From Parafannyhessea umbonata (GTDB taxonomy: Bacteria > Actinomycetota > Coriobacteriia > Coriobacteriales > Atopobiaceae), in NCBI RefSeq assembly GCF_900111255.1, contig NZ_FOGP01000002.1, positions 186,001 through 250,000 on the forward strand: a DNA stretch of 64,000 nucleotides. The letters are read 5' to 3'. The position numbers were made by a program, and so were the translations under genes. Shown piece after piece: positions 1-64,000 of the stretch. How positions within the stretch are numbered: position 1 is the stretch's first letter; the number at the start of each line of letters is the position of its first letter. The notes below the pieces were generated by a model that was not told where the DNA came from, did not search any database, and worked only from the letters and a program-made list of their open reading frames with translations.

Positions 1-1856
1 CGGCGCTTGCCGGAAGCGATCTTCCTCGCGTTGCTGACCAGGGGCATGTCCTCGCTCATGGCACGCTCGTGCTCGGCGGCCTTGGCGGCCGCGCGCTCGC
101 GGGCGGCGATGCGCTCGGGAGAGTTCTTCTCGAGCTCGGCCTCGACCTTGTTGGCCACCTGCTTGGCCGAGATCTTGTTCGTGCCGACCGCGGCGAACAG
201 GTCGTCGACGCGAACGTAGTCGAGCTGGTGCATTACCTCGTCGAGCGCCTTGGTAGTACGCTGCGTGGAGATGCCGTAGCCGCGCTTCCTGAGCTCGTGA
301 GCGACGTCGCTCCTGCCCTGCTCGGCATCGTCGCTCTTGGAGACCGCGGTGAAGTACTTGCGAATCTTCGCCTTTGCCGAGGGCGTCGCGACAATGTTCA
401 GCCAGTCGCGGCTGGGCTTGGCGTTTTTGTTCGTCAGAATCTCAACGCGGTCGCCACTTTGGAGCCTGTTGGTCAGGGGGGCAACGGCACCGTTGACCTT
501 GGCACCGACGCAGTGGTTGCCCACCTCGGTGTGAACCGCGTACGCGAAGTCGAGAGGTGTCGAGTCTCGCCTGAGGCTCATCACTTCTCCCTTGGGCGTG
601 AACACGAAGATCTCGTCCTCGAACAAGTCGACGCGCAGGCTGTTGAGGTACTCGTGCGGATCGCCCATCTCGTCGTCAGTCGCCCAGTCCAGGCTTCGCC
701 TGATCCAGTTGATCTGGCTGTCGATGTCCCTGTCGTCGGCCGACATGTTGCCGCTCGAGTTGCCGGCCTTCTTGTAGAGCCAGTGGGCGGCGATACCATA
801 TTCGGCCTGTTCGTGCATGTCGTACGTGCGGATCTGGATCTCGATGGGACGTGCGTCGGAGCCAATGACCGTCGTATGGAGCGACTGGTAGCCATTGGGC
901 TTCGGCATGGCGATGTAGTCCTTGAAGCGTCCGGGCAGCGGGTGCCAGAGCGCGTGGACGGCACCCAGCGTCGAGTAGCAGTCGCCGACCGTGCCGGTAA
1001 GAACGCGAAGGGCAATCAGGTCGTAGATGTCAGAGAACTCCTTGCCCTTTCTTGTCATCTTCTGATAGATGGACCAGAGGTGCTTCGGGCGGCCGGTGAT
1101 CTGGTAGCCCGAGAGTCCCACGCGCTTGAGCTCGTTGTCGATTATCTTGATGGCCTCGGAGGTGTTCCGCTCGCGCTGCGCACGAGAGTCTTGCACCATG
1201 CGGGCGATCCTCTCGTACTCGTCAGGCTCGAGATAGAAGAAAGCCAGGTCCTCGAGCTCCCACTTGATCGAGCTGATGCCCAGTCGGTCGGCAAGCGGCG
1301 CGTAGACGTCCATGGTCTCGCGAGCCTTGAACTTGCGGCGCTCTGCGGGAAGTGCCGCGAGCGTCCTCATGTTGTGCAGACGGTCAGCAAGCTTGATGAT
1401 GACGACGCGGATATCCTTCGACATCGCCAGGAACATCTTCCTGAGGTTGAGAGCCTGCTTCTCGTCCATTGAGTTGACCTCGATGGACGTCAGCTTTGTG
1501 ACGCCGTCGACGAGCTCTGACACGGTGGCACCAAAGCGATCGGTCAGGTCATCGAGCGTCGCGTCGGTATCCTCGACCGTATCGTGGAGAAGGGCGGCGC
1601 AGATGGGGTCCGCATCCATGTGCAGGTCCTTTGCCAGAATGAACGCGACCTCCACGGGATGGTTGATGTACGGCTCGCCCGAACGCCTCTTCTGGTCACG
1701 ATGGCAGTTGGCCGCGAACTCATAGGCGTCCACGACCTTCTGGACCGACTCCCCGTCCAAGTATTCAGAGCAGGCGACCTGAAGCACGCGCCAGTTGTCG
1801 GCCTGCGGAATGCAACGTCGTCGAGAAGGGCCCTTCTCCGTTGCTGACTCGCTCAT
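1..1856 (-). CDS. rel: Bifunctional (p)ppGpp synthetase/hydrolase Rel (RelA/SpoT family), 3' end outside the window
   Basis: Stringent-response enzyme that makes (p)ppGpp from GTP/GDP and ATP and also degrades it; cytosolic. 618 codons are visible from the ATG at 1856; the C-terminal part (usual length about 750) runs off the left edge. The HD hydrolase motif HDTVED is at residues 91-96, followed by LADRLHNMRTL. The synthetase domain has RFKDYIAMPKPNGYQSLHT near residue 310 and EIQIRT downstream. RFKD is the RxKD form found in bifunctional Rel/SpoT enzymes, not the ExDD of synthetase-only RelA. A TGS domain (EDEIFVFTPKGEV) follows near residue 410. The start is set by TAAGGAGG six bases upstream, which overlaps the recJ stop codon, so it is the last gene of a secD-secF-recJ-rel run. 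Confidence 0.95.
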   Translation of the reverse strand, partial: MSESATEKGPSRRRCIPQADNWRVLQVACSEYLDGESVQKVVDAYEFAANCHRDQKRRSGEPYINHPVEVAFILAKDLHMDADPICAALLHDTVEDTDATLDDLTDRFGATVSELVDGVTKLTSIEVNSMDEKQALNLRKMFLAMSKDIRVVIIKLADRLHNMRTLAALPAERRKFKARETMDVYAPLADRLGISSIKWELEDLAFFYLEPDEYERIARMVQDSRAQRERNTSEAIKIIDNELKRVGLSGYQITGRPKHLWSIYQKMTRKGKEFSDIYDLIALRVLTGTVGDCYSTLGAVHALWHPLPGRFKDYIAMPKPNGYQSLHTTVIGSDARPIEIQIRTYDMHEQAEYGIAAHWLYKKAGNSSGNMSADDRDIDSQINWIRRSLDWATDDEMGDPHEYLNSLRVDLFEDEIFVFTPKGEVMSLRRDSTPLDFAYAVHTEVGNHCVGAKVNGAVAPLTNRLQSGDRVEILTNKNAKPSRDWLNIVATPSAKAKIRKYFTAVSKSDDAEQGRSDVAHELRKRGYGISTQRTTKALDEVMHQLDYVRVDDLFAAVGTNKISAKQVANKVEAELEKNSPERIAARERAAAKAAEHERAMSEDMPLVSNARKIASGKR

Positions 1857-1866
1857 AACATCCTCC

Positions 1867-4800
1867 TTAGCTCACCAATACGCCAAAGGCAGGCGTGATG
1901 GGCTTGTTGATCCTATCGAGGAGTTCCTCCCCACTACAGGAGAGTACCCAATCACGGAATTCGGAAAACTCATTTCTGGAACGCATACCCTCAAGATAGC
2001 GGATTGAATCCTCCAGCCTCATGCGGCCGGGCGCGTCCACCATATGAATGCGCCTGGCGCTGCCGTAGCCCGAGGTCCGCAGGAAACCCAGCTCGCCGAA
2101 GACCGAGACGCCGCAAGAGACCGAGTGGTCGTCAAGCGAGCAGCGCGGGTTCGCCAAGACGGCACGCCGGGCGATGTCGGCGTTGGACATACCGAACGAG
2201 TCCGACCCGTCGGCCTCGCGCGCCTCGTCGGAAAGGGAGCGCAGGCAGCGGTAGAGGCACACGAGGTCGCTGCGATCAGGGGCCGAGGCGCCGATGATCC
2301 TCTCGTTGATGCGCGCGTCGCGCGCACCGAACAGGAGGTAGACGTCGGCAAGGCCACCGTCTCGACCGGCGCGCCCGCTCATCTGGTTGAACTCCACCGA
2401 CCCGAAGGGCATGTGGTAGAGCATGACGTTCCTGATGTCGGGAAGGTTGACGCCCTCGCCGAAGGCGCTCGTGCTGACAATGCAGATCAGCTCGCCGCTT
2501 CGGAACGCCTCCTCGACGCGAGAGCGCTCCGTGCGAGTGAGCCCCGCGTTATAGAAGGCGATCCTGTGCGCCAGCTCGGGAATGTTGCGCCTGAGCATGC
2601 GCGCGAGCGAGACCGACTGCTCGCGCGAATTGACGTAGACGACGGTCTTCATGCCATGTGCGACGACGGAGACGAGCGCGGCCTCGCGGTCGCGGAGCTC
2701 GCGGTAGTCGCGCACGCGAAGGTTTTCTCGAACGCTCGCGTCAACGACCACGTCATCCTCGTCGATGGAGAGCAAGTTGCAGATCTCGTGCGCGACGGCG
2801 TCCTCGGCAGTTGCCGTGACCGCAAGCGCGACGGGATTGCCCAGAGTCGTCAGGACCTGAGGCAGCGAGAGGTAGGCGCTCCTGTTGCCGCCCTTTGCAC
2901 CGCCGGCGTGATGGGCCTCGTCGACCACGAGGAACGAGATGCGGCCCGACTGGGCGAAGCGGTCCACGTGGATGCTGAGGAACTCAGGCGTGGTGAGAAG
3001 GACGTCCACCCCTCCCTCGGAGAGCTCTCGGAAGATGTCGTCCCTGTCCTGCTGGGAGGTCTCGCCGGTAAGCACGCGCACACTCATGCCAAGCTTGCCG
3101 AACGATTCGGAGAGGTGGAAGGCCTGATCCGAGACGAGGGCGCGCAGCGGGTACACGAACACGCTCGCACGGTGCTTGAGTATGGCCTCGCGGGCCGCAT
3201 GAATGTGAAAGACGAGGGACTTGCCCCTGCCCGTCGCCATGACGCAGAGCGTCGACCTGCCCCGCGCAAGTCGGTCGACGGCCGCCTGTTGCGCGGGAAG
3301 CAGCGAGTGCTCACCAATCATCTGGCCGCGCAGCTCGTCGGTAAGCTCAGAGAGGCTCATGTGCGAGAGGCGCTCGCGTTCCCTGTTCGCGACGCTCTCG
3401 GGCGAATCCTCTTCGGGCTCGCCCGACACCTTGGTCACCTCGATGTTCACGCCAAGCGAGCGCTTGTCGCCCTCGCCGCCGGTGACCTCGACGACCCTTG
3501 CCTGGTATGCGACTCCGGCATCCATGGCGGGAGCGAGTGACGCGGCAATCTGCCTGCGCAGATAGCCAATCTGCGCTCCGGACGCGCAGACGCGCACAGC
3601 GTTGGGGTCCGCCTCGTTGTCCGCATCACGCTCGACGCCGAGCTCATCTCCCTCGGAGAGCGACTCCACGACCGCCTGACGGCCCTCGAAGCTAACCCCG
3701 ACGACCTTTGTCATGAAGCGGTCGGCCTGCGCGATGTCGGCGTAGGCGTCGCGCGAGATGATTGACTCGGCGCGGTCGAAGAGCTCGTCGGCGAGCGTGG
3801 CAGGGCTCTTCTCCCCCTCGCTGGCAGGGACGGACGTCACGCGGTCCTCGTCGCGGTAGATGATGTCCTTCACCATGAGCTTCGGCTTGGTCTTTCCCTG
3901 CCAGGTCTCGCTGACCGGCTCAAACACGACGTCGACGACGCTCTCGCAGCCAACGGCACGCTCGATGTCCGGCGCGCGGAACATGATGGCCGGGACGCTG
4001 CTGAAGCCATCTGTTGCCACGAACCTGAAGTGGTTGCCGTTGGCGCCGACGCTCGCGCGGTTGCGCATGGTCACGCCGCAGACCGCGAAGAGGGGCTTCT
4101 TGTTGCCCTGACCAAACGGCTGGAGGACCTCGAGCGAGTCGATGCCCGCAACCGTCATCTCATCCAAGCCGACCACAGCCGTGACCTCGCCGCAGTCCTC
4201 GAAATCCTCGGCAGGAAGCTGTGCCATGACCGCGCCCAGGCGACGCCTGAACTCGTCGAGCTTATCGGCCTCGCAGGTTACGCCAACGGCACCCGAGTGT
4301 CCACCGAAGCGGACCAAGAGGTCGGAGCATTGCTCGACGGCCCTGAAGAGGTCGACGGAGCCCACGGACCTGCCCGAGCCGCGCGCGACGCCGTCCTTTA
4401 CGGAAAAGACGATGGACGGCACGTGGTAGCGGTTGGTGATGCGGCTCGCGACGATGCCCTTGACGCCCTCGTGCCAGCCCTCTCCCGCGACGACGATCAC
4501 GCGGCTGCCGTCATAGATCCGCTGCACCTGCTCCATAGCTGCATCGGTCAGCGCCGACTCGGTATCACGACGCTCGTGGTTCGTCTCCTCAAGGCTGGCC
4601 GCAAGTATGGCGGCCTGGGCATGGTCATCGGCGATGAGAAGGTCAAACGCCGTGTCCGTGGAACCCATCCTGCCCGCGGCGTTTAGCCTGGGGACGAGGG
4701 AGAAGGGAAGCTCGTCTGCACTTATGGACGATATGTCGACACCCGCCGTGGCGGCGAGCGCGAGCAGGCCGGGCCTTCTGGTGTGTCGCATGCTGGCAAT

Positions 4801-5556
4801 GCCGTCGCACACCAGGGCGCGGTTCTCCCCCGTCAGAAGCATCATGTCAGAGACGGTTCCGAGCGTGGCGACCTCGGTGTAGTCGCGCCACAGTTCGGGT
4901 CTGCCCTTCCTTCGGCCCAGCTCGTGGACCATCTTGAGCGCGACGCCAGCGCCTGCGAGCTCCCTCGAGACGCAGCCGGGCTCGAGTTTGGGATCGGTTA
5001 CCGGCACGCCTTCGGGGACGAGCTCGGCTGGCTCGTGGTGGTCGGTCACCACGACGTCTATGCCGTGCCCGCGAAGCCACGCAACCTCGCCCCTCGCGGC
5101 GATACCGTTGTCGACGGTGATGATCAGCTCGGGGTCGCAACCCTCGATGACGCGCGAGAGCGCCTCGAGCGAAAGGCCGTAGCCCTCACCGAAGCGATGC
5201 GGTATGAAGGGGTAGACATCGCCGCCCAGCTCGCGCAGGGCAAGCGTGAGAAGGCAGGTCGCAGACATGCCGTCCACGTCAAAGTCGCCGAAGACCGCGA
5301 TACGCTGTCCCTGGTCAAGCGCACTCTCGACGCGATCGCAGGCCTCGCCCATGCCCGGTATCACCAAGGGGTCGGCCCAGTCCCTCTCGAGAGAGGGGGT
5401 CAGGAACCTGCGGGCCTCGTCCACGGACGTGATGCCACGGGCGGCCATCGTCCTCGCCACGATGGCCGAAACCCCGCACTCGCGCTGGAGGACCTTCTCC
5501 GCCTCGGGATCCTGCGGAAGCAGCTCCCAGCGCCTGCTTGTTTCAATTCCCGTCAA
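1867..5556 (-). CDS. recJ: RecJ exonuclease fused to a HIRAN domain and a RecQ-like superfamily 2 helicase (1229 aa)
   Basis: One unbroken frame carries three modules. Residues 1-570 are RecJ: DHH-family motif DFDVDG at 91-96, VTDHH at 170-174, PRLNAAGRMG near 289-298, the GGHSGAVG loop of DHHA1 near 418, then an OB-like region. RecJ degrades single-stranded DNA 5' to 3' in recombination and mismatch repair. Residues 613-706 resemble a HIRAN domain (RFMTKVVGVSFEGRQ, DADNEADPNAVRV, IGYLRR), a DNA-end/stalled-fork binding module. Residues 745-1130 are a RecQ-type helicase: ATGRGKS (774-780), DEAH (879-882), VTATAE, STSAFGEGVNLP and QMSGRAGRDG (1058-1067). Ordinary RecJ is about 560-800 aa. The start is a TTG two bases after the secF stop, so translation is probably coupled; the next Met (37) would remove conserved sequence. 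Domain identities are by motif; the HIRAN call is the softest. Confidence 0.93.
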   Translation of the reverse strand: MTGIETSRRWELLPQDPEAEKVLQRECGVSAIVARTMAARGITSVDEARRFLTPSLERDWADPLVIPGMGEACDRVESALDQGQRIAVFGDFDVDGMSATCLLTLALRELGGDVYPFIPHRFGEGYGLSLEALSRVIEGCDPELIITVDNGIAARGEVAWLRGHGIDVVVTDHHEPAELVPEGVPVTDPKLEPGCVSRELAGAGVALKMVHELGRRKGRPELWRDYTEVATLGTVSDMMLLTGENRALVCDGIASMRHTRRPGLLALAATAGVDISSISADELPFSLVPRLNAAGRMGSTDTAFDLLIADDHAQAAILAASLEETNHERRDTESALTDAAMEQVQRIYDGSRVIVVAGEGWHEGVKGIVASRITNRYHVPSIVFSVKDGVARGSGRSVGSVDLFRAVEQCSDLLVRFGGHSGAVGVTCEADKLDEFRRRLGAVMAQLPAEDFEDCGEVTAVVGLDEMTVAGIDSLEVLQPFGQGNKKPLFAVCGVTMRNRASVGANGNHFRFVATDGFSSVPAIMFRAPDIERAVGCESVVDVVFEPVSETWQGKTKPKLMVKDIIYRDEDRVTSVPASEGEKSPATLADELFDRAESIISRDAYADIAQADRFMTKVVGVSFEGRQAVVESLSEGDELGVERDADNEADPNAVRVCASGAQIGYLRRQIAASLAPAMDAGVAYQARVVEVTGGEGDKRSLGVNIEVTKVSGEPEEDSPESVANRERERLSHMSLSELTDELRGQMIGEHSLLPAQQAAVDRLARGRSTLCVMATGRGKSLVFHIHAAREAILKHRASVFVYPLRALVSDQAFHLSESFGKLGMSVRVLTGETSQQDRDDIFRELSEGGVDVLLTTPEFLSIHVDRFAQSGRISFLVVDEAHHAGGAKGGNRSAYLSLPQVLTTLGNPVALAVTATAEDAVAHEICNLLSIDEDDVVVDASVRENLRVRDYRELRDREAALVSVVAHGMKTVVYVNSREQSVSLARMLRRNIPELAHRIAFYNAGLTRTERSRVEEAFRSGELICIVSTSAFGEGVNLPDIRNVMLYHMPFGSVEFNQMSGRAGRDGGLADVYLLFGARDARINERIIGASAPDRSDLVCLYRCLRSLSDEAREADGSDSFGMSNADIARRAVLANPRCSLDDHSVSCGVSVFGELGFLRTSGYGSARRIHMVDAPGRMRLEDSIRYLEGMRSRNEFSEFRDWVLSCSGEELLDRINKPITPAFGVLVS

Positions 5557-5558
5557 TC

Positions 5559-6521
5559 CTACTCAGCGCCCTTTCCGGCCGCGACCGGCTTGGGCGCCTT
5601 GGGGGCGTACTTTTCCTCCAGGCGAGCCCACTTCTTCTCGCGAGTCTTCCAGATGGCGAGGAGCGGACTGGCGACGGCGAAGCTCGAGTAGGAACCAAGG
5701 AGCTCGCCGACGAGCATGGCGAAAGCGAAGTCCTTGAGGGTTGCGCCACCGAGCAAGAGCATGCAGATGACGGGCACCACCGTGGTGATGGTGGTATTGA
5801 TGGTACGAACGATTACCTCGTTGATTGAGAAGTTGCAAATTTCGTAGTACGTGTGGTGGACGCCGTCCTTGAGGTTCTTGGCGTTCTCGTCGGTGCGGTT
5901 GAACTCAACGACGGTGTCGTAGAGTGAGTAGCCCATGATGGTCAGGAGCGCCGCGACGACGTTAGGGGTGATCGCGGTCTGGGACCAGGCATACACGCCA
6001 AGCGTGACGATGAGGTCGTGGAGAAGGGCGATGACCGCCGTGATGGACATCTTGAACTCATAGCGAATGGACACGTACGCGATGATGAGCAGGATGGCGA
6101 CGCCAAAGGCCGTAGCCGAAGAACGCGTGACGTCGGCGCCCCAGTCCGGACCGATGGTGGTCACGGTGTAGTGGTCCTCGTTCAGCCCGAGGGACTCGGC
6201 GGCGGCCTGAGCGTGCTGGTTGGACGTGGTGGGGTCAGTCGTCGTCGTGCGGACGAGGAAGCCGTTGGCTCCGTCGCTCACGGTGGTCTGGACGGTGGGA
6301 TCACTCTCGCCAGTCGCAACGAGCGCATCGCGCATCTGCTCGATGGTCACAGAGCCGGTATCGGTGAAGTCGATCTCGGTGCCGCCCTGAAACTCGATGC
6401 CAAACACGAGGCCACGCGTAAGGAGTCCAACGATGGCAAGAATGACCAGGGTCGCGGATACGGAGAGAAGCTTCCTCCTGTGCTTCATAAAGGGAATCTC
6501 ATGAGCGAAGTGGCTACGCAT
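5559..6521 (-). CDS. secF: Protein translocase subunit SecF
   Basis: Membrane subunit of SecDF, which uses the proton gradient to pull translocated proteins through SecYEG. 320 aa from the ATG at 6521. There is an N-terminal membrane segment (residues about 19-40), a periplasmic-side head beginning FGIEFQGGTEIDF, and a five-helix RND-type block with MGYSLYDTVVEFNRTDEN, the SecF signature. I chose the ATG at 6521 because GGGAGGT lies seven bases upstream; a GTG at 6530 in the same frame is the alternative. The start overlaps the secD stop by 8 bp, so the two are translationally coupled. The C-terminus ends in an Ala/Lys-rich tail. Confidence 0.95.
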   Translation of the reverse strand: MRSHFAHEIPFMKHRRKLLSVSATLVILAIVGLLTRGLVFGIEFQGGTEIDFTDTGSVTIEQMRDALVATGESDPTVQTTVSDGANGFLVRTTTTDPTTSNQHAQAAAESLGLNEDHYTVTTIGPDWGADVTRSSATAFGVAILLIIAYVSIRYEFKMSITAVIALLHDLIVTLGVYAWSQTAITPNVVAALLTIMGYSLYDTVVEFNRTDENAKNLKDGVHHTYYEICNFSINEVIVRTINTTITTVVPVICMLLLGGATLKDFAFAMLVGELLGSYSSFAVASPLLAIWKTREKKWARLEEKYAPKAPKPVAAGKGAE

Positions 6522-8034
6522 GGGCGACACCTCCCTTCACGGCACGCTCGCTTGCGACAGCCTCGGCCTCCTTCAGATCCTGGTCGACGCCCCAGAACAT
6601 GGGGTGGCGGGAAATGGGACCAAGGGCCAGCAGGCGAAGGGCCGGCGCCTTGAAGCAGAACATGGTAACGACGTCGCACACGATGCCGAGGGCCAGCGTG
6701 AGGCCAAAGCCCTTGACCGAACCGACGGCGACGAAAAAGAGCGCGAGGGCCGTCACCAGCTGCACCGCGTCGGCGTCAAGCGACGTCGTAATGCCATGGC
6801 GAGCGCCGGAGACCGACGCGTTCTTGACCGAGCGACCCATGCGGATCTCCTCGCGGAACCTCTCGAGAACAAGGATCGACGAGTCAGCGGCGGAGCCCGT
6901 AGTCAAAACGACGCCGGCAAGCCCCGGAAGGGTGAGCGCGAACGCGCCGAAGTGGGACAGCAAGGCAAGCAGCCCGAGGTACAGGATGCCGAACACTGCC
7001 AGGGAGCCCATGGTGAGCAGGCCGAGGCCGCGATAGAAGAAGAAAAGGAACACGACAACGATGGCAACGCCGATGGCGATGGCGAAGACGCCCTGGTTAA
7101 GCGAGTCCTGTCCCAGGGTTGGTCCGACAACGCGACTCTCGGAGTACGTGAGGGTAACCGGAAGCGAGCCGGAGTCGAGGACGGTCTTGAGGCTCTGGGC
7201 CTTCTCGAGCGTAAAGTTGCCCGTGATCGAAACCTCGCCGCCCGTAATCTCGGACTGGACGGAGGGAGCGGAGCTCACGACGCCGTCGAGGACGATTGCG
7301 ATCTGGCCCTTGGTAGGAGCGAGCTCCTTGGTGACGTCGGCGAAGATCTTGGACCCCTCGTCATCGAGGGTGACGTTGACGGAATAGGCGCCAGTCGCAG
7401 AGTTGCTCGCCTGCGAGACGGTGACGCGAGAGATATGCGAGCCGTCCATGAAGGAGGTGTAAGTTCCCTCCTTCAACTTTACGTCAGTGGTGCCCGCAGA
7501 AATCTTGGCAAGCGCATCGGCGTCGCCGATCTCGTCCAGGCGGACGAACTCGAGCAGACCAGTCTGGCCGATGGTCTGGATGGCCTGGTCCGCATTGGTC
7601 GCGCCGGGAATCTGAATCAAGATGGAGTCGGTTCCCTGCTGCTGGACCGTGGTCTCGGAGGCGCCGAGGGAGTTGACGCGGTTCTGGACGATAGCCGTGG
7701 CCGTCGCCATGTCCTCACCGGTCGGCTGGGAACCGTCGGTCTTGCTAGCCTTCATGATGACCGACACGCCACCCTGGATGTCCAGGCCCTGCGTGATCTT
7801 CTGGCCGATGGGAGTGAAGCCGAAGACGCAGACCGCACAGGTAACCACAAGGATGACCAGCGTGGCCGCCCACCTGCGGGCCGTGGGGTTCAGGCGGGAG
7901 CCGCCAGTTCGCTTCCCACCATTCTTGAAACTCGACTTCTTGGGACGCTTCGATGCGTCCGCGGACGAACCCTCAGTGGCACTCCAGCTTGCGAGGCCGC
8001 TCTTGGGCTCCGAGGACCGTTTGTCTCGTGCCAT
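6514..8034 (-). CDS. secD: Protein translocase subunit SecD
   Basis: 506 aa partner of SecF in Sec-dependent secretion. A basic cytoplasmic extension of about 55 residues precedes the first membrane segment (AATLVILVVTCAVCVFGF). The D1 motif GLDIQGGVSVIM and the repeat DGSQPT...ATAIVQNRVNSLGASE match SecD. The C-terminal RND block has five helices, with TGSAADSSILVLERFREE as the conserved TM4 region. Normally yajC sits between tgt and secD; here there is only a 163-bp gap with a good -10 box, and no room for yajC. Confidence 0.95.
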   Translation of the reverse strand: MARDKRSSEPKSGLASWSATEGSSADASKRPKKSSFKNGGKRTGGSRLNPTARRWAATLVILVVTCAVCVFGFTPIGQKITQGLDIQGGVSVIMKASKTDGSQPTGEDMATATAIVQNRVNSLGASETTVQQQGTDSILIQIPGATNADQAIQTIGQTGLLEFVRLDEIGDADALAKISAGTTDVKLKEGTYTSFMDGSHISRVTVSQASNSATGAYSVNVTLDDEGSKIFADVTKELAPTKGQIAIVLDGVVSSAPSVQSEITGGEVSITGNFTLEKAQSLKTVLDSGSLPVTLTYSESRVVGPTLGQDSLNQGVFAIAIGVAIVVVFLFFFYRGLGLLTMGSLAVFGILYLGLLALLSHFGAFALTLPGLAGVVLTTGSAADSSILVLERFREEIRMGRSVKNASVSGARHGITTSLDADAVQLVTALALFFVAVGSVKGFGLTLALGIVCDVVTMFCFKAPALRLLALGPISRHPMFWGVDQDLKEAEAVASERAVKGGVAHA

Positions 8035-8087
8035 GTATGCACCTTCTGTATGGGGAGCCAGGGGCTCCGGCTGATAATCAAGGGCAC

Positions 8088-8093
8088 ATTATA
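8088..8093 (-). promoter_or_regulatory. Candidate -10 box for secD-secF-recJ-rel
   Basis: On the minus strand this is a perfect TATAAT hexamer, 54 bp upstream of the secD ATG, in the only gap between tgt and secD. The sequence 17 bp further upstream (CATTTT) is a poor -35, so the assignment rests on the -10 and its position. Confidence 0.45.
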
Positions 8094-8197
8094 GAACACT
8101 TTGCGGACATAAAATGCCGCCTACCAGCACACACAGGCCGAACGTGGCTCATCATTGGTCCTACGTCCCACGCATAGCGCAAGCCCGCCGGCGCACC

Positions 8198-10334
<2,137 letters not shown>

Positions 10335-10339
10335 ATGGC

Positions 10340-10621
10340 CTACTCGGAGAAGAGGTTGGCGTCGCCGTCCTGGATGGTGAGGAGAGCGTTGAGGGCGTCC
10401 TGCTCATCGGGACCGTCACAGGAAATCTCGACCTTGGAACCGGTGCCGAGGCCGGCAGCAAGGATCATCATAATCGACTTGGCGTTGACGGGAGCGGTGC
10501 CCTTGTCGACGTCCTTGATGGTGACAGCGGACTGGTACTCCTTGGCAACCTGAACGAACTGGGAAGCCGGACGAGCGTGAAGACCGGTTGCGCTGACGAT
10601 GGTCACTTGCTTCGAAACCAT
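10340..10621 (-). CDS. ptsH: Phosphocarrier protein HPr of the sugar phosphotransferase system
   Basis: 93 aa. HPr carries a phosphate from enzyme I to the sugar-specific EII proteins. His15 sits in TGLHARPAS, the phosphorylation site, and Ser49 in NAKSIMMI corresponds to the regulatory serine used by HPr kinase in Gram-positive bacteria. The ATG at 10621 has AAAGGAG upstream. A longer frame reaching 10822 exists but its N-terminal part is not HPr-like. No ptsI is adjacent, so this HPr is encoded alone, with its own terminator. Confidence 0.96.
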   Translation of the reverse strand: MVSKQVTIVSATGLHARPASQFVQVAKEYQSAVTIKDVDKGTAPVNAKSIMMILAAGLGTGSKVEISCDGPDEQDALNALLTIQDGDANLFSE

Positions 10622-10855
10622 GGTGCACTCCTTTGATTTAACTAGGGGGTAACCCCCTCGCCACATGCATTGTGGTGCCATTCTAACAAACAATCGAGGA
10701 AATTGAGCCAAAGCCACCATTTTTATGAGAAGCATCTCACCGAACATATATGGATTGTTGCCAGAGGGTCCTTCCTTTGGGGCAAAATGGACAAGGTAGA
10801 CTGTAGGTTTTTGCAGCATCATCGCGGCATATACGCATCCTCAGGAGGAATCAGC

Positions 10856-12142
10856 ATGAGCGATAGCCAAGAGAGCAGCGAGCCCCTCGTGGACGAGGAC
10901 TTCGCGACCCCCGAGGAGATTGCGACTGCCCAGGAAGAGAACGTAGAGGAACTTGAGGCCCTGCCGGTCATCTCAGCAAAGGACGGCACGACCACGCCCA
11001 GACGCATGCAGACGGGGGCACTTGACTCGCTCAAGAGCGGCTTGGACGCCGTCGCGGCGGTTCGTGCCGCCGCAAAGCAGCATTCGGACGCCCGTGCGCA
11101 GGCAAAGCAGCTCAAGAAGGAGCTCGATAAGAGCAAGGAAACCCTTGCCCACCGACTTGACGTTGACAGGAACTACGACAAAATCCTTGCCGAGCAGAAG
11201 GCCGTAATCCAGAAGGGCAACGAGGGCATCGCCCGCGCAGAGGCTGCCATCGAGGAGCTCGAGACCAAGAAGTCCGAGCTCGACGCCACGCTCGCGCAGA
11301 AGAAGGCCGACGACGAGGCGGCAATCCGCCCCTATCGCGAACTCATGGAGTCCACCAAGGGCCGCTCCGATGACGCCGCCCGAGCGCTCGCGGAGATTCG
11401 TCGCGCGGTCAAGACCGCAGACCAACAGGTGGCAGACACGGCCAAGCGCCGCGAGCAGCGCATCGCCGCCGCGAACCGCGCCGTGGACAACGCACAGGAT
11501 CGTCTGCGCAAGGTGGAGAGCGACCTTAACTCTCTCAAGGGATCGAGCACCGCGTCTCCCAACGCACTCTCGAAGATGCAGAGCGAGCTCGTCGCCGAGC
11601 GCGCACACCTGGACGCGGCACGCGAGGACGTCGGCCGCGTGACCGCCGAGTGCCAGCAGCTCGTGGACAACGCCCAGACGCACCTCTGGACGCAAAAGCA
11701 GTCCCTCGAGACCGCAGAGCGCGCTGCCGACGACGCCAAGCGCGAGGCCGATGGCCGTCGCGAGGAGTACGAGAGCCTCTACAACAAGGCCATGGGCGGG
11801 CAGAAGGAGATCGAGGCCCGGATCGCCGAAGTCGAGAAGGACATCGATGCCCGGCAGACGGAGCGCGCCGAGCAGGCCCAGGTGGTCTTTGACGCCCAGG
11901 CCCTCGTCGACGAGGCAGACGACATCCACTCCACCCCCGAGGTGACCAAGAACCTTCAGGACGCAATAGCCACCGGGAAGGTCGAGCTCGAGAAGCGCCA
12001 GCGCGAGGTCGACGCCCTCGCCGCCGAGGAGCGACAGCTGCGTGAGTCCACGCGCGCCCAGCGCTTCCTCTTCATCGGCGTGGCCGCCGTTGCCATCGTG
12101 ATCATCGTTTTGATCGTCTCCTTCTTCGCGCTTCCACACTAG
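10856..12142 (+). CDS. Coiled-coil protein with a C-terminal membrane anchor
   Basis: 428 aa, function unknown. An acidic N-terminus (about 45 residues) is followed by about 350 residues of charged, Ala/Glu/Lys-rich heptad sequence typical of long coiled coils (QLKKELDKSKETL, IEELETKKSEL, VEKDIDARQTERAE). Residues about 403-425 form a single hydrophobic helix (FLFIGVAAVAIVIIVLIVSF) two or three residues from the end, so the protein is probably tail-anchored with the coil in the cytoplasm. The ATG at 10856 has AGGAGGAA upstream. It stands alone between ptsH (divergent) and queA (convergent). It could be a structural or division-related coil; nothing in the sequence decides this. Confidence 0.85.
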   Translation: MSDSQESSEPLVDEDFATPEEIATAQEENVEELEALPVISAKDGTTTPRRMQTGALDSLKSGLDAVAAVRAAAKQHSDARAQAKQLKKELDKSKETLAHRLDVDRNYDKILAEQKAVIQKGNEGIARAEAAIEELETKKSELDATLAQKKADDEAAIRPYRELMESTKGRSDDAARALAEIRRAVKTADQQVADTAKRREQRIAAANRAVDNAQDRLRKVESDLNSLKGSSTASPNALSKMQSELVAERAHLDAAREDVGRVTAECQQLVDNAQTHLWTQKQSLETAERAADDAKREADGRREEYESLYNKAMGGQKEIEARIAEVEKDIDARQTERAEQAQVVFDAQALVDEADDIHSTPEVTKNLQDAIATGKVELEKRQREVDALAAEERQLRESTRAQRFLFIGVAAVAIVIIVLIVSFFALPH

Positions 12143-12171
12143 CCTGGGAGAGCAGTGCAAGAGACACGAAC

Positions 12172-12203
12172 GGACCCGTCGCGAAGTCGATCGCGGCGGG
12201 TCC
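12172..12203. terminator. Hairpin between convergent genes, possible bidirectional terminator
   Basis: 13-bp stem with one mismatch (12172-12184 with 12191-12203, loop 12185-12190) between the coiled-coil gene and queA, which converge. There is no U-tract on either strand, so termination is inferred from position only. Confidence 0.45.
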
Positions 12204-12253
12204 TGAGTTATTGTCGGACCGTTTGGAAGAGGCAGGCCCCCAGGCGCAATCCC

Positions 12254-13426
12254 CTAGACGATGAGCATTGCGTCTCCAAACGAGAAGAACCTGTAGCGCT
12301 TCTCGATCGCGGCCTGGTACGCGGCCATGATCTGCTCTCGCGTGGCGAACGCGGAGACAAGCATCATCAGGGTCGAGCGCGGGACGTGAAAGTTGGTAAT
12401 CATCGCGTCGACGACGTGGAAGGTGGAGCCAGGCATGAGGTAGAGGCTGGTCTTGGCATCACGCCTCTCGACAATGTCCCCCCTGCCCAGGCTGTCGGCG
12501 GAGTCGTCCCTGCCCTCGAAGCGTCGCGCGACGCAGGGGCTCTCCCAGGCGACAGCCTCGGGGTCAAAGGCGCTCTCGAGCGAGCGCACGGAGGTCGTGC
12601 CCACCGCGACGACGCGGTGACCCGCTGCCTTCGTGGCATGCACGGCATCAACCACGTCCTGGTTCACGTGGTAGCGCTCTGTGTGCATCACGTGCTGCGT
12701 GGGGTCGTCCTCCTCCACGAGGCGGAAGGTGTCGATGCCCACCTCGAGCTCCACGGTCTTGAACTGAATGCCCTTCTCCTCCAGGCGCTCGATGAGCTCT
12801 GGTGTGAAGTGGAGGCCGGCGGTCGGCGCGGCGGCCGAGTGCTCCTCGTCCATCGCGTAGACGGTCTGGTACTTCTCGGGATCGCCCTCGTAGTCGGTGA
12901 TGTAGGGAGGCAGAGGCACACGTCCGGCCTCGTGAATCGCCTCGTCGAGCTCCATGCCGTCGGCCGGAGTGAAGCGCACCAGGCGACCGCCGCGGTTGTC
13001 GTCGACGTAGTCGATAACCTCAGCAGTGAGACAGACCGGCGCGCTCATGGGGGCGTGGGCCCCACCGGGGCGATACTCGATGACGGCGCCCTGCTTGAGA
13101 CGCTTCCCGGGCTTCACGAGGCACTCCCAGACGTGACCGAGGGCATCGATGTCCTCGCGGCGCTTGAGCAGCAGCGTCTCTGCGACGCCGCCCGTGCCCT
13201 TCTTGTGACCCATGAGGCGCGCAGGCATGACGCGGGTCTTGTTGGCAACCAGCAGGTCGTCGGGTTCGAGATAGTCGATGATGTCGAAGAAGTGCTTGTG
13301 CTCGACCGATCCGTCCTCGCGGTGGAGCACGAGCATATTGCAGGCGTCGCGCGGCTCGGCAGGCGCCTGGGCGATCAGCTCCTCGGGGAGCGTGTAGTCA
13401 AAGTCATCGGTGCGCATGGTGGACAT
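12254..13426 (-). CDS. queA: S-adenosylmethionine:tRNA ribosyltransferase-isomerase QueA
   Basis: Adds the ribosyl part of SAM to preQ1 at tRNA position 34, forming epoxyqueuosine. 390 aa, somewhat longer than the roughly 345-355 aa norm because of inserted acidic stretches (for example ESPCVARRFEGRDDSADS near residue 300). Conserved segments: FDYTLPEELIAQ, LVANKTRVMPARL, VWECLVKPGKR, AAPTAGLHFTPEL (substrate region), VGTTSVRSLES, and the C-terminal YRFFSFGDAMLI. RBS GAGGAGAGG precedes the ATG. It sits downstream of the queH-containing gene set, separated by 122 bp. Confidence 0.95.
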   Translation of the reverse strand: MSTMRTDDFDYTLPEELIAQAPAEPRDACNMLVLHREDGSVEHKHFFDIIDYLEPDDLLVANKTRVMPARLMGHKKGTGGVAETLLLKRREDIDALGHVWECLVKPGKRLKQGAVIEYRPGGAHAPMSAPVCLTAEVIDYVDDNRGGRLVRFTPADGMELDEAIHEAGRVPLPPYITDYEGDPEKYQTVYAMDEEHSAAAPTAGLHFTPELIERLEEKGIQFKTVELEVGIDTFRLVEEDDPTQHVMHTERYHVNQDVVDAVHATKAAGHRVVAVGTTSVRSLESAFDPEAVAWESPCVARRFEGRDDSADSLGRGDIVERRDAKTSLYLMPGSTFHVVDAMITNFHVPRSTLMMLVSAFATREQIMAAYQAAIEKRYRFFSFGDAMLIV

Positions 13427-13548
13427 GAACCTCTCCTCTTACCACGCTTTGTCTGTATCCAGCGCACGATTGTAGGACAAGAGCAGCAATGCTCGCCCCG
13501 TGTCGCAGAGAGGTCAGAAAAGGAGCAAGCTCCAGGCGCCGCAACCCG

Positions 13549-14241
13549 CTATCCGGGAAGGAAGTCTGGGCGAGGCGGCACCTCGCGTCCCTCGCTCCGG
13601 GCCCGCTTTGCGGCCTTGCGCCAGTCGCGGGCCAGATGCCGCTCGACCGCAGCCTCGGCTGCCGAGAAGCGGCATCCGCAGTAGTTCTGCCTATACATGC
13701 CCAATTCACGGGAGTCCGTGACGGACTCAGGATAATGAGGGCGGAAGTCGCGCCAGACGGGAGTGAGCCCCCATGCACGCGCAAGCCCCACAAGGGCGTC
13801 CTCGCATGCGTCGAAGAGCTGGTAGGGCGAGACGGCAAGGGTCGTAGAGACGTACTCAAAGCCTCGCTCGCGCGCAACGCGGCAGCCCTCCGCGAGGCGC
13901 AGGGCATAGCAGGCCTTGCAGCGACGCTTGCGGTCGAAGCACGCCGGGGCGACGAGTCGCTCCCACCCGTCGCGGTCGTCACCGGCAACGATGACCTCGA
14001 CGTGGGCGACGTCGGCGGCCCACGCCTTCAGCACCTCGAGTCGGCGGTCGTGCTCCTCAAGAGGCTGGATGTTGGGGTTCGTCCAGCATATGGTCGGCTC
14101 GAAGCCCTCCTCGCGCAGGTACTTTACCGGCTCAAGAGAGCAGGGTCCGCAGCACGCGTGCAAGAGCAGAGGCACGCGGCCGGCAGCTTCGGCCGGAGCC
14201 TGTCCCAAGGGAACGTCGGGCCATGGCGAAGAGCCACTCAT
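13549..14241 (-). CDS. queH: Epoxyqueuosine reductase QueH
   Basis: Iron-sulfur enzyme that reduces epoxyqueuosine to queuosine, the non-orthologous alternative to QueG. 230 aa from the ATG at 14241, preceded by GGAGGTGCC. Cys clusters: HACCGPCSLEP near residue 30, CFDRKRRCKACYALRL near 105, and YCGCRFS near 190. The tyrosine-rich STTLAVSPYQ segment is also typical of this former DUF208 family. Start and the previous gene's stop share ATGA, so it is translationally coupled to the glycosylase gene. It completes the tgt/queA/queH set. Confidence 0.92.
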   Translation of the reverse strand: MSGSSPWPDVPLGQAPAEAAGRVPLLLHACCGPCSLEPVKYLREEGFEPTICWTNPNIQPLEEHDRRLEVLKAWAADVAHVEVIVAGDDRDGWERLVAPACFDRKRRCKACYALRLAEGCRVARERGFEYVSTTLAVSPYQLFDACEDALVGLARAWGLTPVWRDFRPHYPESVTDSRELGMYRQNYCGCRFSAAEAAVERHLARDWRKAAKRARSEGREVPPRPDFLPG

Positions 14242-14741
14242 GGCACCTCCACCGCCTCGCGTACGACCGAATAGGCGTCGATAAGGCGGTCGAGGCTCCA
14301 CGCCGCATTGGCCGGACTCGTTGAGGGCAGCTTGGTCGCAGACACGCCCAGCTCGGGCTCGATGAGGCGCCGGTACAGACGGTGCGACGTCGCACCGGTG
14401 CAGAAGATCTTCCTGATGGGAGCATGGGAGAGAACGCGCCCTCGAAGGTCGTTGGGCACGGGGTCGCTGATGGAGGCGTCAGAGGCGCCCTCGATGACGC
14501 AGCTCTCCAGGACGTCGTCCAGGGCAATCTGGTGCCGGCGGCAGAAGGAGCGCCTCTCGACGTCGCTGGCCGGGACCTTCTCGCCCCAGAGCGCCGCCAT
14601 GACGCGCCAAAAACGGTTCTGGGGATTTCCGTAGTGAAAGCCCCTCTCGCGGGACTTCGGACTCGGCATGGTTCCCAGAATCAGCACGCGGCTTCCCTCG
14701 TCGAAGACGGGGGCGAGCGGAGAAGAGATGCGCTCGGCCAC
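14238..14741 (-). CDS. DNA-deoxyinosine (hypoxanthine/uracil) glycosylase, UDG superfamily
   Basis: 167 aa from a GTG at 14741, which begins one base after the upstream stop; longer readings overlap the phosphatase gene and are not conserved-looking. The N-terminal active-site region is LILGTMPSPKSRERGF at about 20-35 with HYGNPQNRFW following, as in family 6 (HDG-type) glycosylases, which remove deaminated adenine and relatives. STSPANAA near residue 140 matches the second conserved motif. Mug (G:T/U specific) is the nearest alternative, but the NPQNRFW block favours the HDG type. Embedded between a phosphatase and queH, close to vsr, another deamination-repair gene. Confidence 0.85.
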   Translation of the reverse strand: MAERISSPLAPVFDEGSRVLILGTMPSPKSRERGFHYGNPQNRFWRVMAALWGEKVPASDVERRSFCRRHQIALDDVLESCVIEGASDASISDPVPNDLRGRVLSHAPIRKIFCTGATSHRLYRRLIEPELGVSATKLPSTSPANAAWSLDRLIDAYSVVREAVEVP

Positions 14742-14742
14742 G

Positions 14743-15567
14743 CTACTCACCCTCAAGCACGGGCTCGTAGAACTCCTGCATGTCGTCGAGGCGGAGCATG
14801 AGCAACTGCCCGAAGCTGGAGCCACCCGCGGCTCCGCAGTCGATATCGATTCTGTCGGCGACGTCGCCGGTCGCGGAGCAGGCACCAACCTCGACCATGC
14901 GGCACAGGCCATCCTCGCCCACCGGACGACGGTTCGGACGATCGGCCATGCCCTCGAGGTAGGCGGTCGGCGTGTGACCGGCGACGACCACGGGACCCTC
15001 CCCGCTCATGTCAAGCAGGTCGGTGGGAACGCCCCAAAAGTCGTCGCGGATCCAGAGCAGGTCCTCGGGAGCCTGCGCCTCGAGCATGGCCATGAGGTCG
15101 TCCTCGCTCCAGCCCGCGGCGCGCGGCTCGAGAGCACGGTCGAAGGGAACGTGGGGCCTGATGCCGGCGTGAGTCATGACGTAGGGCCGTGAGCCGACGA
15201 ACTCGTACGCAAAGAGAGGCAGCTCGCCGATCCAGTTGAGAAGGTCGATGCACTCGTGCTCGGGAAGCGTGGCCAGACCGTCGCGCGTCGTTTCTCCCCC
15301 GTTGCCCTGCCAGTTGATGAGATTGAGAGGATCGTCGGGAACCTCGAGGTAGTTGAGCATGAGGTCCTCGTGGTTGCCCATGAGGACGCAGCCGCCGTGC
15401 TCCGTGAGATTGCGACACAGCCTGAGCACGCCGACGGGATCGGGGCCGCGGTCGATCATGTCGCCCAGCATGTAGACATGGTCCTCGTCTGCAGGGGCAA
15501 CGCGATTCAGCAGCCTGTCCAAGGTTGCTGCGTGCCCATGAACATCCGAGAAAACGTATGTCGCCAT
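14743..15567 (-). CDS. PPP-family metallophosphoesterase (serine/threonine phosphatase-like)
   Basis: 274 aa. Metal-binding motifs of the PPP family are all present: SDVHGH (residues 7-12), GDMIDRGPDP (35-44), GNHEDLML (about 64-71), a His in MTHAGIRPH, and VAGHTPT. Bacterial relatives include PrpA/ApaH-type phosphatases acting on phosphoproteins or dinucleoside polyphosphates. The short length and HAGxRP motif favour the PrpA-like group over ApaH. First gene of a coupled trio with the glycosylase and queH. The substrate cannot be told from sequence. Confidence 0.88.
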   Translation of the reverse strand: MATYVFSDVHGHAATLDRLLNRVAPADEDHVYMLGDMIDRGPDPVGVLRLCRNLTEHGGCVLMGNHEDLMLNYLEVPDDPLNLINWQGNGGETTRDGLATLPEHECIDLLNWIGELPLFAYEFVGSRPYVMTHAGIRPHVPFDRALEPRAAGWSEDDLMAMLEAQAPEDLLWIRDDFWGVPTDLLDMSGEGPVVVAGHTPTAYLEGMADRPNRRPVGEDGLCRMVEVGACSATGDVADRIDIDCGAAGGSSFGQLLMLRLDDMQEFYEPVLEGE

Positions 15568-15614
15568 GCGGGACCTTCCCTTTCGAGCGGCACCATCGCC
15601 GCGTCTGCCTAAGT

Positions 15615-16127
15615 CTAGCGCCTATTGCGCCTTCGCGCACGGACGCGACGCTCGCGGAGCTTCCAGGGCGCGGTCGCGCCCACTTCGATAACGCGCGCCT
15701 GCGTCCGCGCCCCGGGCGCGGACGCACGTCGGATCTGGCGGATCAGGTCGGACATGGTGGCGTCGAAGCGGCCCTTCTTGAGCCGGCATTCCCAGATGAC
15801 CAGTACCGTCCAGCCGTCCTGGGCCAGAAGCAGCCGGTCGCGCTCGTCACGCGAGACGTTGCGCTCGAACTTGGCCACCCAGAAGTCGACGTTGGACTTG
15901 GGCAGCGCGAGGTTGCAGTGGGGGCAGCGATGCCAGAAGCAACCGTTCACGAAGATGGCGATCTTGCGACCGGGAAAGCAGATGTCGGGCTTGCCTGGCG
16001 CCTTCTTCCAATGGAGGCGGTAACCGGTAAGGCCGGCGGCGCGCAGCGCGGCACGCACCTTGAGCTCGGGCTTGGTGTTCTTGCTCTTGTTCGCCTGCAT
16101 CACGTGGCGCGTGGCCAGACTCACCAT
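15615..16127 (-). CDS. vsr: Very short patch repair endonuclease Vsr
   Basis: 170 aa. Vsr nicks 5' of the T in T:G mismatches that arise by deamination of 5-methylcytosine. Motifs: RHVMQANKSKNTKPEL at the N-terminus, the catalytic core KPDICFPGRKIAIFVNGCF with WHRCPHC (zinc-binding Cys and catalytic Asp/His), and VLVIWECRL. The C-terminal 30 residues are strongly basic (RRVRARRRNRR). Vsr genes usually accompany a cytosine-5 methyltransferase; none is present here. It starts four bases after the stop of the upstream phospholipase C-like gene. Confidence 0.93.
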   Translation of the reverse strand: MVSLATRHVMQANKSKNTKPELKVRAALRAAGLTGYRLHWKKAPGKPDICFPGRKIAIFVNGCFWHRCPHCNLALPKSNVDFWVAKFERNVSRDERDRLLLAQDGWTVLVIWECRLKKGRFDATMSDLIRQIRRASAPGARTQARVIEVGATAPWKLRERRVRARRRNRR

Positions 16128-16131
16128 CGAC

Positions 16132-17124
16132 CTAGCCTCGCATCTGCGGCTTGGGCTCCTCGGGAGCGTCGAGGTCGTTCATTGAGGTGGGTTGTCCGCT
16201 GAAGTTGAGGTTGTGCGTAAGGCGCTCGGCGTCCGCAAGGTCGAAGCTCGGCACGAAGAAGCGGTTCACGGCCTCGAACACCTGGTCGAGGGCCTCCTCG
16301 TACAAATCCCAGAAGCTGTCGGTCAAGACCTCCCCGGTGAACGGATTCTCCCAGGGACGATGCTCGTCGTTTCCGAAATCCGAGACGCTTTCCGCGCGGT
16401 CGCGATGGGCCATCGCGCGGTAGAGCGAGTAGCGCTTGTGGCCGAAGGCCTTCTCGACGGGCGCGAGGATGCGCGCCTTCGCGAGGCTCGGAGTATAGAA
16501 CAGACGCTGGACTCGCCTAAACGACTTGACCGCGCGCGTGTAGCAATCAAGGTCAAGCGTACAGCTGTAGGTCCAGAGACCCATATAGAAGTAAAGCTTG
16601 TCGATCGTGGCGAGCACCTCGTCGCTTCCGCAGAGCACCTCGCGGTATGGGCGATACGTGCGCACGGTCTGGTGGCACTTCATGTAGAGCACCATCTCGT
16701 CGATGTCACGCTCGATCTCGGCGTGGACCTCGCTGCCGTCGCGGCGGTCAAGGCCGTCGACACCGGCGTCGCAGATTCCGTACTCGCTCGAGAACACGAG
16801 CGGGTGCACGGAGCGGTCAAGCAGGTAGTGACAGAGGAATCCCGCCGCATACGCCTCGCCGACCTTGCGCTCCGAGCTTCCAAGCATCGAGAGCGCGTCA
16901 CGCAGGGCGCAGATCAGACGGGCGGGCCGCACGTGATGCATGACGTTGCCGATCCGGTTCTGCTCCCCCACGCGCGGGTCCGCGACGAGGTAGAACAGCG
17001 GGTCAGGCCCCTGGTTGCCCAGAAGGAAGGCATCGCGTTCCTCGGGCGTGCTCAAGAGCAGCTGGGCCGACACCCCGGAATAGGCATCCCTGCCGAAGAA
17101 GTCATGGGTCATGATGGCGGGCAT
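16132..17124 (-). CDS. Zinc-dependent phospholipase C-like protein
   Basis: 330 aa, no signal peptide, so probably cytoplasmic despite the family name. The N-terminus MPAIMTHDFFGRDAYS and the histidine pattern (GNVMHHVRP, GFLCHYLLDRSVHPLV) match the PF00882-type fold found in many Firmicutes and Actinobacteria, where the function is unassigned. GNQGPDPLFY near residue 40 is also characteristic. AGGAG precedes the ATG at 17124. It leads the minus-strand run that continues with vsr. The enzymatic role is inferred from family resemblance only. Confidence 0.78.
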   Translation of the reverse strand: MPAIMTHDFFGRDAYSGVSAQLLLSTPEERDAFLLGNQGPDPLFYLVADPRVGEQNRIGNVMHHVRPARLICALRDALSMLGSSERKVGEAYAAGFLCHYLLDRSVHPLVFSSEYGICDAGVDGLDRRDGSEVHAEIERDIDEMVLYMKCHQTVRTYRPYREVLCGSDEVLATIDKLYFYMGLWTYSCTLDLDCYTRAVKSFRRVQRLFYTPSLAKARILAPVEKAFGHKRYSLYRAMAHRDRAESVSDFGNDEHRPWENPFTGEVLTDSFWDLYEEALDQVFEAVNRFFVPSFDLADAERLTHNLNFSGQPTSMNDLDAPEEPKPQMRG

Positions 17125-17383
17125 GAATCGCTCCTTTTACCGCTTCGTTTTGCCCTACCGAGTATGGCAGATGGTCGCGGCGACGGAGTCCCTCAATCGC
17201 AAGGGCGTGAAGACGCAGAGGAGAAGTGCCTTCTCCCAAAAAATGACAGTTGACGCATCAACACGCTCCAGCATACTTTTCGCTTGCGTTGCTATTGCAC
17301 GATGAGGCCGGAGGGAAACTATCATCGTCTCTGGCTGCCCGCGCCCCACGGCAGGCGGGCCTTCACTTCTGGAGAGGAACACT

Positions 17384-18613
17384 ATGGCAAAACAGCGTAT
17401 GAGCAAGGCCGAGAAGAGCTGGATCATGTACGACGTGGGAAACTCGGCCCTCGTACTTCTTGCGACCAGCATCATTCCCATCTACTTCAAGTCACTGGCT
17501 GACGGCCCCGCCCTGGTGGCGTGGAGCTACGGAGAGACCATCGCCTCTTTGGTGGTCGCGCTTCTCATGCCCGTCCTCGGCTCCATCGCCGACATGCGCG
17601 GCATGAAGAAGAAGTTCATCGTCGGCACCGTGGCCACCGGAGTGGTCGCGACGGTAGCGCTGGGCCTCCCCACCGAGCCGATTGCGTTTCTGGTCATCTA
17701 CATTGTCTCGTCGGTGATGCTCAACAGCTCCATGGTCTTTTACGACGCACTGCTGGTCGACGCGACGAGCGACGAGCGAATGGACGAGATCTCGAGCCAG
17801 GGCTATGCCTGGGGCTACATCGGAAGCGTGGTGCCCTTCGTCGTGTGCCTCGCGGTCGTCCTGATGAGGGACAGCCTCGGCCTCGCACTTCAGACCGCAA
17901 TGCAGATCGCTTTCGTCATCACCGCGGCATGGTGGGTTGGCTTCACGATTCCCATGCTCAGGAACGTCGAGCAGACGCACTACAAGCCCCTGCAGGAGCG
18001 CGCCGTCGCCAAGGCCGTCGGCGGTATCGGCTCCACGCTCAAGCGCATCTGGGCCGACAGGCAGCTGCGATTCTTCATCCTCTCGTACTTCTTCTACATC
18101 GACGGCGTGCACACCATCATCAAGCTCTCGACCAGCTACGGGTCGGACCTGGGAATCGATGGCACGCAGCTCGTGCTCGCCCTTCTCGTCACGCAGTTTG
18201 TCGCCTTCCCCTCCGCAATCGCCTACGGCAAGCTGGGAACCAGGCTGGGGACCAAGACCATGCTGCAGGTAGGAATCGCAGGCTACACCTTCATCACGTT
18301 CTTCGCGGCGTTCTTCCTGCACACCGCTGCGGAGTTCTGGTTCCTCGCCATCATGGTCGGCCTGTTCCAGGGCGGCATCCAGGCGCTGTCGCGCTCCGAG
18401 TTCGGAAAGCTCTGCCCAAAGGACCACGCGAACGAGTACTTCGGCTTCTTCGACATCTTCGGCAAGTACGCGGCCATCATGGGCACCTTCATCGTGGGTA
18501 CCATGACGGCGCTCACAGGCAACGGATCGCTCGGCGTCGCCTCGCTCGCCGTCCTCTTCGCAATCGGCTTCGTGTTCATGGCACGCGTACCAGGCGCAAA
18601 GCAGGAGGCCTAA
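17384..18613 (+). CDS. MFS transporter, UMF1 (Atg22-like) family
   Basis: 409 aa with about 12 hydrophobic segments. The N-terminal WIMYDVGNSALVLL matches the W-x-YD-x-GNSA signature of UMF1 transporters, and GSIADMRGMKKK is the loop 2-3 motif of the major facilitator superfamily. ALSRSEFGKLCP in the C-terminal half is also typical. Bacterial UMF1 proteins are thought to export or exchange amino acids or similar solutes; the substrate is unknown. GAGAGGAA precedes the ATG. It is monocistronic and followed by a terminator hairpin. Confidence 0.88.
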   Translation: MAKQRMSKAEKSWIMYDVGNSALVLLATSIIPIYFKSLADGPALVAWSYGETIASLVVALLMPVLGSIADMRGMKKKFIVGTVATGVVATVALGLPTEPIAFLVIYIVSSVMLNSSMVFYDALLVDATSDERMDEISSQGYAWGYIGSVVPFVVCLAVVLMRDSLGLALQTAMQIAFVITAAWWVGFTIPMLRNVEQTHYKPLQERAVAKAVGGIGSTLKRIWADRQLRFFILSYFFYIDGVHTIIKLSTSYGSDLGIDGTQLVLALLVTQFVAFPSAIAYGKLGTRLGTKTMLQVGIAGYTFITFFAAFFLHTAAEFWFLAIMVGLFQGGIQALSRSEFGKLCPKDHANEYFGFFDIFGKYAAIMGTFIVGTMTALTGNGSLGVASLAVLFAIGFVFMARVPGAKQEA

Positions 18614-18653
18614 CCGCGACCGGAGGCAGACGAAGTCGCTCAATCGAACGCCA

Positions 18654-18690
18654 GGGCGCCGCACGGCTCAGCCGGCGGCGCCCCTCTTTG
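18654..18690 (+). terminator. Rho-independent terminator after the MFS transporter
   Basis: GC-rich stem with one bulge (GGGCGCCG...CGGCGCCC, arms about 18654-18668 and 18670-18683) followed by CTCTTTGT, 40 bp past the transporter stop. Confidence 0.7.
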
Positions 18691-18737
18691 TAGGCCCCAG
18701 GGCCAATAGTCCCCAAACGAGCAGGTCGCTCACAAGC

Positions 18738-19850
18738 CTACCCGCGCGGCTTGCGCCTCCCGCCGTCCTTGCGAGCCTTGCGGGCATCTCGGCGCTGCCC
18801 CAGGCCAAGGTAGAACAGGGCCACGCCCGCAAGGAGGCCCACCACGAGCACGAACATGCTTGGCAAGGTCTCCAGCTGTCCGGTGACGTACACCCTGACG
18901 CTGGCGAGGGTCACGAGCACGCCGCACAGCATGTTCAAGAGGTAGTGCGTCCTGGGCGCAGGCGCCACGGACTCGTCGCCCAGCTGGGCGCCTCCCCTTG
19001 CATCCTTGTCGCCGCGCTTCATGAACGCAGGCACTTCTCCCCAGGAAACCGCCCGTGCGATCTGGAACAGGGCCTGTCCCACGGCGTCCTCGTCGCAGCT
19101 GCCGATGTGGTAGCGCGCGGCCGCACGAACGCGCTCGTTCGCGTTGGAGACCGACACCGAGTTGGGGAAGGCTTGGAGCATCGCAAGGTCGTTGTCGGAA
19201 TCGCCGAACACGACGACCTCATCGGGCGAGATCCCCAAAAGCTCGCAGAGCTGGCGAGCGCCGACAGCCTTGCTGAACCCGCTGGGAACGACGTCGAACA
19301 TGCGGGTGCCGGGCGAGAGGAAGTCGAACTCCGGGCATGCCGCACGCGCCTTGCGCGCCACCTCGTCGACGTCGACGCCCTCGCTTCCCTCCTCGAAGTG
19401 AAGGGCAAGCGTGACGAGCTCCGCCTGGGGCAGGTCCGCGCGAAGCTCTCCCATGCGGCTTGCGCCCCAGTGGCAGCGGGCAAGCTGGTCTGCCGTGATG
19501 CCCAGCACGAAGCCTGTGCCCTCGACGTCACGACCCGCGACGTAGCAGCCGGGATACTGCGCGATGAGCTCGGCAAGACGGAGGGTCGCGGCGCGGTCCA
19601 TGGTCGTGACGCGGACGAGGCGCCCGTCCAGGTACACTTTCTTGCCATTCGACAGCAGGGCCGTCTGGACGCACGAAAGGTCACCCGAGAACGAATCGAG
19701 GATGGAAGCATAGTCCCTACCGCTGGCGGGGCCAAAGAGGACCCCCGCCTGAAGAAGCTCGTGGATCTCCTCCATCGTCCTTTTGGGGACAACGTAACTG
19801 CCATGAGGCAGTAGGGTGCGATCCATGTCACTCAGAACTAGCTTTATCAA
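18738..19850 (-). CDS. HAD-superfamily hydrolase with two C-terminal membrane helices
   Basis: 370 aa from a TTG at 19850, preceded by GAGGAG six bases upstream; an ATG at 19889 has no such site. The Cof-type HAD domain covers residues 1-270: motif I reads SDMDRTLL with Arg where nearly all HADs have Gly, motif II GPASGRDY, motif III SKAVGARQL, motif IV FGDSDNDLAML. Residues about 300-360 contain two hydrophobic helices (LLNMLCGVLVTLASVRVYV; MFVLVVGLLAGVALFYLGL), and the tail is very basic (RRDARKARKDGGRRK). A membrane-tethered Cof-like phosphatase is unusual. Substrate unknown. Confidence 0.82.
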   Translation of the reverse strand: MIKLVLSDMDRTLLPHGSYVVPKRTMEEIHELLQAGVLFGPASGRDYASILDSFSGDLSCVQTALLSNGKKVYLDGRLVRVTTMDRAATLRLAELIAQYPGCYVAGRDVEGTGFVLGITADQLARCHWGASRMGELRADLPQAELVTLALHFEEGSEGVDVDEVARKARAACPEFDFLSPGTRMFDVVPSGFSKAVGARQLCELLGISPDEVVVFGDSDNDLAMLQAFPNSVSVSNANERVRAAARYHIGSCDEDAVGQALFQIARAVSWGEVPAFMKRGDKDARGGAQLGDESVAPAPRTHYLLNMLCGVLVTLASVRVYVTGQLETLPSMFVLVVGLLAGVALFYLGLGQRRDARKARKDGGRRKPRG

Positions 19851-19967
19851 GGCAGGCTCCTCTTGCCGATTGAAGTGTCCTTGGCACATTATCCCAGCGC
19901 AGGGCTGTCGCGGGCGATACCATACAGACTCTGCGCAAACCGTCTTCCCCGGGTGGAGGCAAGTTGG

Positions 19968-20345
19968 TCAAGCATCCTCGCAGTCGCGCCCGAGCACGGA
20001 CAGGTCGACTATCGACGAGAGCGCGATGCTCTCCCCCGCGATCAGAACCTCGCCCCTCGCCTGGTCAAGGGAGCCGAAGCTTCCCAATGTTCGCCGTGAG
20101 TATCCATCGGAGAAGTGCGCAACGACAACCTCGTCGCCCCGCGAGAGCGACGCCAGCTCACGCGATATCTCGTCGCAGCGCTCCTCCATGAGCTCAGGCG
20201 CGTCTGAGGCCATGACCTTGCGCTCGCGGCGCTCGAGCTCCTCCCGAAAGCCCTTGAGGGCGTCGAACGGGATGAAGATCTTGGCGCGCTCGGACATCGA
20301 CATGTGGGGCCGCGCCACGACCCTGCGCCTAGAGTCATACTCCAC
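19968..20345 (-). CDS. YolD-like protein paired with a Y-family polymerase
   Basis: 125 aa from a GTG at 20345 with GGAGG eight bases upstream; internal ATGs at 20303 and 20297 lack a good site. The sequence SERAKIFIPFDALKGFREEL followed by a charged helix and a DEVVVAHFSDG beta segment resembles YolD-like proteins, which in Firmicutes sit next to UvrX/UmuC-like polymerases and are thought to be partners comparable to UmuD. It overlaps the polymerase stop by 11 bp. The family call is moderate; the pairing itself is clear. Confidence 0.7.
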   Translation of the reverse strand: MEYDSRRRVVARPHMSMSERAKIFIPFDALKGFREELERRERKVMASDAPELMEERCDEISRELASLSRGDEVVVAHFSDGYSRRTLGSFGSLDQARGEVLIAGESIALSSIVDLSVLGRDCEDA

Positions 20346-21678
20346 TGCGGTGGCCTCCAATCTGGCCGTTGCGCTCCACCTGCGTTGCCTCAGGGAGAAG
20401 ATCCATGCCCTTGAGCAGCGCGTTCTTCCCAAACTTGTGCTTGACGGCGCTGATGGCCTCCTGCCTCCTCCGCTCGCGCGCAAGTCCCTCGGCGTCGTCG
20501 AAGAGCCCCAGCTGCTGGCCCCGCCCCTCCGGACGGGCGTCGTTTGCCGTGACCGTAAGCCTGGCGACGGTCCGATCCCTGAGGGCGACCTGCCCATAGA
20601 GCCGGCAGACGCCGCGAAGCATGGTCGCGCGCGAGTTGGTGGGCACGTCAAAGCGGACGGTGCCGCCCTGCATGAACTGCCCCCAACGCGACCGGACGCC
20701 GTGCTCGCCGGCTCGGCCGGGAAGCGATTGCTCCATCAGGGCCTGGCGCTCCTCAGCCGACAGGCGATAGCCGACGGACAAGGATAGCGAGCCAGCAACG
20801 AGCCGCTGCTCGACGAGCTGCAGGGCGAGCTCGTCGGTCATCTCCTTGGTGACGAGCAGACCCCCGGCATAGTCCTTTCCGCAGCCAAGGACCTGGCCGT
20901 TGGTGAGGGACTTGCTGCGTGAGCGATACGCCTTGATGTCCGCAATGGTGACTGGTTCCCGGCCCCAGGCATGGTCAATCAGGATCTCTGCGTCGACGCC
21001 GAAGAGGTGGTAGATGGGATCCTGCGGATGAACGGCGAGCTGGCCCATGGTATGGATGCCCAGCCCCGCAAGTCGCCTTGCGGTGCCGGGGCCCACGCGC
21101 CAGAAGTCGGTTATCGGAGTATGGGACCAAAGGGTTTCTCGGTAGGACTGCTCGTCCAGGATGCCGAAGAAGTCGGGGCTGTGCTTTGCGGTTATGTCGA
21201 GCGCCACCTTGGCAAGGTACAGGTTCGTGCCCAGGCCGCACGTCGCGGGGATGCCCGTGGTGGCCACGACGTCCGCACGTATGCGCTCGCCCAGCTCGCG
21301 CGCTGAGCATCCGTAGAGCGTGAGGTATCCGGTCACGTCCAGGAAGGCCTCGTCGATTGAATAGACGTGGATGTCGTCGGGCGAGACGTACTTGAGGTAG
21401 ACCTCGTAGATGTCGGCGGAGACCTCAATGTAGCGGACCATGCGCGGGGGCGCGACGATGTAGTCGAGCCCGGACGGAATCTCGAAGAGGCGACAGCGGT
21501 TCCGGACCCCCTTTGCCTTGAGGGATGGTGAAACGGCAAGGCAGATGGTCTTGCTGGTGCGCGACGCGTCGGCCACCACGAGGTCGGTCGTCATGGGGTC
21601 AAGGCCCCGCTCCACACACTCGACCGAGGCGTAGAAGCTCTTGAGGTCGATCACAAGGTACTGTCGCGCACTGCCCAT
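20335..21678 (-). CDS. Y-family DNA polymerase, UvrX/UmuC-like translesion polymerase
   Basis: 447 aa. Copies damaged DNA with low fidelity. Catalytic segments: YLVIDLKSFYASVECVERG (Asp11) and VYSIDEAFLDVTGYL (Asp-Glu pair near residues 106-107). PATCGLGTNLYLAKVALD and FWRVGPGTARRLAGLGI are the thumb helix-hairpin-helix region; the little-finger domain follows. The lack of the IMS-box DinB features and the MTTDLVVADASR opening place it with UvrX/UmuC-type enzymes of Gram-positives. Middle gene of the DJ-1/polymerase/YolD operon (15 bp after the DJ-1 stop). Confidence 0.9.
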   Translation of the reverse strand: MGSARQYLVIDLKSFYASVECVERGLDPMTTDLVVADASRTSKTICLAVSPSLKAKGVRNRCRLFEIPSGLDYIVAPPRMVRYIEVSADIYEVYLKYVSPDDIHVYSIDEAFLDVTGYLTLYGCSARELGERIRADVVATTGIPATCGLGTNLYLAKVALDITAKHSPDFFGILDEQSYRETLWSHTPITDFWRVGPGTARRLAGLGIHTMGQLAVHPQDPIYHLFGVDAEILIDHAWGREPVTIADIKAYRSRSKSLTNGQVLGCGKDYAGGLLVTKEMTDELALQLVEQRLVAGSLSLSVGYRLSAEERQALMEQSLPGRAGEHGVRSRWGQFMQGGTVRFDVPTNSRATMLRGVCRLYGQVALRDRTVARLTVTANDARPEGRGQQLGLFDDAEGLARERRRQEAISAVKHKFGKNALLKGMDLLPEATQVERNGQIGGHRSGV

Positions 21679-21693
21679 ACTCCCCCCGCAGGC

Positions 21694-22275
21694 CTAGCGC
21701 ATGTAGACGATCTTGTCCTTGCATGTCTCGGCCGCTTCCTCGCCGAGAATGCGACGGACAAGGGCAAGGCCCAGCTCGACGCAGGTCCCGAGACCCTGGC
21801 TCGTGATGAGGTTGCCGTCCTCCACAACGGGGTCTTGGCTCACGATGGCGCCGTTCTGGGCGAGAACGTCCTGGAAGTTTGGATTGCTCGTAGCATTCCT
21901 GCCGTCGAGAAGACCAAGCTTTGCCAGCACCGAGGGTGCGGCGCAGACCGCGGCGACATCACGGCCGGCAGCCGCGTGCGCACGCACGGCGTCGCAGAGC
22001 TCCTGGGACTCCCCAAGGTTGGTGGTCCCGGGCATGCCGCCGGGCAGGAACAGCACGTCGTAGTCGTCGTACGAGAAGTCGTCGTCCGACGTCGCGCGGT
22101 CGCAGACCACGGTGACGTCGTGGCTCGAGACGACGGCAAGGTTGTCGCCAAGCGCGACCTTGTCGCAGGGGATGCCAGAGCGATACAGGAGGTCGCACAC
22201 GACGAGCGCTTCGCACTCCTCGAGCCCGTTCGCGAAGAAGGCCGCAACGCGCTTGTCAGTTGCCTGTTTGAACAT
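21694..22275 (-). CDS. DJ-1/PfpI-family protein
   Basis: 193 aa. DJ-1 superfamily proteins act as redox-sensing chaperones, deglycase-like or glyoxalase-like enzymes. The nucleophile cysteine is in AAVCAAPSVLAKLG near residue 112, with the upstream Glu in ANGLEECEA (residues 15-22) as in DJ-1. FLPGGMPGTTNL is the oxyanion loop region. GGAG precedes the ATG. First gene of an operon with a translesion polymerase, which suggests a stress role but does not prove one. Confidence 0.9.
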   Translation of the reverse strand: MFKQATDKRVAAFFANGLEECEALVVCDLLYRSGIPCDKVALGDNLAVVSSHDVTVVCDRATSDDDFSYDDYDVLFLPGGMPGTTNLGESQELCDAVRAHAAAGRDVAAVCAAPSVLAKLGLLDGRNATSNPNFQDVLAQNGAIVSQDPVVEDGNLITSQGLGTCVELGLALVRRILGEEAAETCKDKIVYMR

Positions 22276-22335
22276 GATTCACTCCCGCCACTTGAAGCGC
22301 CGTCAGAGGTCGACGCGCTCGTACGATAGAAATTA

Positions 22336-22347
22336 GAACAATTGTAC
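22336..22347 (-). promoter_or_regulatory. Degenerate LexA/SOS-box-like site upstream of the DJ-1/polymerase operon
   Basis: GAAC-AATT-GTAC differs by one base from the Gram-positive SOS core GAAC-N4-GTTC. It is 61 bp upstream of the operon's first ATG and is flanked by two copies of GTACGA. One mismatch in the core makes this only a candidate. Confidence 0.35.
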
Positions 22348-22368
22348 GACAGTTTTTCCGACTGCCGC

Positions 22369-22400
22369 AAAAAGCCTCCCCGCATATCATGCAGGGAGGC
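22369..22400 (-). terminator. Rho-independent terminator of the ABC transporter gene
   Basis: Stem of 11 pairs with one wobble (22374-22384 with 22390-22400) followed on the minus strand by TTTTT, 46 bp past the transporter stop. Confidence 0.85.
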
Positions 22401-22445
22401 AGGGCATGCCTACGGACAGACGAAAACTCCAGAAAGCCAGATTGG

Positions 22446-25400
22446 CTACTCGCTTCTGAGCGCCTCGACGGGGTCGCGGCGAGACGCGTTGGCGGCGGGC
22501 ATGATGCCCGCGACGAAGGTCAGAAAGACGGATATCGCAATCAGCGCCAATGCGCTGCCAAGGGGCAAGGACATGATTCCCTCGATCCCCTGGGTCTCGT
22601 AGACGATCGCGTTCACGCCGGCGGAGACGAGATACACGAAGGCGACGGCAAACACGCCCGAGATGAACCCCTCGATGACGGTCTCGGCATTGAACACGTT
22701 GGCCACGTTGAGCCGCGAGGCACCCATGGCGCGCAGGATGCCAATCTCCTTCTTGCGCTCGAGCACCGAGATGTAGGTGATGATGCCAATCATGATCGAG
22801 CTGACGACGAGCGAGATGGACACGAAGGCTATGAGGACAAGCGAGATCATGTTGACGATGTCGGTGACCGAGCTCATGAGCACCCCAGCGATGTCCGAGT
22901 ACTGGATGGTCTCGTCTTCGCGCCCCTCGTCCTTCCGCATACCGTTGTAGCCGTCGATGATGGAGAGGACCGACTCCTTGGCGGCAAAGTCCTTGGGGTA
23001 GATACTGATGGACTTCGGCTCGCTCTCGTCCGCATAGCCCAACTTGTCGAGGTTGCCCGTATACGAGAGGTCACCCGCGTTCATGTAGTTCGTAAGCAGG
23101 GACGTAAGGTCGTTCTGGTCCATGTTGAGGTGAATGGCGCTGGCGAATGCGTTGGGATCGACCCTGAAGCCATTCTTCAGGGCGCCAGAGAGCTGGGCCA
23201 TTTGTCCCTGGAGCTGGCCGGAGATGGCCGCAGAGAGCTGCGAGCCGAGCTGCGCGGTCGCGACGGACATCTGCGTCTGCATCTGCTGGGCGAGCTGGAG
23301 CGCCATGATCTGGGCCGCAGACTGCATGAGCGCCTGCATCTGCTTGGAAAGGTACGGAGCGAACTGCTCGCTCATGTACTTCTGGAGCGCAACGTTCATG
23401 ATGTCGTTCATGCTCGTCCCCAGCTCCTCCGAGAGCTGGCCGGTGATCGCCGTCGCCTCGGGGGTGGCCAGGTACTTGCTCATAGAGTCGTCGGCCTTTG
23501 CCGCCTCGGGGTTCTGGATGGCCCAGGCGGCATAGCCGGCCGCCAGGCGCGTGGACGCGTCGTTTATCGCCTTGCGTTGTTCATCCGTGAGGCCGCTCGC
23601 CGCATCGGTTATGCCAGCGGACTCAAGGTCAAACTTGGGCGCCCCCGCCATGATCTGGCGAAGGGAGTCCTCACTGAATACGCCCTGCATGGCCGACGGG
23701 TCGACCTTCATGACACTCGGGTCGAAGGCTGACGAGTCGAGACCGATTCCCGAAAGGTCGAGACCGGAGCCCGAGGACGCCACGCTCGAGAGCGCGGAAG
23801 TGTCGAACGAGAAGGCCTTTCTGAGCGCGTCTGTGTCAACCGTGAACAGGTTGCTCATGTCAAACGAGGCTCCCTGCTCGCTCTGCAGCTCCTCGAAGGT
23901 CTTGCCGGTAAATACGTCCACGTCGGGGTTGGCCAGCTGATCCTTCACCACCTGGGACTCCTGCGCGCGGCGCATGAGCTCCCGGGTGAGCTTGGGGCTG
24001 TAGCCGATTCCCTCCATCAGGCGAACCGAAGAGTCCTTGGGCCGGACGATGCCCACGACCTTGAGTCGGATGCCCTTCTCGATGGCGGACTTCATGTACC
24101 CGGTGTCACCCGTCATGTCGCTCCAGGTACCCTGTCCCCCGTTTTTCTGGTAGAGGTCACAGGCGGGGACCACGGTGAAGGTCATGCCGAGGGCTTTCTC
24201 CTTCGTGAAGTCGCAGGCGGTCTCGGGCGCGCTCACCTCCTCCCCCTTTAGGGCGTTCTGGGTCATCTCGTTCATGATCTCGGGGTCGTAGTAGCCGATG
24301 CTGTAGAGCGTGTAGTCGCTTACCTGGCCGCGACTGTCGAGGATGAGAACGACCTCGTCGTAGTTCGTGGGCCAGCTTCCCTCCACAAGGTCTGCCTGGG
24401 AGCGCAGCATGTCCGCGTCGTCAACGAGTTCGGTGAACGATGAGCTGGTCGCGGTCCCTCCCATGAGCGCCGATCCCATGACGCCGCTCGTGAGAGTCGA
24501 CTCCATCTTCGAGGGACTCAGGCGGACCACCCCGCCGGAGGTGTCCGTGCGATAGACCTGGGGCCTGATGCCGTAGGAGTACTGGATGGTGTTCACGTAG
24601 GGCTCGATGCCCGAGTCGCCGCTGTCCAGGTACTTCTTGAACGAGCCGAGGTCGTTGTTCTTGACGTTCGCGAACATGTCGGTCATGACCGTGTACTCGG
24701 GAATGGAGTCGGGGTCCTGGTCCGAACCTGCGCCCTGGGCCTCGCCCGAGCTGCCGCCGATGCCTCCCATAACGCCAGACGAGAGGAGCGACGAGACGTC
24801 AAAGCTGCTTTTGGTCACGGTAAGCGGGTAGGACGTGAGCGCGTCCTCCTCGGTCCTGGCGATGTAGTCGTTGACACCGTTGGATAGTGCCAGGATGGCC
24901 GCGATGCCGATGATGCCGATGGAGCCGGCGAACGCCGTGAGCGCAGTGCGCCCCTTCTTGGTCATGAGGTTGTTGAACGAGAGCGCGAGCGCGGTCGCGA
25001 ACGACATCGAGGCGCGCTCGCGGTCGCGCGAGCGCTTCTTGGGACGGGCGTCAAGCACCTTGGTCGCGACGCCGTCGGCAATCTCCGACACGAACGGGTC
25101 GGTGTCGTCGGTGAGCCTGCCGTCATGCAGGCGAACGACGCGCGTCGCATAGCTCTCGGCGAGCTCGGGGTTGTGCGTGACCATAATGACCAGGCGATCG
25201 CGGGCGACCTCCTTGAGAAGGTCCATGATCTGGATGCCGGTCTCGGTGTCGAGCGCTCCCGTGGGCTCGTCGGCAAGCACGATGTCGGGGTCGTTCACCA
25301 GGGCTCGCGCGATGGCGACGCGCTGCATCTGACCGCCGGATAGCTGGCTCGGGCGCTTCCCGACGTGATCGCCCAGGCCGACGCGCTCGAGCGCCGTCCG

Positions 25401-25766
25401 GGCACGCGCCCGCCTTTCGGCCAGCCCGACGCCCGCAAGCGTGAGGGCCAGCTCTACGTTGGAGAGAATCGACTGGTGGGGAATGAGGTTGTAGCTCTGG
25501 AAGACGAAGCCTATGCGATGGTTGCGATAGGAGTCCCAGTCCTTGGCAGAGTAGTCCGTGGTCGAGACGCCGTTGATGACGATTTCACCGGAGTCGGCGT
25601 GGTCTAGTCCGCCAAGAATGTTGAGCATGGTGGTCTTGCCCGATCCGGACGGCCCCAGGACCGCCACGAACTCGTTGTCCCTGAACGTGACCGAGACGCC
25701 GTCAAGGGCCATCTGCTCGTAGGAGTCCGTCACGTAAGCCTTGCGAATGTCCTTAAGCTGCAGCAT
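22446..25766 (-). CDS. ABC transporter with fused ATPase and FtsX/MacB-type permease (1106 aa)
   Basis: A single chain with the ATPase first (residues 1-230): Walker A GPSGSGKTT (38-46), Q-loop FVFQSYN, signature LSGGQMQR, Walker B IVLADEPT and the H-loop MVTHNPE. It is of the LolD/MacB class. After a linker come one membrane helix (GSIGIIGIAAILALS near 305), an extracytoplasmic domain of about 600 residues, and three C-terminal helices ending in the FtsX motif YISVLERKKEIGILRAMGAS. The outer domain includes a Met/Gln/Ala-rich helical stretch (LAQQMQTQMSVATAQ). The start at 25766 has GAAAGG upstream; a longer reading to 25829 lacks this. Likely exports a peptide or acts mechanically on the envelope; substrate unknown. 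Confidence 0.9.
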   Translation of the reverse strand: MLQLKDIRKAYVTDSYEQMALDGVSVTFRDNEFVAVLGPSGSGKTTMLNILGGLDHADSGEIVINGVSTTDYSAKDWDSYRNHRIGFVFQSYNLIPHQSILSNVELALTLAGVGLAERRARARTALERVGLGDHVGKRPSQLSGGQMQRVAIARALVNDPDIVLADEPTGALDTETGIQIMDLLKEVARDRLVIMVTHNPELAESYATRVVRLHDGRLTDDTDPFVSEIADGVATKVLDARPKKRSRDRERASMSFATALALSFNNLMTKKGRTALTAFAGSIGIIGIAAILALSNGVNDYIARTEEDALTSYPLTVTKSSFDVSSLLSSGVMGGIGGSSGEAQGAGSDQDPDSIPEYTVMTDMFANVKNNDLGSFKKYLDSGDSGIEPYVNTIQYSYGIRPQVYRTDTSGGVVRLSPSKMESTLTSGVMGSALMGGTATSSSFTELVDDADMLRSQADLVEGSWPTNYDEVVLILDSRGQVSDYTLYSIGYYDPEIMNEMTQNALKGEEVSAPETACDFTKEKALGMTFTVVPACDLYQKNGGQGTWSDMTGDTGYMKSAIEKGIRLKVVGIVRPKDSSVRLMEGIGYSPKLTRELMRRAQESQVVKDQLANPDVDVFTGKTFEELQSEQGASFDMSNLFTVDTDALRKAFSFDTSALSSVASSGSGLDLSGIGLDSSAFDPSVMKVDPSAMQGVFSEDSLRQIMAGAPKFDLESAGITDAASGLTDEQRKAINDASTRLAAGYAAWAIQNPEAAKADDSMSKYLATPEATAITGQLSEELGTSMNDIMNVALQKYMSEQFAPYLSKQMQALMQSAAQIMALQLAQQMQTQMSVATAQLGSQLSAAISGQLQGQMAQLSGALKNGFRVDPNAFASAIHLNMDQNDLTSLLTNYMNAGDLSYTGNLDKLGYADESEPKSISIYPKDFAAKESVLSIIDGYNGMRKDEGREDETIQYSDIAGVLMSSVTDIVNMISLVLIAFVSISLVVSSIMIGIITYISVLERKKEIGILRAMGASRLNVANVFNAETVIEGFISGVFAVAFVYLVSAGVNAIVYETQGIEGIMSLPLGSALALIAISVFLTFVAGIMPAANASRRDPVEALRSE

Positions 25767-26060
25767 GCGTTGCCTTTCAAGCGTTTGCGACACTTGTAGC
25801 GTACCCAGAAATGCGGGCACAAAGGCCACGTATCAGCTTGCGTTCACTTTGAGTTCACGACGGAGGTGCCGAGTGACATGAGCAGGAGGCTCGAACAGTC
25901 TTTCAGGTTTGTGTTCGCCTTCTTCACTTGTCGCCGATAGCCGTGCCTTTTCCAAACGACTGTGGACAATTTCCCACCCTCGCCGTGGCGGCGAAGCTGC
26001 AGGCCACGGGGGCATAAAATCGTAAACAGCAATTGTTCGCAGCTACCGTGAGGGATGATC

Positions 26061-27614
26061 ATGGCTGAAATGCTCTTGATGTTCGTACTAGCCCTAATGC
26101 CAATCATTTGGCTCGTGTCCGCACTCTGCGGCCTCAAGATGGAGGCCTACAAGGCGAGCTTCGGCGCCTTCGTCGTCGCGGCCGTCCTGTCCATGCTCGT
26201 GTGGCACATGGCCGTCGTCAACACGGCAACCGCAGCGCTCGAGGGCGTGGCAATGGCCATCTGGCCCATCGTTATCGTTATCATCGCCGCCGTCTTCACT
26301 TACAACCTCACCGTTCACACGGGCGCCATGGAGAAGATCAAGGGCATGCTGACCTCGGTGTCTTCCGACAAGCGCGTGCTCGCCCTTCTCATCGGCTGGT
26401 GCTTCGGAGGCTTCCTCGAGGGCATGGCCGGCTTCGGCACCGCGGTCGCGATTCCCGCGTCCATGCTGATGGCTCTGGGTTTCAACCCCATGCTCGCCAT
26501 CCTGTCCTGCCTGCTGGCCAACGGCGTTCCCACCATGTTCGGCTCCATCGGCATCCCCACGACGACGCTCGCCGGCATCACCGGCCTTGACCCGGTCCGC
26601 CTCGCCGTCATGCAGGCCCTGCAGGTCGCCCCGTTCGTCATCGTCACCCCGATCCTCATGGTCGTGATGGTCGGCGGCGGCTTCAAGGCGCTCAAGGGCG
26701 TGCTTCCCATCACCCTGGCCTCCGGCATCTCGGTGGTCGTCGCCGAGGTCGCCTCGGCCCAGTTCATCGGCGCCGACCTCCCCATGGTCGTCGCTGCAGT
26801 CGTCTCGCTCCTGGTGACCTTCGCCATGGCCCTCGGCATGAGGGGCGAGGTCCCCGCCGAGTACGCGCTCGAGGTCAAGTCCGACGAGAAGGACGACGAG
26901 CCGCTGGGCGCGGCCGAGGCCCTCAACGCCTGGTGCCCCTTTATCCTGATTTTCGTCGTGCTCGTCCTCACCTCCAAGCTCGTGCCCTTCATTCACGAGC
27001 CGCTCTCCGCAATCAAGAGCACCGTCAACATCTACAGCGGTGATCCGAACGCGACCCTGACCTTCTCGTGGATCAACACGCCGGGCGTTCTCATCCTCAT
27101 CTGCGGCATGGCGGGCGGACTCGTCCAGGGCTGCTCGTTCCCCGAGATGCTCAAGGTCCTGGGCGCCACGGTCAAGCAAATGTCGAAGACCATCCTCACG
27201 ATGCTCTCCATCCTCGCCTGTGCGAAGATTATGGGCTACTCCGGCATGATCGCGAGCGTCGCGGCCTTCTTCGTCGGCACGCTCGGTGCCTTCTACCCGC
27301 TCATCTCCCCCATCCTGGGCGGCCTGGGCACCTTCGTCACCGGTTCCGGCACCTCCTCGGAGGTCCTCTTCGGCGCGGTCCAGCAGCAGGCGGCGGGCTC
27401 CATCAACGCCGACTCCTACTGGCTGTGCGCGGCCAACTCGCTGGGCGTCTCGGCCGGCAAGATGATCTCGCCCCAGAACATCGCCATCGGAACCGCGGCC
27501 TGCGGCCTGGTCGGCAAGGACGGCGAGATCATGGGCAAGATCTCGAAGTACGCCTTCGGGTTCGCCGCGGCAATGGCCGTCATGGTCTACGTTGGCGTCC
27601 TCCTGGGCCTCTAG
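26061..27614 (+). CDS. L-lactate permease, LctP family
   Basis: 517 aa integral membrane protein with 12 or more helices, a proton-coupled lactate/glycolate transporter. GGFLEGMAGFGTAVAIPAS and NGVPTMFGSIGIPTTTLAG are the conserved LctP signatures, as are GSGTSSEVLFGAVQQQAA and NSLGVSAGKMISPQNIAIG near the C-terminus. I chose the ATG at 26061 because GAGGG is six bases upstream; the ATG at 26055 leaves no spacing. Monocistronic, ending at a strong terminator. No lactate dehydrogenase or lutABC genes adjoin it. Confidence 0.92.
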   Translation: MAEMLLMFVLALMPIIWLVSALCGLKMEAYKASFGAFVVAAVLSMLVWHMAVVNTATAALEGVAMAIWPIVIVIIAAVFTYNLTVHTGAMEKIKGMLTSVSSDKRVLALLIGWCFGGFLEGMAGFGTAVAIPASMLMALGFNPMLAILSCLLANGVPTMFGSIGIPTTTLAGITGLDPVRLAVMQALQVAPFVIVTPILMVVMVGGGFKALKGVLPITLASGISVVVAEVASAQFIGADLPMVVAAVVSLLVTFAMALGMRGEVPAEYALEVKSDEKDDEPLGAAEALNAWCPFILIFVVLVLTSKLVPFIHEPLSAIKSTVNIYSGDPNATLTFSWINTPGVLILICGMAGGLVQGCSFPEMLKVLGATVKQMSKTILTMLSILACAKIMGYSGMIASVAAFFVGTLGAFYPLISPILGGLGTFVTGSGTSSEVLFGAVQQQAAGSINADSYWLCAANSLGVSAGKMISPQNIAIGTAACGLVGKDGEIMGKISKYAFGFAAAMAVMVYVGVLLGL

Positions 27615-27642
27615 CCCTCGCGGAACATCTTGCCCGCACATC

Positions 27643-27686
27643 ACAAAGAGGCGGCGCGTTCCCAGGGACGCGCCGCCTCTTTGTTC
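27643..27686. terminator. Strong bidirectional terminator between lctP and the cellulase gene
   Basis: Perfect 17-bp stem (27643-27659 with 27668-27684, loop TCCCAGGG). The stem ends in AAAGAGG/CCTCTTT, giving a T-run on both strands for the two convergent genes. Confidence 0.9.
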
Positions 27687-27711
27687 GTATACGGGAGTGC
27701 CGGGCGAGCCG

Positions 27712-29289
27712 TCAGCTCAGGACGACGCCAAGCTCCGAAGACGCCGTCACCTGGAACCCAATGTCGACCACGCTCGCCCCCTGTGGTACGCGGCCGTTGT
27801 AGGCAACGCTCGAAACTGAAAGCGCGCTTCCGTTCGCCTCGAAGGACGCGTTCCATCCGTCGGTCAGCTCGACGTCCTCCGAGAAGGGAATCGAGATACG
27901 CCAGCCCTCTACGGGCTCGCCGGGATTGGTAACGGAAAGCGAGTACTGGTAGCAGGTCCTCTCGCCCGCCTGCCAGCTGCCCTTGACCTTGAGCTCGCAG
28001 CTAAGGCCTCCCGACTCGAAGGTTGCGACCTTCCCATCCGCGGCTCGCGCGACGACCGCCTGGCCCGCTGGCCCGCCGCCCGCCCGCTCGTCGCCCGCCG
28101 GCTCGTCGCCCGCCGGCGTTGAGGACTCCCCCTGAACGGAACCCTGGACATAATAGGAGAGGCGCTCCTTGAGCCAGACGCCCGCAGGCGCAAGGTCTTC
28201 CGCCGCGAACCCCGAGGTCTTGGCGCAGCCGGGAACTATGCAGGACGCCGCCTCGTCCTTGTTGCTGAGACTCCACATGCAGCGGCTTACTCCCAGCTCG
28301 TCGAGCTCGTCCAACCAGGCGTCGGCCGAGGCGGTGTCCAGACGGCCGCTGCCGCTCGCCTCGCAGACGCCATACTCGCTCACGAACACGGGAACCTGCT
28401 CGGCCACAGCATCGCTCAGGCGCTGGCGAAGCTGCTGGCCGTGCGTAGCCGCATAGAAGTGCAGGGTGTACATGACGTTGTCGTCGTCTATGGGGTCGTG
28501 CACGACCTCGTCAATGCGCTGGCACCACTCGGGCGTCCCCACCAGAACGAGAGCGTCGGGGTCGTTCTTCCTGATCACGCGAATGACCTGCTGGGCATAC
28601 GCCTTGACGTCCGCCCAGGTCGTCGATCCGTTCGGCTCGTTGCAGATCTCGTAGATGACGTTGTCGTGGTCTGAGAGCTGCCCGGAGAGGTCGCCGAAGA
28701 GCTCCTTCGCCTCTTCGACGTGCTCGAGCGGGTTCGAGTCAGAGAGCGTGTGCCAGTCGACGATGACGTAGAGGTCCGCCGCGGTCGCGCGGTCGACGCC
28801 GTCGAGCACCAGCTGACGCAGGCTCGAGCGGTCACCACCCGTGCAGTACCCGCCGTCTCCGGCACTGTACAGGGCGAGCCTGACGACGTTTGCGTTCCAG
28901 TCGTCAGACAGCTCCGAGAAGAGCTCGGCTTTCACGTACTGCGGATACCATGCGAGGCCATGGGTGCTCACGCCCTGGAGCACCACGTCATGGCCGTTCT
29001 GGCCCACGAGCCTGGTGCCTTCCACGCGCAGCGCGCCCGCCTGGGAGGGGTGGTCCGTGTAGTAGCCGCTTCCCGCCGTGATGTCCGGGCCGGACGACTC
29101 GCTCGGCTGCTCCTGCAGCTCCTGGCAACCGGAGCCTCCGTCCGCCCGCGAACCCGCGCCCACGGCGCAGGCAGAAAGGGTGGCGGCCATGGCGACCGTC
29201 AGCGTTGCGATGGCCAGGGCCAGGCACGGGCGCAGGCACTTCTCGCCCAGGAAAAGCCGATTTGTGGATGTTGGCGCAAACTTGCGCAT
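27712..29289 (-). CDS. Secreted GH5 cellulase with a CBM2-like domain
   Basis: 525 aa from the ATG at 29289 (GGGGAGGAA upstream). A signal region with lipobox-like ATLSAC suggests a lipoprotein, followed by a Gly/Ser linker. The GH5 endoglucanase domain spans about residues 65-370: STHGLAWYPQYV, VIVDWHTLSD, the acid/base Glu in IYEICNEPNG, LHFYAATH, and the nucleophile Glu in VFVSEYG. A Pro/Ala/Gly/Asp linker (about 385-405) leads to a C-terminal domain of about 100 residues with GWRISIPFSED and NGRVPQGASVVDIGF, as in family 2 carbohydrate-binding modules. It cleaves beta-1,4-glucan outside the cell. No other glycan-degrading genes adjoin it. Confidence 0.9.
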   Translation of the reverse strand: MRKFAPTSTNRLFLGEKCLRPCLALAIATLTVAMAATLSACAVGAGSRADGGSGCQELQEQPSESSGPDITAGSGYYTDHPSQAGALRVEGTRLVGQNGHDVVLQGVSTHGLAWYPQYVKAELFSELSDDWNANVVRLALYSAGDGGYCTGGDRSSLRQLVLDGVDRATAADLYVIVDWHTLSDSNPLEHVEEAKELFGDLSGQLSDHDNVIYEICNEPNGSTTWADVKAYAQQVIRVIRKNDPDALVLVGTPEWCQRIDEVVHDPIDDDNVMYTLHFYAATHGQQLRQRLSDAVAEQVPVFVSEYGVCEASGSGRLDTASADAWLDELDELGVSRCMWSLSNKDEAASCIVPGCAKTSGFAAEDLAPAGVWLKERLSYYVQGSVQGESSTPAGDEPAGDERAGGGPAGQAVVARAADGKVATFESGGLSCELKVKGSWQAGERTCYQYSLSVTNPGEPVEGWRISIPFSEDVELTDGWNASFEANGSALSVSSVAYNGRVPQGASVVDIGFQVTASSELGVVLS

Positions 29290-29412
29290 GATTCCTCCCC
29301 AAAGCCGACCGCAGGGGTCCCGCGGCACGGATAAATGTCGTGCCAACGGCTAGTATACAAAGGGAAACATTTGCAAACGGCCATGTAGTTGGCCGAATCG
29401 ATTGGAGGCAGC

Positions 29413-30945
29413 ATGCCCTGCACCACCCTGCTCGTCGGCAAGAAAGCGAGCTATGACGGGTCCACGATCATCGCGCGCAACGAGGACTCCCCCAGCACCG
29501 TCTTCACCCCCAAGAAGTTCGTCGTGATCCAGCCCGACGAGCAGCCGCGCCGCTACCGCTCGGTCCTTTCGCACGTCGAGATCGACCTTCCCGACAACCC
29601 CATGCGCTATAGCTCTGTCCCCGACGCCACCCCCAAGGACGGCATCTGGGCCGAGGCCGGCGTGAACCAGAAGAACGTCGCCATGAGCGCCACCGAGACC
29701 TTGACCTCGAACGAGCGCGTCCTGGGCGCGGACCCGCTGGTGTGCCTGAAGAAGGCCAGGGGCACCGAGGGCCAGCCGGGCTACGAGCCCGAGGTGGCTG
29801 GCGGAATCGGCGAGGAGGACATGACCACCATCGTCCTACCCTACATCTCGTCCGCGCGCGAGGGTGTCGAGCTTCTGGGCTCCTACCTCGAGAGGTACGG
29901 CACCTACGAGATGAACGGCATCGCCTTTAGCGACGTCGACGAGATCTGGTGGCTCGAGACCGTGGGCGGCCACCACTGGATCGCCGCGCGCGTGCCCGAC
30001 GACGCCTACGTGGTCATGCCGAACCAGCTGGGCATCGACTCCTTTGACCTCGACGACGCCATGGGCCAGAAGCGCAACTACATGTGCTCCGCCGATCTTC
30101 GCGAGTGGATGGAGGAGAATCACCTCGACCTCACGATCGCAGGCGAGGACGCCCAGGAGGGCATCCACTTCTTCAACCCGCGCGAGGCCTTCGGGAGCCA
30201 CAGCGACGCCGACCACGTCTACAACACCCCGCGCGCCTGGGCAATCCACCGCTTCCTCAACCCCCACAGCGGCTTCGCCGTCGGCTCCGACGGATGGGGC
30301 CCGGAGGACGACGACCTGCCCTGGAGCCTCGCGCCGCAGCGCAAGGTAACCATCGAGGACGTCAAGTACGCGCTCTCGCTGCACTACCAGGGAACCCCGT
30401 TTGACCCCTACGGCGCTGCGGGCACCGAGGCGACGCGCAACGCCTACCGTCCCATCGGCATCAACCGCAACGGTCAGCTCGCCGTCATCCAGCTGCGCCC
30501 CTACGCCCCCGAGGCCTGCCGCGCAATCCAGTGGATGGCCTTCGGCTCCAACGCCTTCAACGCGCTGGCACCGTTCTACGCCAACGTCAACAGGACGCCC
30601 GAGTACCTCGCCAACACCTGCCCGCACGTCACGACCGAGAGCTTCTACTGGACGAACCGCCTGATCGCGGCGATGGCCGACGCGCACTTCAACAGCTGCT
30701 CGATCCACATCGAGCGCTACCAGGAGGCCGTGGGCTCCTGCGGTCACCAGATTCTGAGGGAGACCGACGCGAAGCTCTGCGAGCAGTCCGATGATCCGGA
30801 CTACGACCAGGCCGCGCCCGCGCTCGAGGAGGCAAACGAGCGCGTCGCCGCCATGCTGCGCGAGAAGACCGACGAGTGCCTCTCGAGCGTCCTTCTTACC
30901 GCCAGCTTCGGCATGAAGAACGGCTTCGCGCGAAGCGACGGATAG
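29413..30945 (+). CDS. C69-family dipeptidase
   Basis: 510 aa from the ATG at 29413, preceded by GGAGGCAGC. C69 (PepD) enzymes are N-terminal-nucleophile hydrolases; the candidate nucleophile is Cys3 (MPCTTLLVGKKASYDGST), followed by IIARNEDS. ETLTSNERVLGADPLV, GGHHWIAARVPDD and FNPREAFG are further family blocks. There is no signal peptide, so it probably hydrolyses dipeptides in the cytoplasm, although some relatives are exported. Monocistronic; the downstream gap holds a 15-bp perfect inverted repeat. Confidence 0.9.
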   Translation: MPCTTLLVGKKASYDGSTIIARNEDSPSTVFTPKKFVVIQPDEQPRRYRSVLSHVEIDLPDNPMRYSSVPDATPKDGIWAEAGVNQKNVAMSATETLTSNERVLGADPLVCLKKARGTEGQPGYEPEVAGGIGEEDMTTIVLPYISSAREGVELLGSYLERYGTYEMNGIAFSDVDEIWWLETVGGHHWIAARVPDDAYVVMPNQLGIDSFDLDDAMGQKRNYMCSADLREWMEENHLDLTIAGEDAQEGIHFFNPREAFGSHSDADHVYNTPRAWAIHRFLNPHSGFAVGSDGWGPEDDDLPWSLAPQRKVTIEDVKYALSLHYQGTPFDPYGAAGTEATRNAYRPIGINRNGQLAVIQLRPYAPEACRAIQWMAFGSNAFNALAPFYANVNRTPEYLANTCPHVTTESFYWTNRLIAAMADAHFNSCSIHIERYQEAVGSCGHQILRETDAKLCEQSDDPDYDQAAPALEEANERVAAMLREKTDECLSSVLLTASFGMKNGFARSDG

Positions 30946-30972
30946 CGACGCCCAAGGCGCCACGGCACCACC

Positions 30973-31017
30973 GGGCAGCCACTGCTCCCGCCACTTTGGC
31001 CCGAGCAGTGGCTGCCC
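30973..31017. repeat. Perfect 15-bp inverted repeat, possible transcript-end hairpin
   Basis: GGGCAGCCACTGCTC (30973-30987) and its exact reverse complement (31003-31017), with a 15-base loop. It follows the C69 gene but lacks a U-tract, so intrinsic termination is doubtful; it may protect the 3' end of the transcript. Confidence 0.6.
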
Positions 31018-31085
31018 CTCGCAAAATGACAGCATTTGATGGAAAATAGCACGGTGTCCAAAGCATCAGACAGGGAGAGGTTCGC

Positions 31086-31748
31086 ATGGCACAGAACGCC
31101 GCAACCCTAGGGTCCGAGCGCAGGTACTCCATTGGAGAAGAGATCGCCAACGCGGTCTCGCACGGCGTAGGTGCGCTGCTGTCGGTTGCCGCCCTCGTCG
31201 TAATGATCGTCTTCGCCTGCATCCACGGCGGAGGGACCCACCTTGCCGCCGCGCTCCTGATGGGCATCTCGCTCGTGCTGGAGTTCCTGTTCTCGACGCT
31301 CTACCACGCACTCACCCACCCCGGCGCAAAGCGCGTCTTCCGCATCTTCGACCACAGTGCCATCTACCTGCTCATCGCAGGCAGCTACGCCCCCTTCGCG
31401 CTCATCACGCTCGCCGGTCGCGGTGGCATGGGGCTCGCCGTGCTCGTGTGGTCCATCGCGGCTGCAGGCATCGTCCTCGAGTGCCTCCTGCGCGAGCGAC
31501 AGCCGCACTGGGTCAGCGTCGCCATCTATCTGGCGCTGGGGTGGCTCGTCCTCTTCCACATAGGCGACATCGTCGAGCTGCTTGACCCCGCGGCCTTCGG
31601 CCTTCTTCTGGCGGGTGGCCTCTGCTACACCATCGGATGCGCGTTCTACCTCGCCAAGAAGGTTCCCTTCCTGCACTTCGTGTGGCACCTCTTCGTCCTC
31701 GCGGGCGCCACGTGCATCACTCTTTCCGCCCTCATCTTCATCATCTAG
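31086..31748 (+). CDS. Hemolysin III / PAQR-type membrane protein
   Basis: 220 aa, seven predicted membrane helices. RYSIGEEIANAVSHGVGALL at the N-terminus, STLYHALTHPGAKRVFRIFDHSAIYLLIAGSY-type sequence in the middle (here SAIYLLIAGSYAPF) and the HFVWHLFVLAGA block match the YqfA/hemolysin III branch of the PAQR family. The conserved His and Asp residues of the metal site (SHGVG, FDHS, HFVWH) are present. Despite the name, membrane homeostasis roles are more likely than hemolysis. RBS GGGAGAGG. It precedes the GGDEF gene by 16 bp. Confidence 0.9.
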   Translation: MAQNAATLGSERRYSIGEEIANAVSHGVGALLSVAALVVMIVFACIHGGGTHLAAALLMGISLVLEFLFSTLYHALTHPGAKRVFRIFDHSAIYLLIAGSYAPFALITLAGRGGMGLAVLVWSIAAAGIVLECLLRERQPHWVSVAIYLALGWLVLFHIGDIVELLDPAAFGLLLAGGLCYTIGCAFYLAKKVPFLHFVWHLFVLAGATCITLSALIFII

Positions 31749-31764
31749 CTAGGACAGCCACCGC

Positions 31765-33426
31765 ATGGACTTCAACGTCATCGACCAGAGTATTCGCCGG
31801 CTTATAGTGCGCGCGCAGTACCAGCGCTATGAGGCGGGGGCAGACTACCTCAAGACCGCGCGGGAACTCGTGCGTCAGGGGACCGCACGTCAGGATGACG
31901 CCATACTCTCGTTTGGCTACTACTTTCTGGCCGAGGCGCTCTACAACCTGCATCCCTGCACCGGCGAGTACGCGGAGGTGCTCCTGAAGGCCATAGCCAG
32001 CCAGAAGCGCGCTGACGAGAACATCATGCTCGGTCGCTCCTACATCTTCCTCGCAGCCGACGCCGCAAACCACAACGACAAGGCACTCTCGTTCGACTAC
32101 CTTCTTGAGGCTCAGCACTGCTGCATCGACGCCGACAGCTTCGAGGGCGCCATGCTCTCGGGCGCCATCAGCTACAACACGGGCTATCTCTACGGCGAGC
32201 TTGGTGAATATCGTCACGCACTGGAGCACATGGTCATGGCCGAGAGCTTCTACCGCGGATACGAGGAGAAGGGCGTACCCACCAACACGCTCTCGACCAT
32301 AGTGATGGAAGGCGTCTACCACCTGAATCTGGGCGAGAAGGACGCCGCGCGACGAGATCTGGAGAGGGCGAGTAGCTTCGAGCGCTCCCTTGGTCGGAAT
32401 GCCGCACTGGCGGACCGCACCATGATGAGCCTGCTCAAGATCAAGCTCTGCCTGAGCGATGGCACGAGGACCGAGGCGAAGGCGGAGGCACGCGAGGTCA
32501 CGCAGGACATCAAGAGAAACGGGCTCTCCCCCGACCTGGTCGGGGACGTCTGCGTCATCGCATCAGACCTGATTGACGCCCGTCTTGCCGAAAGCGCCGA
32601 GGGGCTCCTCGTGGCAGCCGAGCCCCTGGTCAAGAAGATCGACATACCCTTCCTTACCCTCGTGCTCATCAAGCAGCAGATTCGCCACGCCCGGCTCGTG
32701 GGCGACGTCCAAACCCTCTGCCCGCTCATGAACGACTACTTCGACCTCAACGAGCGCCTCGACGAGGACCACAAGCGCTCGACGGCATACGCGATCGAGC
32801 TCCGCAAGTCCATGGAGGAGATGCGCGACAAGGAGGAGCACTTCCTCAGGGAGAACGCGAGACTCGCCCGCGAGGCGGAATACGACGCGCTCACGAAGCT
32901 TCCCAACAGATACCTTCTGACCAACGTCTCGAACGACGAGTTCGAGCTCGCCTACCACGCAAAGACGAAGCTCGGCCTCGAGATCTTCGACATCGACGAC
33001 TTCAAGCGCTTCAACGACACGCACGGCCACCAAATGGGCGACGTCGTCCTCACGCGCGTCGCCGACGTCCTGAGAAACGTCGTGGCAGACAACGAGAACG
33101 TCTTCGCGGCGCGCTACGGCGGCGACGAGTTCGTCATGCTCTACCGGGACAAGACCGATGAGGAGGTCATCAAGATCGCGGAGCGCATCCGGGACGACGT
33201 CGCGTCGATCACCTGCAGGGGAATCGATCCCGGCGACATCAAGATCACGCAGGGCATCAGGAACTCCCTGCCCATCAGCAGCAACAAGGTCTGGGACTAC
33301 CTCTCGGTGGCCGACTACGCGCTCTACGAGGCAAAGCGGAAGGACAAGGGCGGCATCGCACTGACCGACCGCCCTGCACCGGCCGACAAGGACTTCCTCC
33401 TGAGCGGAGTCAGGCTCCTCTCCTAG
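31765..33426 (+). CDS. Soluble GGDEF diguanylate cyclase with an N-terminal TPR-like region
   Basis: 553 aa. Residues 1-350 are helical with alternating aromatic and Ala positions typical of tetratricopeptide-like repeats (YYFLAEALYNLHP, SYIFLAADAANHN, YNTGYLYGELGEYRHAL). After a short coiled linker comes a GGDEF domain from about residue 370: EYDALTKLPNR, FDIDDFKRFND with GHQMGD, and ARYGGDEF. All catalytic signatures are intact, so it should make c-di-GMP. The inhibitory I-site RxxD before GGDEF is absent. No membrane segment, so it is cytosolic and presumably controlled through the TPR region. Probably co-transcribed with the hemolysin III gene. Confidence 0.88.
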   Translation: MDFNVIDQSIRRLIVRAQYQRYEAGADYLKTARELVRQGTARQDDAILSFGYYFLAEALYNLHPCTGEYAEVLLKAIASQKRADENIMLGRSYIFLAADAANHNDKALSFDYLLEAQHCCIDADSFEGAMLSGAISYNTGYLYGELGEYRHALEHMVMAESFYRGYEEKGVPTNTLSTIVMEGVYHLNLGEKDAARRDLERASSFERSLGRNAALADRTMMSLLKIKLCLSDGTRTEAKAEAREVTQDIKRNGLSPDLVGDVCVIASDLIDARLAESAEGLLVAAEPLVKKIDIPFLTLVLIKQQIRHARLVGDVQTLCPLMNDYFDLNERLDEDHKRSTAYAIELRKSMEEMRDKEEHFLRENARLAREAEYDALTKLPNRYLLTNVSNDEFELAYHAKTKLGLEIFDIDDFKRFNDTHGHQMGDVVLTRVADVLRNVVADNENVFAARYGGDEFVMLYRDKTDEEVIKIAERIRDDVASITCRGIDPGDIKITQGIRNSLPISSNKVWDYLSVADYALYEAKRKDKGGIALTDRPAPADKDFLLSGVRLLS

Positions 33427-33473
33427 GAAGGCCTCGTCCCTCTCGCCCAATCAAACGGCCATCGCAAGCGAGA

Positions 33474-33507
33474 ACGAGCCCCGCGGTCCCAAGACCACGA
33501 GGCTCGT
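33474..33507. terminator. Hairpin between convergent GGDEF and wall-hydrolase genes
   Basis: 15-pair stem including two wobbles (33474-33488 with 33493-33507, loop CCAA), but no U-tract. Termination is inferred from the convergent arrangement. Confidence 0.45.
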
Positions 33508-33543
33508 GACGTATGTCGGCTTGGCTTGCTTGCGTCGGGCTTC

Positions 33544-34683
33544 CTACGCGAGCGCGATTCCCATGAGCCAGCCCCAGCGCGGGGTGACGGTGGTGCTGTA
33601 GTAGCTGATCCAGCTGTCCAGGCTGATGGTGCGGATGTAGCCGACGTTGTCCATCATCATGCCGCCGCCAATGTAGATGCCGATGTGGCCGTAGATACGC
33701 CCGGCCGTCGTGTGCGCGTGCGTCGAGACGGCCACGATCATGCCTGGCTTGATGGCCGACTTGTCGGAGCTGTGGCAGTACGAGTTGTACATGTCGTTGG
33801 CATTGCCCGAGGCATAGCCAAAGCCCGCGTTCGAGAACACCTGCGAGACCCACATGGCGCAGAGGCCGGGACCGGGAGACGGCGTAGAGGCGCAGGCGTT
33901 CAGCACCGCCGCCTGCGAGCCGGTGGTCGACCCCGGGTCGACGATCCTGCCGGTGACGTCGACCGCCTTAGAACCCGACGACGCGGCTGCCGCCCGCTGG
34001 GCGGCTCGCTCCTGGGCCATGGTGGCAAGCTCGGAGTCGCGCTGCGCCATGAGGTCCTTAACCTCCTGGCTCAGACCATCGATGGTGCTCTGGGCCTCGG
34101 CCTGCTTGGCCTGCATCTGGTCCAGCTGCTCCTGCTGCTGGGCACTCAGGGCCTCGAGGTCAGCTTTCTCCTGCTCGAGCTGCCGCTTCTGGTCCTCGAG
34201 CTGCTGCTTGAGCAACTTGACGGACTCGATCATCTCGCGGTCGTTCTCGCTGATCTTGTCCATGTAGTAGATGTTCGACGCGAGCTCCTCGAGCGATGTG
34301 GAGGACAGCAAAACCGAGAGGAAGTCGTTTCCGCCGGCCTTGTACGCCGCGCTGATGCGCTTGGAGAGGATCTCCTGCTTCTTCTCGAGCTCCTCCTGCT
34401 TCTTGTCGATGCCGGCCTGGACCTCGTCGATTTGCTTCTGCTTGTCCTCGATCTGGCCGAGGGTCTTCGACTGCTCCTCCGAGAGCCTCTCGTAGTCGGC
34501 GGCGATGGCGTCAAGCGTGGCCTGAGCCGAGTCAAGCTGCGCCTGTGCGTCGGAAAGGCTGCTGTTGGCGGCGTCGATGTCATCCTGGGTGACGCCCCAG
34601 GCAAGACTCGGTACGCTGAGCGCGGCACCGGTACCCAACAAAAGCCTGAGCGCGTCTCTCCTGCTAAAGTTCCTGGAATCCAA
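33544..34683 (-). CDS. CwlO-like coiled-coil protein with a C-terminal CHAP/NlpC-like peptidase domain
   Basis: 379 aa from a TTG at 34683, which has AAGGGGA upstream. The leader FSRRDALRLLLGTGAALSVP carries a twin-arginine-type SRRxxL pattern and a likely cleavage after AWG. Residues 30-230 form two long coiled coils, as in CwlO/PcsB-type hydrolases that FtsEX regulates. The C-terminal domain (about 255-379) has a candidate nucleophile Cys in GLCAMWVSQVF and a His in YGHIGIYIGGGMMMDN, as expected of CHAP or NlpC/P60 cysteine peptidases. It probably cuts peptidoglycan peptides during growth or division. Monocistronic. Confidence 0.85.
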   Translation of the reverse strand: MDSRNFSRRDALRLLLGTGAALSVPSLAWGVTQDDIDAANSSLSDAQAQLDSAQATLDAIAADYERLSEEQSKTLGQIEDKQKQIDEVQAGIDKKQEELEKKQEILSKRISAAYKAGGNDFLSVLLSSTSLEELASNIYYMDKISENDREMIESVKLLKQQLEDQKRQLEQEKADLEALSAQQQEQLDQMQAKQAEAQSTIDGLSQEVKDLMAQRDSELATMAQERAAQRAAAASSGSKAVDVTGRIVDPGSTTGSQAAVLNACASTPSPGPGLCAMWVSQVFSNAGFGYASGNANDMYNSYCHSSDKSAIKPGMIVAVSTHAHTTAGRIYGHIGIYIGGGMMMDNVGYIRTISLDSWISYYSTTVTPRWGWLMGIALA

Positions 34684-34800
34684 AATCAGTCCCCTTGTTC
34701 GATTGAGCTGCGTTCAGAAGGTCGATCTCGGTTACGGGATATGATACTCCCCCGCGCCCAAAACGCACCATGTCCATCGCACAAGTTCCACGACGGGTCG

Positions 34801-34825
34801 GACGCTTTCGGACGCTTTCGGACGC
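34801..34825. repeat. Short 10-bp tandem repeat (2.5 copies)
   Basis: GACGCTTTCG occurs twice in a row and is followed by GACGC, in the gap between metY and the wall-hydrolase gene. No function is evident. Confidence 0.6.
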
Positions 34826-34884
34826 GGGGGAGAAGGACGCGCGCGGCACCTTGCGGCGCATGGCGCGGCGCAAGGCGGCTCGCT

Positions 34885-36162
34885 CTAGATGCTTGCCAGC
34901 GCCTGCTCGAGGTCGGCGATGATGTCGTCGGTCCCCTCGAGACCGCAGGAAAGGCGCACCATGGCGGGGCTGATGCCAGCGGCGACGAGCTCCTCGTCGC
35001 TCATCTGGCGATGCGTGGCACTCGCAGGGTGCAGGCAGCAGGTGCGCGAGTCCGCCACGTGCGTCTCGATGTTGCAGATCTTGAGCGCGCCCATGAAGCG
35101 CTCGGCCGCCGCGCGGCCGCCGGCCACGTCGAACGAGACGACGCCGCAGGTCCCGTTCGGCATGTACTTCTGGGCGAGGTCATAGTAGCGGTCGCCCTTG
35201 AGGCCGGGGTAGCGGACGGACGCGACCTTGGGGTGCGTCGCCAGGAACTCCGCCGCAGCCTGGCCGTTCTTGCAGTGCTGGGGCACGCGCACGTGGAGGC
35301 TCTCGAGGCCAAGGTTAAGGTAGTAGGCGTTCTGCGGGCTCTGGATGGACCCGAAGTCGCGCATCAGCTGAGAGGTGGCCTTGGTGATGAAGGCACCCTG
35401 CTGGCCAAACTTCTGTGCATAGACGATTCCGTGGTACGACTCGTCAGGAGTCGTCAGGCCGGGGAACTTGTCGGCATGGGCCATCCAGTCGAAGTTGCCC
35501 GAGTCGACGATGGCGCCGCCGACCGCGCTGCCATGGCCGTCCATGTACTTGGTGGTCGAGTGCGTGACGATGTCCGCGCCCCACTCGATCGGCCTGCAGT
35601 TGACCGGCGTCGGGAAGGTGTTGTCCACGATCAGGGGCACCCCGTGGGCGTGCGCCGCCTCCGCAAACATCTGGATGTCGAGCACGGCCAGCGCCGGGTT
35701 GGCAATGGACTCACCGAACACGGCCTTGGTGTTGGGCCTGAAGGCGGCCTCGAGCTCCTCGCGAGAGCACGTGGGCGACACGAAGGTGGACTCGACTCCC
35801 ATCTTGGCCATGGTGTGGGCCAGGAGGTTGTACGAGCCGCCGTAGATCGCGGAACTGGCGACCACGTGCCCGCCATTCTCGCAGATGTTGAACAGCGAGA
35901 AGAACGTGGCAGCCTGGCCCGATGAGGTCAGCATGGCGGCAGAGCCACCCTCGAGCTGGCAGATCTTCTTCGCGACCGCGTCGTTGGTCGGGTTCTGAAG
36001 GCGCGTGTAGAAGTAGCCCTCGGCCTCGAGGTCGAAGAGCTTGCCCATGTCCTCGGAGCTGTCGTACTTGAATGTCGTCGACTGGACGATGGGAACCTGG
36101 CGCGGCTCCCCGTTGCCCGCGACGTAGCCACCCTGCACACAGCGAGTCTCAATAGAGCTCAT
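34885..36162 (-). CDS. metY: O-acetylhomoserine sulfhydrylase / aminocarboxypropyltransferase
   Basis: 425 aa PLP enzyme that makes homocysteine (or cysteine) directly from an O-acetylated amino acid and sulfide. The ATG at 36162 has GGAG five bases upstream. TRLQNPTNDAVAKKI, TSSGQAATFFSLFNI, ASSAIYGGSYNLLAHT and VDNTFPTPVNCRPIEWGAD are the Cys/Met-metabolism signatures; the PLP lysine is in VTHSTTKYMDGHG. The FxxF-rich insertions and length favour MetY over MetB/MetZ. No SAM riboswitch was recognised in the 286-bp upstream gap. Confidence 0.93.
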   Translation of the reverse strand: MSSIETRCVQGGYVAGNGEPRQVPIVQSTTFKYDSSEDMGKLFDLEAEGYFYTRLQNPTNDAVAKKICQLEGGSAAMLTSSGQAATFFSLFNICENGGHVVASSAIYGGSYNLLAHTMAKMGVESTFVSPTCSREELEAAFRPNTKAVFGESIANPALAVLDIQMFAEAAHAHGVPLIVDNTFPTPVNCRPIEWGADIVTHSTTKYMDGHGSAVGGAIVDSGNFDWMAHADKFPGLTTPDESYHGIVYAQKFGQQGAFITKATSQLMRDFGSIQSPQNAYYLNLGLESLHVRVPQHCKNGQAAAEFLATHPKVASVRYPGLKGDRYYDLAQKYMPNGTCGVVSFDVAGGRAAAERFMGALKICNIETHVADSRTCCLHPASATHRQMSDEELVAAGISPAMVRLSCGLEGTDDIIADLEQALASI

Positions 36163-36448
36163 TCTTGCTCCAATCCCAGGCACAACGCCTGCGTATCAGC
36201 TCGTTTGATTCCTAACATGCTCTCATAGCGTCAGACCATACTACCCGATGTTTAACTTCATTGACGCAAAGGGCAATCCGTCCAGACTGGCCACGCCCTT
36301 CTCAACCGCTCTTTTTCAGGTTCCCAAAAGTTGATTTACAGTTTCCCTCAAACGTCATGCTTCCCTCGTAGCATCGGACCCGGTAGGAGTCTTGAGTGGC
36401 GTCGAAGTTGGTACTTTGACATCAAGGAAGCGACGAGAGGAGACTCCG

Positions 36449-38314
36449 ATGACCACTTCAGGACGGCCAACGCAGGACAAAACGAACATGGACGTCAGGG
36501 CGGCCCAGCGCATGCTCGGCGAGGGATGCCTCAGGAGCCGAGGCCATGCGGGACGACAGCAGGCCCTGACGCGCATGGGAGTCCTCGTCACGACCGGAGC
36601 GCTCGTGCTGTCGCCCTTCCCCGCGCCAGCGATTGCATTGGAGTCCGACGGAAGCTCGGCGGGCTCTGCGACGGCCGCGGAGGGGCAGTGCGCCCAGCCG
36701 GACGAGGGCGCGCCTCCCGCAAAGCCCGAAGGCGACTCACCCGACGGAGCGGGCGCAAGCAGCACCCCCGGCGTTCCTCCCTCTGACGCGCCGGACGCGC
36801 AGGCCCCCGGCGGCACGGGACGGACAGACGCGCAGTCGTTTGACTACCAGGGAAGCTATGCGGGCACGCTCACGGCCGACGGCGAGAGCGTGAGTTCCGA
36901 GGACCAGATCGCGACGTCCACGGCGTCGGACCTTGTGGCCGCGCTCGTCCAGAACGGCGGCACCCTCACTGTCTCGGGCTCGACGCTGGGCAAGACGGGC
37001 GACGACGGCGACGGCGACAGGTGCAACTTCTACGGCGTCAACTCAATCCTGCTCTCCGTGGGCGAAGGCTCGCTCGCGAAGGTCTCCAACAGCACGCTGA
37101 CCTCGGACTCCACAGGCTCGAACGCGCTGTTCGCCACGGACTCGGGAACCATCTGGGCGAACGGCGTGACGATACGCACCAGTGCGGACAACTCACGCGG
37201 GCTCGATGCAACCTACGGCGGGACCATCGTGGCAAACGGCCTCTCGATCGAGACCGCGGGCGCGCACTGCGCAGCCTGCGCGACGGACCGCGGAGGCGGA
37301 AGCGTCAGCGTCACGAACTCCACCCTCCGAACGGCCGGCGTCGGCTCTCCCCTGGTGTACTCGACCGGCGACATCGAGCTGAACGGGTGCGCGGGCACCG
37401 CCACGGGAAGCCAGCTCGTTGCAATGGAGGGACTAAACACTGTCTTGATCGGCAACTCGACGCTCGAGGGCACGCTCGAGGGCAAGAGCGCGTCCGACCC
37501 CATCGCCGACGGCATCATCATCTATCAGTCCACCTCGGGCGACGCCGAGGCTTCGACCGGAAAGACGGCGACCTTCCAGGCCAAGGACTCGACGCTGAGA
37601 AGTGCGATCGCATCTGGGTCGATGTTCTACCTCACCAACACGTCGGCAGACATCGTGCTCTCTAACACCACGCTCGACTTCGACTCAAGCGCCGCGAGCC
37701 TCCTGATTGCCGCGGGAAACGACTCGAACGGCTGGGGCACCGCAGGCAAGAACGGCGCGACCGCCAGGCTCACGGGCATAGGCCAGACGCTCGGGGGCAA
37801 CATCGAGTCAGACACCATCAGCCAGGTGGACGTCTTCCTGACAGAGGGAACAACCTGGACGGGAGCGGCAGAGATCAGCGAGAACGCCACAGCGTCCACC
37901 AGCGACAGCCCCCTGAGCGTAAGCGTCGACTCCAGCTCGAGCTGGGTCGTGGCGGCCGACTCGACTGTATCGAACTTGACGGTCGAGAGCGGAGGAAGGG
38001 TGGTCGACACAAACGGCAAGACGGTCACGATCATGGCCGGCGGCAAAACGGTCGTGCAGGGAGACTCCGGCATCACCGTCACCGTTTCGGGTAGCTACTC
38101 CACGGACTACGACGCCTCGGCGGCCGGGTCCCTTGCCAGCGAGGCCATCGATCGCAGCACGTTCGACGAGGAGTACGGAACGCAGACGGCATTCTCCATG
38201 GATGGAAGCGCCGCGTCAGGCCAACGAGAGGCGACGGAGTCCCAAGGCGGATCGGACAACTGGTGGGACGGCTTCCTGAGCTTCTGGAGGGGCGTCTTCG
38301 GGATGGGCGGCTAG
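36449..38314 (+). CDS. Secreted beta-helix surface protein
   Basis: 621 aa from the ATG at 36449 (GAGAGGAGA upstream). A basic leader of about 45 residues and a hydrophobic segment (VLVTTGALVLSPFPAPAIA) form an extended signal peptide, followed by a disordered Pro/Ala/Gly region (about 65-130). Residues 150-560 consist of short strand-turn units rich in Asn, Thr, Ser and Gly (VSNSTLTSDSTGSNALF, VTNSTLRTAGVG, IGNSTLEGTLEG), the pattern of right-handed beta-helix adhesins. The C-terminus is Trp-rich (NWWDGFLSFWRGVFGMGG); there is no LPXTG motif. It ends 8 bp from the convergent pilD. Role in adhesion is inferred. Confidence 0.75.
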   Translation: MTTSGRPTQDKTNMDVRAAQRMLGEGCLRSRGHAGRQQALTRMGVLVTTGALVLSPFPAPAIALESDGSSAGSATAAEGQCAQPDEGAPPAKPEGDSPDGAGASSTPGVPPSDAPDAQAPGGTGRTDAQSFDYQGSYAGTLTADGESVSSEDQIATSTASDLVAALVQNGGTLTVSGSTLGKTGDDGDGDRCNFYGVNSILLSVGEGSLAKVSNSTLTSDSTGSNALFATDSGTIWANGVTIRTSADNSRGLDATYGGTIVANGLSIETAGAHCAACATDRGGGSVSVTNSTLRTAGVGSPLVYSTGDIELNGCAGTATGSQLVAMEGLNTVLIGNSTLEGTLEGKSASDPIADGIIIYQSTSGDAEASTGKTATFQAKDSTLRSAIASGSMFYLTNTSADIVLSNTTLDFDSSAASLLIAAGNDSNGWGTAGKNGATARLTGIGQTLGGNIESDTISQVDVFLTEGTTWTGAAEISENATASTSDSPLSVSVDSSSSWVVAADSTVSNLTVESGGRVVDTNGKTVTIMAGGKTVVQGDSGITVTVSGSYSTDYDASAAGSLASEAIDRSTFDEEYGTQTAFSMDGSAASGQREATESQGGSDNWWDGFLSFWRGVFGMGG

Positions 38315-38322
38315 GACCGCGT

Positions 38323-39207
38323 CTACAGCGCAAACAATCCCAGGTACATGCCAACGAGCTGCTCGCCGAAGAGCATGCAGAACCAGCAAGCAAGGGCGAT
38401 GGAGGGCCCCCAGGGGAAGGCGTGGGGGTCCACCCGCTCGGGGGCTTCCTCATCCACGGCTTCCGAATCCACGGTCTCCGCGTCGTCGGCCTCGTCGCCC
38501 GAGCCCATCCGCGCGAGCCCGAAGACGATGCCCAACACGCAGGAGACGAACACCACAAGCAGCAGCTGGCTGCCGCCAAAGTAGAGGGCGGCAGCCGCAA
38601 GGAGCTTGACGTCTCCTCCGCCGATACTGTCGCGGCCAAGCACGCGGTCCATAACGAGTGCGAGCGCGATAAGCGCGACCAGAACCCCGACGGCAGTGCC
38701 CACGTAGTAACCAACGGCCGAGACGATGTCAAAGCCCGCGGGAAGGGAGCCAGTCGCAAGGAGGGCCAGCCCGTAGAGGGCGCGCGCGGCGACGGCAACG
38801 GCAACGCAGGAGTTGGGGATGATGCACTCGTCAAGGTCCGTGAGCGAGAGGACAAGAAGCGTACTCGCGAAGACCAGCATCTCGACGGTCTCGAGCGTGA
38901 GGTCGTAGCGCACGACGACGGACAGGTACAGGGCCGCACACAAGAGCTCGGTCAGGGGGTAGCGAGCGGGAATGCGCTCGTGGCAGTAGCGGCACCTCCC
39001 CCTCGTGAAAAGCCAGCTGAGCACCGGCACGAGGTCGCGCGCGGCAAGCACGTGCCCACACGAGATGCAGTGGCTCCTTCCGCGCAGCACGCTCTCACCG
39101 TGCGTGAGCCGCCACGCGAGGCAGTTCAGAAAGCTGCCCATCACCAAGCCGAAAAGGCCGGTAACGAGCAGCGAGTACCCGGTTATGAGAGGAGTCGAGA
39201 AGAGCAT
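38323..39207 (-). CDS. pilD: Prepilin peptidase/N-methyltransferase PilD
   Basis: 294 aa, about eight membrane helices. Cleaves the leader of type IV prepilins and methylates the new N-terminus. The opening FGLVMGSFLNCLAWRL, the paired zinc motifs CISC and CRYC in the cytoplasmic loop, and the two catalytic aspartates in LTDLDE and GGGDVKLL identify A24-family enzymes. The N-methylating loop is intact. The C-terminus has an acidic extension (about residues 225-255). Last gene of the pilM-N-O-D group. Confidence 0.94.
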   Translation of the reverse strand: MLFSTPLITGYSLLVTGLFGLVMGSFLNCLAWRLTHGESVLRGRSHCISCGHVLAARDLVPVLSWLFTRGRCRYCHERIPARYPLTELLCAALYLSVVVRYDLTLETVEMLVFASTLLVLSLTDLDECIIPNSCVAVAVAARALYGLALLATGSLPAGFDIVSAVGYYVGTAVGVLVALIALALVMDRVLGRDSIGGGDVKLLAAAALYFGGSQLLLVVFVSCVLGIVFGLARMGSGDEADDAETVDSEAVDEEAPERVDPHAFPWGPSIALACWFCMLFGEQLVGMYLGLFAL

Positions 39208-39213
39208 GGCGGC

Positions 39214-39876
39214 CTAGCCAAGGGAATTCGAGAGGTCGTTTCCGCCGCTTGCAGACCCCGTCGCCTGGGCCACGTCGGCGGGAACGGAGTCGTTGCCCTT
39301 CTCATAGAACGTCAGATGGACGTCAACCGAGAAGGGCTGCTGCTTTGTGCCCGAGCCCGAGCCGGCGTTGCGGGCGTTACCCGATCGCTGCGCCTCGTTG
39401 TCCGTGATGGTGTACTCGTCCACAGAGCAGGGAAAGCCGCTGTTCACGAGCGCGTCGAGGACGGAGCGCGCCTGCTCGTAGGAGCCGCACTCAAACGAGA
39501 GCTGGACGCCTCGCTGCACGAGTCCCGATTCGTTGACAGCGACGTCCTCGAAGGTCATGTCGTAGTCAGCGGTTCCCGAAAGGACCGCGTTCAGGCTCGC
39601 CATGAGCGCCTGGACGTTGTCGTACTCGGGGACAACGGCAGGAACGGTGCCCTCAGCCTTGTACTTTGCGATTGCGTCCTCCATCTCGTCGATCTTCTTG
39701 ATCTTGAGCGTGTCGGTGACTATCTGGTCGTTCGCGGCATCGATCTGCGACGTCAGGTCGGCAAGCTGCTCCTGCGTCGCGGTGAACACGAACTGGTACC
39801 AGACGACGAGGATGAGAAAGATGGCCAGAAAGACCATCAGAACCTTCTCGCGGCGAGAGAATGTGTACGTAAGCAT
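39214..39876 (-). CDS. pilO: PilO-like pilus alignment protein
   Basis: 220 aa with one N-terminal membrane helix (VLMVFLAIFLILVVWYQFVF), a coiled segment, and a beta-rich domain (VQLSFECGSYEQARSVLDAL, VDVHLTFYEKG) ending in a disordered Ser/Gly tail. This is the layout of PilO, which with PilN links the motor to the cell envelope. Sequence similarity is low, so the call rests on topology and position: directly after pilN (adjacent stop and start) and before pilD. Confidence 0.8.
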   Translation of the reverse strand: MLTYTFSRREKVLMVFLAIFLILVVWYQFVFTATQEQLADLTSQIDAANDQIVTDTLKIKKIDEMEDAIAKYKAEGTVPAVVPEYDNVQALMASLNAVLSGTADYDMTFEDVAVNESGLVQRGVQLSFECGSYEQARSVLDALVNSGFPCSVDEYTITDNEAQRSGNARNAGSGSGTKQQPFSVDVHLTFYEKGNDSVPADVAQATGSASGGNDLSNSLG

Positions 39877-40494
39877 CTACTTCTCCCCCGTTTCGCTCGA
39901 GCTGCCAGATACCTTGAGTCTGACGGTCACGGTCGCGACGACGCCCGTCGACTCGTCGCTCGACTGGGCCGTCGAGACCGAGACGCTGTCGACGCCCTCC
40001 TGCTGGCCAAGCTCCTTGGCGATGGAGCCGACGCTTTCCAGCGAGACGTTGGAGAGCGTGATGGTCAGCTTGGTGTCCTCGAGGGACACCTGGTTGACGG
40101 TGCAGTTGGGCCTGACCTTTGACTCGACCATGTCGAGCACGCCCATTGCGTCCACTCCGGATGAGCTGCTAATGGGGGCATATGCCTCGTACTCGCTCAG
40201 GATGTCGTCGTATTCCTGGACGCGTTGCTGGACAGGCTCGAGATCAGCGCGAACCTTCGCAAGCTCCGACTGCTTCTTGGCGACGTTCGCCAGGGGGCCG
40301 AACACGGCGAAGTTCAGGAAGAGTATGGCCGCGACCGCAATTCCCACGGCAGTCACTATGACGCGACGCCGAACGGCACCGGAGCCCTCCACCTGATAGA
40401 GGTTCATCGTCCTCTTGGTGGGGTACTCCACCTTGTTGCGGCCCCTCTTCGTCAGGAGGTCAAGGCTTATCTTTTTGCCAAGATCAAGCGCCAC
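39877..40494 (-). CDS. pilN: PilN-like pilus alignment protein
   Basis: 205 aa from a GTG at 40494 with GGAGG upstream. A cytoplasmic N-terminus of about 40 residues contains a MNLYQVEG segment, comparable to the PilN motif that docks on PilM, then one helix (VIVTAVGIAVAAILFLNFAVF), a coil and a ferredoxin-like periplasm-side domain (VNQVSLEDTKLTITLSNVS). It overlaps pilM by 11 bp. The usual INLLP form of the PilM-binding motif is not exact here. Confidence 0.82.
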   Translation of the reverse strand: MALDLGKKISLDLLTKRGRNKVEYPTKRTMNLYQVEGSGAVRRRVIVTAVGIAVAAILFLNFAVFGPLANVAKKQSELAKVRADLEPVQQRVQEYDDILSEYEAYAPISSSSGVDAMGVLDMVESKVRPNCTVNQVSLEDTKLTITLSNVSLESVGSIAKELGQQEGVDSVSVSTAQSSDESTGVVATVTVRLKVSGSSSETGEK

Positions 40495-41503
40495 GAGAAG
40501 CCTCCTCTCCAGCCACGAGCGCCGCGTAGGCCAGCGAGCACACGATGTTGTCGGTTCTGGTGCGCACCTCGTCAGGCATGAACGCGTTGACGTACCAGAC
40601 GGGATAGTCGAAGTCCATGCCCATGGCGCTCACGAGCTGCGGGATGGCCGCTCCGCCTCCGGAGAGGTAGATGCCTTTGATGTCCTTGTCGGGGTTGCTG
40701 AAGTTGTAGAAGTTGACGACCTTGCTGACCTCGAACACAAGACGGTCGAATACGGAGCGGCAGCGGTCCGTGTCCAGAACGCCCTCGAAGTTCGAGTCGC
40801 GATAGGTTCCCGCCACGTGGAGGTCGACGTCCCTCATCTCGGCAATGGCAGAGTCGACGTCGACGCATCCCGAGTCGACCACGCGCGATCCCATGAACCG
40901 GTCGTCCTCGAACAGCGAGATGTTCATCTGGTTGTAGCCAATGTCCACCACGACGATGTCGCGGCCGGCGTCCTCGGGATGCTCGACGTTGTGGGCGTGC
41001 ATCAGGTGCATGTACGCCATCGAGGAGGGCGTCACGACGCGAAGCCTAAACCCCGCGTGCTTGAGGATGTCGGCGTAGGTGTCCATGACACTGCGCCTGA
41101 CCGCAGAGGCGTAGAGCTCCATGCGCACCAGCCTGCCATCTTCGTCGCAGACCATGTCATCAACGGCATAGTCGTAGGCGTAGGCGTCCGGGTCCTCGGT
41201 GATAAAGTCGCGGAACTCGTACGGGAGGTTGATCTTGAGCTCGGACGTGGTCATCGGTGGCAGCGAGACATGCCTGAAGTACGAGCGCTGCTCGGTCAGG
41301 ACGATGGCGCAGTCCCTGTCACGGATGCCCTCCTCGACGCGAAGCTTCTTGAGGAATTCCGCCATGACCTGAGGAGAGACGATTCCCTCCTCGTTCATCA
41401 CGTTCTCGGGCAGGCGCCTGGAAAGGAAGCGAAGGCCGCGGTCGCGGAAGGCGACCTTGACGTTGTCCGTCCCTATATCGAATCCAACGAATGAGCGAGC
41501 CAT
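40484..41503 (-). CDS. pilM: PilM-like actin-fold pilus assembly ATPase
   Basis: 339 aa. Cytoplasmic actin/FtsA-like protein that binds PilN. FVGFDIGTDNVKVAF at the N-terminus is the phosphate 1 loop, IVVVDIGYNQMNISLFED the phosphate 2 region, and IYLSGGGAAIPQL the adenosine loop. KINLPYEFRDFI near residue 90 matches the PilM segment after the first subdomain. First gene of pilM-N-O-D, downstream of the major pilin and its terminator. Confidence 0.9.
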   Translation of the reverse strand: MARSFVGFDIGTDNVKVAFRDRGLRFLSRRLPENVMNEEGIVSPQVMAEFLKKLRVEEGIRDRDCAIVLTEQRSYFRHVSLPPMTTSELKINLPYEFRDFITEDPDAYAYDYAVDDMVCDEDGRLVRMELYASAVRRSVMDTYADILKHAGFRLRVVTPSSMAYMHLMHAHNVEHPEDAGRDIVVVDIGYNQMNISLFEDDRFMGSRVVDSGCVDVDSAIAEMRDVDLHVAGTYRDSNFEGVLDTDRCRSVFDRLVFEVSKVVNFYNFSNPDKDIKGIYLSGGGAAIPQLVSAMGMDFDYPVWYVNAFMPDEVRTRTDNIVCSLAYAALVAGEEASRGA

Positions 41504-41644
41504 GATGTCCCCTGGTTCGTATGAGCTGTGTTAGTGCGGCGTAGCGTCGCATAGCTGATGAAATTGTACGTCATCGAGCTTCATTATCAGCGCTTGTTCT
41601 CCGCCACAGGAGCAGTTGAGGGTCAAATTTATCGGAGAAGGGCA

Positions 41645-41676
41645 TAAAAAAGCCCCGCGAATCGCTTCGCGGGGCC
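41645..41676 (-). terminator. Rho-independent terminator of the major pilin gene
   Basis: Perfect 10-bp stem (41652-41661 with 41666-41675) with a four-base loop; on the minus strand it is followed by TTTTTTAT. It lies about 40 bp past the pilin stop, isolating the pilin transcript from pilM. Confidence 0.92.
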
Positions 41677-41716
41677 AGAACCAATGCCGAGAGTCTTGGT
41701 TCTACGCGGCTAGTTC

Positions 41717-42130
41717 CTAGCCAAACGTGATCTTAATCGAAGACCCGTTGTAGGTGTAGGTGACGCTCTGGTCGGCGTTCCATTTCAGGGGCTGACCGGC
41801 GACGTCCTGATCCTCGGAAGCAGTGCCCTGGGTCTTGAAGTCGCCCTCGCTCTGGGTCTGGGTAACGGTACCGTCTTTCTTCAGGTAGTAGGTGTCACCC
41901 GAAGCAGCATCCTTGTTGCCCGCAACGTCAGCCGTGGCTGCAGCATAGCCGCCACGGATGTTCGCCGCATCGGCAGCGACCTTGGCGTTGTTGAGCTGAG
42001 CCGAGAACACGGGGATCGCGATTGCCACGAGGACAGCGATGATAGCGACGACGATGAGCATCTCCATCAGGGTAAAGCCCTTGTAGCCACGCTTCTTGAG
42101 GTCGTTCTTTGCCATGATAATCTTCTCCAT
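41717..42130 (-). CDS. pilA: Major type IV pilin
   Basis: 137 aa precursor. The leader ends KKRGYKG and is cut before FTLMEMLIVVAIIAVLVAIA, the class III signal with Glu at +5. The globular part is short (about 85 residues), Gly/Ala/Asp-rich, with no Cys pair, similar to small Gram-positive pilins. The ATG at 42130 has GGGAGG six bases upstream; the ATG at 42115 is an alternative that shortens the leader by five. It has its own promoter and terminator, as expected for the most abundant subunit. Confidence 0.93.
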   Translation of the reverse strand: MEKIIMAKNDLKKRGYKGFTLMEMLIVVAIIAVLVAIAIPVFSAQLNNAKVAADAANIRGGYAAATADVAGNKDAASGDTYYLKKDGTVTQTQSEGDFKTQGTASEDQDVAGQPLKWNADQSVTYTYNGSSIKITFG

Positions 42131-42215
42131 GCAGTGCCTCCCATTCCATTATTGGCGTTCCTTCCGTTGAAGAATACGACACGGAGGAGGCCATGTTCAA
42201 CCATACGTACGTAGT

Positions 42216-42245
42216 ATTATAAAGCACCAAATGTAGTTTTGTCAC
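42216..42245 (-). promoter_or_regulatory. Promoter of the major pilin gene
   Basis: On the minus strand: -35 GTGACA (five of six matches) at 42240-42245, 18-bp spacer, -10 TATAAT at 42216-42221, about 85 bp upstream of the ATG. The surrounding 100 bp are distinctly AT-rich. A palindromic TACGTACGTA lies near the expected transcription start. Confidence 0.75.
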
Positions 42246-42309
42246 TAATCTAGTATCTTTTTTGGAATACGTTAAGTTTTGTCCGCCGAACGCGATGCCA
42301 GGGCGCCCG

Positions 42310-43527
42310 CTACGAGCTGTAGCTCCCGTAGATGCTGAACATGGGAAGGTAGACCGCAAGCAGGATCATGACCACGATCAGGGCGAGAAACACGATCGTG
42401 GCAGGTTCGAGCAGCGCGACCGCCCGCGCGGTCTGGGTAGCCACTTCGTTGTCGTAGTAGTCCGAGATGACGTCCAGGGTCCTCTCAAGCGTTCCCGTCT
42501 CCTCGCCAACGCCCGTCATCTCGACGGCCAAGTCCGGAAAGGCCTCCGTCTTGGCAAGCGATGCCGCAACGGGCTTGCCTGATTCGACGGCAGGCTCAAT
42601 GCTTGCGAGAGCATGGGCCATGTAGCGGTTGGAAATCGTTCGCGCGGTGGCCTCGACGGCCTGCACGACCGGAAGTCCGGCCGCCATCATGACTGACATC
42701 GTGCCCGCGTACTGTGCCGCCGAGCTCATGACGTTGATCTTTCCCAGGACGGGAAGCCGCGTGCCAAGCCTCGACCACCACAACATGAAGTCTTCGTTGT
42801 AGCGCTTGAGCATCTTGATGGCTACGACGATTCCCACGATGACGCCCAATATGACCGCAAAGTAGCGCGTCATGAAATCTGACACGGCAATCATGACGAG
42901 GGTGGGAAGCGGCAACTCGACGCCCATCGACTCAAAGGTCTTCTTAAAGGTGGGGACGGCCATCACCATGATGACGACCACGACGATGACCGCAACGCCC
43001 ATCACGAAGGAGGGGTAGATCATCGCGCTCTTGACCTTTGAGCGGGACTTCGAGCGCTTGTCGTAGTACGTGGAGAGGCGCGAAAAGACCACGTCGAGGT
43101 TGCCCGAGTTCTCACCGGCGCGCACCGTCTCGATAAAGGTGACGGGAAGTCCACCGGCATGCTTCTCGAAGGCATCAGCCAGGCCATGGCCGGCCGCCAC
43201 CTCGTCCGCGACGTCGAGCAGAATTGCCTTAAGGGCCCCGTCCTCGGTCTGCTCCGCAACCAGCGCGATCGTACGCACAATGGGCAGGCCCGCACGCAAG
43301 ACGATGGCAAACTGGTTGCACATGATGGCCAGCGACTTCTCCTTCGCGCGGCGCGGTCCCAGGCGCAGGTTGATGTCGTGGGAGGGCTGTATCTCCTCGA
43401 TGTCCGAGACGATCAGTCCCTGATCCTTGAGCTGGCTGATTGCCTCGTCCTGGGTGTTGGCCTCCGCCACGCCCTCCTGGACGCCCTCCGACGCGAGACG
43501 CCGTGCCGTGTACTTAAAGGTCTTCAC
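42310..43527 (-). CDS. pilC: Type IV pilus inner-membrane platform protein PilC
   Basis: 405 aa from a GTG at 43527 (AAGGG upstream). Two GspF domains: MCNQFAIVLRAGLPIVRTI...FIETVRAGENSGNLDVVF and SAAQYAGTMSVMMAAGLPVV...MTGVGEETGTLERTLDVI, each with the conserved G-E-x-(S/T)-G block, and three membrane segments. It couples PilB and PilT to pilin assembly. Placed between pilT and pilA. Confidence 0.95.
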   Translation of the reverse strand: MKTFKYTARRLASEGVQEGVAEANTQDEAISQLKDQGLIVSDIEEIQPSHDINLRLGPRRAKEKSLAIMCNQFAIVLRAGLPIVRTIALVAEQTEDGALKAILLDVADEVAAGHGLADAFEKHAGGLPVTFIETVRAGENSGNLDVVFSRLSTYYDKRSKSRSKVKSAMIYPSFVMGVAVIVVVVIMVMAVPTFKKTFESMGVELPLPTLVMIAVSDFMTRYFAVILGVIVGIVVAIKMLKRYNEDFMLWWSRLGTRLPVLGKINVMSSAAQYAGTMSVMMAAGLPVVQAVEATARTISNRYMAHALASIEPAVESGKPVAASLAKTEAFPDLAVEMTGVGEETGTLERTLDVISDYYDNEVATQTARAVALLEPATIVFLALIVVMILLAVYLPMFSIYGSYSS

Positions 43528-43557
43528 GTTCGTATGCCCTTCCTCGGTGAATCAATG

Positions 43558-44607
43558 CTATCTGCCCTGGCGCAAAAACGCATCGGAATCGCGTGCGGCG
43601 CTCGCAGCCGTACGGGCGTCTATCAGGCGGCTGCGCAGGAGCCTCGATATCGAGGCGTCCATGGTCACGTTGCCCAGGGCGGCGGTCGTGGCGATGGAAT
43701 TCTCTATCTGCGGGGTCTTGCCCTCGCGGATGAGGTTGCGGATGGCAGCGTTCACCACCATAACCTCGCAGGCGAGGACGCGGCCGTTGCCTCCCAGGCG
43801 CGGCAGGAGTTGCTGCGAGACGACTGCCTTGAGCGTCATGGACAGCTGCGTGCGGATTTGCCTCTGGCGGTCCTCGGGGAACGACCCAATGAGGCGGTCG
43901 ACGGAGTCGGCGGCGGACTGGGTGTGCAGGGTCGCGAAGACCAGATGGCCGGTCTCCGCGGCAACCAGGGCGGTCTCGATGGTATCGAGGTCGCGCATCT
44001 CACCGACCAGGATAACGTCAGGATCCTCGCGCAGGATGGCGCGAAGGCCCGCCGAGAAGCTTTGCGTGTCTCTCCCCACCTCGCGCTGGGTCACGAGGCC
44101 TCGCGCCGACTCGTACACGTATTCGATGGGGTCTTCGAGCGTGATGATGTGGTCTGGCCGCGTGAGGTTGATCTCGTTGATGATCGACGCGAGCGTGGTC
44201 GACTTTCCCGACCCCGTCTCGCCTGTCACGAGGACGATGCCCTTCTGATACGCTGGGAAGTCCGCGACAACGGGCGGTAGTCCCAGCTCGGACATAGCGG
44301 GGATGCGCTCCGAAAGCAGTCGGAGGGCCATTGCATAGCCACCGTCCACACGATACGCGTTCAGCCTCACACGGACGCCAGCGATGTCGGAGGCGCAGTC
44401 GTACTCGCCCGTATGCGCCAGGTCGTCGAAGCGCCCTCCCAGCGCCGTGCGCGCCAGCCCCTCGCACTCCTCCGCGCTCAGGGGCGCATCGCCGCGGGAC
44501 TCGAGGCTCCCGTGGATACGGAAGCGCAGGAAGGCGCCGGGCGAGAGGTGCACGTCCGAGGCTGAGGCCTCACGCGCAGCCAGTACGATCTCTTCGAGTT
44601 CGTTCAC
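43558..44607 (-). CDS. pilT: Pilus retraction ATPase PilT
   Basis: 349 aa from a GTG at 44607 with GGGGAG upstream. Hexameric ATPase that powers pilin disassembly and twitching. Walker A GETGSGKST at 129-137, Asp box TLEDPIEYV, Walker B ILVGEMRD, His box TLHTQSAADS, and the C-terminal AIRNLIREGK motif, which is specific for PilT rather than PilB and is needed for retraction. Its presence means the pili are probably dynamic. Confidence 0.95.
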   Translation of the reverse strand: MNELEEIVLAAREASASDVHLSPGAFLRFRIHGSLESRGDAPLSAEECEGLARTALGGRFDDLAHTGEYDCASDIAGVRVRLNAYRVDGGYAMALRLLSERIPAMSELGLPPVVADFPAYQKGIVLVTGETGSGKSTTLASIINEINLTRPDHIITLEDPIEYVYESARGLVTQREVGRDTQSFSAGLRAILREDPDVILVGEMRDLDTIETALVAAETGHLVFATLHTQSAADSVDRLIGSFPEDRQRQIRTQLSMTLKAVVSQQLLPRLGGNGRVLACEVMVVNAAIRNLIREGKTPQIENSIATTAALGNVTMDASISRLLRSRLIDARTAASAARDSDAFLRQGR

Positions 44608-44670
44608 GTCACTCCCCTTCCCGTCAAAGCCAACCGATGAAAGCTCCTGCCAGTAGTGCCCCCGTCCGAG

Positions 44671-46377
44671 CTAGTCGGACACGTAGACCGCCCTCAGCAC
44701 CTCGTTGACGGTCGTCTTGCCCGAAAGGACGAGTTCGCGCGCGTTCACGTTGATGGGCTCGAAGTCCGTCCGCCTGACGGCCTCGAGTATCAGGTTGCGG
44801 TCCCCCTCGTGGATGGCCGCGCGCACGTCGCCAGTCACGCGCAGCACCTCGGCCACGACCGTGCGCCCACGATAGCCCGTGCCGTAGCACTCCGGGCAGC
44901 CACGCCCGCGATAGAACTTGATGTCCTCACCCACAACCGCAGGGTCAATGCCAATTGAGCGCATCTCGTCCGCGTCGGGCACGTAAGCCTCCTTGCAGTG
45001 GGGGCAGATGCAGCGGACCAGGCGCTGGCTGACGATTCCGCGAAGTGCCGTTGCCTGCATGTACGGCTCGACGCCGATGTCGCTCAGGCGGTCGAGGGTC
45101 GAGATGGCGTCGTTCGCGTGAATGGTCGAGAGGACCAAGTGCCCCGTGACTGCCGCACGCATGGCGATGTCGGCGGTCTCGGAGTCGCGAATCTCTCCCA
45201 CCGAGATGATGTCGGGGTCCTGTCTCAGTGCAGAGCGCAGACCGTCGGCGAAAGTGGTCCCGGCCTTGTCGTTGACCTGGACCTGGGTGACTCCTTCGAT
45301 GCTGTACTCGACCGGGTCCTCCAGGGTGATGATATTGACTCCCTCGGTGTTGAGGCGACCGATAATGGTGAAGAGGGTCGAGGACTTGCCCGAGCCCGTG
45401 GGGCCAACAAGGAGGATGACCCCCTGCCTATACGAGACGAGCCTGTTGTACTCCTCCAGGTTGTGTCCGTAGAACCCCAGCTCCTCGGCAGTGTCGAGCT
45501 TGTTGTCACGGTCGAGAATACGGATGACGATCTTCTCGCCATGTACCGTGGGAAGGGTCGACACGCGAAGGTCGGCCTCCTTGCCGTGCAGGCTGACGAT
45601 GGCCCTTCCGTCCTGGGGCACGCGCCTCTCGGTCACGTCCATTCCGCACATGACCTTGATTCGGCTCGTGAGAGACTGCTGGAGCTCCTTCGGGATCTGG
45701 AACTCCTCGTGGAGGACTCCGTCGATGCGCATGCGGACGCGCACGCCCCCGTCCTGCGGCTCGACGTGGATGTCGGAGGCCCTGTCGGTGATGCCACGCT
45801 CGATGATGTTGTCCACAAGGCGAATGGACGGCGCCGACGACCCACGGCCGTTGTCGAGATCGTTGGTGTGGAGGCCGAGGCTGTAGGCCCCGTTCACGTC
45901 GGACTGCTCGGCCTCCTGCTGCATCTCTCGGATGGCGCGCTTGGCGCCGACGGTTCCGTACAGAACCGAAATGGCGTGATCGATGCCGCTCTGCGTGGCA
46001 ATCATGGGGACGATGCGCTTGCGCGAGGCGGCGCGTGCCTCCTCGGTCGCGATGAAGTTGAGGGGGTCGGACATGGCAAGGTAAAGCTCGTCGCCGCGCG
46101 TGCGAACCGGAACGATCGAGTTCTTCTTGGCAAGGTTCCTTGGGACGAGCTTGGTCATCTCGGGATCGATCTCGATTTCGGAGAGGTCGATGTAGTCGAT
46201 TCCCAGCTGCACCTGAAGAGCCTCGATGAGCTGGCGACGCGTGATGACGCCGGTCGAGATGAGCGTCTCTCCCAGGCGCTGGTGCGTCTCTTTCTGCGCA
46301 GCGAGCGCCTTCGACAGCTGCTCCTCGTCGATGACGCCCGCGTCAATCAGAAGGTCTCCGAGACGTGTGTACTTCAT
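44671..46377 (-). CDS. pilB: Pilus extension ATPase PilB with an N-terminal MshEN c-di-GMP-binding domain
   Basis: 568 aa, AGGAG upstream of the ATG. The first 57 residues carry two complete copies of the 24-residue MshEN motif (residues 5-28 and 34-57, five-residue spacer): each has RLGxxLI, then GVI, then LxxxL and a final Gln at the consensus spacing. In MshE and related ATPases this binds c-di-GMP. The second N-terminal subdomain runs to about 150. The motor domain has Walker A GPTGSGKSS (325-333), Asp box TLEDPVEYS, Walker B ISVGEIRD, His box IHANDAIST and the zinc site CICPHC...CPEC. It drives pilus extension. Confidence 0.95.
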   Translation of the reverse strand: MKYTRLGDLLIDAGVIDEEQLSKALAAQKETHQRLGETLISTGVITRRQLIEALQVQLGIDYIDLSEIEIDPEMTKLVPRNLAKKNSIVPVRTRGDELYLAMSDPLNFIATEEARAASRKRIVPMIATQSGIDHAISVLYGTVGAKRAIREMQQEAEQSDVNGAYSLGLHTNDLDNGRGSSAPSIRLVDNIIERGITDRASDIHVEPQDGGVRVRMRIDGVLHEEFQIPKELQQSLTSRIKVMCGMDVTERRVPQDGRAIVSLHGKEADLRVSTLPTVHGEKIVIRILDRDNKLDTAEELGFYGHNLEEYNRLVSYRQGVILLVGPTGSGKSSTLFTIIGRLNTEGVNIITLEDPVEYSIEGVTQVQVNDKAGTTFADGLRSALRQDPDIISVGEIRDSETADIAMRAAVTGHLVLSTIHANDAISTLDRLSDIGVEPYMQATALRGIVSQRLVRCICPHCKEAYVPDADEMRSIGIDPAVVGEDIKFYRGRGCPECYGTGYRGRTVVAEVLRVTGDVRAAIHEGDRNLILEAVRRTDFEPINVNARELVLSGKTTVNEVLRAVYVSD

Positions 46378-46437
46378 TTCAAACTCCTAAGCGTTGACGT
46401 CGTGGTCGGCTGGCGGCGCGGGCCTTCGCGCGCGCCG

Positions 46438-47013
46438 CTACGACGTGGGAATGGGAAGCTCGCGCGTGTAGCTCTCTCCCAGAGGCGTGTAGTAGAAGCG
46501 ATAGGTCCTGCTGAGCGACGGGTCGCTCGCGTCGGTGATCCGGTAGGCCCCCTTGACGCAAACGGACGTGCAAGAGTAGTCGTCCTCGGGATCCGTGGGA
46601 TCGTCGACCAGCTCGATCTTGCAGTTACCGTAGGCGCTCCCGTTGAGCAGGGGGAAGTCGCCCTGGTCGCCCTGCAGGTACAGCTGGCCGTCAATAGAGA
46701 CGAGCCGCACGCCCCCAGCCGCCGAGATGGTCTGACGGTGGAAGACGACCGTGTCGACCTCCTGACCGTCCTCGGCAAGCGTCGAGGTCATGAACCTGAA
46801 CGGGTCGGCCAGCGAGCTGTCCACCGTCCCGGAAAGCATCTGGGCCTGAGAGGCAAACTGCTCGCGTCGGTACACGTCCAGCGCGCCGGACGTGCCAACC
46901 GCGACCACGCTCGTCAGCAGCGTGAGCACGAGGAGTGCGGCCAGAAGCTCGACCAGCGTGAAGCCGGAGCACGACCTTGGGAGACGCCGTGGCGCAATGT
47001 GACGCGCGATCAT
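46438..47013 (-). CDS. Minor pilin (pseudopilin)
   Basis: 191 aa. The leader MIARHIAPRRLPRSCSG is cut before FTLVELLAALLVLTLLTSVV with Glu at +5. The globular domain of about 155 residues has a possible disulfide pair (NCKIEL, YSCTSVCVKG) and is followed by beta strands (YRFYYTPLGES). Minor pilins prime assembly and form the tip complex. Its ATG overlaps the previous gene's stop (ATGA), and it precedes pilB by 60 bp. Confidence 0.85.
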   Translation of the reverse strand: MIARHIAPRRLPRSCSGFTLVELLAALLVLTLLTSVVAVGTSGALDVYRREQFASQAQMLSGTVDSSLADPFRFMTSTLAEDGQEVDTVVFHRQTISAAGGVRLVSIDGQLYLQGDQGDFPLLNGSAYGNCKIELVDDPTDPEDDYSCTSVCVKGAYRITDASDPSLSRTYRFYYTPLGESYTRELPIPTS

Positions 47014-47366
47014 GGCTCCTCCCCCGTGAGTCGATACGACACGATGTCATCCCCGCCGGAGATCAGCATCGTGTGGCTGCGGCCGTCGACCTGCACCGTC
47101 GCTCGGTCGCTCCCCCGGCTTCCCACGTAGCGGTCCGACTCGGCCGCCTGGCGCTGCTCCCACAGGTCACCCTCGCGGTCCTCCGCCTGCCTGCTGAGCC
47201 TTGCGGCGGTCGCCGATGCCGCAAGGAGCATGACGGACGCGAGAGTGCAGATCAAGATGGCAACCAGAGTCTCCGCAAGGGTTTCTCCCCGCTCGCCCCT
47301 TCCGACGCGGCATCGCGGTGCGTGGTGGACAGGAGGCCCGCCCTGAGTTTTGCGTTGAAGTCGCAT
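47010..47366 (-). CDS. Small minor pilin with Glu at the +1 position
   Basis: 118 aa from the ATG at 47366 (GGAGGTGGC upstream; a longer reading to 47384 is not supported). The leader ends RGERG, followed by ETLAETLVAILICTLASVML: Gly at -1 and Glu at +5 as in prepilins, but +1 is Glu instead of Phe or Met. The remainder is short, with a helix (LSRQAEDREGDLWEQRQAAE) and a small strand region. Stop and start codons overlap with both neighbours, so it belongs to the minor-pilin set, comparable to PilV/GspI. Confidence 0.78.
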   Translation of the reverse strand: MRLQRKTQGGPPVHHAPRCRVGRGERGETLAETLVAILICTLASVMLLAASATAARLSRQAEDREGDLWEQRQAAESDRYVGSRGSDRATVQVDGRSHTMLISGGDDIVSYRLTGEEP

Positions 47367-48439
47367 CACGCCACCTCCACCCACTGGACGCCGAAGTTCC
47401 TCTTTCCGGTCAGCTGCGAGTCATCGTCGTCGCCGCCAACCGTCTTGGCGCGGCGCTGGCACGAATACGTGTCGTCGGCGGGCATCGCGGTCAGGCTGCC
47501 CTCGTAGTTGCCGCTACCAAGCTTGACTGCCATGTCCCAGCCATAGTAGTCGTAGCGCAGCGTAATGACGATGATGGTTATGCCCGTGTGGGTGGTGCAT
47601 ACGGGAACGTAGTACTTGCCCTGGTAGTAAACCATGCAGATGTAGTGACTCGAGTCGGACAGGACCATGAGCTCGCTGTTGGCCGTTGCCTTCCAGGTGC
47701 ATTTTGCCCACTGGTTCGTATACCAGCTGTCCTGCGTGGTCCCCCAGACGTTGCACTGGGCCTGAAGCTCCGTAGAGAGCCTCATGCCAGCAACGGGTCC
47801 GGTGTACTCCACGGGAATCTCAGTCGAATTGGGTCCCCAGTGGATGACGAGCCCGCCCTCGGTCGTACTTCCCTCGAGCATCGCGGGCACGGTGGTCGAG
47901 AGCGTGTAGGCGTAGTCGCCGCCATCCGCAAGCTCGGCCTTGATGGTGATGTAGTACTGCTCGGCGCCCTCGGTCTTCATGCTATAGGTGAGCTTGACCT
48001 CGGGGACCGTGGCCCCCTCCACCGTGAAAGAGTCGATCTTGGTGACCATCTCCTGCGGAGAAGTGCTTCCCGACGCAATCGACCGGGCAGCCTGGGTCGC
48101 CCAGTTCGCCAGGGCCGATCCGTCAGAGGTCGTCCCGGGATCAAGCTGGTCGGCAGGCTTCGCGCGCGTGAGGATGAGGTTGGCGATGGAGCCGCGCTCG
48201 CAGGCAAGGGAGCGCGCGGTCTGGATGCCCGAGGAGACCGCAAAGTATGCCTGCTGCTCCTTGGTCGTCTTCTTGCTCCGCTCGACGCTCACAGAGGACG
48301 AGGCGATGACCACGGTGGCAACCATGGTGCAGACCAAGAGGAAGACCAGGGCGACGATGAAGGAGGCACCGCGGTCGGCGCGCAGGAGCGCGCGGGCTCC
48401 AGCGAACCTGCCTTTGCACTTCTCGCATGCGTACGTCAT
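47366..48439 (-). CDS. PilX-like pilus assembly protein
   Basis: 357 aa from the ATG at 48439 with GGGGGCGAG upstream. A Cys-containing N-terminus (YACEKCKGRF) precedes DRGASFIVALVFLLVCTMVATVV, the pattern of PilX_N-type proteins, which lack the canonical +5 Glu context but assemble with minor pilins. The outer domain is Thr/Ser/Tyr-rich with many aromatic residues (YYQGKYYVPVCTTHTG). It overlaps the next gene by ATGA and follows the GLUG pilin by 10 bp. The family call is moderate; membership of the minor-pilin operon is clear. Confidence 0.72.
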   Translation of the reverse strand: MTYACEKCKGRFAGARALLRADRGASFIVALVFLLVCTMVATVVIASSSVSVERSKKTTKEQQAYFAVSSGIQTARSLACERGSIANLILTRAKPADQLDPGTTSDGSALANWATQAARSIASGSTSPQEMVTKIDSFTVEGATVPEVKLTYSMKTEGAEQYYITIKAELADGGDYAYTLSTTVPAMLEGSTTEGGLVIHWGPNSTEIPVEYTGPVAGMRLSTELQAQCNVWGTTQDSWYTNQWAKCTWKATANSELMVLSDSSHYICMVYYQGKYYVPVCTTHTGITIIVITLRYDYYGWDMAVKLGSGNYEGSLTAMPADDTYSCQRRAKTVGGDDDDSQLTGKRNFGVQWVEVA

Positions 48440-48449
48440 CGCTCGCCCC

Positions 48450-51400
48450 CTATCCCACGATCGGCCAGTCGCCATAGTACGGTAGCAGAGACCCGTTCGC
48501 CCAGACTCCGCCGAACGGGAAGGCGCGACCGACGAGCGAGGAGGAATAGGGATGGGTGTCCGCGACCGAGAGCCTCGGCTGCGTCTGCGCGGCCATCTGG
48601 TCGTAGCTCAGACGGCACGAGAGCTCCCAGGAGTTGTTGTGGTCGTTGTAGCCCGAGTTCCACACGTAGTGGACGTTGGCACCCGGCTGGTAGGCATGCC
48701 CGCTGCCGACGCCGCCAGCAAGCGCGCCCACGTGGTTCCAGCCCTGGGACATGCCCAGGACCGTGCAGTTCTGGATGCCCCAGTCGTTCTGAAGCTCGTC
48801 GTAGCCGGCGATGCCGCCCACGTAGTCGGCGCCCGAGGTGTTGACGGCCGCGATGTTCTGGTTCCAGTAGCCGCCCTTACGGTAGCCCGCGAGGCCTCCC
48901 ACGAATGACCAACCGCCCACGTCGCCGGTGGCGTAGCAGTTGTCGATGCCGCCGTCGTTGTGGTAGCCCACGAGTCCGCCGAAGCAGTTGCCGTTGTTGT
49001 CCCCGTCGCGGACGTAGACCGCGGCAAAGCTTCCGCTGATGTTCTGCGAGTCGCGGTAGCCCACGAGGCCGCCGACGCTGTTGCCGCTGGAGGTCACGCG
49101 TGTGTACTCGATCGTGCCGCCGGAGCCGGGGTTCTGGTGCACGGAGCACGCGTTTATGGCGCCCGAGGACCAGCCCGAGAGGCCGCCCACGTTATCGGCG
49201 CCGCCGACGACGTCGACCGCCGAGGTGACGCCGTTGGCGGAGCCGGCCTGGCGGCCGAACGCGCCACCCACGTTGTAGCCAGAGCCTCGCACGACCTCGC
49301 GGCCATCATACGAGATGCCCGAGCGGCAGGCGACACGAGAGTTGCTGAACGAGCCGGACGAGAGGTCACCCACGAGGCCGCCAACGTTGCTGGCGCCCGA
49401 GACCGAGGCCAGAACGACGTCGCCCGTGCCCTCACCCGGGGTCGAGCCCGCAAGGCCGCCTACGTTGTCCCCCTGGCCGGCCACGGTGACCGCCGTGTTG
49501 CTGGCCGTGTTGCCCACCGTGGTGTTGGAGATGGCGCTGTAGCTGCGCACCTCGCCTGTGACGCCGCCGACGTGGCTGGCGCCCGAGACGTTGGCCATCG
49601 AGGCGCAGCCGTTGATGCCCTGGGAGTTGCTGCCCGCAAGGCCACCGACGCAGTTGCCGGTGCCCACGACGCTCACCACCCTGGACGCGTCCTTCTCGCC
49701 CACCATGGAGCCGTTGATAGAGCCGTTGTCGCCCAGGTAGCCGCAGAGGCCGCCAACGTAGTTGGCGCCCGAGACGTCGGCGAGGGAGCGGTTGCCATCG
49801 AGCGAGGACCCGTTGCGACCGGCTATGCCTCCGACGCAGTCGCCCGTGCCCGTCACGGTGACGTGCCAGCTGCGGCCGAAGTCGTTCTTGTAGTAGCCGA
49901 CATTGCAGTTCTCGAGCGAGACGCTGTTGGGATTGTCGCCCACCAAACCGCCGACGTAGCCCGCGCCCAAGACGTTGACCGCGCTCGAGCAGTTCTCGAT
50001 GTTGTTCCAGCCCTCGATTCTTCCCACGAGGCCGCCCACGCAGTCGCCCGTGCCCGAGACCTGGCCCTTGCCGTCAGCGGTCTCGAATACGTGGCAGTCG
50101 CGCACGGAGCCGGTCCTGTGCACGCCCACGAGCGTTCCGACGTCGCCCTTGCCGCTGACGACGGGGTCCTCGAAGTTGAGGGAGTCGACCGTGCAGAAGA
50201 GGTCACCGAACAGGCCGGTCTCGTTCGAGTCGCTGGAGATCCTGAAGTTCTTGAGCACGTGGCCGTTGCCGTTGATGACGTTGGAAGGCGTCGCCTCCAT
50301 CTCCTTCGAGGCGGAGATGGGCGAGAAGGACGCCAGCGGGTTGAAGCCGTTTCCGCTCGATTCGTTCCTACTCTGGATAGAGACGCACTCGGGATGCTGC
50401 TCCCACGTCGTCCCGTCGAAATCGATGTCGCCCGTCACCTCGGCATCCGTATAGCGCGCGAAGCCATAGGTGAACGCGTCGAGGTTGTCGATGTTGGCCG
50501 AGGCGCAGGCGGCCCGCAGGTCGAGGTTGCGCAGGTGGCGCAGGGTCGAGACGCTGACCTTGGGCGCCTCGGAGTTCGACGTGTCCCTGCTCTCGTAGAG
50601 GCTGTTCGTCTGGAACTCCTGCGTACGGATGGGCTGCGAGGGGTCGTCCTGGCCCACGTCGCAGAAGAGCGAGACGGTCACCGTGATGTCGGATCCGGGC
50701 ATGACGTCCTTCACGATGTCCGAGAACCTCAGGCCGTCGCGCATACTGTCCAGGATGAAGTCGAGCTCGCCGTCGCCGTTGGAGAGCGCGATGCGCGTGC
50801 TGGGGTCAGCGCTGACGGGCGAGTATGAGCGCGACCAGACCTCCTTGGCACCCCAGTTGCGGCACGACTCTCCCTCGACGGTGACGTCGATGCGCAGCGA
50901 GGCCAGCCTCTGGCTGTCGCCCGCGACCTTGCCGAGGCCCTTGGTCTTGACGCTTGCGTAAAGCTCCTCGGAGTTGACCAGCGAGAGGTCAAGGTCCGAG
51001 AAGAGCTCGCGCTGCTCCTCCTCGGCGGTACGCGCGCGCTTGGTGAGCTTTGACCCGCCGTAGTACCCGATCAGATAGGGCGAGCGTTCCTCTCGGGAGC
51101 GCAGGCCGCTGATGGACGAGTAGTCGACGTCTCCCCCGCTGGGGCATTTCGCATCGCCCTCCCAATAGTAGACGGAGTAGACCTCGCCGGTCGCGGGGCT
51201 TACCTCGACGACGAAGCTCCCCGAAAGCAGTGCAGACGTGATGGGGTTGGCCTCGCTCGTGACGAGATAGGCCGTCGTCTCCTCATCGGAGGACGAGAGC
51301 TGGAATAGCCCGTAGTCCTCCCACGAGGCGGACTTGTCGGGGTAGTCCGCGGGCATCGCCACCACCTTGCTGCCAGGCTTCGACGAGAGGCTGCCCGCGA

Positions 51401-51626
51401 GGATGTCCGCCTGTCCGGTGGACGAGAGCGCCGAGAGGCGGCTCTGCACGGCATTGTAGACAACCTGGGCCTCGGCATCCAGCTGCATCATGCGCAGGCT
51501 GCGCTGGATCGCCATGAGGTTGGGTATCGCGATGGCCATCATGACGGCGAGTATCGAGACGGCAGCCATCATCTCGGCCATGGTGAAGCCGAGCGTCGCC
51601 CTTGTCCTGTCCTTGCGCCGCGTCAT
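48450..51626 (-). CDS. Giant minor pilin with a GLUG-repeat adhesin-like domain (1058 aa)
   Basis: The N-terminus is a true type III signal: MTRRKDRTRATLG, cut before FTMAEMMAAVSILAVMMAIA with Glu at +5. Residues 50-390 form a mixed pseudopilin-like and linker region with few cysteines. Residues 496-971 contain 16 copies of the GLUG core VGGLxG, spaced alternately about 36 and 26 residues; GLUG repeats are otherwise known from M26 IgA-peptidase-type and large surface proteins and are expected to form a beta-solenoid. The C-terminal 85 residues are aromatic-rich (YVWNSGYNDHNNSWEL, LLPYYGDWPIVG). Ordinary pilins are 120-200 aa. It heads the minor-pilin operon and is probably exposed at the pilus tip as an adhesin; that role is inferred. 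Confidence 0.9.
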   Translation of the reverse strand: MTRRKDRTRATLGFTMAEMMAAVSILAVMMAIAIPNLMAIQRSLRMMQLDAEAQVVYNAVQSRLSALSSTGQADILAGSLSSKPGSKVVAMPADYPDKSASWEDYGLFQLSSSDEETTAYLVTSEANPITSALLSGSFVVEVSPATGEVYSVYYWEGDAKCPSGGDVDYSSISGLRSREERSPYLIGYYGGSKLTKRARTAEEEQRELFSDLDLSLVNSEELYASVKTKGLGKVAGDSQRLASLRIDVTVEGESCRNWGAKEVWSRSYSPVSADPSTRIALSNGDGELDFILDSMRDGLRFSDIVKDVMPGSDITVTVSLFCDVGQDDPSQPIRTQEFQTNSLYESRDTSNSEAPKVSVSTLRHLRNLDLRAACASANIDNLDAFTYGFARYTDAEVTGDIDFDGTTWEQHPECVSIQSRNESSGNGFNPLASFSPISASKEMEATPSNVINGNGHVLKNFRISSDSNETGLFGDLFCTVDSLNFEDPVVSGKGDVGTLVGVHRTGSVRDCHVFETADGKGQVSGTGDCVGGLVGRIEGWNNIENCSSAVNVLGAGYVGGLVGDNPNSVSLENCNVGYYKNDFGRSWHVTVTGTGDCVGGIAGRNGSSLDGNRSLADVSGANYVGGLCGYLGDNGSINGSMVGEKDASRVVSVVGTGNCVGGLAGSNSQGINGCASMANVSGASHVGGVTGEVRSYSAISNTTVGNTASNTAVTVAGQGDNVGGLAGSTPGEGTGDVVLASVSGASNVGGLVGDLSSGSFSNSRVACRSGISYDGREVVRGSGYNVGGAFGRQAGSANGVTSAVDVVGGADNVGGLSGWSSGAINACSVHQNPGSGGTIEYTRVTSSGNSVGGLVGYRDSQNISGSFAAVYVRDGDNNGNCFGGLVGYHNDGGIDNCYATGDVGGWSFVGGLAGYRKGGYWNQNIAAVNTSGADYVGGIAGYDELQNDWGIQNCTVLGMSQGWNHVGALAGGVGSGHAYQPGANVHYVWNSGYNDHNNSWELSCRLSYDQMAAQTQPRLSVADTHPYSSSLVGRAFPFGGVWANGSLLPYYGDWPIVG
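48714..50141 (-). repeat. GLUG repeat region, 16 units
   Basis: Encodes residues 496-971 of the giant minor pilin. The VGGLxG cores begin at residues 496, 530, 558, 598, 624, 660, 686, 722, 748, 786, 813, 851, 882, 909, 936 and 966. Units of two kinds alternate: one with VxGxGDCVGG and one with DVSGAxxVGG, giving a super-repeat of about 62 residues through most of the array. Confidence 0.88.
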
Positions 51627-51773
51627 GACCCTCCGTTCGCGCGGTTAGTCCAGCATGCATAGATACTGAAAATAATAGCACCGCACCGGGGACACATTCG
51701 CAGAATCGCAGGTTCTGGGGGCATCCATCCCGTCAAGCGTGGGGGGAACCGGGGCCTTGGACTCGACGACGGG

Positions 51774-52961
51774 TCAGTCGAGGCGGCGCTCGACGCCCAG
51801 CGACTTGTACAGGAGCCCCTTTCGCTCCATCAACATCTGGTCCGCGCGCGCGAACGCCCCGGCCGGGGTCTCGTCCGAGGCGACGATCCTCGTGTACCCG
51901 CAGGTGGCGTGGAGCGCCACGGGAAGCTCCCCCCGAAGCACCTGGACGTTGAGGACGGCGTGGAAGTACTTCTCGACCGCCTCGGGACCGCCCTCGCGAA
52001 GAGAGGCGTCGTCAATCACGAGCAAGAACTCGTCCCCTCCCCAGCGCGCGGCAAAGCCGCCGAAGCGGCCGACCGTCTGACGCGCCGCGGTGGCCGCGCA
52101 GCACAGCGCGACGTCGCCCACGGCATGGCCGTACACGTCGTTCACCTGTTTGAAGCGGTCGATATCGAACAGGAAGAGGCTTTGCTCGACGCCGTCGTCG
52201 CGAGCGAACAGCTGGGCCAGGTACTTGTCGGCCCGCCGGCGGTTGTTGAGGCCGGTCAGGGGGTCGTTGAGGACAAGGCGCTCCTGCATCGTGGCGAAGC
52301 CTATGACGAACGAGCACAGCAGGGCGAGCGGATAGGCGGGCGTGCCGGGAAAGACGGAGTCGAACATGGCCGCGACCAGGGGCGGGACGGCAAAGCGCAG
52401 GACCACGGCAAAGAGGGCGCGCCTCTCCTGGAGGGCGTCGGTCGCCAGCCCCCAGATCGCGCGGACGGAAAGCACCAGAGCGTAGGCGCTGCCCAGGAGC
52501 ATGGCGAGCCAGAACCAGCGGCCGCGCGAATAGGCGCCGCTGGAGTCGAGCGTGAACACGAGTCCGGTCGACATGGAGGACAGGACCAGGACGATCAGGG
52601 CAAGAAGAGGCACCGCGAGCAGGGCGATCGAGGAAGCGCGCCCGATGCGCACGGAGCTCAGGCGCGTCGTGAGGCCGACGGCCCACCAGAAGTTGATGAG
52701 GCAAATCAGAACGAGGATGACGCAGGTGAGAAGGGAGTACAAAACGGGCTCGGCCGTCCACTTCCCCGCATAGATGAGATTCCAGCAGGTGTCCAGGAGA
52801 CAGTACGCGACGTAGCAGAGGAGCATCGTGCGGACCGATCTGACCTCGAACATGGAGCCCATGTCACTCGACACGTTCACGGCCATGAACAGTGCGCCCA
52901 GGGCGCAGAAGACCTCGGTCGATACCAATGCGGCAAGGTGTACGGAGGAGACGTCCATCAC
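51774..52961 (-). CDS. Membrane-bound GGDEF diguanylate cyclase
   Basis: 395 aa. Six or seven hydrophobic helices (residues 1-215) form a membrane sensor module, then a GGDEF domain: LNDPLTGLNNRRRADKYL, FLFDIDRFKQVNDVYGHAVGD and ARWGGDEFLL. The catalytic residues are intact; the I-site has Arg at -9 but Gly at -6, so RxxD is lost. The start is the GTG at 52961 or the ATG at 52958, both overlapping the stop of the upstream paralogue. It lies upstream of the minor-pilin operon in the same orientation, 147 bp away. Confidence 0.9.
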   Translation of the reverse strand: MMDVSSVHLAALVSTEVFCALGALFMAVNVSSDMGSMFEVRSVRTMLLCYVAYCLLDTCWNLIYAGKWTAEPVLYSLLTCVILVLICLINFWWAVGLTTRLSSVRIGRASSIALLAVPLLALIVLVLSSMSTGLVFTLDSSGAYSRGRWFWLAMLLGSAYALVLSVRAIWGLATDALQERRALFAVVLRFAVPPLVAAMFDSVFPGTPAYPLALLCSFVIGFATMQERLVLNDPLTGLNNRRRADKYLAQLFARDDGVEQSLFLFDIDRFKQVNDVYGHAVGDVALCCAATAARQTVGRFGGFAARWGGDEFLLVIDDASLREGGPEAVEKYFHAVLNVQVLRGELPVALHATCGYTRIVASDETPAGAFARADQMLMERKGLLYKSLGVERRLD

Positions 52962-54178
52962 TTCTCGCCCTCCTTGCTGAAGGCGCTCCTCTTGCGAAAG
53001 AGCATCTTGCGGTCATAAAGGACCTTGTCGGCACGGGCAACCGCCTCGTCGAGGGAGGTGCGGGAATCGCATACGTCGGTGCTGCCCATGCAAAGCGTGA
53101 GCGTGAAATCGAGCCCGTCGCGCTCGCAGGCCGCTTTGAGCGCATCGTTCGCCAGACTCTCGGCCACCACGGTCCCCGCGGTCGGCCCCGTTCGGATCAG
53201 GACGAACTCGTCGCCACCCCAGCGGGCGACGAGACCCCCCACGTCTTCGACGACCATCCTGAGGGCGGAGGCGACCGAAAGGAGGGCCTTGTCCCCCGCA
53301 GCGTAGCCGAACTCGTCGTTGATCCTCTTGAAGTGGTTGAGGTCGCAGATGTACACGTGGATGGGATTGTCGACCGACACCTCCAACGAGAGGCTCTCGA
53401 AGTAGTCGTCCGCACGACTTCGGTTATTGAGTCCCGTCAGGGCGTCGAGGTAGATGTCCGCTCTCTGGCGCGAGAGAAAAGCCATGACGACGGCCCAGAG
53501 CATGCCCAGAGACCCAATGCCGGACACGCCGGCCACGACGAGGGAGAAGCCCGCGACGAGCGGCCCCAGGCCGCAGAGCATGAGGTTGAGGCAGCGGAGG
53601 GAGCGGATGCGGGAGCGCACCCTCGCGATGCACGCCAGGATGCTCGCAAACGAGACGGTGACGAAGAGGAGCGAGGGGGCCAGGACCAGCATGTAGTAGG
53701 GACCGTGCTGGAAGAGCCCAGCTTCGTCGACATAGAACACGGCCCCCGTCCACCAAGAGTCCACGAGTGCCACGACGCAGGACAAAAGCGCGAGGTGGCA
53801 GGCGATGCGGACCGCCCTTGACTGCAGCAGGCGCGACTCGAGCATCACCTCGACGTAGACGAACCATCGATAGTACATGTACGCCAATAGGAAGAGGCTG
53901 AGCGCAGAGACGGCGAAAGCGACCGAGGCGGGAACGGGAACGAGCGCGTATCCGGTAAAGAACCACAGGAAGTCCACTACGAGGTAGGAGAGGTAGGCGC
54001 ACGCCACGCAGCGAAGCGCCTCTCCGTCCGGACTATGCCCCAAATCGGACGACATGCGGACGAGCAAAGCCAGGCTCAAGGCAAGGCACGTGACGTCAGT
54101 CAGCAGGTATGTGAGGGTGTAGGCCAGCGTGACGATCTCCCCCAAGGCCGCGTTGGTATACAGGGCCAACAGTAGCAT
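52958..54178 (-). CDS. Membrane-bound GGDEF diguanylate cyclase, paralogue of the adjacent gene
   Basis: 406 aa with the same layout as its neighbour: about seven helices (residues 1-230), then LDALTGLNNRSRADDYF, ICDLNHFKRINDEFGYAAGDKALL and ARWGGDEFVLIRTG. The metal-binding loop reads CDLNHFKRIND rather than FDIDxFKxxND, so the first Asp is kept. No RxxD I-site. The closeness in layout and sequence suggests a tandem duplication. The upstream region carries GGTACC-centred repeats that could be regulatory. The signal sensed by the membrane part is unknown. Confidence 0.9.
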   Translation of the reverse strand: MLLLALYTNAALGEIVTLAYTLTYLLTDVTCLALSLALLVRMSSDLGHSPDGEALRCVACAYLSYLVVDFLWFFTGYALVPVPASVAFAVSALSLFLLAYMYYRWFVYVEVMLESRLLQSRAVRIACHLALLSCVVALVDSWWTGAVFYVDEAGLFQHGPYYMLVLAPSLLFVTVSFASILACIARVRSRIRSLRCLNLMLCGLGPLVAGFSLVVAGVSGIGSLGMLWAVVMAFLSRQRADIYLDALTGLNNRSRADDYFESLSLEVSVDNPIHVYICDLNHFKRINDEFGYAAGDKALLSVASALRMVVEDVGGLVARWGGDEFVLIRTGPTAGTVVAESLANDALKAACERDGLDFTLTLCMGSTDVCDSRTSLDEAVARADKVLYDRKMLFRKRSAFSKEGEK

Positions 54179-54306
54179 CGCCCAGCTGGTACCAGGCAGG
54201 CATTTTTCTAAATGGTACCCCTGAGGTGCCAGCCGCAGAACGCGACTGCATAAAATGTCATCTCCCTGGATACACTTCTACACAAGAACCGTCGAGGGGA
54301 GTCAGC

Positions 54307-55131
54307 ATGGGCGCCTACGACCTAACCCTGCAAGAGAAGCTCGACGACCTAAAGCGCTACATCCAGTCGCTGGGGAGCGTCGCCGTTGCGTTTTCGGGCG
54401 GAGTTGACTCTGCCTTGCTTGTAAAGGTCGCAAGCGAGACGCTTGGCGGAAACACGATAGCGATCACCGCGCGGCCCCCTGGCGCCGAGGCCCCCGGCCA
54501 GGAAGAGGCGCGCCGCCACTGCAAGGACCTTGGCGTCCCTCACGTCTTCGTCCTGCTCGACGAACCCGAGGCAACGTGTGCGATGAGCGCGGAGGAGCGC
54601 TGCTACGACTGCAAGAGCGCGCTCTTCTCGCAGATGAAGTGCGTGGCGAACGCGCAGGGGTTCACATTTTTGGCGGAGGGTTCGAACCTGAGTGACCTCG
54701 AGAGGAACCGCCAGGGCCTGCGGGCGCTCTCCCAGCTGGGAGTGAAGAGCCCGCTCAGGCACGCGCGGCTCGACCGCCGGGAGGTGCGCGAGCTCTCGCG
54801 CAGGCTTGGGATACCGACATGGGAGCGCAGCTCGAGCCTCTGCGAGACGCAGGTCGCGCCGCGGCCGCGCGACAGGGACCGAGCACTCGCGACGGGTGCG
54901 AGCGCGGCCGAGGCATACCTTCGCGCGCTGGGATTCGGCTGTGTCCGCGTCAGCCCGCAAGATGCGGGCGGCGCCCTAGCGCGGATAGAAGTCCCCGAGG
55001 AGGACCTGCCGCGACTCCTGGAGTCGAAGACGAGGGCAGCCATCGAGAAGCGCCTGCGCGAGCTTGGCTTCGAGCGCGTAGCCTGCGACCTGGGCGGGTA
55101 CCGCGCCGCAGAGGCGCGCGCCGAGCCCTAG
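54307..55131 (+). CDS. larE: LarE-like ATP-dependent sulfur transferase
   Basis: 274 aa from the ATG at 54307 (GAGGGGA upstream). The PP-loop SGGVDSALLVKVA is at 30-42. LarE supplies sulfur for the nickel-pincer nucleotide cofactor of lactate racemase. Three cysteines stand at 99, 102 (ERCYDCKSALF) and 179 (SSLCETQVAP), the spacing expected of LarE forms that bind an iron-sulfur cluster. The ACLxSRxP block around the usual sulfur-donor Cys is changed to SSSLCETQVAP, so a related PP-loop enzyme is possible. larA, larB and larC are not in the window. It shares a CTAG with the stop of the convergent gene. Confidence 0.8.
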   Translation: MGAYDLTLQEKLDDLKRYIQSLGSVAVAFSGGVDSALLVKVASETLGGNTIAITARPPGAEAPGQEEARRHCKDLGVPHVFVLLDEPEATCAMSAEERCYDCKSALFSQMKCVANAQGFTFLAEGSNLSDLERNRQGLRALSQLGVKSPLRHARLDRREVRELSRRLGIPTWERSSSLCETQVAPRPRDRDRALATGASAAEAYLRALGFGCVRVSPQDAGGALARIEVPEEDLPRLLESKTRAAIEKRLRELGFERVACDLGGYRAAEARAEP

Positions 55132-55436
55132 AGCCCGAACGACGCGGCTATGGTCTGAATTACGGAGTCCACCGTCAGCTGGGCCCCGTCGAGCACCACG
55201 GCCTTCCCCACAAGAATCAGTGCGAGGGCAAGCAGGAACAGGAATAGCCCCACAAGGAACCTGAGGACTCCCCTGCCCTCGGAGGGGCTCGAGCCCATGG
55301 TCGCATGGGCATCGCCGCGCAAGCGCGAGCCGTCGAAGGCCGAGGACGTGTCGGCGGAGGCATACGGCCTGAAGCCCACCGCGCCTTCGGTATGCCGTCC
55401 CTCTGCCGTGCCGCGCCCTGGTGACCCACTCGCCAT
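55128..55436 (-). CDS. Small membrane protein of unknown function
   Basis: 102 aa; GGGAGGTCAC precedes the ATG. Residues 1-55 are Gly/Ser/Arg-rich and look disordered; residues about 57-80 form one helix (VLRFLVGLFLFLLALALILVG) followed by a short amphipathic tail. I do not recognise a family. Its stop codon overlaps the convergent larE stop in a shared CTAG. Confidence 0.7.
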   Translation of the reverse strand: MASGSPGRGTAEGRHTEGAVGFRPYASADTSSAFDGSRLRGDAHATMGSSPSEGRGVLRFLVGLFLFLLALALILVGKAVVLDGAQLTVDSVIQTIAASFGL

Positions 55437-55543
55437 GTGACCTCCCTTGCCGCCAACCCATTTAGTCTAGCCCCGCGCGAAAGCGCGACGCGACCACCCT
55501 CGGGAGAAACACGGCAAGCGGTACTGCCACGGGAGCCGCGAGG

Positions 55544-55855
55544 CTAGCGAGCGAGGAAGAGCTCGAGCACGAACACCAGCGAGCAGCAGCCCACGGCGAC
55601 CTGGAAGAGGCTCGCCCCATACCACGAAGCGACTATGCCGGCCACAAGCGCGAGCGCGCCCGCAACGGGAGAGTTCGTCGCCTCGATGATGGCGGGAAAG
55701 GTCATGACCGCAAGCGTGATGTAGGGGACGTAGAACAAAAACGACTGGAGGAAGCGGCTCTTGATCTGCCCCTTCACGAGCGTGAGGGGGAGCACGCGGA
55801 CGGCAATCGTGACCGCAGCCATGATCGCGATGTAGACGTAGGGGTTGTTCCTCAT
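55544..55855 (-). CDS. azlD: AzlD family branched-chain amino acid exporter subunit
   Basis: 103 aa, three or four membrane helices. AAVTIAVRVLPLTLVKGQIKS near the N-terminus and FLFYVPYITLAVMTFPAII match AzlD. With AzlC it exports branched-chain amino acids and analogues. Its ATG overlaps the azlC stop (ATGA), the standard arrangement. Confidence 0.9.
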   Translation of the reverse strand: MRNNPYVYIAIMAAVTIAVRVLPLTLVKGQIKSRFLQSFLFYVPYITLAVMTFPAIIEATNSPVAGALALVAGIVASWYGASLFQVAVGCCSLVFVLELFLAR

Positions 55856-56679
55856 GCCACGTCCCCCAAAGCCTCGGGCACGCCCTGCCCGATGGCCTCG
55901 GAATCGGAGGCGAGGAGACGTCCCCGCTCGCGCGACTCATCCTGCGAAGGCTCCTCGGCCTCGCCGTCCTTGACGGGAAAGAGAAGGGCCGCAAGCGAGG
56001 AGAGCGAAACGGTCAGGACGATGGTGCGCGTGCCTGCGGAGAGCCCAGAGACGAGCGGGGCGAACTCAAAGAGCGCGCTCGCGGCAAAGCTGGCGATCAC
56101 GAAGCCGCGCACGACGGGATTCTTGCGAGAGGGCGGCACGATGACGGCGAGGAACATGCCAAAGAGCGCGACGGAAAGCGCGCTCACGATGCGAGCCGGC
56201 ATGACGTTGCCGACGACGATGCCGAGAGCCGTGCCCAGGGACCACGCGGGGAGGGCGGGAATCATGGCTCCATAGGAGTAGTACGGGTCGATGTTGCCGG
56301 GACGGGCGATCGCGATTCCGAAGATCTCGTCCGTAAGGTCAAAGCCCACGAGGAAGCGCTGGACGAGACTCGCCTCTGGGTCGAGGCGCTGCGAGATGGC
56401 GAAGCTCATGAGGAGATAGCGCGCGTTCGCGATAAGCGTGACGATGGCCATCTCGAAGTAGGTGCCACCGGCCCCCATGAGCGCGAAGGCGGCATACTCC
56501 CCCGCCGAGGCGTTGTTGAGCAGGCTGGCAAGAAAGCCCTGGATGGGGTCGAGTCCGACGCTACGCGCCGCTATGCCGAGCGAGAACGAGACGGCAAGAT
56601 AGCCCAATGCGATGGGAAGACCGTCGTGAGCTCCCTCGCGAAGCGCCCTTCCGTGGCGGTTGATGAACTCTCTAAGCAT
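55852..56679 (-). CDS. azlC: AzlC family branched-chain amino acid exporter
   Basis: 275 aa. ALREGAHDGLPIALGYLAVSFSLGIAA at the N-terminus (read in parts), NNASAGEYAAFALMGAG and ARYLLMSFAISQRL are the AzlC blocks, with about seven helices. The last 45 residues are a charged tail (DGEAEEPSQDESRERG), longer than usual. Forms the AzlCD pair with the next gene. Confidence 0.92.
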   Translation of the reverse strand: MLREFINRHGRALREGAHDGLPIALGYLAVSFSLGIAARSVGLDPIQGFLASLLNNASAGEYAAFALMGAGGTYFEMAIVTLIANARYLLMSFAISQRLDPEASLVQRFLVGFDLTDEIFGIAIARPGNIDPYYSYGAMIPALPAWSLGTALGIVVGNVMPARIVSALSVALFGMFLAVIVPPSRKNPVVRGFVIASFAASALFEFAPLVSGLSAGTRTIVLTVSLSSLAALLFPVKDGEAEEPSQDESRERGRLLASDSEAIGQGVPEALGDVA

Positions 56680-56839
56680 GCGCCCTCGTCTTCCCCTCGT
56701 TTTGCGGGCTAATTATCGACGAGTGTACAAACTCGAATCACCTTGTTAACGTTCCTGAAAAGCAAACGCCAAATCTTCGCAAAGAGCACAATTTACGAGA
56801 TGACCGACGACACCAACGCACGCCCGCGGGCGGAGGCGC

Positions 56840-57943
56840 CTACTTGTTTTCGATCTTGCCGACGTTCTTGATGACGATGGACACGTATCCATCGGCGTCG
56901 GTCGTGAACTCGATGTAGTTGTCGTCGGCGGCGTACTGGGACGGGAAGGTGATTTCGATTCCCGTGTCCGTCTTGATCTTGTGGTTCTTGGCAAGGCGGT
57001 TGGCGACGCCGCGCTTGACGGGCACCTCCTCGGGCAGGTCCTGCTGGCGAGAGACCTCCTCGAAGCGCTCCTTCATCTGGGGGCGGTCCTCGAAGACCTG
57101 GCGGCCGACCTCCTCGGGCGTGAAGGACTCCTCGCGGTCGGCACTGGAGCGGACGACTGCCTTTGCCTGGGCCACGGCCTCCGTGACGTTGGCGCCGTAC
57201 TCCTCGGCGACGTCGGCCACGATCTTCTCGACCGCCTCGACGACCTCCTTGCTGGACGCCTGGACGGAGCACTGGAGCAGGCCGTCGGGGATGACCATGC
57301 GCTCCTGGGAGCCGACCGTGCGGACCTTGTCGTGGAAGTCGATGGAGAAGTCGGACAGGTCGACGACGACGTAGCTGTCGACCTTCTGGGTCGGGTTGGG
57401 AAGCGTGGAGTCATGCCTGAGGATGCCGTTGGAGGGAGCCCCGACGGCGTCGGAACCGAGCTCGTGGACGAAGGCCTGGCGACGCGGCAGCAGGACGGCC
57501 GCAAAGAACTCTTGCGAGAGGTCCTCGAACCCATCCTCGCCCTCGTTTGCGGCCTCGACCATGGCCTCCGCCACGACGCCGTTTCCGGCCTCCTCGGCGC
57601 GGACCTTCATGTCCTTGGTGTCGGTGAAGTCGCACACCAGCAGGTCGCACTCCTCCAGGTCGTCGCAGCGGCGCAGCTCCTCCCACAGGTACTGCGCGAC
57701 CTGCTGGGAGATCTCGACGAAGTCGATCTGCCCGCCTACGTAGCCGTGGAGCGCGTCGGCGAACCCGCTGCCCTCCGAGAACTGACCGTGCTTGTTCTCG
57801 ACGCTCGAGCTGATCTTGCGCATATGCCTCTGGACGTACGACTTGATGGCGCGCTCGGATACGTCGAGCTCGCGCTGCGAGAAGGAATAACTTCCGCTCT
57901 CGAAGTCGAAGGCGTGCAGAATGGCATGACTGATTCGCATCAT
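56840..57943 (-). CDS. NdpA/YejK-type nucleoid-associated protein
   Basis: 367 aa, acidic. RISHAILHAFDFESGSY at the start, a middle region with long helices, and the C-terminal LPEEVPVKRG...KIKTDTGIEITFP...YIEFTTDADGYVSIVIKNVGKI beta block match the 37-kDa nucleoid-associated family (PF04245). Family members bind DNA or associate with the nucleoid, function poorly defined. Monocistronic; a 345-bp gap separates it from the divergent tatA. Confidence 0.8.
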   Translation of the reverse strand: MMRISHAILHAFDFESGSYSFSQRELDVSERAIKSYVQRHMRKISSSVENKHGQFSEGSGFADALHGYVGGQIDFVEISQQVAQYLWEELRRCDDLEECDLLVCDFTDTKDMKVRAEEAGNGVVAEAMVEAANEGEDGFEDLSQEFFAAVLLPRRQAFVHELGSDAVGAPSNGILRHDSTLPNPTQKVDSYVVVDLSDFSIDFHDKVRTVGSQERMVIPDGLLQCSVQASSKEVVEAVEKIVADVAEEYGANVTEAVAQAKAVVRSSADREESFTPEEVGRQVFEDRPQMKERFEEVSRQQDLPEEVPVKRGVANRLAKNHKIKTDTGIEITFPSQYAADDNYIEFTTDADGYVSIVIKNVGKIENK

Positions 57944-58288
57944 GGGAGACTCACCGTCAATCCTTTGGCGCGCAGGGCGCCCGTCCGTACGTGCTTGCGT
58001 GGCGCCCGCGCAGGCGAGCGCTCGAAAAGTCTACCGCACCCAGGGGCCCGCGGAGGGCCAAGGAGTGCGCGCTCCACATGTTGAGGGCATGTCGCGAAGC
58101 GGACGCCGGGCGGCTCCGAACTTCGACCTGACACCGACGATGACCTGCCGTGATTCAAGCGTTGAATACGCGCCCAGAGAGATATGTATTTAACATGTCC
58201 GCAGGTGCGAACTAGGATTTGCCACATGCCCGGCGCGGCTGGGCACTCCGTCCGGGCGCCATGCGCCACAGCAAAAAAGGAGAGCAAC
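57944..58288. other. Intergenic region between divergent ndpA-like gene and tatA
   Basis: 345 bp without a convincing gene; a plus-strand reading of 83 codons has no family resemblance or RBS. It contains an inverted repeat TTCAAGCGTTGAA (58154-58166) whose right arm overlaps a possible -35 (TTGAAT, 58162-58167); 17 bp later is TGTATT (58185-58190), a weak -10 for tatA. The repeat could be an operator. Confidence 0.4.
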
Positions 58289-58477
58289 ATGATAGCCGGA
58301 CTCGGCGTACCAGAGATGATCGTCATTCTGTTTGTGGCCCTGCTGATCTTTGGGCCCCAGAACCTTCCCAAGCTCGGAAGCGCCCTTGGAAAGACCGTGA
58401 AGAACATCCGCGAGGGCATGGAGGAGGAGGGCGAGAAGGACACGGCCCCAAAGTCCTCGCAAGAGAGCGAGGACTAG
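58289..58477 (+). CDS. tatA: Twin-arginine translocase subunit TatA/E
   Basis: 62 aa; AAGGAGA precedes the ATG. One N-terminal helix (VPEMIVILFVALLIFGP), the hinge FGPQNLPKLGSALGKTVKNI and an acidic tail are diagnostic of TatA. It forms the pore ring that moves folded proteins with an SRRxFLK-type leader. tatC is not adjacent. Two likely Tat substrates are encoded in the window: the wall hydrolase at 33544 and the inhibitor at 59488. The stop shares CTAG with the convergent LysR gene. Confidence 0.94.
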   Translation: MIAGLGVPEMIVILFVALLIFGPQNLPKLGSALGKTVKNIREGMEEEGEKDTAPKSSQESED

Positions 58478-59382
58478 TCCTCACCCGTCGGCTCGCCGCC
58501 GCCCGCCCCCTGCGCGTCGGCCTCGAACAGCTCGACGAATCGCTCCACCAGCGGCGAGACGTAGCGTCCGCGGCGCCACACCACGGCCATGCGCGTGACG
58601 AGCTTCTCGCAGTCGACGACCTTGACCGAGGCGCGCTCGACGCGCGTGGTGGAGAGGAACGACTCCGGAACCAGCCCTATGCCCATGCCCCTCGACGCCC
58701 ACACGCAGGTCGTGCGGGCGTCATCGCTTACGCAGGAGGGGGTCAGCCGCAGCCCCCTCTCTTCCATCAGCTCTGAGATAACCTTCTCGAAGCGGCGGTA
58801 GATAGCCAGTGGCTTGCCCGAGAGGTCCTCGAGCGCCACACGCTTGGGGTCGCGTCCGCAGCTCATCTGCTCGGGAATAATCGCGACCATGTTCTCGGGC
58901 TTGGCGTAGCGGCACTCGAGGTCGCCGACAAGAAACGGCGTGCGCACCACGCCCACGTCGACCACACCGCGCTCGAGCATGTCGAGCACCTCGTAGGTGT
59001 TCCCCTCGCGCAGCTCGAAGCTCACGTCGGGGTAGTCCTCGGCGAAGCTGCGCATGCTCGGCGTGGGGAACAGCCCTCCGGACGACGAGATGATGCCGAT
59101 GGAGAGCGTGCCACGCGAGCCCTTGCCGAAGCTCTTCACCTCGCGCGTGGCGGAAGTGGTCGCGTCGATGATCTGCGCGGCCCTGATGTAGAGCAGCTTT
59201 CCCGCGTCGGTGAGCTCCGCCATGCGGGGCCCGCGGTTCACGAGCCGGACTCCCAGCTCCTTCTCGAGCTGCTGGAGCTCGTAGGAAAGCGGCGGCTGGG
59301 TGATGTGAAGGCGCTTCGCGGCAGCGGTCAGCTGGTGCTCCTCGGCGATGGCCATAAAGTACTCGAGTTGTTTCAGGTTCAT
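58474..59382 (-). CDS. LysR-type transcriptional regulator
   Basis: 302 aa. The winged helix-turn-helix is at residues 1-60 (MNLKQLEYFMAIAEEHQ, AAAKRLHITQPPLSYELQQLE), followed by a linker helix and an effector-binding domain with GIISSSGGLFPTPSMRSFAE. The C-terminal 15 residues are Gly/Glu-rich. LysR regulators usually control a divergent neighbour, here the chagasin-like gene 105 bp away, but no operator was proven. Confidence 0.92.
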   Translation of the reverse strand: MNLKQLEYFMAIAEEHQLTAAAKRLHITQPPLSYELQQLEKELGVRLVNRGPRMAELTDAGKLLYIRAAQIIDATTSATREVKSFGKGSRGTLSIGIISSSGGLFPTPSMRSFAEDYPDVSFELREGNTYEVLDMLERGVVDVGVVRTPFLVGDLECRYAKPENMVAIIPEQMSCGRDPKRVALEDLSGKPLAIYRRFEKVISELMEERGLRLTPSCVSDDARTTCVWASRGMGIGLVPESFLSTTRVERASVKVVDCEKLVTRMAVVWRRGRYVSPLVERFVELFEADAQGAGGGEPTGED

Positions 59383-59421
59383 GAGGCCCCTCCACGACGC
59401 CGACGTGCCATGCGACGCAAC

Positions 59422-59427
59422 TATAAT
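59422..59427 (+). promoter_or_regulatory. Candidate -10 box for the chagasin-like gene
   Basis: A perfect TATAAT 61 bp upstream of the GTG start in the 105-bp gap divergent from the LysR gene. The -35 region (17 bp upstream) is weak, as expected if the promoter needs an activator. A 12-bp palindrome GCTGCCGGCAGC (59442-59453) follows just downstream. Confidence 0.45.
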
Positions 59428-59487
59428 GGGAACTTGCTGCCGCTGCCGGCAGCCTGGCGTCTGTCTTTATACCCGAGGGAGAAGAAC

Positions 59488-59937
59488 GTGAGAAGCCTCC
59501 ACGCCGACATAACACTTTCCCGCCGCGCCTTCGTCGCTATTCCCGGCACCATCGCCCTTGCGGGTCTCGTGGGCTGCGCGGGCGGATCCCAGAAGCCCAC
59601 CTCAGGCAAGAACGTCCAGATAACACTTCCCAACGGCGCCGGGACCGGGTACAACTGGATGTGCGAGACGGACAACTCCATCCTGGAGCTCATAACGCAG
59701 GAGACCGTCGACAAGTCCGACAAGGACGTGGACGGAGGGAGCCTCGAGGACACCTTCCACTTCTCGACCGTGAAGAAGGGCAACGTCACGGTCAAGTTCA
59801 CCCTGGCCCGTGCCTGGCAGGAAGACGCCGTGCGCAAGACCTGCTCGTACAGCTTCACGGTGGACGAGAACAAGAACGCCACGCTAACGGGCTACGAGGG
59901 TCCCGACGACTGCAAGGACCGTGCCACCATCTCGTAG
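59488..59937 (+). CDS. Chagasin-like (I42) peptidase-inhibitor lipoprotein
   Basis: 149 aa from a GTG at 59488 (GGGAG upstream). The leader combines a twin-arginine pattern (LSRRAFVAIPG) with a lipobox (LVGC, Cys near residue 30), so it may be exported folded and lipid-anchored. The mature part has ITLPNGAGTGYNWMCE, matching the first inhibitory loop NPTTGYxW of the chagasin/I42 family of cysteine-peptidase inhibitors, and FTLARAWQED where the family has RPW. The middle GxxG loop is less clear. Target unknown. Confidence 0.78.
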   Translation: MRSLHADITLSRRAFVAIPGTIALAGLVGCAGGSQKPTSGKNVQITLPNGAGTGYNWMCETDNSILELITQETVDKSDKDVDGGSLEDTFHFSTVKKGNVTVKFTLARAWQEDAVRKTCSYSFTVDENKNATLTGYEGPDDCKDRATIS

Positions 59938-59993
59938 CACCCCACGGGCCGTGCGGCTCACGCAAGGCCGCATCCGCACAGGCACAAGACCGC

Positions 59994-60030
59994 ACCTGGG
60001 CCCCGGCTGTCGTCGGGGCCCAGGTTTAGT
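59994..60030 (+). terminator. Rho-independent terminator of the chagasin-like gene
   Basis: Perfect 12-bp stem (59994-60005 with 60014-60025) with an eight-base loop, followed by TTAGT, about 57 bp past the stop. Confidence 0.82.
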
Positions 60031-60191
60031 ATGCGCTTCTCCTCAAGTGATATCGCATATATTTTGATAAGTTTTGGATATTTGAACGACAACCCATCCG
60101 CTTACCGATGTATCAATTCCGTTTGCAAGCGCATGAGATCCCCAACCTCGCCATTTTTCTCGTGGCCTGTAAGCAAGGTGCTAAAGTAGAC

Positions 60192-60554
60192 ATGAAACAA
60201 CTGATGCCTATGTCTGGATGCGGAATGAGGATTCTATATTATGAGGGGTCTGAGGATGACCCAAATATCCAATTTATAGACGCTTCGCTTGAGGGGCTGG
60301 GTGAGAGCGCCCACATCGAGGTCAACAGTGAGCGCGTAGAGCTGAGCGAGGTCGAGAGCGTCGGAATCTCCTCTCTCGCGGACATGCGCTCCGTCGCCAG
60401 GGTTGCGCTGACCAGCGGAAGAACCATTTGGCTGTATGTTCCGCGCGTGTTCCCCGGCGGCATCACGGACGTCATGATCAACAACATCCCCGCCACCGAG
60501 CGCGTCGTGAGGCAGCTGGACGAGCTCGCTGGGTCGAGGGACGGGGCCGAGTAG
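60192..60554 (+). CDS. Hypothetical protein, possibly PH-like fold
   Basis: 120 aa from the ATG at 60192; the frame is open from 60108 and an internal ATG at 60225 (MRILYYEGSEDD) is also possible, since none has a strong RBS. The sequence alternates short strands and ends with a helix (ATERVVRQLDELAG); VELSEVESVGISSLADMRS followed by SGRTIWLYVP has the look of a small bacterial PH-like domain. I do not recognise a specific family. Upstream 150 bp are clearly AT-rich, unlike the surroundings, which fits a promoter region. Confidence 0.6.
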   Translation: MKQLMPMSGCGMRILYYEGSEDDPNIQFIDASLEGLGESAHIEVNSERVELSEVESVGISSLADMRSVARVALTSGRTIWLYVPRVFPGGITDVMINNIPATERVVRQLDELAGSRDGAE

Positions 60555-60670
60555 GCCGACCCCGGACGCGTCCGCGTGGACGCCACAAGAGGCCGCGCGC
60601 CGGCACCGGAGCGCGGCGGCCGTCACGGCAGGCCCGAAGCTCAGTCCTCGGGCATATGGCGAAAGTCGTC

Positions 60671-60799
60671 CTAGTGGCTGAAGGCTGCGACGACGAACGC
60701 GAGGCCACTGGCAAGCCAGAGGGCGAGCACCAGGAGGGCGGCACGATAGAGCCAGGGAGCCCTCGTGGCACGCTTAGAAACGCTGTGGGGTGCTGGCAT
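60671..60799 (-). CDS. Small single-helix membrane protein (42 aa)
   Basis: Starts at the ATG at 60799 with GCAGG seven bases upstream and stops with TAG at 60671. A basic N-terminus (VSKRATRAPWLYR) is followed by one hydrophobic helix (AALLVLALWLASGLAFVVAA) and FSH. The positive-inside rule places the N-terminus in the cytoplasm. It occupies an otherwise empty 420-bp gap downstream of the helicase gene. No family recognised. Confidence 0.5.
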   Translation of the reverse strand: MPAPHSVSKRATRAPWLYRAALLVLALWLASGLAFVVAAFSH

Positions 60800-60974
60800 G
60801 CGAATACCTGCTTCGTTTTAGGCGCGTGTGGATACGTACAAACATGCATATAGATAATTTAACATATCGCACGGCATGTCACCAGCTCGGACGCGAGCGG
60901 CAAGCGCTCAGGAGCAAGCGGTAGCCCCAAGCGCAAGGCCAGCGTACCAGACAGGCATGCCAGGCTAGCGCCCC

Positions 60975-63185
60975 CTACTCCACCCGCTCGAGCGGTACGC
61001 GGAAGGTGATGGTCCGCATGGTCCCCATGTCGTCGAACTTGACGAGGTAGGCGCGGCGTCCCTCGTCGACCTCGCGCACGCTCCCGACCCCGAAGACGCG
61101 GTGCCGGATGCGCTCCCCCACCTTGAAGCGCGGAGCCGACCTCAGACGTTCTGCGGCGGCGATTTTGCTGTCAGAGAGCCTGTAGTAGTCGCGTGCCTCA
61201 GCCACGAGCGAGTCGGGCAGTGGCTCGTCGAACTCCACGAGGCCTGGCTTCAGGTCGAGCATGAAGCGCGACGGATAGCGGGGTATCCCCTCCTGCGCGG
61301 CACCCTCGGCGTCCACTAGGTAGAGCCCCTTACAGGCGCGCGTCATCGCGACGAAAGCGAGCCTTCGCTCCTCCTCCATCCCCTCTCGCGAGCGCACCTT
61401 GCGCGAGGGAAAGACACCCTCGTTGAGCGCCGCCACGAAAACATGGGGAAACTCGAGCCCCTTGGCGGCATGCACGGTCATGAGCCTGACTTTGTCGCGC
61501 TCCATCCCCTGGTCGATGTTGGAGAAGAGCGCGACGTGCGTCAGGTAGCGCTCGAGTGTGGCCTCCTCGCCGCAGCTGGTCTCGTACTCGTATATGGACT
61601 GGCGAAGTTCGGCCAGATTGTCGAGCCTCTCCTGACTGCCCTCGGTCCTGAGCGCGAGCTCGTAGCCGCTCTCGTCCAGAAGACGTGCCAGGAGCTCGGA
61701 GACCGTCCTGTGGCTGGCGTCGGCCGAGTACCTGTCGACCATCTGGACGAACTCGCGCGCGGACGTGCCCCTGAAGAAGGGGTCGTCCAGGCTTCGCCGC
61801 AGCGCCTCGAGCAGGCTGATGCGCTGCCCCGCCGCGAACTCGCGCAGAAACCTCATGCGCTGCTCGCCGACGTTTCGCTTGGGGCGGTTCACGATGCGCA
61901 TGAACGAGAGGTCGTCGCGGTAGCAGACCATGCGCAGGTAGCTGAGGGCATCCTTCACCTCGCTGCGTTCGAAGAACTGCACGCCAGAGTAGATGACGTA
62001 GGGAATCTTCCTCTTGACGAGAGCCTCCTCTATCGCGCGGGTCACGTAGTGCGCACGATAGAGGATGGTGATGTCGCGATAGTCGACGGGGTTTCTTCCC
62101 TCCTCGAGGCTTCCCGCGTGGAGCTCCGCTATCCGCTCGGCGATCCAGGCGGCCTCGTCGGCGGAGCTGTGGGCGTGGTGCCCCCTCACCGCAAGGCCGG
62201 ACGGAGCAACGGCGCTCAGGGTCTTCCTGTAGCGGATGGTGTTCTTCGAGATGAGGTCGTTGGCCACCGAGACGATCTGCGGCGTCGATCGGTAGTTGCG
62301 CTTCAGCTCGATGGTCTTGCAAGGAGAGAACCTGTCGGCAAACTCGAGCAGAAAGCGGATGTCTGCGCCGCGCCAGGTGTAGATGGTCTGGTCGGGGTCG
62401 CCCACGACGAACAGGTTGCGGTGGTGTGCCTGGAGGACCTCCATCAGCTCGTACTGCAAGGGGTCGATGTCCTGGAACTCGTCGACCATGATGTACTCTA
62501 GGCGGCCCTGCCACTTGCCGCGCACCTCCGCGTTGCTCGCGAACACGTGCAGAGTGAAGACGATGAGGTCGTTGTAGTCCAGCCCGAAGCACTTCTTCTG
62601 CTGGTAGAGGTAGCCGTAGAACAGGATGTCCTCGACCTTGGTCGCCGAGAGGTAGCGCTCGTGGAGCTCGTCGGCGCTGGGTCCGACCATCAGTCTGAAG
62701 TAGTCGCGCTCGCTCACGCACTTGCGCATCTCGAACATGTCGCGTGCGCGGGAGAAGGTCATGTCGCGCAGGCTGAGACCGCGCTCCTCGTAGATGATGC
62801 GCAGCATGGCGTCGATGTCCGAGTTGTCGAGCACCAGAAAGTTCTTGGGGTAGCCAACGGCGTACGAGTCCTCCTGCAGGACGCTCACGCAGAAGCCGTG
62901 GAAGGTGTTGACGTATCCGGTGTCGTCGTCGCCCGTGAGTCGATGTATGCGCTGGCGCATCTCGTTGGCGGCCTTGTTGGTGAAGGTGACGCACAGGATG
63001 TTGCCGGGAAAGATGCCAAGCTCGTTCACGAGGTAGGCGAAGCGGTGGCTCAGGGTTCGCGTCTTGCCCGTCCCGGCGCCAGCGATCACGCGCACGTAGC
63101 CCTCGGTGGTCGTGACCGCCTCGAGCTGCTCGGCGTTGAGCCCGCGAAGTGCGTCCTCGCCCATGGGCCCCAAGTCCTTCTCCAT
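60975..63185 (-). CDS. UvrD/PcrA-type ATP-dependent DNA helicase
   Basis: 736 aa, the usual length. Superfamily 1A helicase for repair and replication-fork restart, 3' to 5'. Motifs: LNAEQLEAVTT (Q motif), AGAGTGKTRTL (I), VTFTNKAANEM (Ia), VDEFQDIDPLQ (II), VGDPDQTIYTWRGAD (III), LKRNYRSTPQIV (IV), LMTVHAAKGLEFPHVF (V) and VAMTRACKGLYL (VI). The C-terminal 60 residues have the PcrA-type RNA-polymerase/UvrB-contact fold (FKVGERIRHRVFGVGSV). A perfect SOS box lies 22 bp upstream of the ATG, so it is probably LexA-controlled. Confidence 0.94.
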   Translation of the reverse strand: MEKDLGPMGEDALRGLNAEQLEAVTTTEGYVRVIAGAGTGKTRTLSHRFAYLVNELGIFPGNILCVTFTNKAANEMRQRIHRLTGDDDTGYVNTFHGFCVSVLQEDSYAVGYPKNFLVLDNSDIDAMLRIIYEERGLSLRDMTFSRARDMFEMRKCVSERDYFRLMVGPSADELHERYLSATKVEDILFYGYLYQQKKCFGLDYNDLIVFTLHVFASNAEVRGKWQGRLEYIMVDEFQDIDPLQYELMEVLQAHHRNLFVVGDPDQTIYTWRGADIRFLLEFADRFSPCKTIELKRNYRSTPQIVSVANDLISKNTIRYRKTLSAVAPSGLAVRGHHAHSSADEAAWIAERIAELHAGSLEEGRNPVDYRDITILYRAHYVTRAIEEALVKRKIPYVIYSGVQFFERSEVKDALSYLRMVCYRDDLSFMRIVNRPKRNVGEQRMRFLREFAAGQRISLLEALRRSLDDPFFRGTSAREFVQMVDRYSADASHRTVSELLARLLDESGYELALRTEGSQERLDNLAELRQSIYEYETSCGEEATLERYLTHVALFSNIDQGMERDKVRLMTVHAAKGLEFPHVFVAALNEGVFPSRKVRSREGMEEERRLAFVAMTRACKGLYLVDAEGAAQEGIPRYPSRFMLDLKPGLVEFDEPLPDSLVAEARDYYRLSDSKIAAAERLRSAPRFKVGERIRHRVFGVGSVREVDEGRRAYLVKFDDMGTMRTITFRVPLERVE

Positions 63186-63192
63186 AGCAAAC

Positions 63193-63232
63193 CCCCCTGC
63201 AAACTAGAACACGCGTTCTATTTTGCAGGGGG
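63193..63232 (-). promoter_or_regulatory. LexA SOS box nested in a long palindrome upstream of the helicase gene
   Basis: 63207-63218 reads GAAC-ACGC-GTTC, a perfect Gram-positive SOS core with the R-N-R-Y centre, extended to TAGAAC...GTTCTA. It sits between the arms of an outer 11-bp inverted repeat (63193-63203 with 63222-63232). In the transcript the right arm contains the GGGGGG ribosome-binding sequence of the helicase gene, so the fold could mask it. Confidence 0.75.
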
Positions 63233-63302
63233 ATATCGATTTGGTCAAGTGCCCGACGGCGACGTTCGCCGGGGCCGCACTGGAAGGCATCGGGGAGAAG
63301 GG

Positions 63303-63980
63303 CTACAGCCTTCGCCCGTACAGGTAGATCGACCCCTTGTCGCTCTTGCGCGAGGGACCCTCCTTCTTCTGGATGAGGTCGAGGCCGCGGTGCTCGACGA
63401 AGTCAAAGTTGGGGACGTCGGAGATCATAGTGAAGAAGCCATGGGCGCCGTGCTCGCAGAAGTTCATGACGGCGGCCTCGAACAGCCTGCTTCCGATGCC
63501 CTTTCCCTGGTCGGCCGGGTTGACCACCAGAAGGTTGAGCTCGGCCTCGGCGTTGGAGTAGCCGCGAGAGATGAAGACGTCGGCCGTGGTGTACATGCGC
63601 AGGCGGCGGAAGAGCATCTCCTCCACGTCGGGCCCGCCCAGCTTCGCGCGCTTGCGTGCGGCCTCCATGAGCCTGGCATAGGTCTCGTCCATGCTGTGGT
63701 CGTGGATGATGGATCCGTCCTTGGCAAAGCCGCCCAGACAGGCACCCACGACGTGCAGGCCGCGGACCGCGACCATGGCGAACTGGGAGCGCTTGAGCGA
63801 GCCGGCGGTCATGACGCGGCCGAAGGTGATGCGGTCGAAGTAGCCCTCGACGTTGGGGACCCATATGCGTGCGCAGATCTTCGCCACGTCGTCGAAGTCC
63901 GCGTCCTGGTACGGACGAAACGTTATGGCGGGGTCGACCTCATACTCATTTGCAGCAATCTGCATAATCTGGTCCGTCAT
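63303..63980 (-). CDS. GNAT-family N-acetyltransferase
   Basis: 225 aa from the ATG at 63980 (AGGGA seven bases upstream; a GTG at 63986 is in the same frame). ITFRPYQDADFDDVAKICARIW opens the fold (in parts), ELNLLVVNPADQGKGIGSRLFEAA is the acetyl-CoA-binding motif with the Q-x-G-x-G loop, and FFTMISDVPNFDFVEHRGL is the C-terminal strand-helix. A conserved-looking insertion (about 85-135) separates motif D from motif A. Substrate unknown. Confidence 0.88.
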   Translation of the reverse strand: MTDQIMQIAANEYEVDPAITFRPYQDADFDDVAKICARIWVPNVEGYFDRITFGRVMTAGSLKRSQFAMVAVRGLHVVGACLGGFAKDGSIIHDHSMDETYARLMEAARKRAKLGGPDVEEMLFRRLRMYTTADVFISRGYSNAEAELNLLVVNPADQGKGIGSRLFEAAVMNFCEHGAHGFFTMISDVPNFDFVEHRGLDLIQKKEGPSRKSDKGSIYLYGRRL

Positions 63981-64000
63981 TGTCACATCCCTGATTCGTT

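Follow-up and report, generated by a model that had tools for sequence, protein, structure and literature searches.

The window, the whole stretch of 64,000 nucleotides analysed here, carries on its minus strand a compact and complete type IVa pilus locus headed by the gene for a large pilin with GLUG repeats. The genes follow one another in the order large pilin, K-, I- and J-like minor pilins, PilB, PilT, PilC, major pilin, PilM, PilN-like protein, PilO-like protein and PilD. Upstream of pilB, the genes for the four minor pilins follow one another head to tail, overlapping or lying apart by no more than tens of bases. Across the whole genome, strong matches to the N-terminal methylation motif are confined to this locus. 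The features, with the evidence for each, are:

51588..51626, minus strand: prepilin leader of the large pilin, residues 1-13 (TIGR02532 above cut-off; PF07963 22.3 bits; cleavage expected after Gly13)
50544..51587, minus strand: pilin carrier module, residues 14-361 (hydrophobic alpha1, then a putative head; kept in two families)
50160..50543, minus strand: start of the GLUG domain, residues 362-489 (conserved RHLxNL and DIDfdg motifs)
48714..50159, minus strand: 16 GLUG motifs, residues 490-971, predicted beta-solenoid (motif count, PF07581, AF2, VIA-align)
48450..48713, minus strand: aromatic C-terminal cap, residues 972-1058, plus the stop codon (LPYYGDWP end; YGDWP-type cap in nearly all close homologues)
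47366..48475, minus strand: K-like minor pilin, no Glu at +5 (GspK NF037980 E 6.5e-5, well under cut-off; PilX_N E 0.011)
47010..47384, minus strand: I-like minor pilin (GETLAETLVAI leader; weak N_methyl and XpsI matches; adjoins in homologous loci)
46438..47013, minus strand: J-like minor pilin (PF07963 26.5 bits; TIGR02532; adjoins in homologous loci)
44671..46377, minus strand: PilB extension ATPase with MshEN domain (T2SSE E 7.5e-124; MshEN E 8.2e-21)
43558..44607, minus strand: PilT retraction ATPase (T2SSE E 1.6e-45; orthologues adjoin PilB in relatives)
42310..43527, minus strand: PilC platform protein (T2SSF E 6.7e-58)
41717..42130, minus strand: major pilin (PF07963 33.8 bits; TIGR02532 31.1 bits)
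40484..41503, minus strand: PilM (TIGR01175 121 bits, just under the cut-off of 133; PilM_2 E 4e-19)
39877..40494, minus strand: PilN-like protein (T2SSM-like E 6.4e-4; position)
39214..39876, minus strand: PilO-like protein (T2SSM-like E 1.3e-5; position)
38323..39207, minus strand: PilD prepilin peptidase (A24_N_bact E 7.9e-31; Peptidase_A24 E 4.2e-13)

The large pilin is a protein of 1058 aa in one uninterrupted frame (48450-51626, minus strand), and it begins with the canonical prepilin leader that had been noted in it: MTRRKDRTRATLG, with FTMAE following the expected cleavage site, which places Gly13 at -1, Phe at +1 and Glu at +5. The match to TIGR02532 reaches 17.2 bits, above the cut-off of 16.3, and that to PF07963 reaches 22.3 bits against a cut-off of 21.2 in the whole-genome scan and 16.6 bits in a plain hmmscan. 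Gly13 (-1) and Glu18 (+5) are invariant across 16 aligned homologues. The hydropathy maximum lies at residues 16-40, and the A1 profile, which covers residues 1-470 of the large pilin family, matches solved pilins over alpha1 alone. A full-length AF2 run from the single sequence gave a pLDDT of 33, and a true pilin beta-sheet head is therefore putative. The sequence scan found no LPxTG and no further transmembrane-like stretch beyond alpha1; for want of an LPxTG, a sortase-anchored surface protein was rejected. A search with a DxSxS pattern for a vWA-type MIDAS gave two chance-like matches.

The one-frame fusion of leader and repeats is kept in two other genomes, G046 (52% identity over residues 4-1056) and G045, and relatives of the same genus have the layout at 52-53% identity. 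Because the layout is common to these relatives, the large pilin is not a fusion error, and the concern that an assembly or frameshift artefact had joined two genes can be set aside.

Within the repeat region, the Pfam family Glug (PF07581) matches at 24.5 bits (cut-off 20.5). A strict regular expression finds 15 GLUG motifs, whereas 1000 shuffled versions of the protein average 0.17 and never exceed 3; if the degenerate VGTLVG at residue 496 is admitted the count becomes exactly 16 (residues 496-966), the number given in the original prediction. In the RHLxNL motif at the start of the domain, R363, H364, L365, N367 and L368 are invariant across homologues. The C-terminus is rich in aromatic residues, as had also been noted (16% F/W/Y vs 7% in the GLUG part), and closes with the cap LPYYGDWP, which is conserved in homologues.

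The GLUG segment is predicted to form a beta-solenoid like those of the M26 IgA1 proteases, in agreement with the fold expected at the outset. Specifically, an AF2 model of residues 838-990, for which GLUG proteins of viral contigs and a further segment of the large pilin served as alignment rows, has an all-beta repeat pattern with a pLDDT of 72 and a pTM of 0.74. VIA-align superimposes this model on 3n6z (Bacteroides ovatus BACOVA_03286) with Z 14.9 and rmsd 2.4 over 145 residues at 25% identity, and on 7uvl and 7uvk (both Gemella haemolysans) with Z 13.4 and 13.2; by structural alignment the solenoid fold is the same, at Z 13-15, and the next unrelated fold follows at Z 7.1. Foldseek of the solenoid model against the PDB gave no significant match, the best sensible one being 7uvk at E 2.1; the fold is assigned from VIA-align.

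By InterPro code, the large pilin has the domain pair IPR012902-IPR011493, which we take to be a pilin leader plus GLUG, IPR011493 presumably being the GLUG entry. Modular pilins with this architecture are listed in a 2021 survey, which reads it as an M26 peptidase and names it in passing, the main text giving no organism, locus, size or family (PMC8179133). A pilus-displayed M26-like peptidase, as suggested there, would fit the occurrence of GLUG repeats in M26 IgA1 proteases and the match of the modelled solenoid to theirs. However, Pfam finds no M26 catalytic domain in the large pilin, HExxH is absent from it and from 39 other members (40 checked), and the part of 7uvk that is matched, residues 1101-1288, is its solenoid. 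The part shared with the IgA1 proteases, which do have a protease domain, is therefore the solenoid and not the enzyme; we regard a peptidase as scarcely credible, and this identity as largely refuted.

The placement of the gene in a complete type IVa pilus locus bears out its description as a minor pilin. For the K-like gene next to it, the ATG at 48439 is the likelier start. The I- and J-like assignments have weaker profile matches than the K-like protein has to GspK, itself below the cut-off, and the large pilin is assigned to the H position of an HIJK minor-pilin set by elimination only. No PilY1-type partner was found, as anticipated: PF05567, the C-terminal propeller of PilC/PilY1, has no match in the own genome at E 0.001 and none among the Pfam matches of the large pilin, a search of 296 genomes of the phylum, run without a positive control, returned no protein of the family, and monoderms are stated to lack PilC/PilY1 (PMC9934059).

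Just upstream of the large pilin lie two tandem genes for GGDEF diguanylate cyclases (51774-54178, minus strand). PilB has an MshEN domain, which is known to bind c-di-GMP, and together these features point to possible control of the pilus by c-di-GMP. In G020, too, an open frame of 2184 codons directly beside the large pilin (L037:12450-19001(-)) has a match to GGDEF, again linking a diguanylate cyclase to such a locus.

The large pilin is not a one-off but belongs to a family conserved in two bacterial families. With incomplete assemblies included in the counts, a relative is found in 20 of 140 genomes of the same family (the own genome among them) and PilB in 26 of the 140. Six genomes have PilB and no detected relative; in four of these PilB lies on contigs of 6-9 kb. 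The PilB of G060 is divergent (42% identity). The carrier also turns up in a second family of the same order, where the A1 profile gives E-values of 8e-104 to 7e-17. Across 396 genomes of the phylum, strong carrier matches occur in these two families only. A scan of genome contigs with the large pilin returned only a short Brachyspira pilin leader, and viral-contig scans gave no homologous pilin, only generic pilin leaders and unrelated GLUG proteins.

Nearly every such locus in the two families pairs K-, I- and J-like pilins with one large pilin. In the first family these neighbours are recognisable at 17 of 17 other loci, though at L038 the I-like match, being on the other strand, is perhaps spurious; in the second, all three adjoin the large pilin directly in 17 of the 20 loci examined, the exceptions being L103, L109 and L113. 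Gene order varies, with the large pilin first in the own locus and last in genus g30, and in several g30 genomes the minor-pilin set and pilB are on different contigs, but the set itself stays together. Its persistence despite changes in order argues for a functional unit, most simply a four-subunit priming complex.

Some loci depart from this pattern. At L103:7705-9471(-) the pilin frame has just 589 aa and K and I are about 7 kb distant; in this genome (G167) the large pilin may be interrupted or divided. The large pilins at L109:5859-9959(-) and L113:2189-6313(+) have 10-11 GLUG-like motifs with an incomplete minor-pilin set, in pilus loci that are divergent (PilB only 425-435 bits). A second copy of the carrier module in G019 runs off the contig end (L036:13908-14681(+)), and this genome may encode two of these pilins, unless the assembly has duplicated one.

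Beyond the carrier, the family varies greatly in length. Complete members span 758 to 4609 aa, and 18 long members (the own protein and 17 others) have from 4 to 21 strict GLUG motifs. The YGDWP-type cap is clear in all of these except G064 and G076 (QYGDWP in the alignment); there are two cap motifs in G020 and three each in L097 and L098, consistent with duplicated solenoid-cap modules. Many members of the second family, of 1,300-1,430 aa, have 1-3 GLUG-like motifs and no named domain. At the other extreme, three g30 genomes encode giants: 4232 aa in G064 and in G076 (L044:2012-14707(-) and L054:6031-18726(-)), and 4609 aa in G074 (L053:821-14647(+)), all in frames closed by stops and free of N. 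The first two are 99.9% identical and therefore not independent, whereas the G074 protein has 53% and 35% identity to that of G064 over long stretches. DUF7601 and SpaA domains lie beyond the GLUG part in the giants, and a Flg_new domain is present in L097. For comparison, the most extreme multi-domain modular pilin in the 2021 survey has 860 residues (PMC8179133). In the window, residues 256-291 of the K-like pilin resemble the C-terminal end of the L053 pilin, residues 4523-4560 (39% over 38 aa, E 5e-4); the two may have a small domain in common.

The wide variation in the number and length of solenoids, the tandem solenoid-cap modules, and long members that end in other domains (e.g., SpaA, DUF7601 and Flg_new) are all as expected if the solenoid mainly served as a passive stalk or spacer that brings the tip through a thick wall, or capped the pilus structurally, and were not itself the adhesin. 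We consider this unlikely for the protein studied here, however: nothing lies beyond its cap that could be another binding module, and in the nearest relative the GLUG part is conserved at 50%, close to the 56% of the pilin module.

The large pilin is one of the modular pilins, a widespread class already described, with more than 1,200 proteins in 264 architectures (Raynaud 2021; PMC8179133). It has the class III signal peptide of such proteins, with Gly at -1, Glu at +5 and a hydrophobic alpha1, it has an extra non-pilus domain in the same chain (PF07581 and the solenoid model), and it is encoded with type IV pilus machinery. The original prediction that no well-described pilin has this layout thus holds in part: modular pilins had been described and the survey lists the IPR012902-IPR011493 pair, but the lineage-restricted family, with its fixed K/I/J linkage and its giant members, is new, and is not described in the literature searched, where nothing relevant on GLUG together with a pilin was found.

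Among known systems, S. sanguinis PilB/PilC are alike in that their leader and alpha1 are fused to a large module at the C-terminus and their type IVa pilus is that of a monoderm lacking PilY1, and the minor pilins of S. sanguinis are proposed to cap the pilus (PMC8179133, PMC9934059). The modules differ, being vWA and lectin there and a GLUG beta-solenoid of about 600 residues here, as do the neighbours, PilA there and a K/I/J-like set here. PilC/PilY1 of diderm type IVa pili is alike in its proposed role as a tip-displayed effector, but it is a beta-propeller and not a pilin. Thermus thermophilus ComZ, for which there is a crystal structure (PMC6561018), is another minor pilin with a large beta-solenoid and is argued to fit the pilus tip only; its solenoid is inserted in the pilin domain and is not GLUG, it lacks Glu at +5, and it binds DNA.

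The example of ComZ, a tip-type minor pilin whose large solenoid binds DNA (PMC6561018), raises the question of whether the large pilin might act as a receptor that takes up DNA in natural transformation, the more so as the own genome encodes a ComEC-family protein and PilT. ComEC is near-universal, however, and both the pilin part and the GLUG part are acidic (pI 4.5 and 4.7; the checked homologues are acidic too), a mild argument against a DNA ligand, although charge alone is not decisive. Moreover, the ComZ solenoid sits within the pilin sheet, whereas that of the large pilin follows at the C-terminus, beginning in the sequence after the whole N-terminal module with its putative head. We give a DNA receptor only a slim chance.

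The explanation we favour, and think probable, is that the large pilin is a modular type IVa minor pilin and a member of the priming complex, with its solenoid at the tip as an adhesive arm or stalk. The leader, the locus, the K/I/J linkage and the conserved fusion, as read from the genomes, are the ground on which this model stands. PilD would cleave the large pilin after Gly13, a proposal supported by the canonical leader and by PilD in the same locus. The hydrophobic alpha1 would then pack with the K-, I- and J-like pilins into a priming complex that initiates the pilus and comes to lie at its tip, from which the GLUG beta-solenoid, closed by the YGDWP cap, would project as a rigid adhesive arm or stalk. 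As PilB would extend and PilT retract the pilus, the arm could bind a surface, a cell or a glycan and be reeled in. Processing by PilD, the position at the tip and adhesion are suggested by analogy: the steps from processing onward draw on S. sanguinis PilB/PilC and on the steric arguments made for ComZ (PMC8179133, PMC9934059, PMC6561018). Against the model stand the lack of a recognised ligand-binding site in the large pilin, the weak profile matches behind the K-, I- and J-like assignments, the insignificant Foldseek result, the merely putative pilin head, and the chance that a solenoid serves as spacer and not as adhesin.

More tentatively, one subunit of the four-part priming complex may have become a fixed effector slot in two families of one order, doing the job that falls to PilY1 in diderms. 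Its arm would have gained solenoid-cap modules and surface domains until the pilins reached giant sizes of 4,200-4,600 aa, with the carrier and the K/I/J partners kept throughout. The protein in the window would be a mid-sized member of the series; we rate this reading at somewhat less than even odds.

Monoderm type IV pili lack PilY1, and it is chiefly in S. sanguinis that their presentation of adhesins is understood in detail. The actinobacterial pili that have been studied are all type IVc, according to a 2019 review (PMC6916266), and if the source class is the one proposed earlier, the locus would represent an unstudied type IVa pilus of that phylum. With an effector arm that ranges in nature from about 400 to more than 4,000 residues, the family amounts to a natural experiment: the series allows testing of the size of module that a pilus tip carries through membrane and wall, and is also a means to test what a GLUG solenoid binds.
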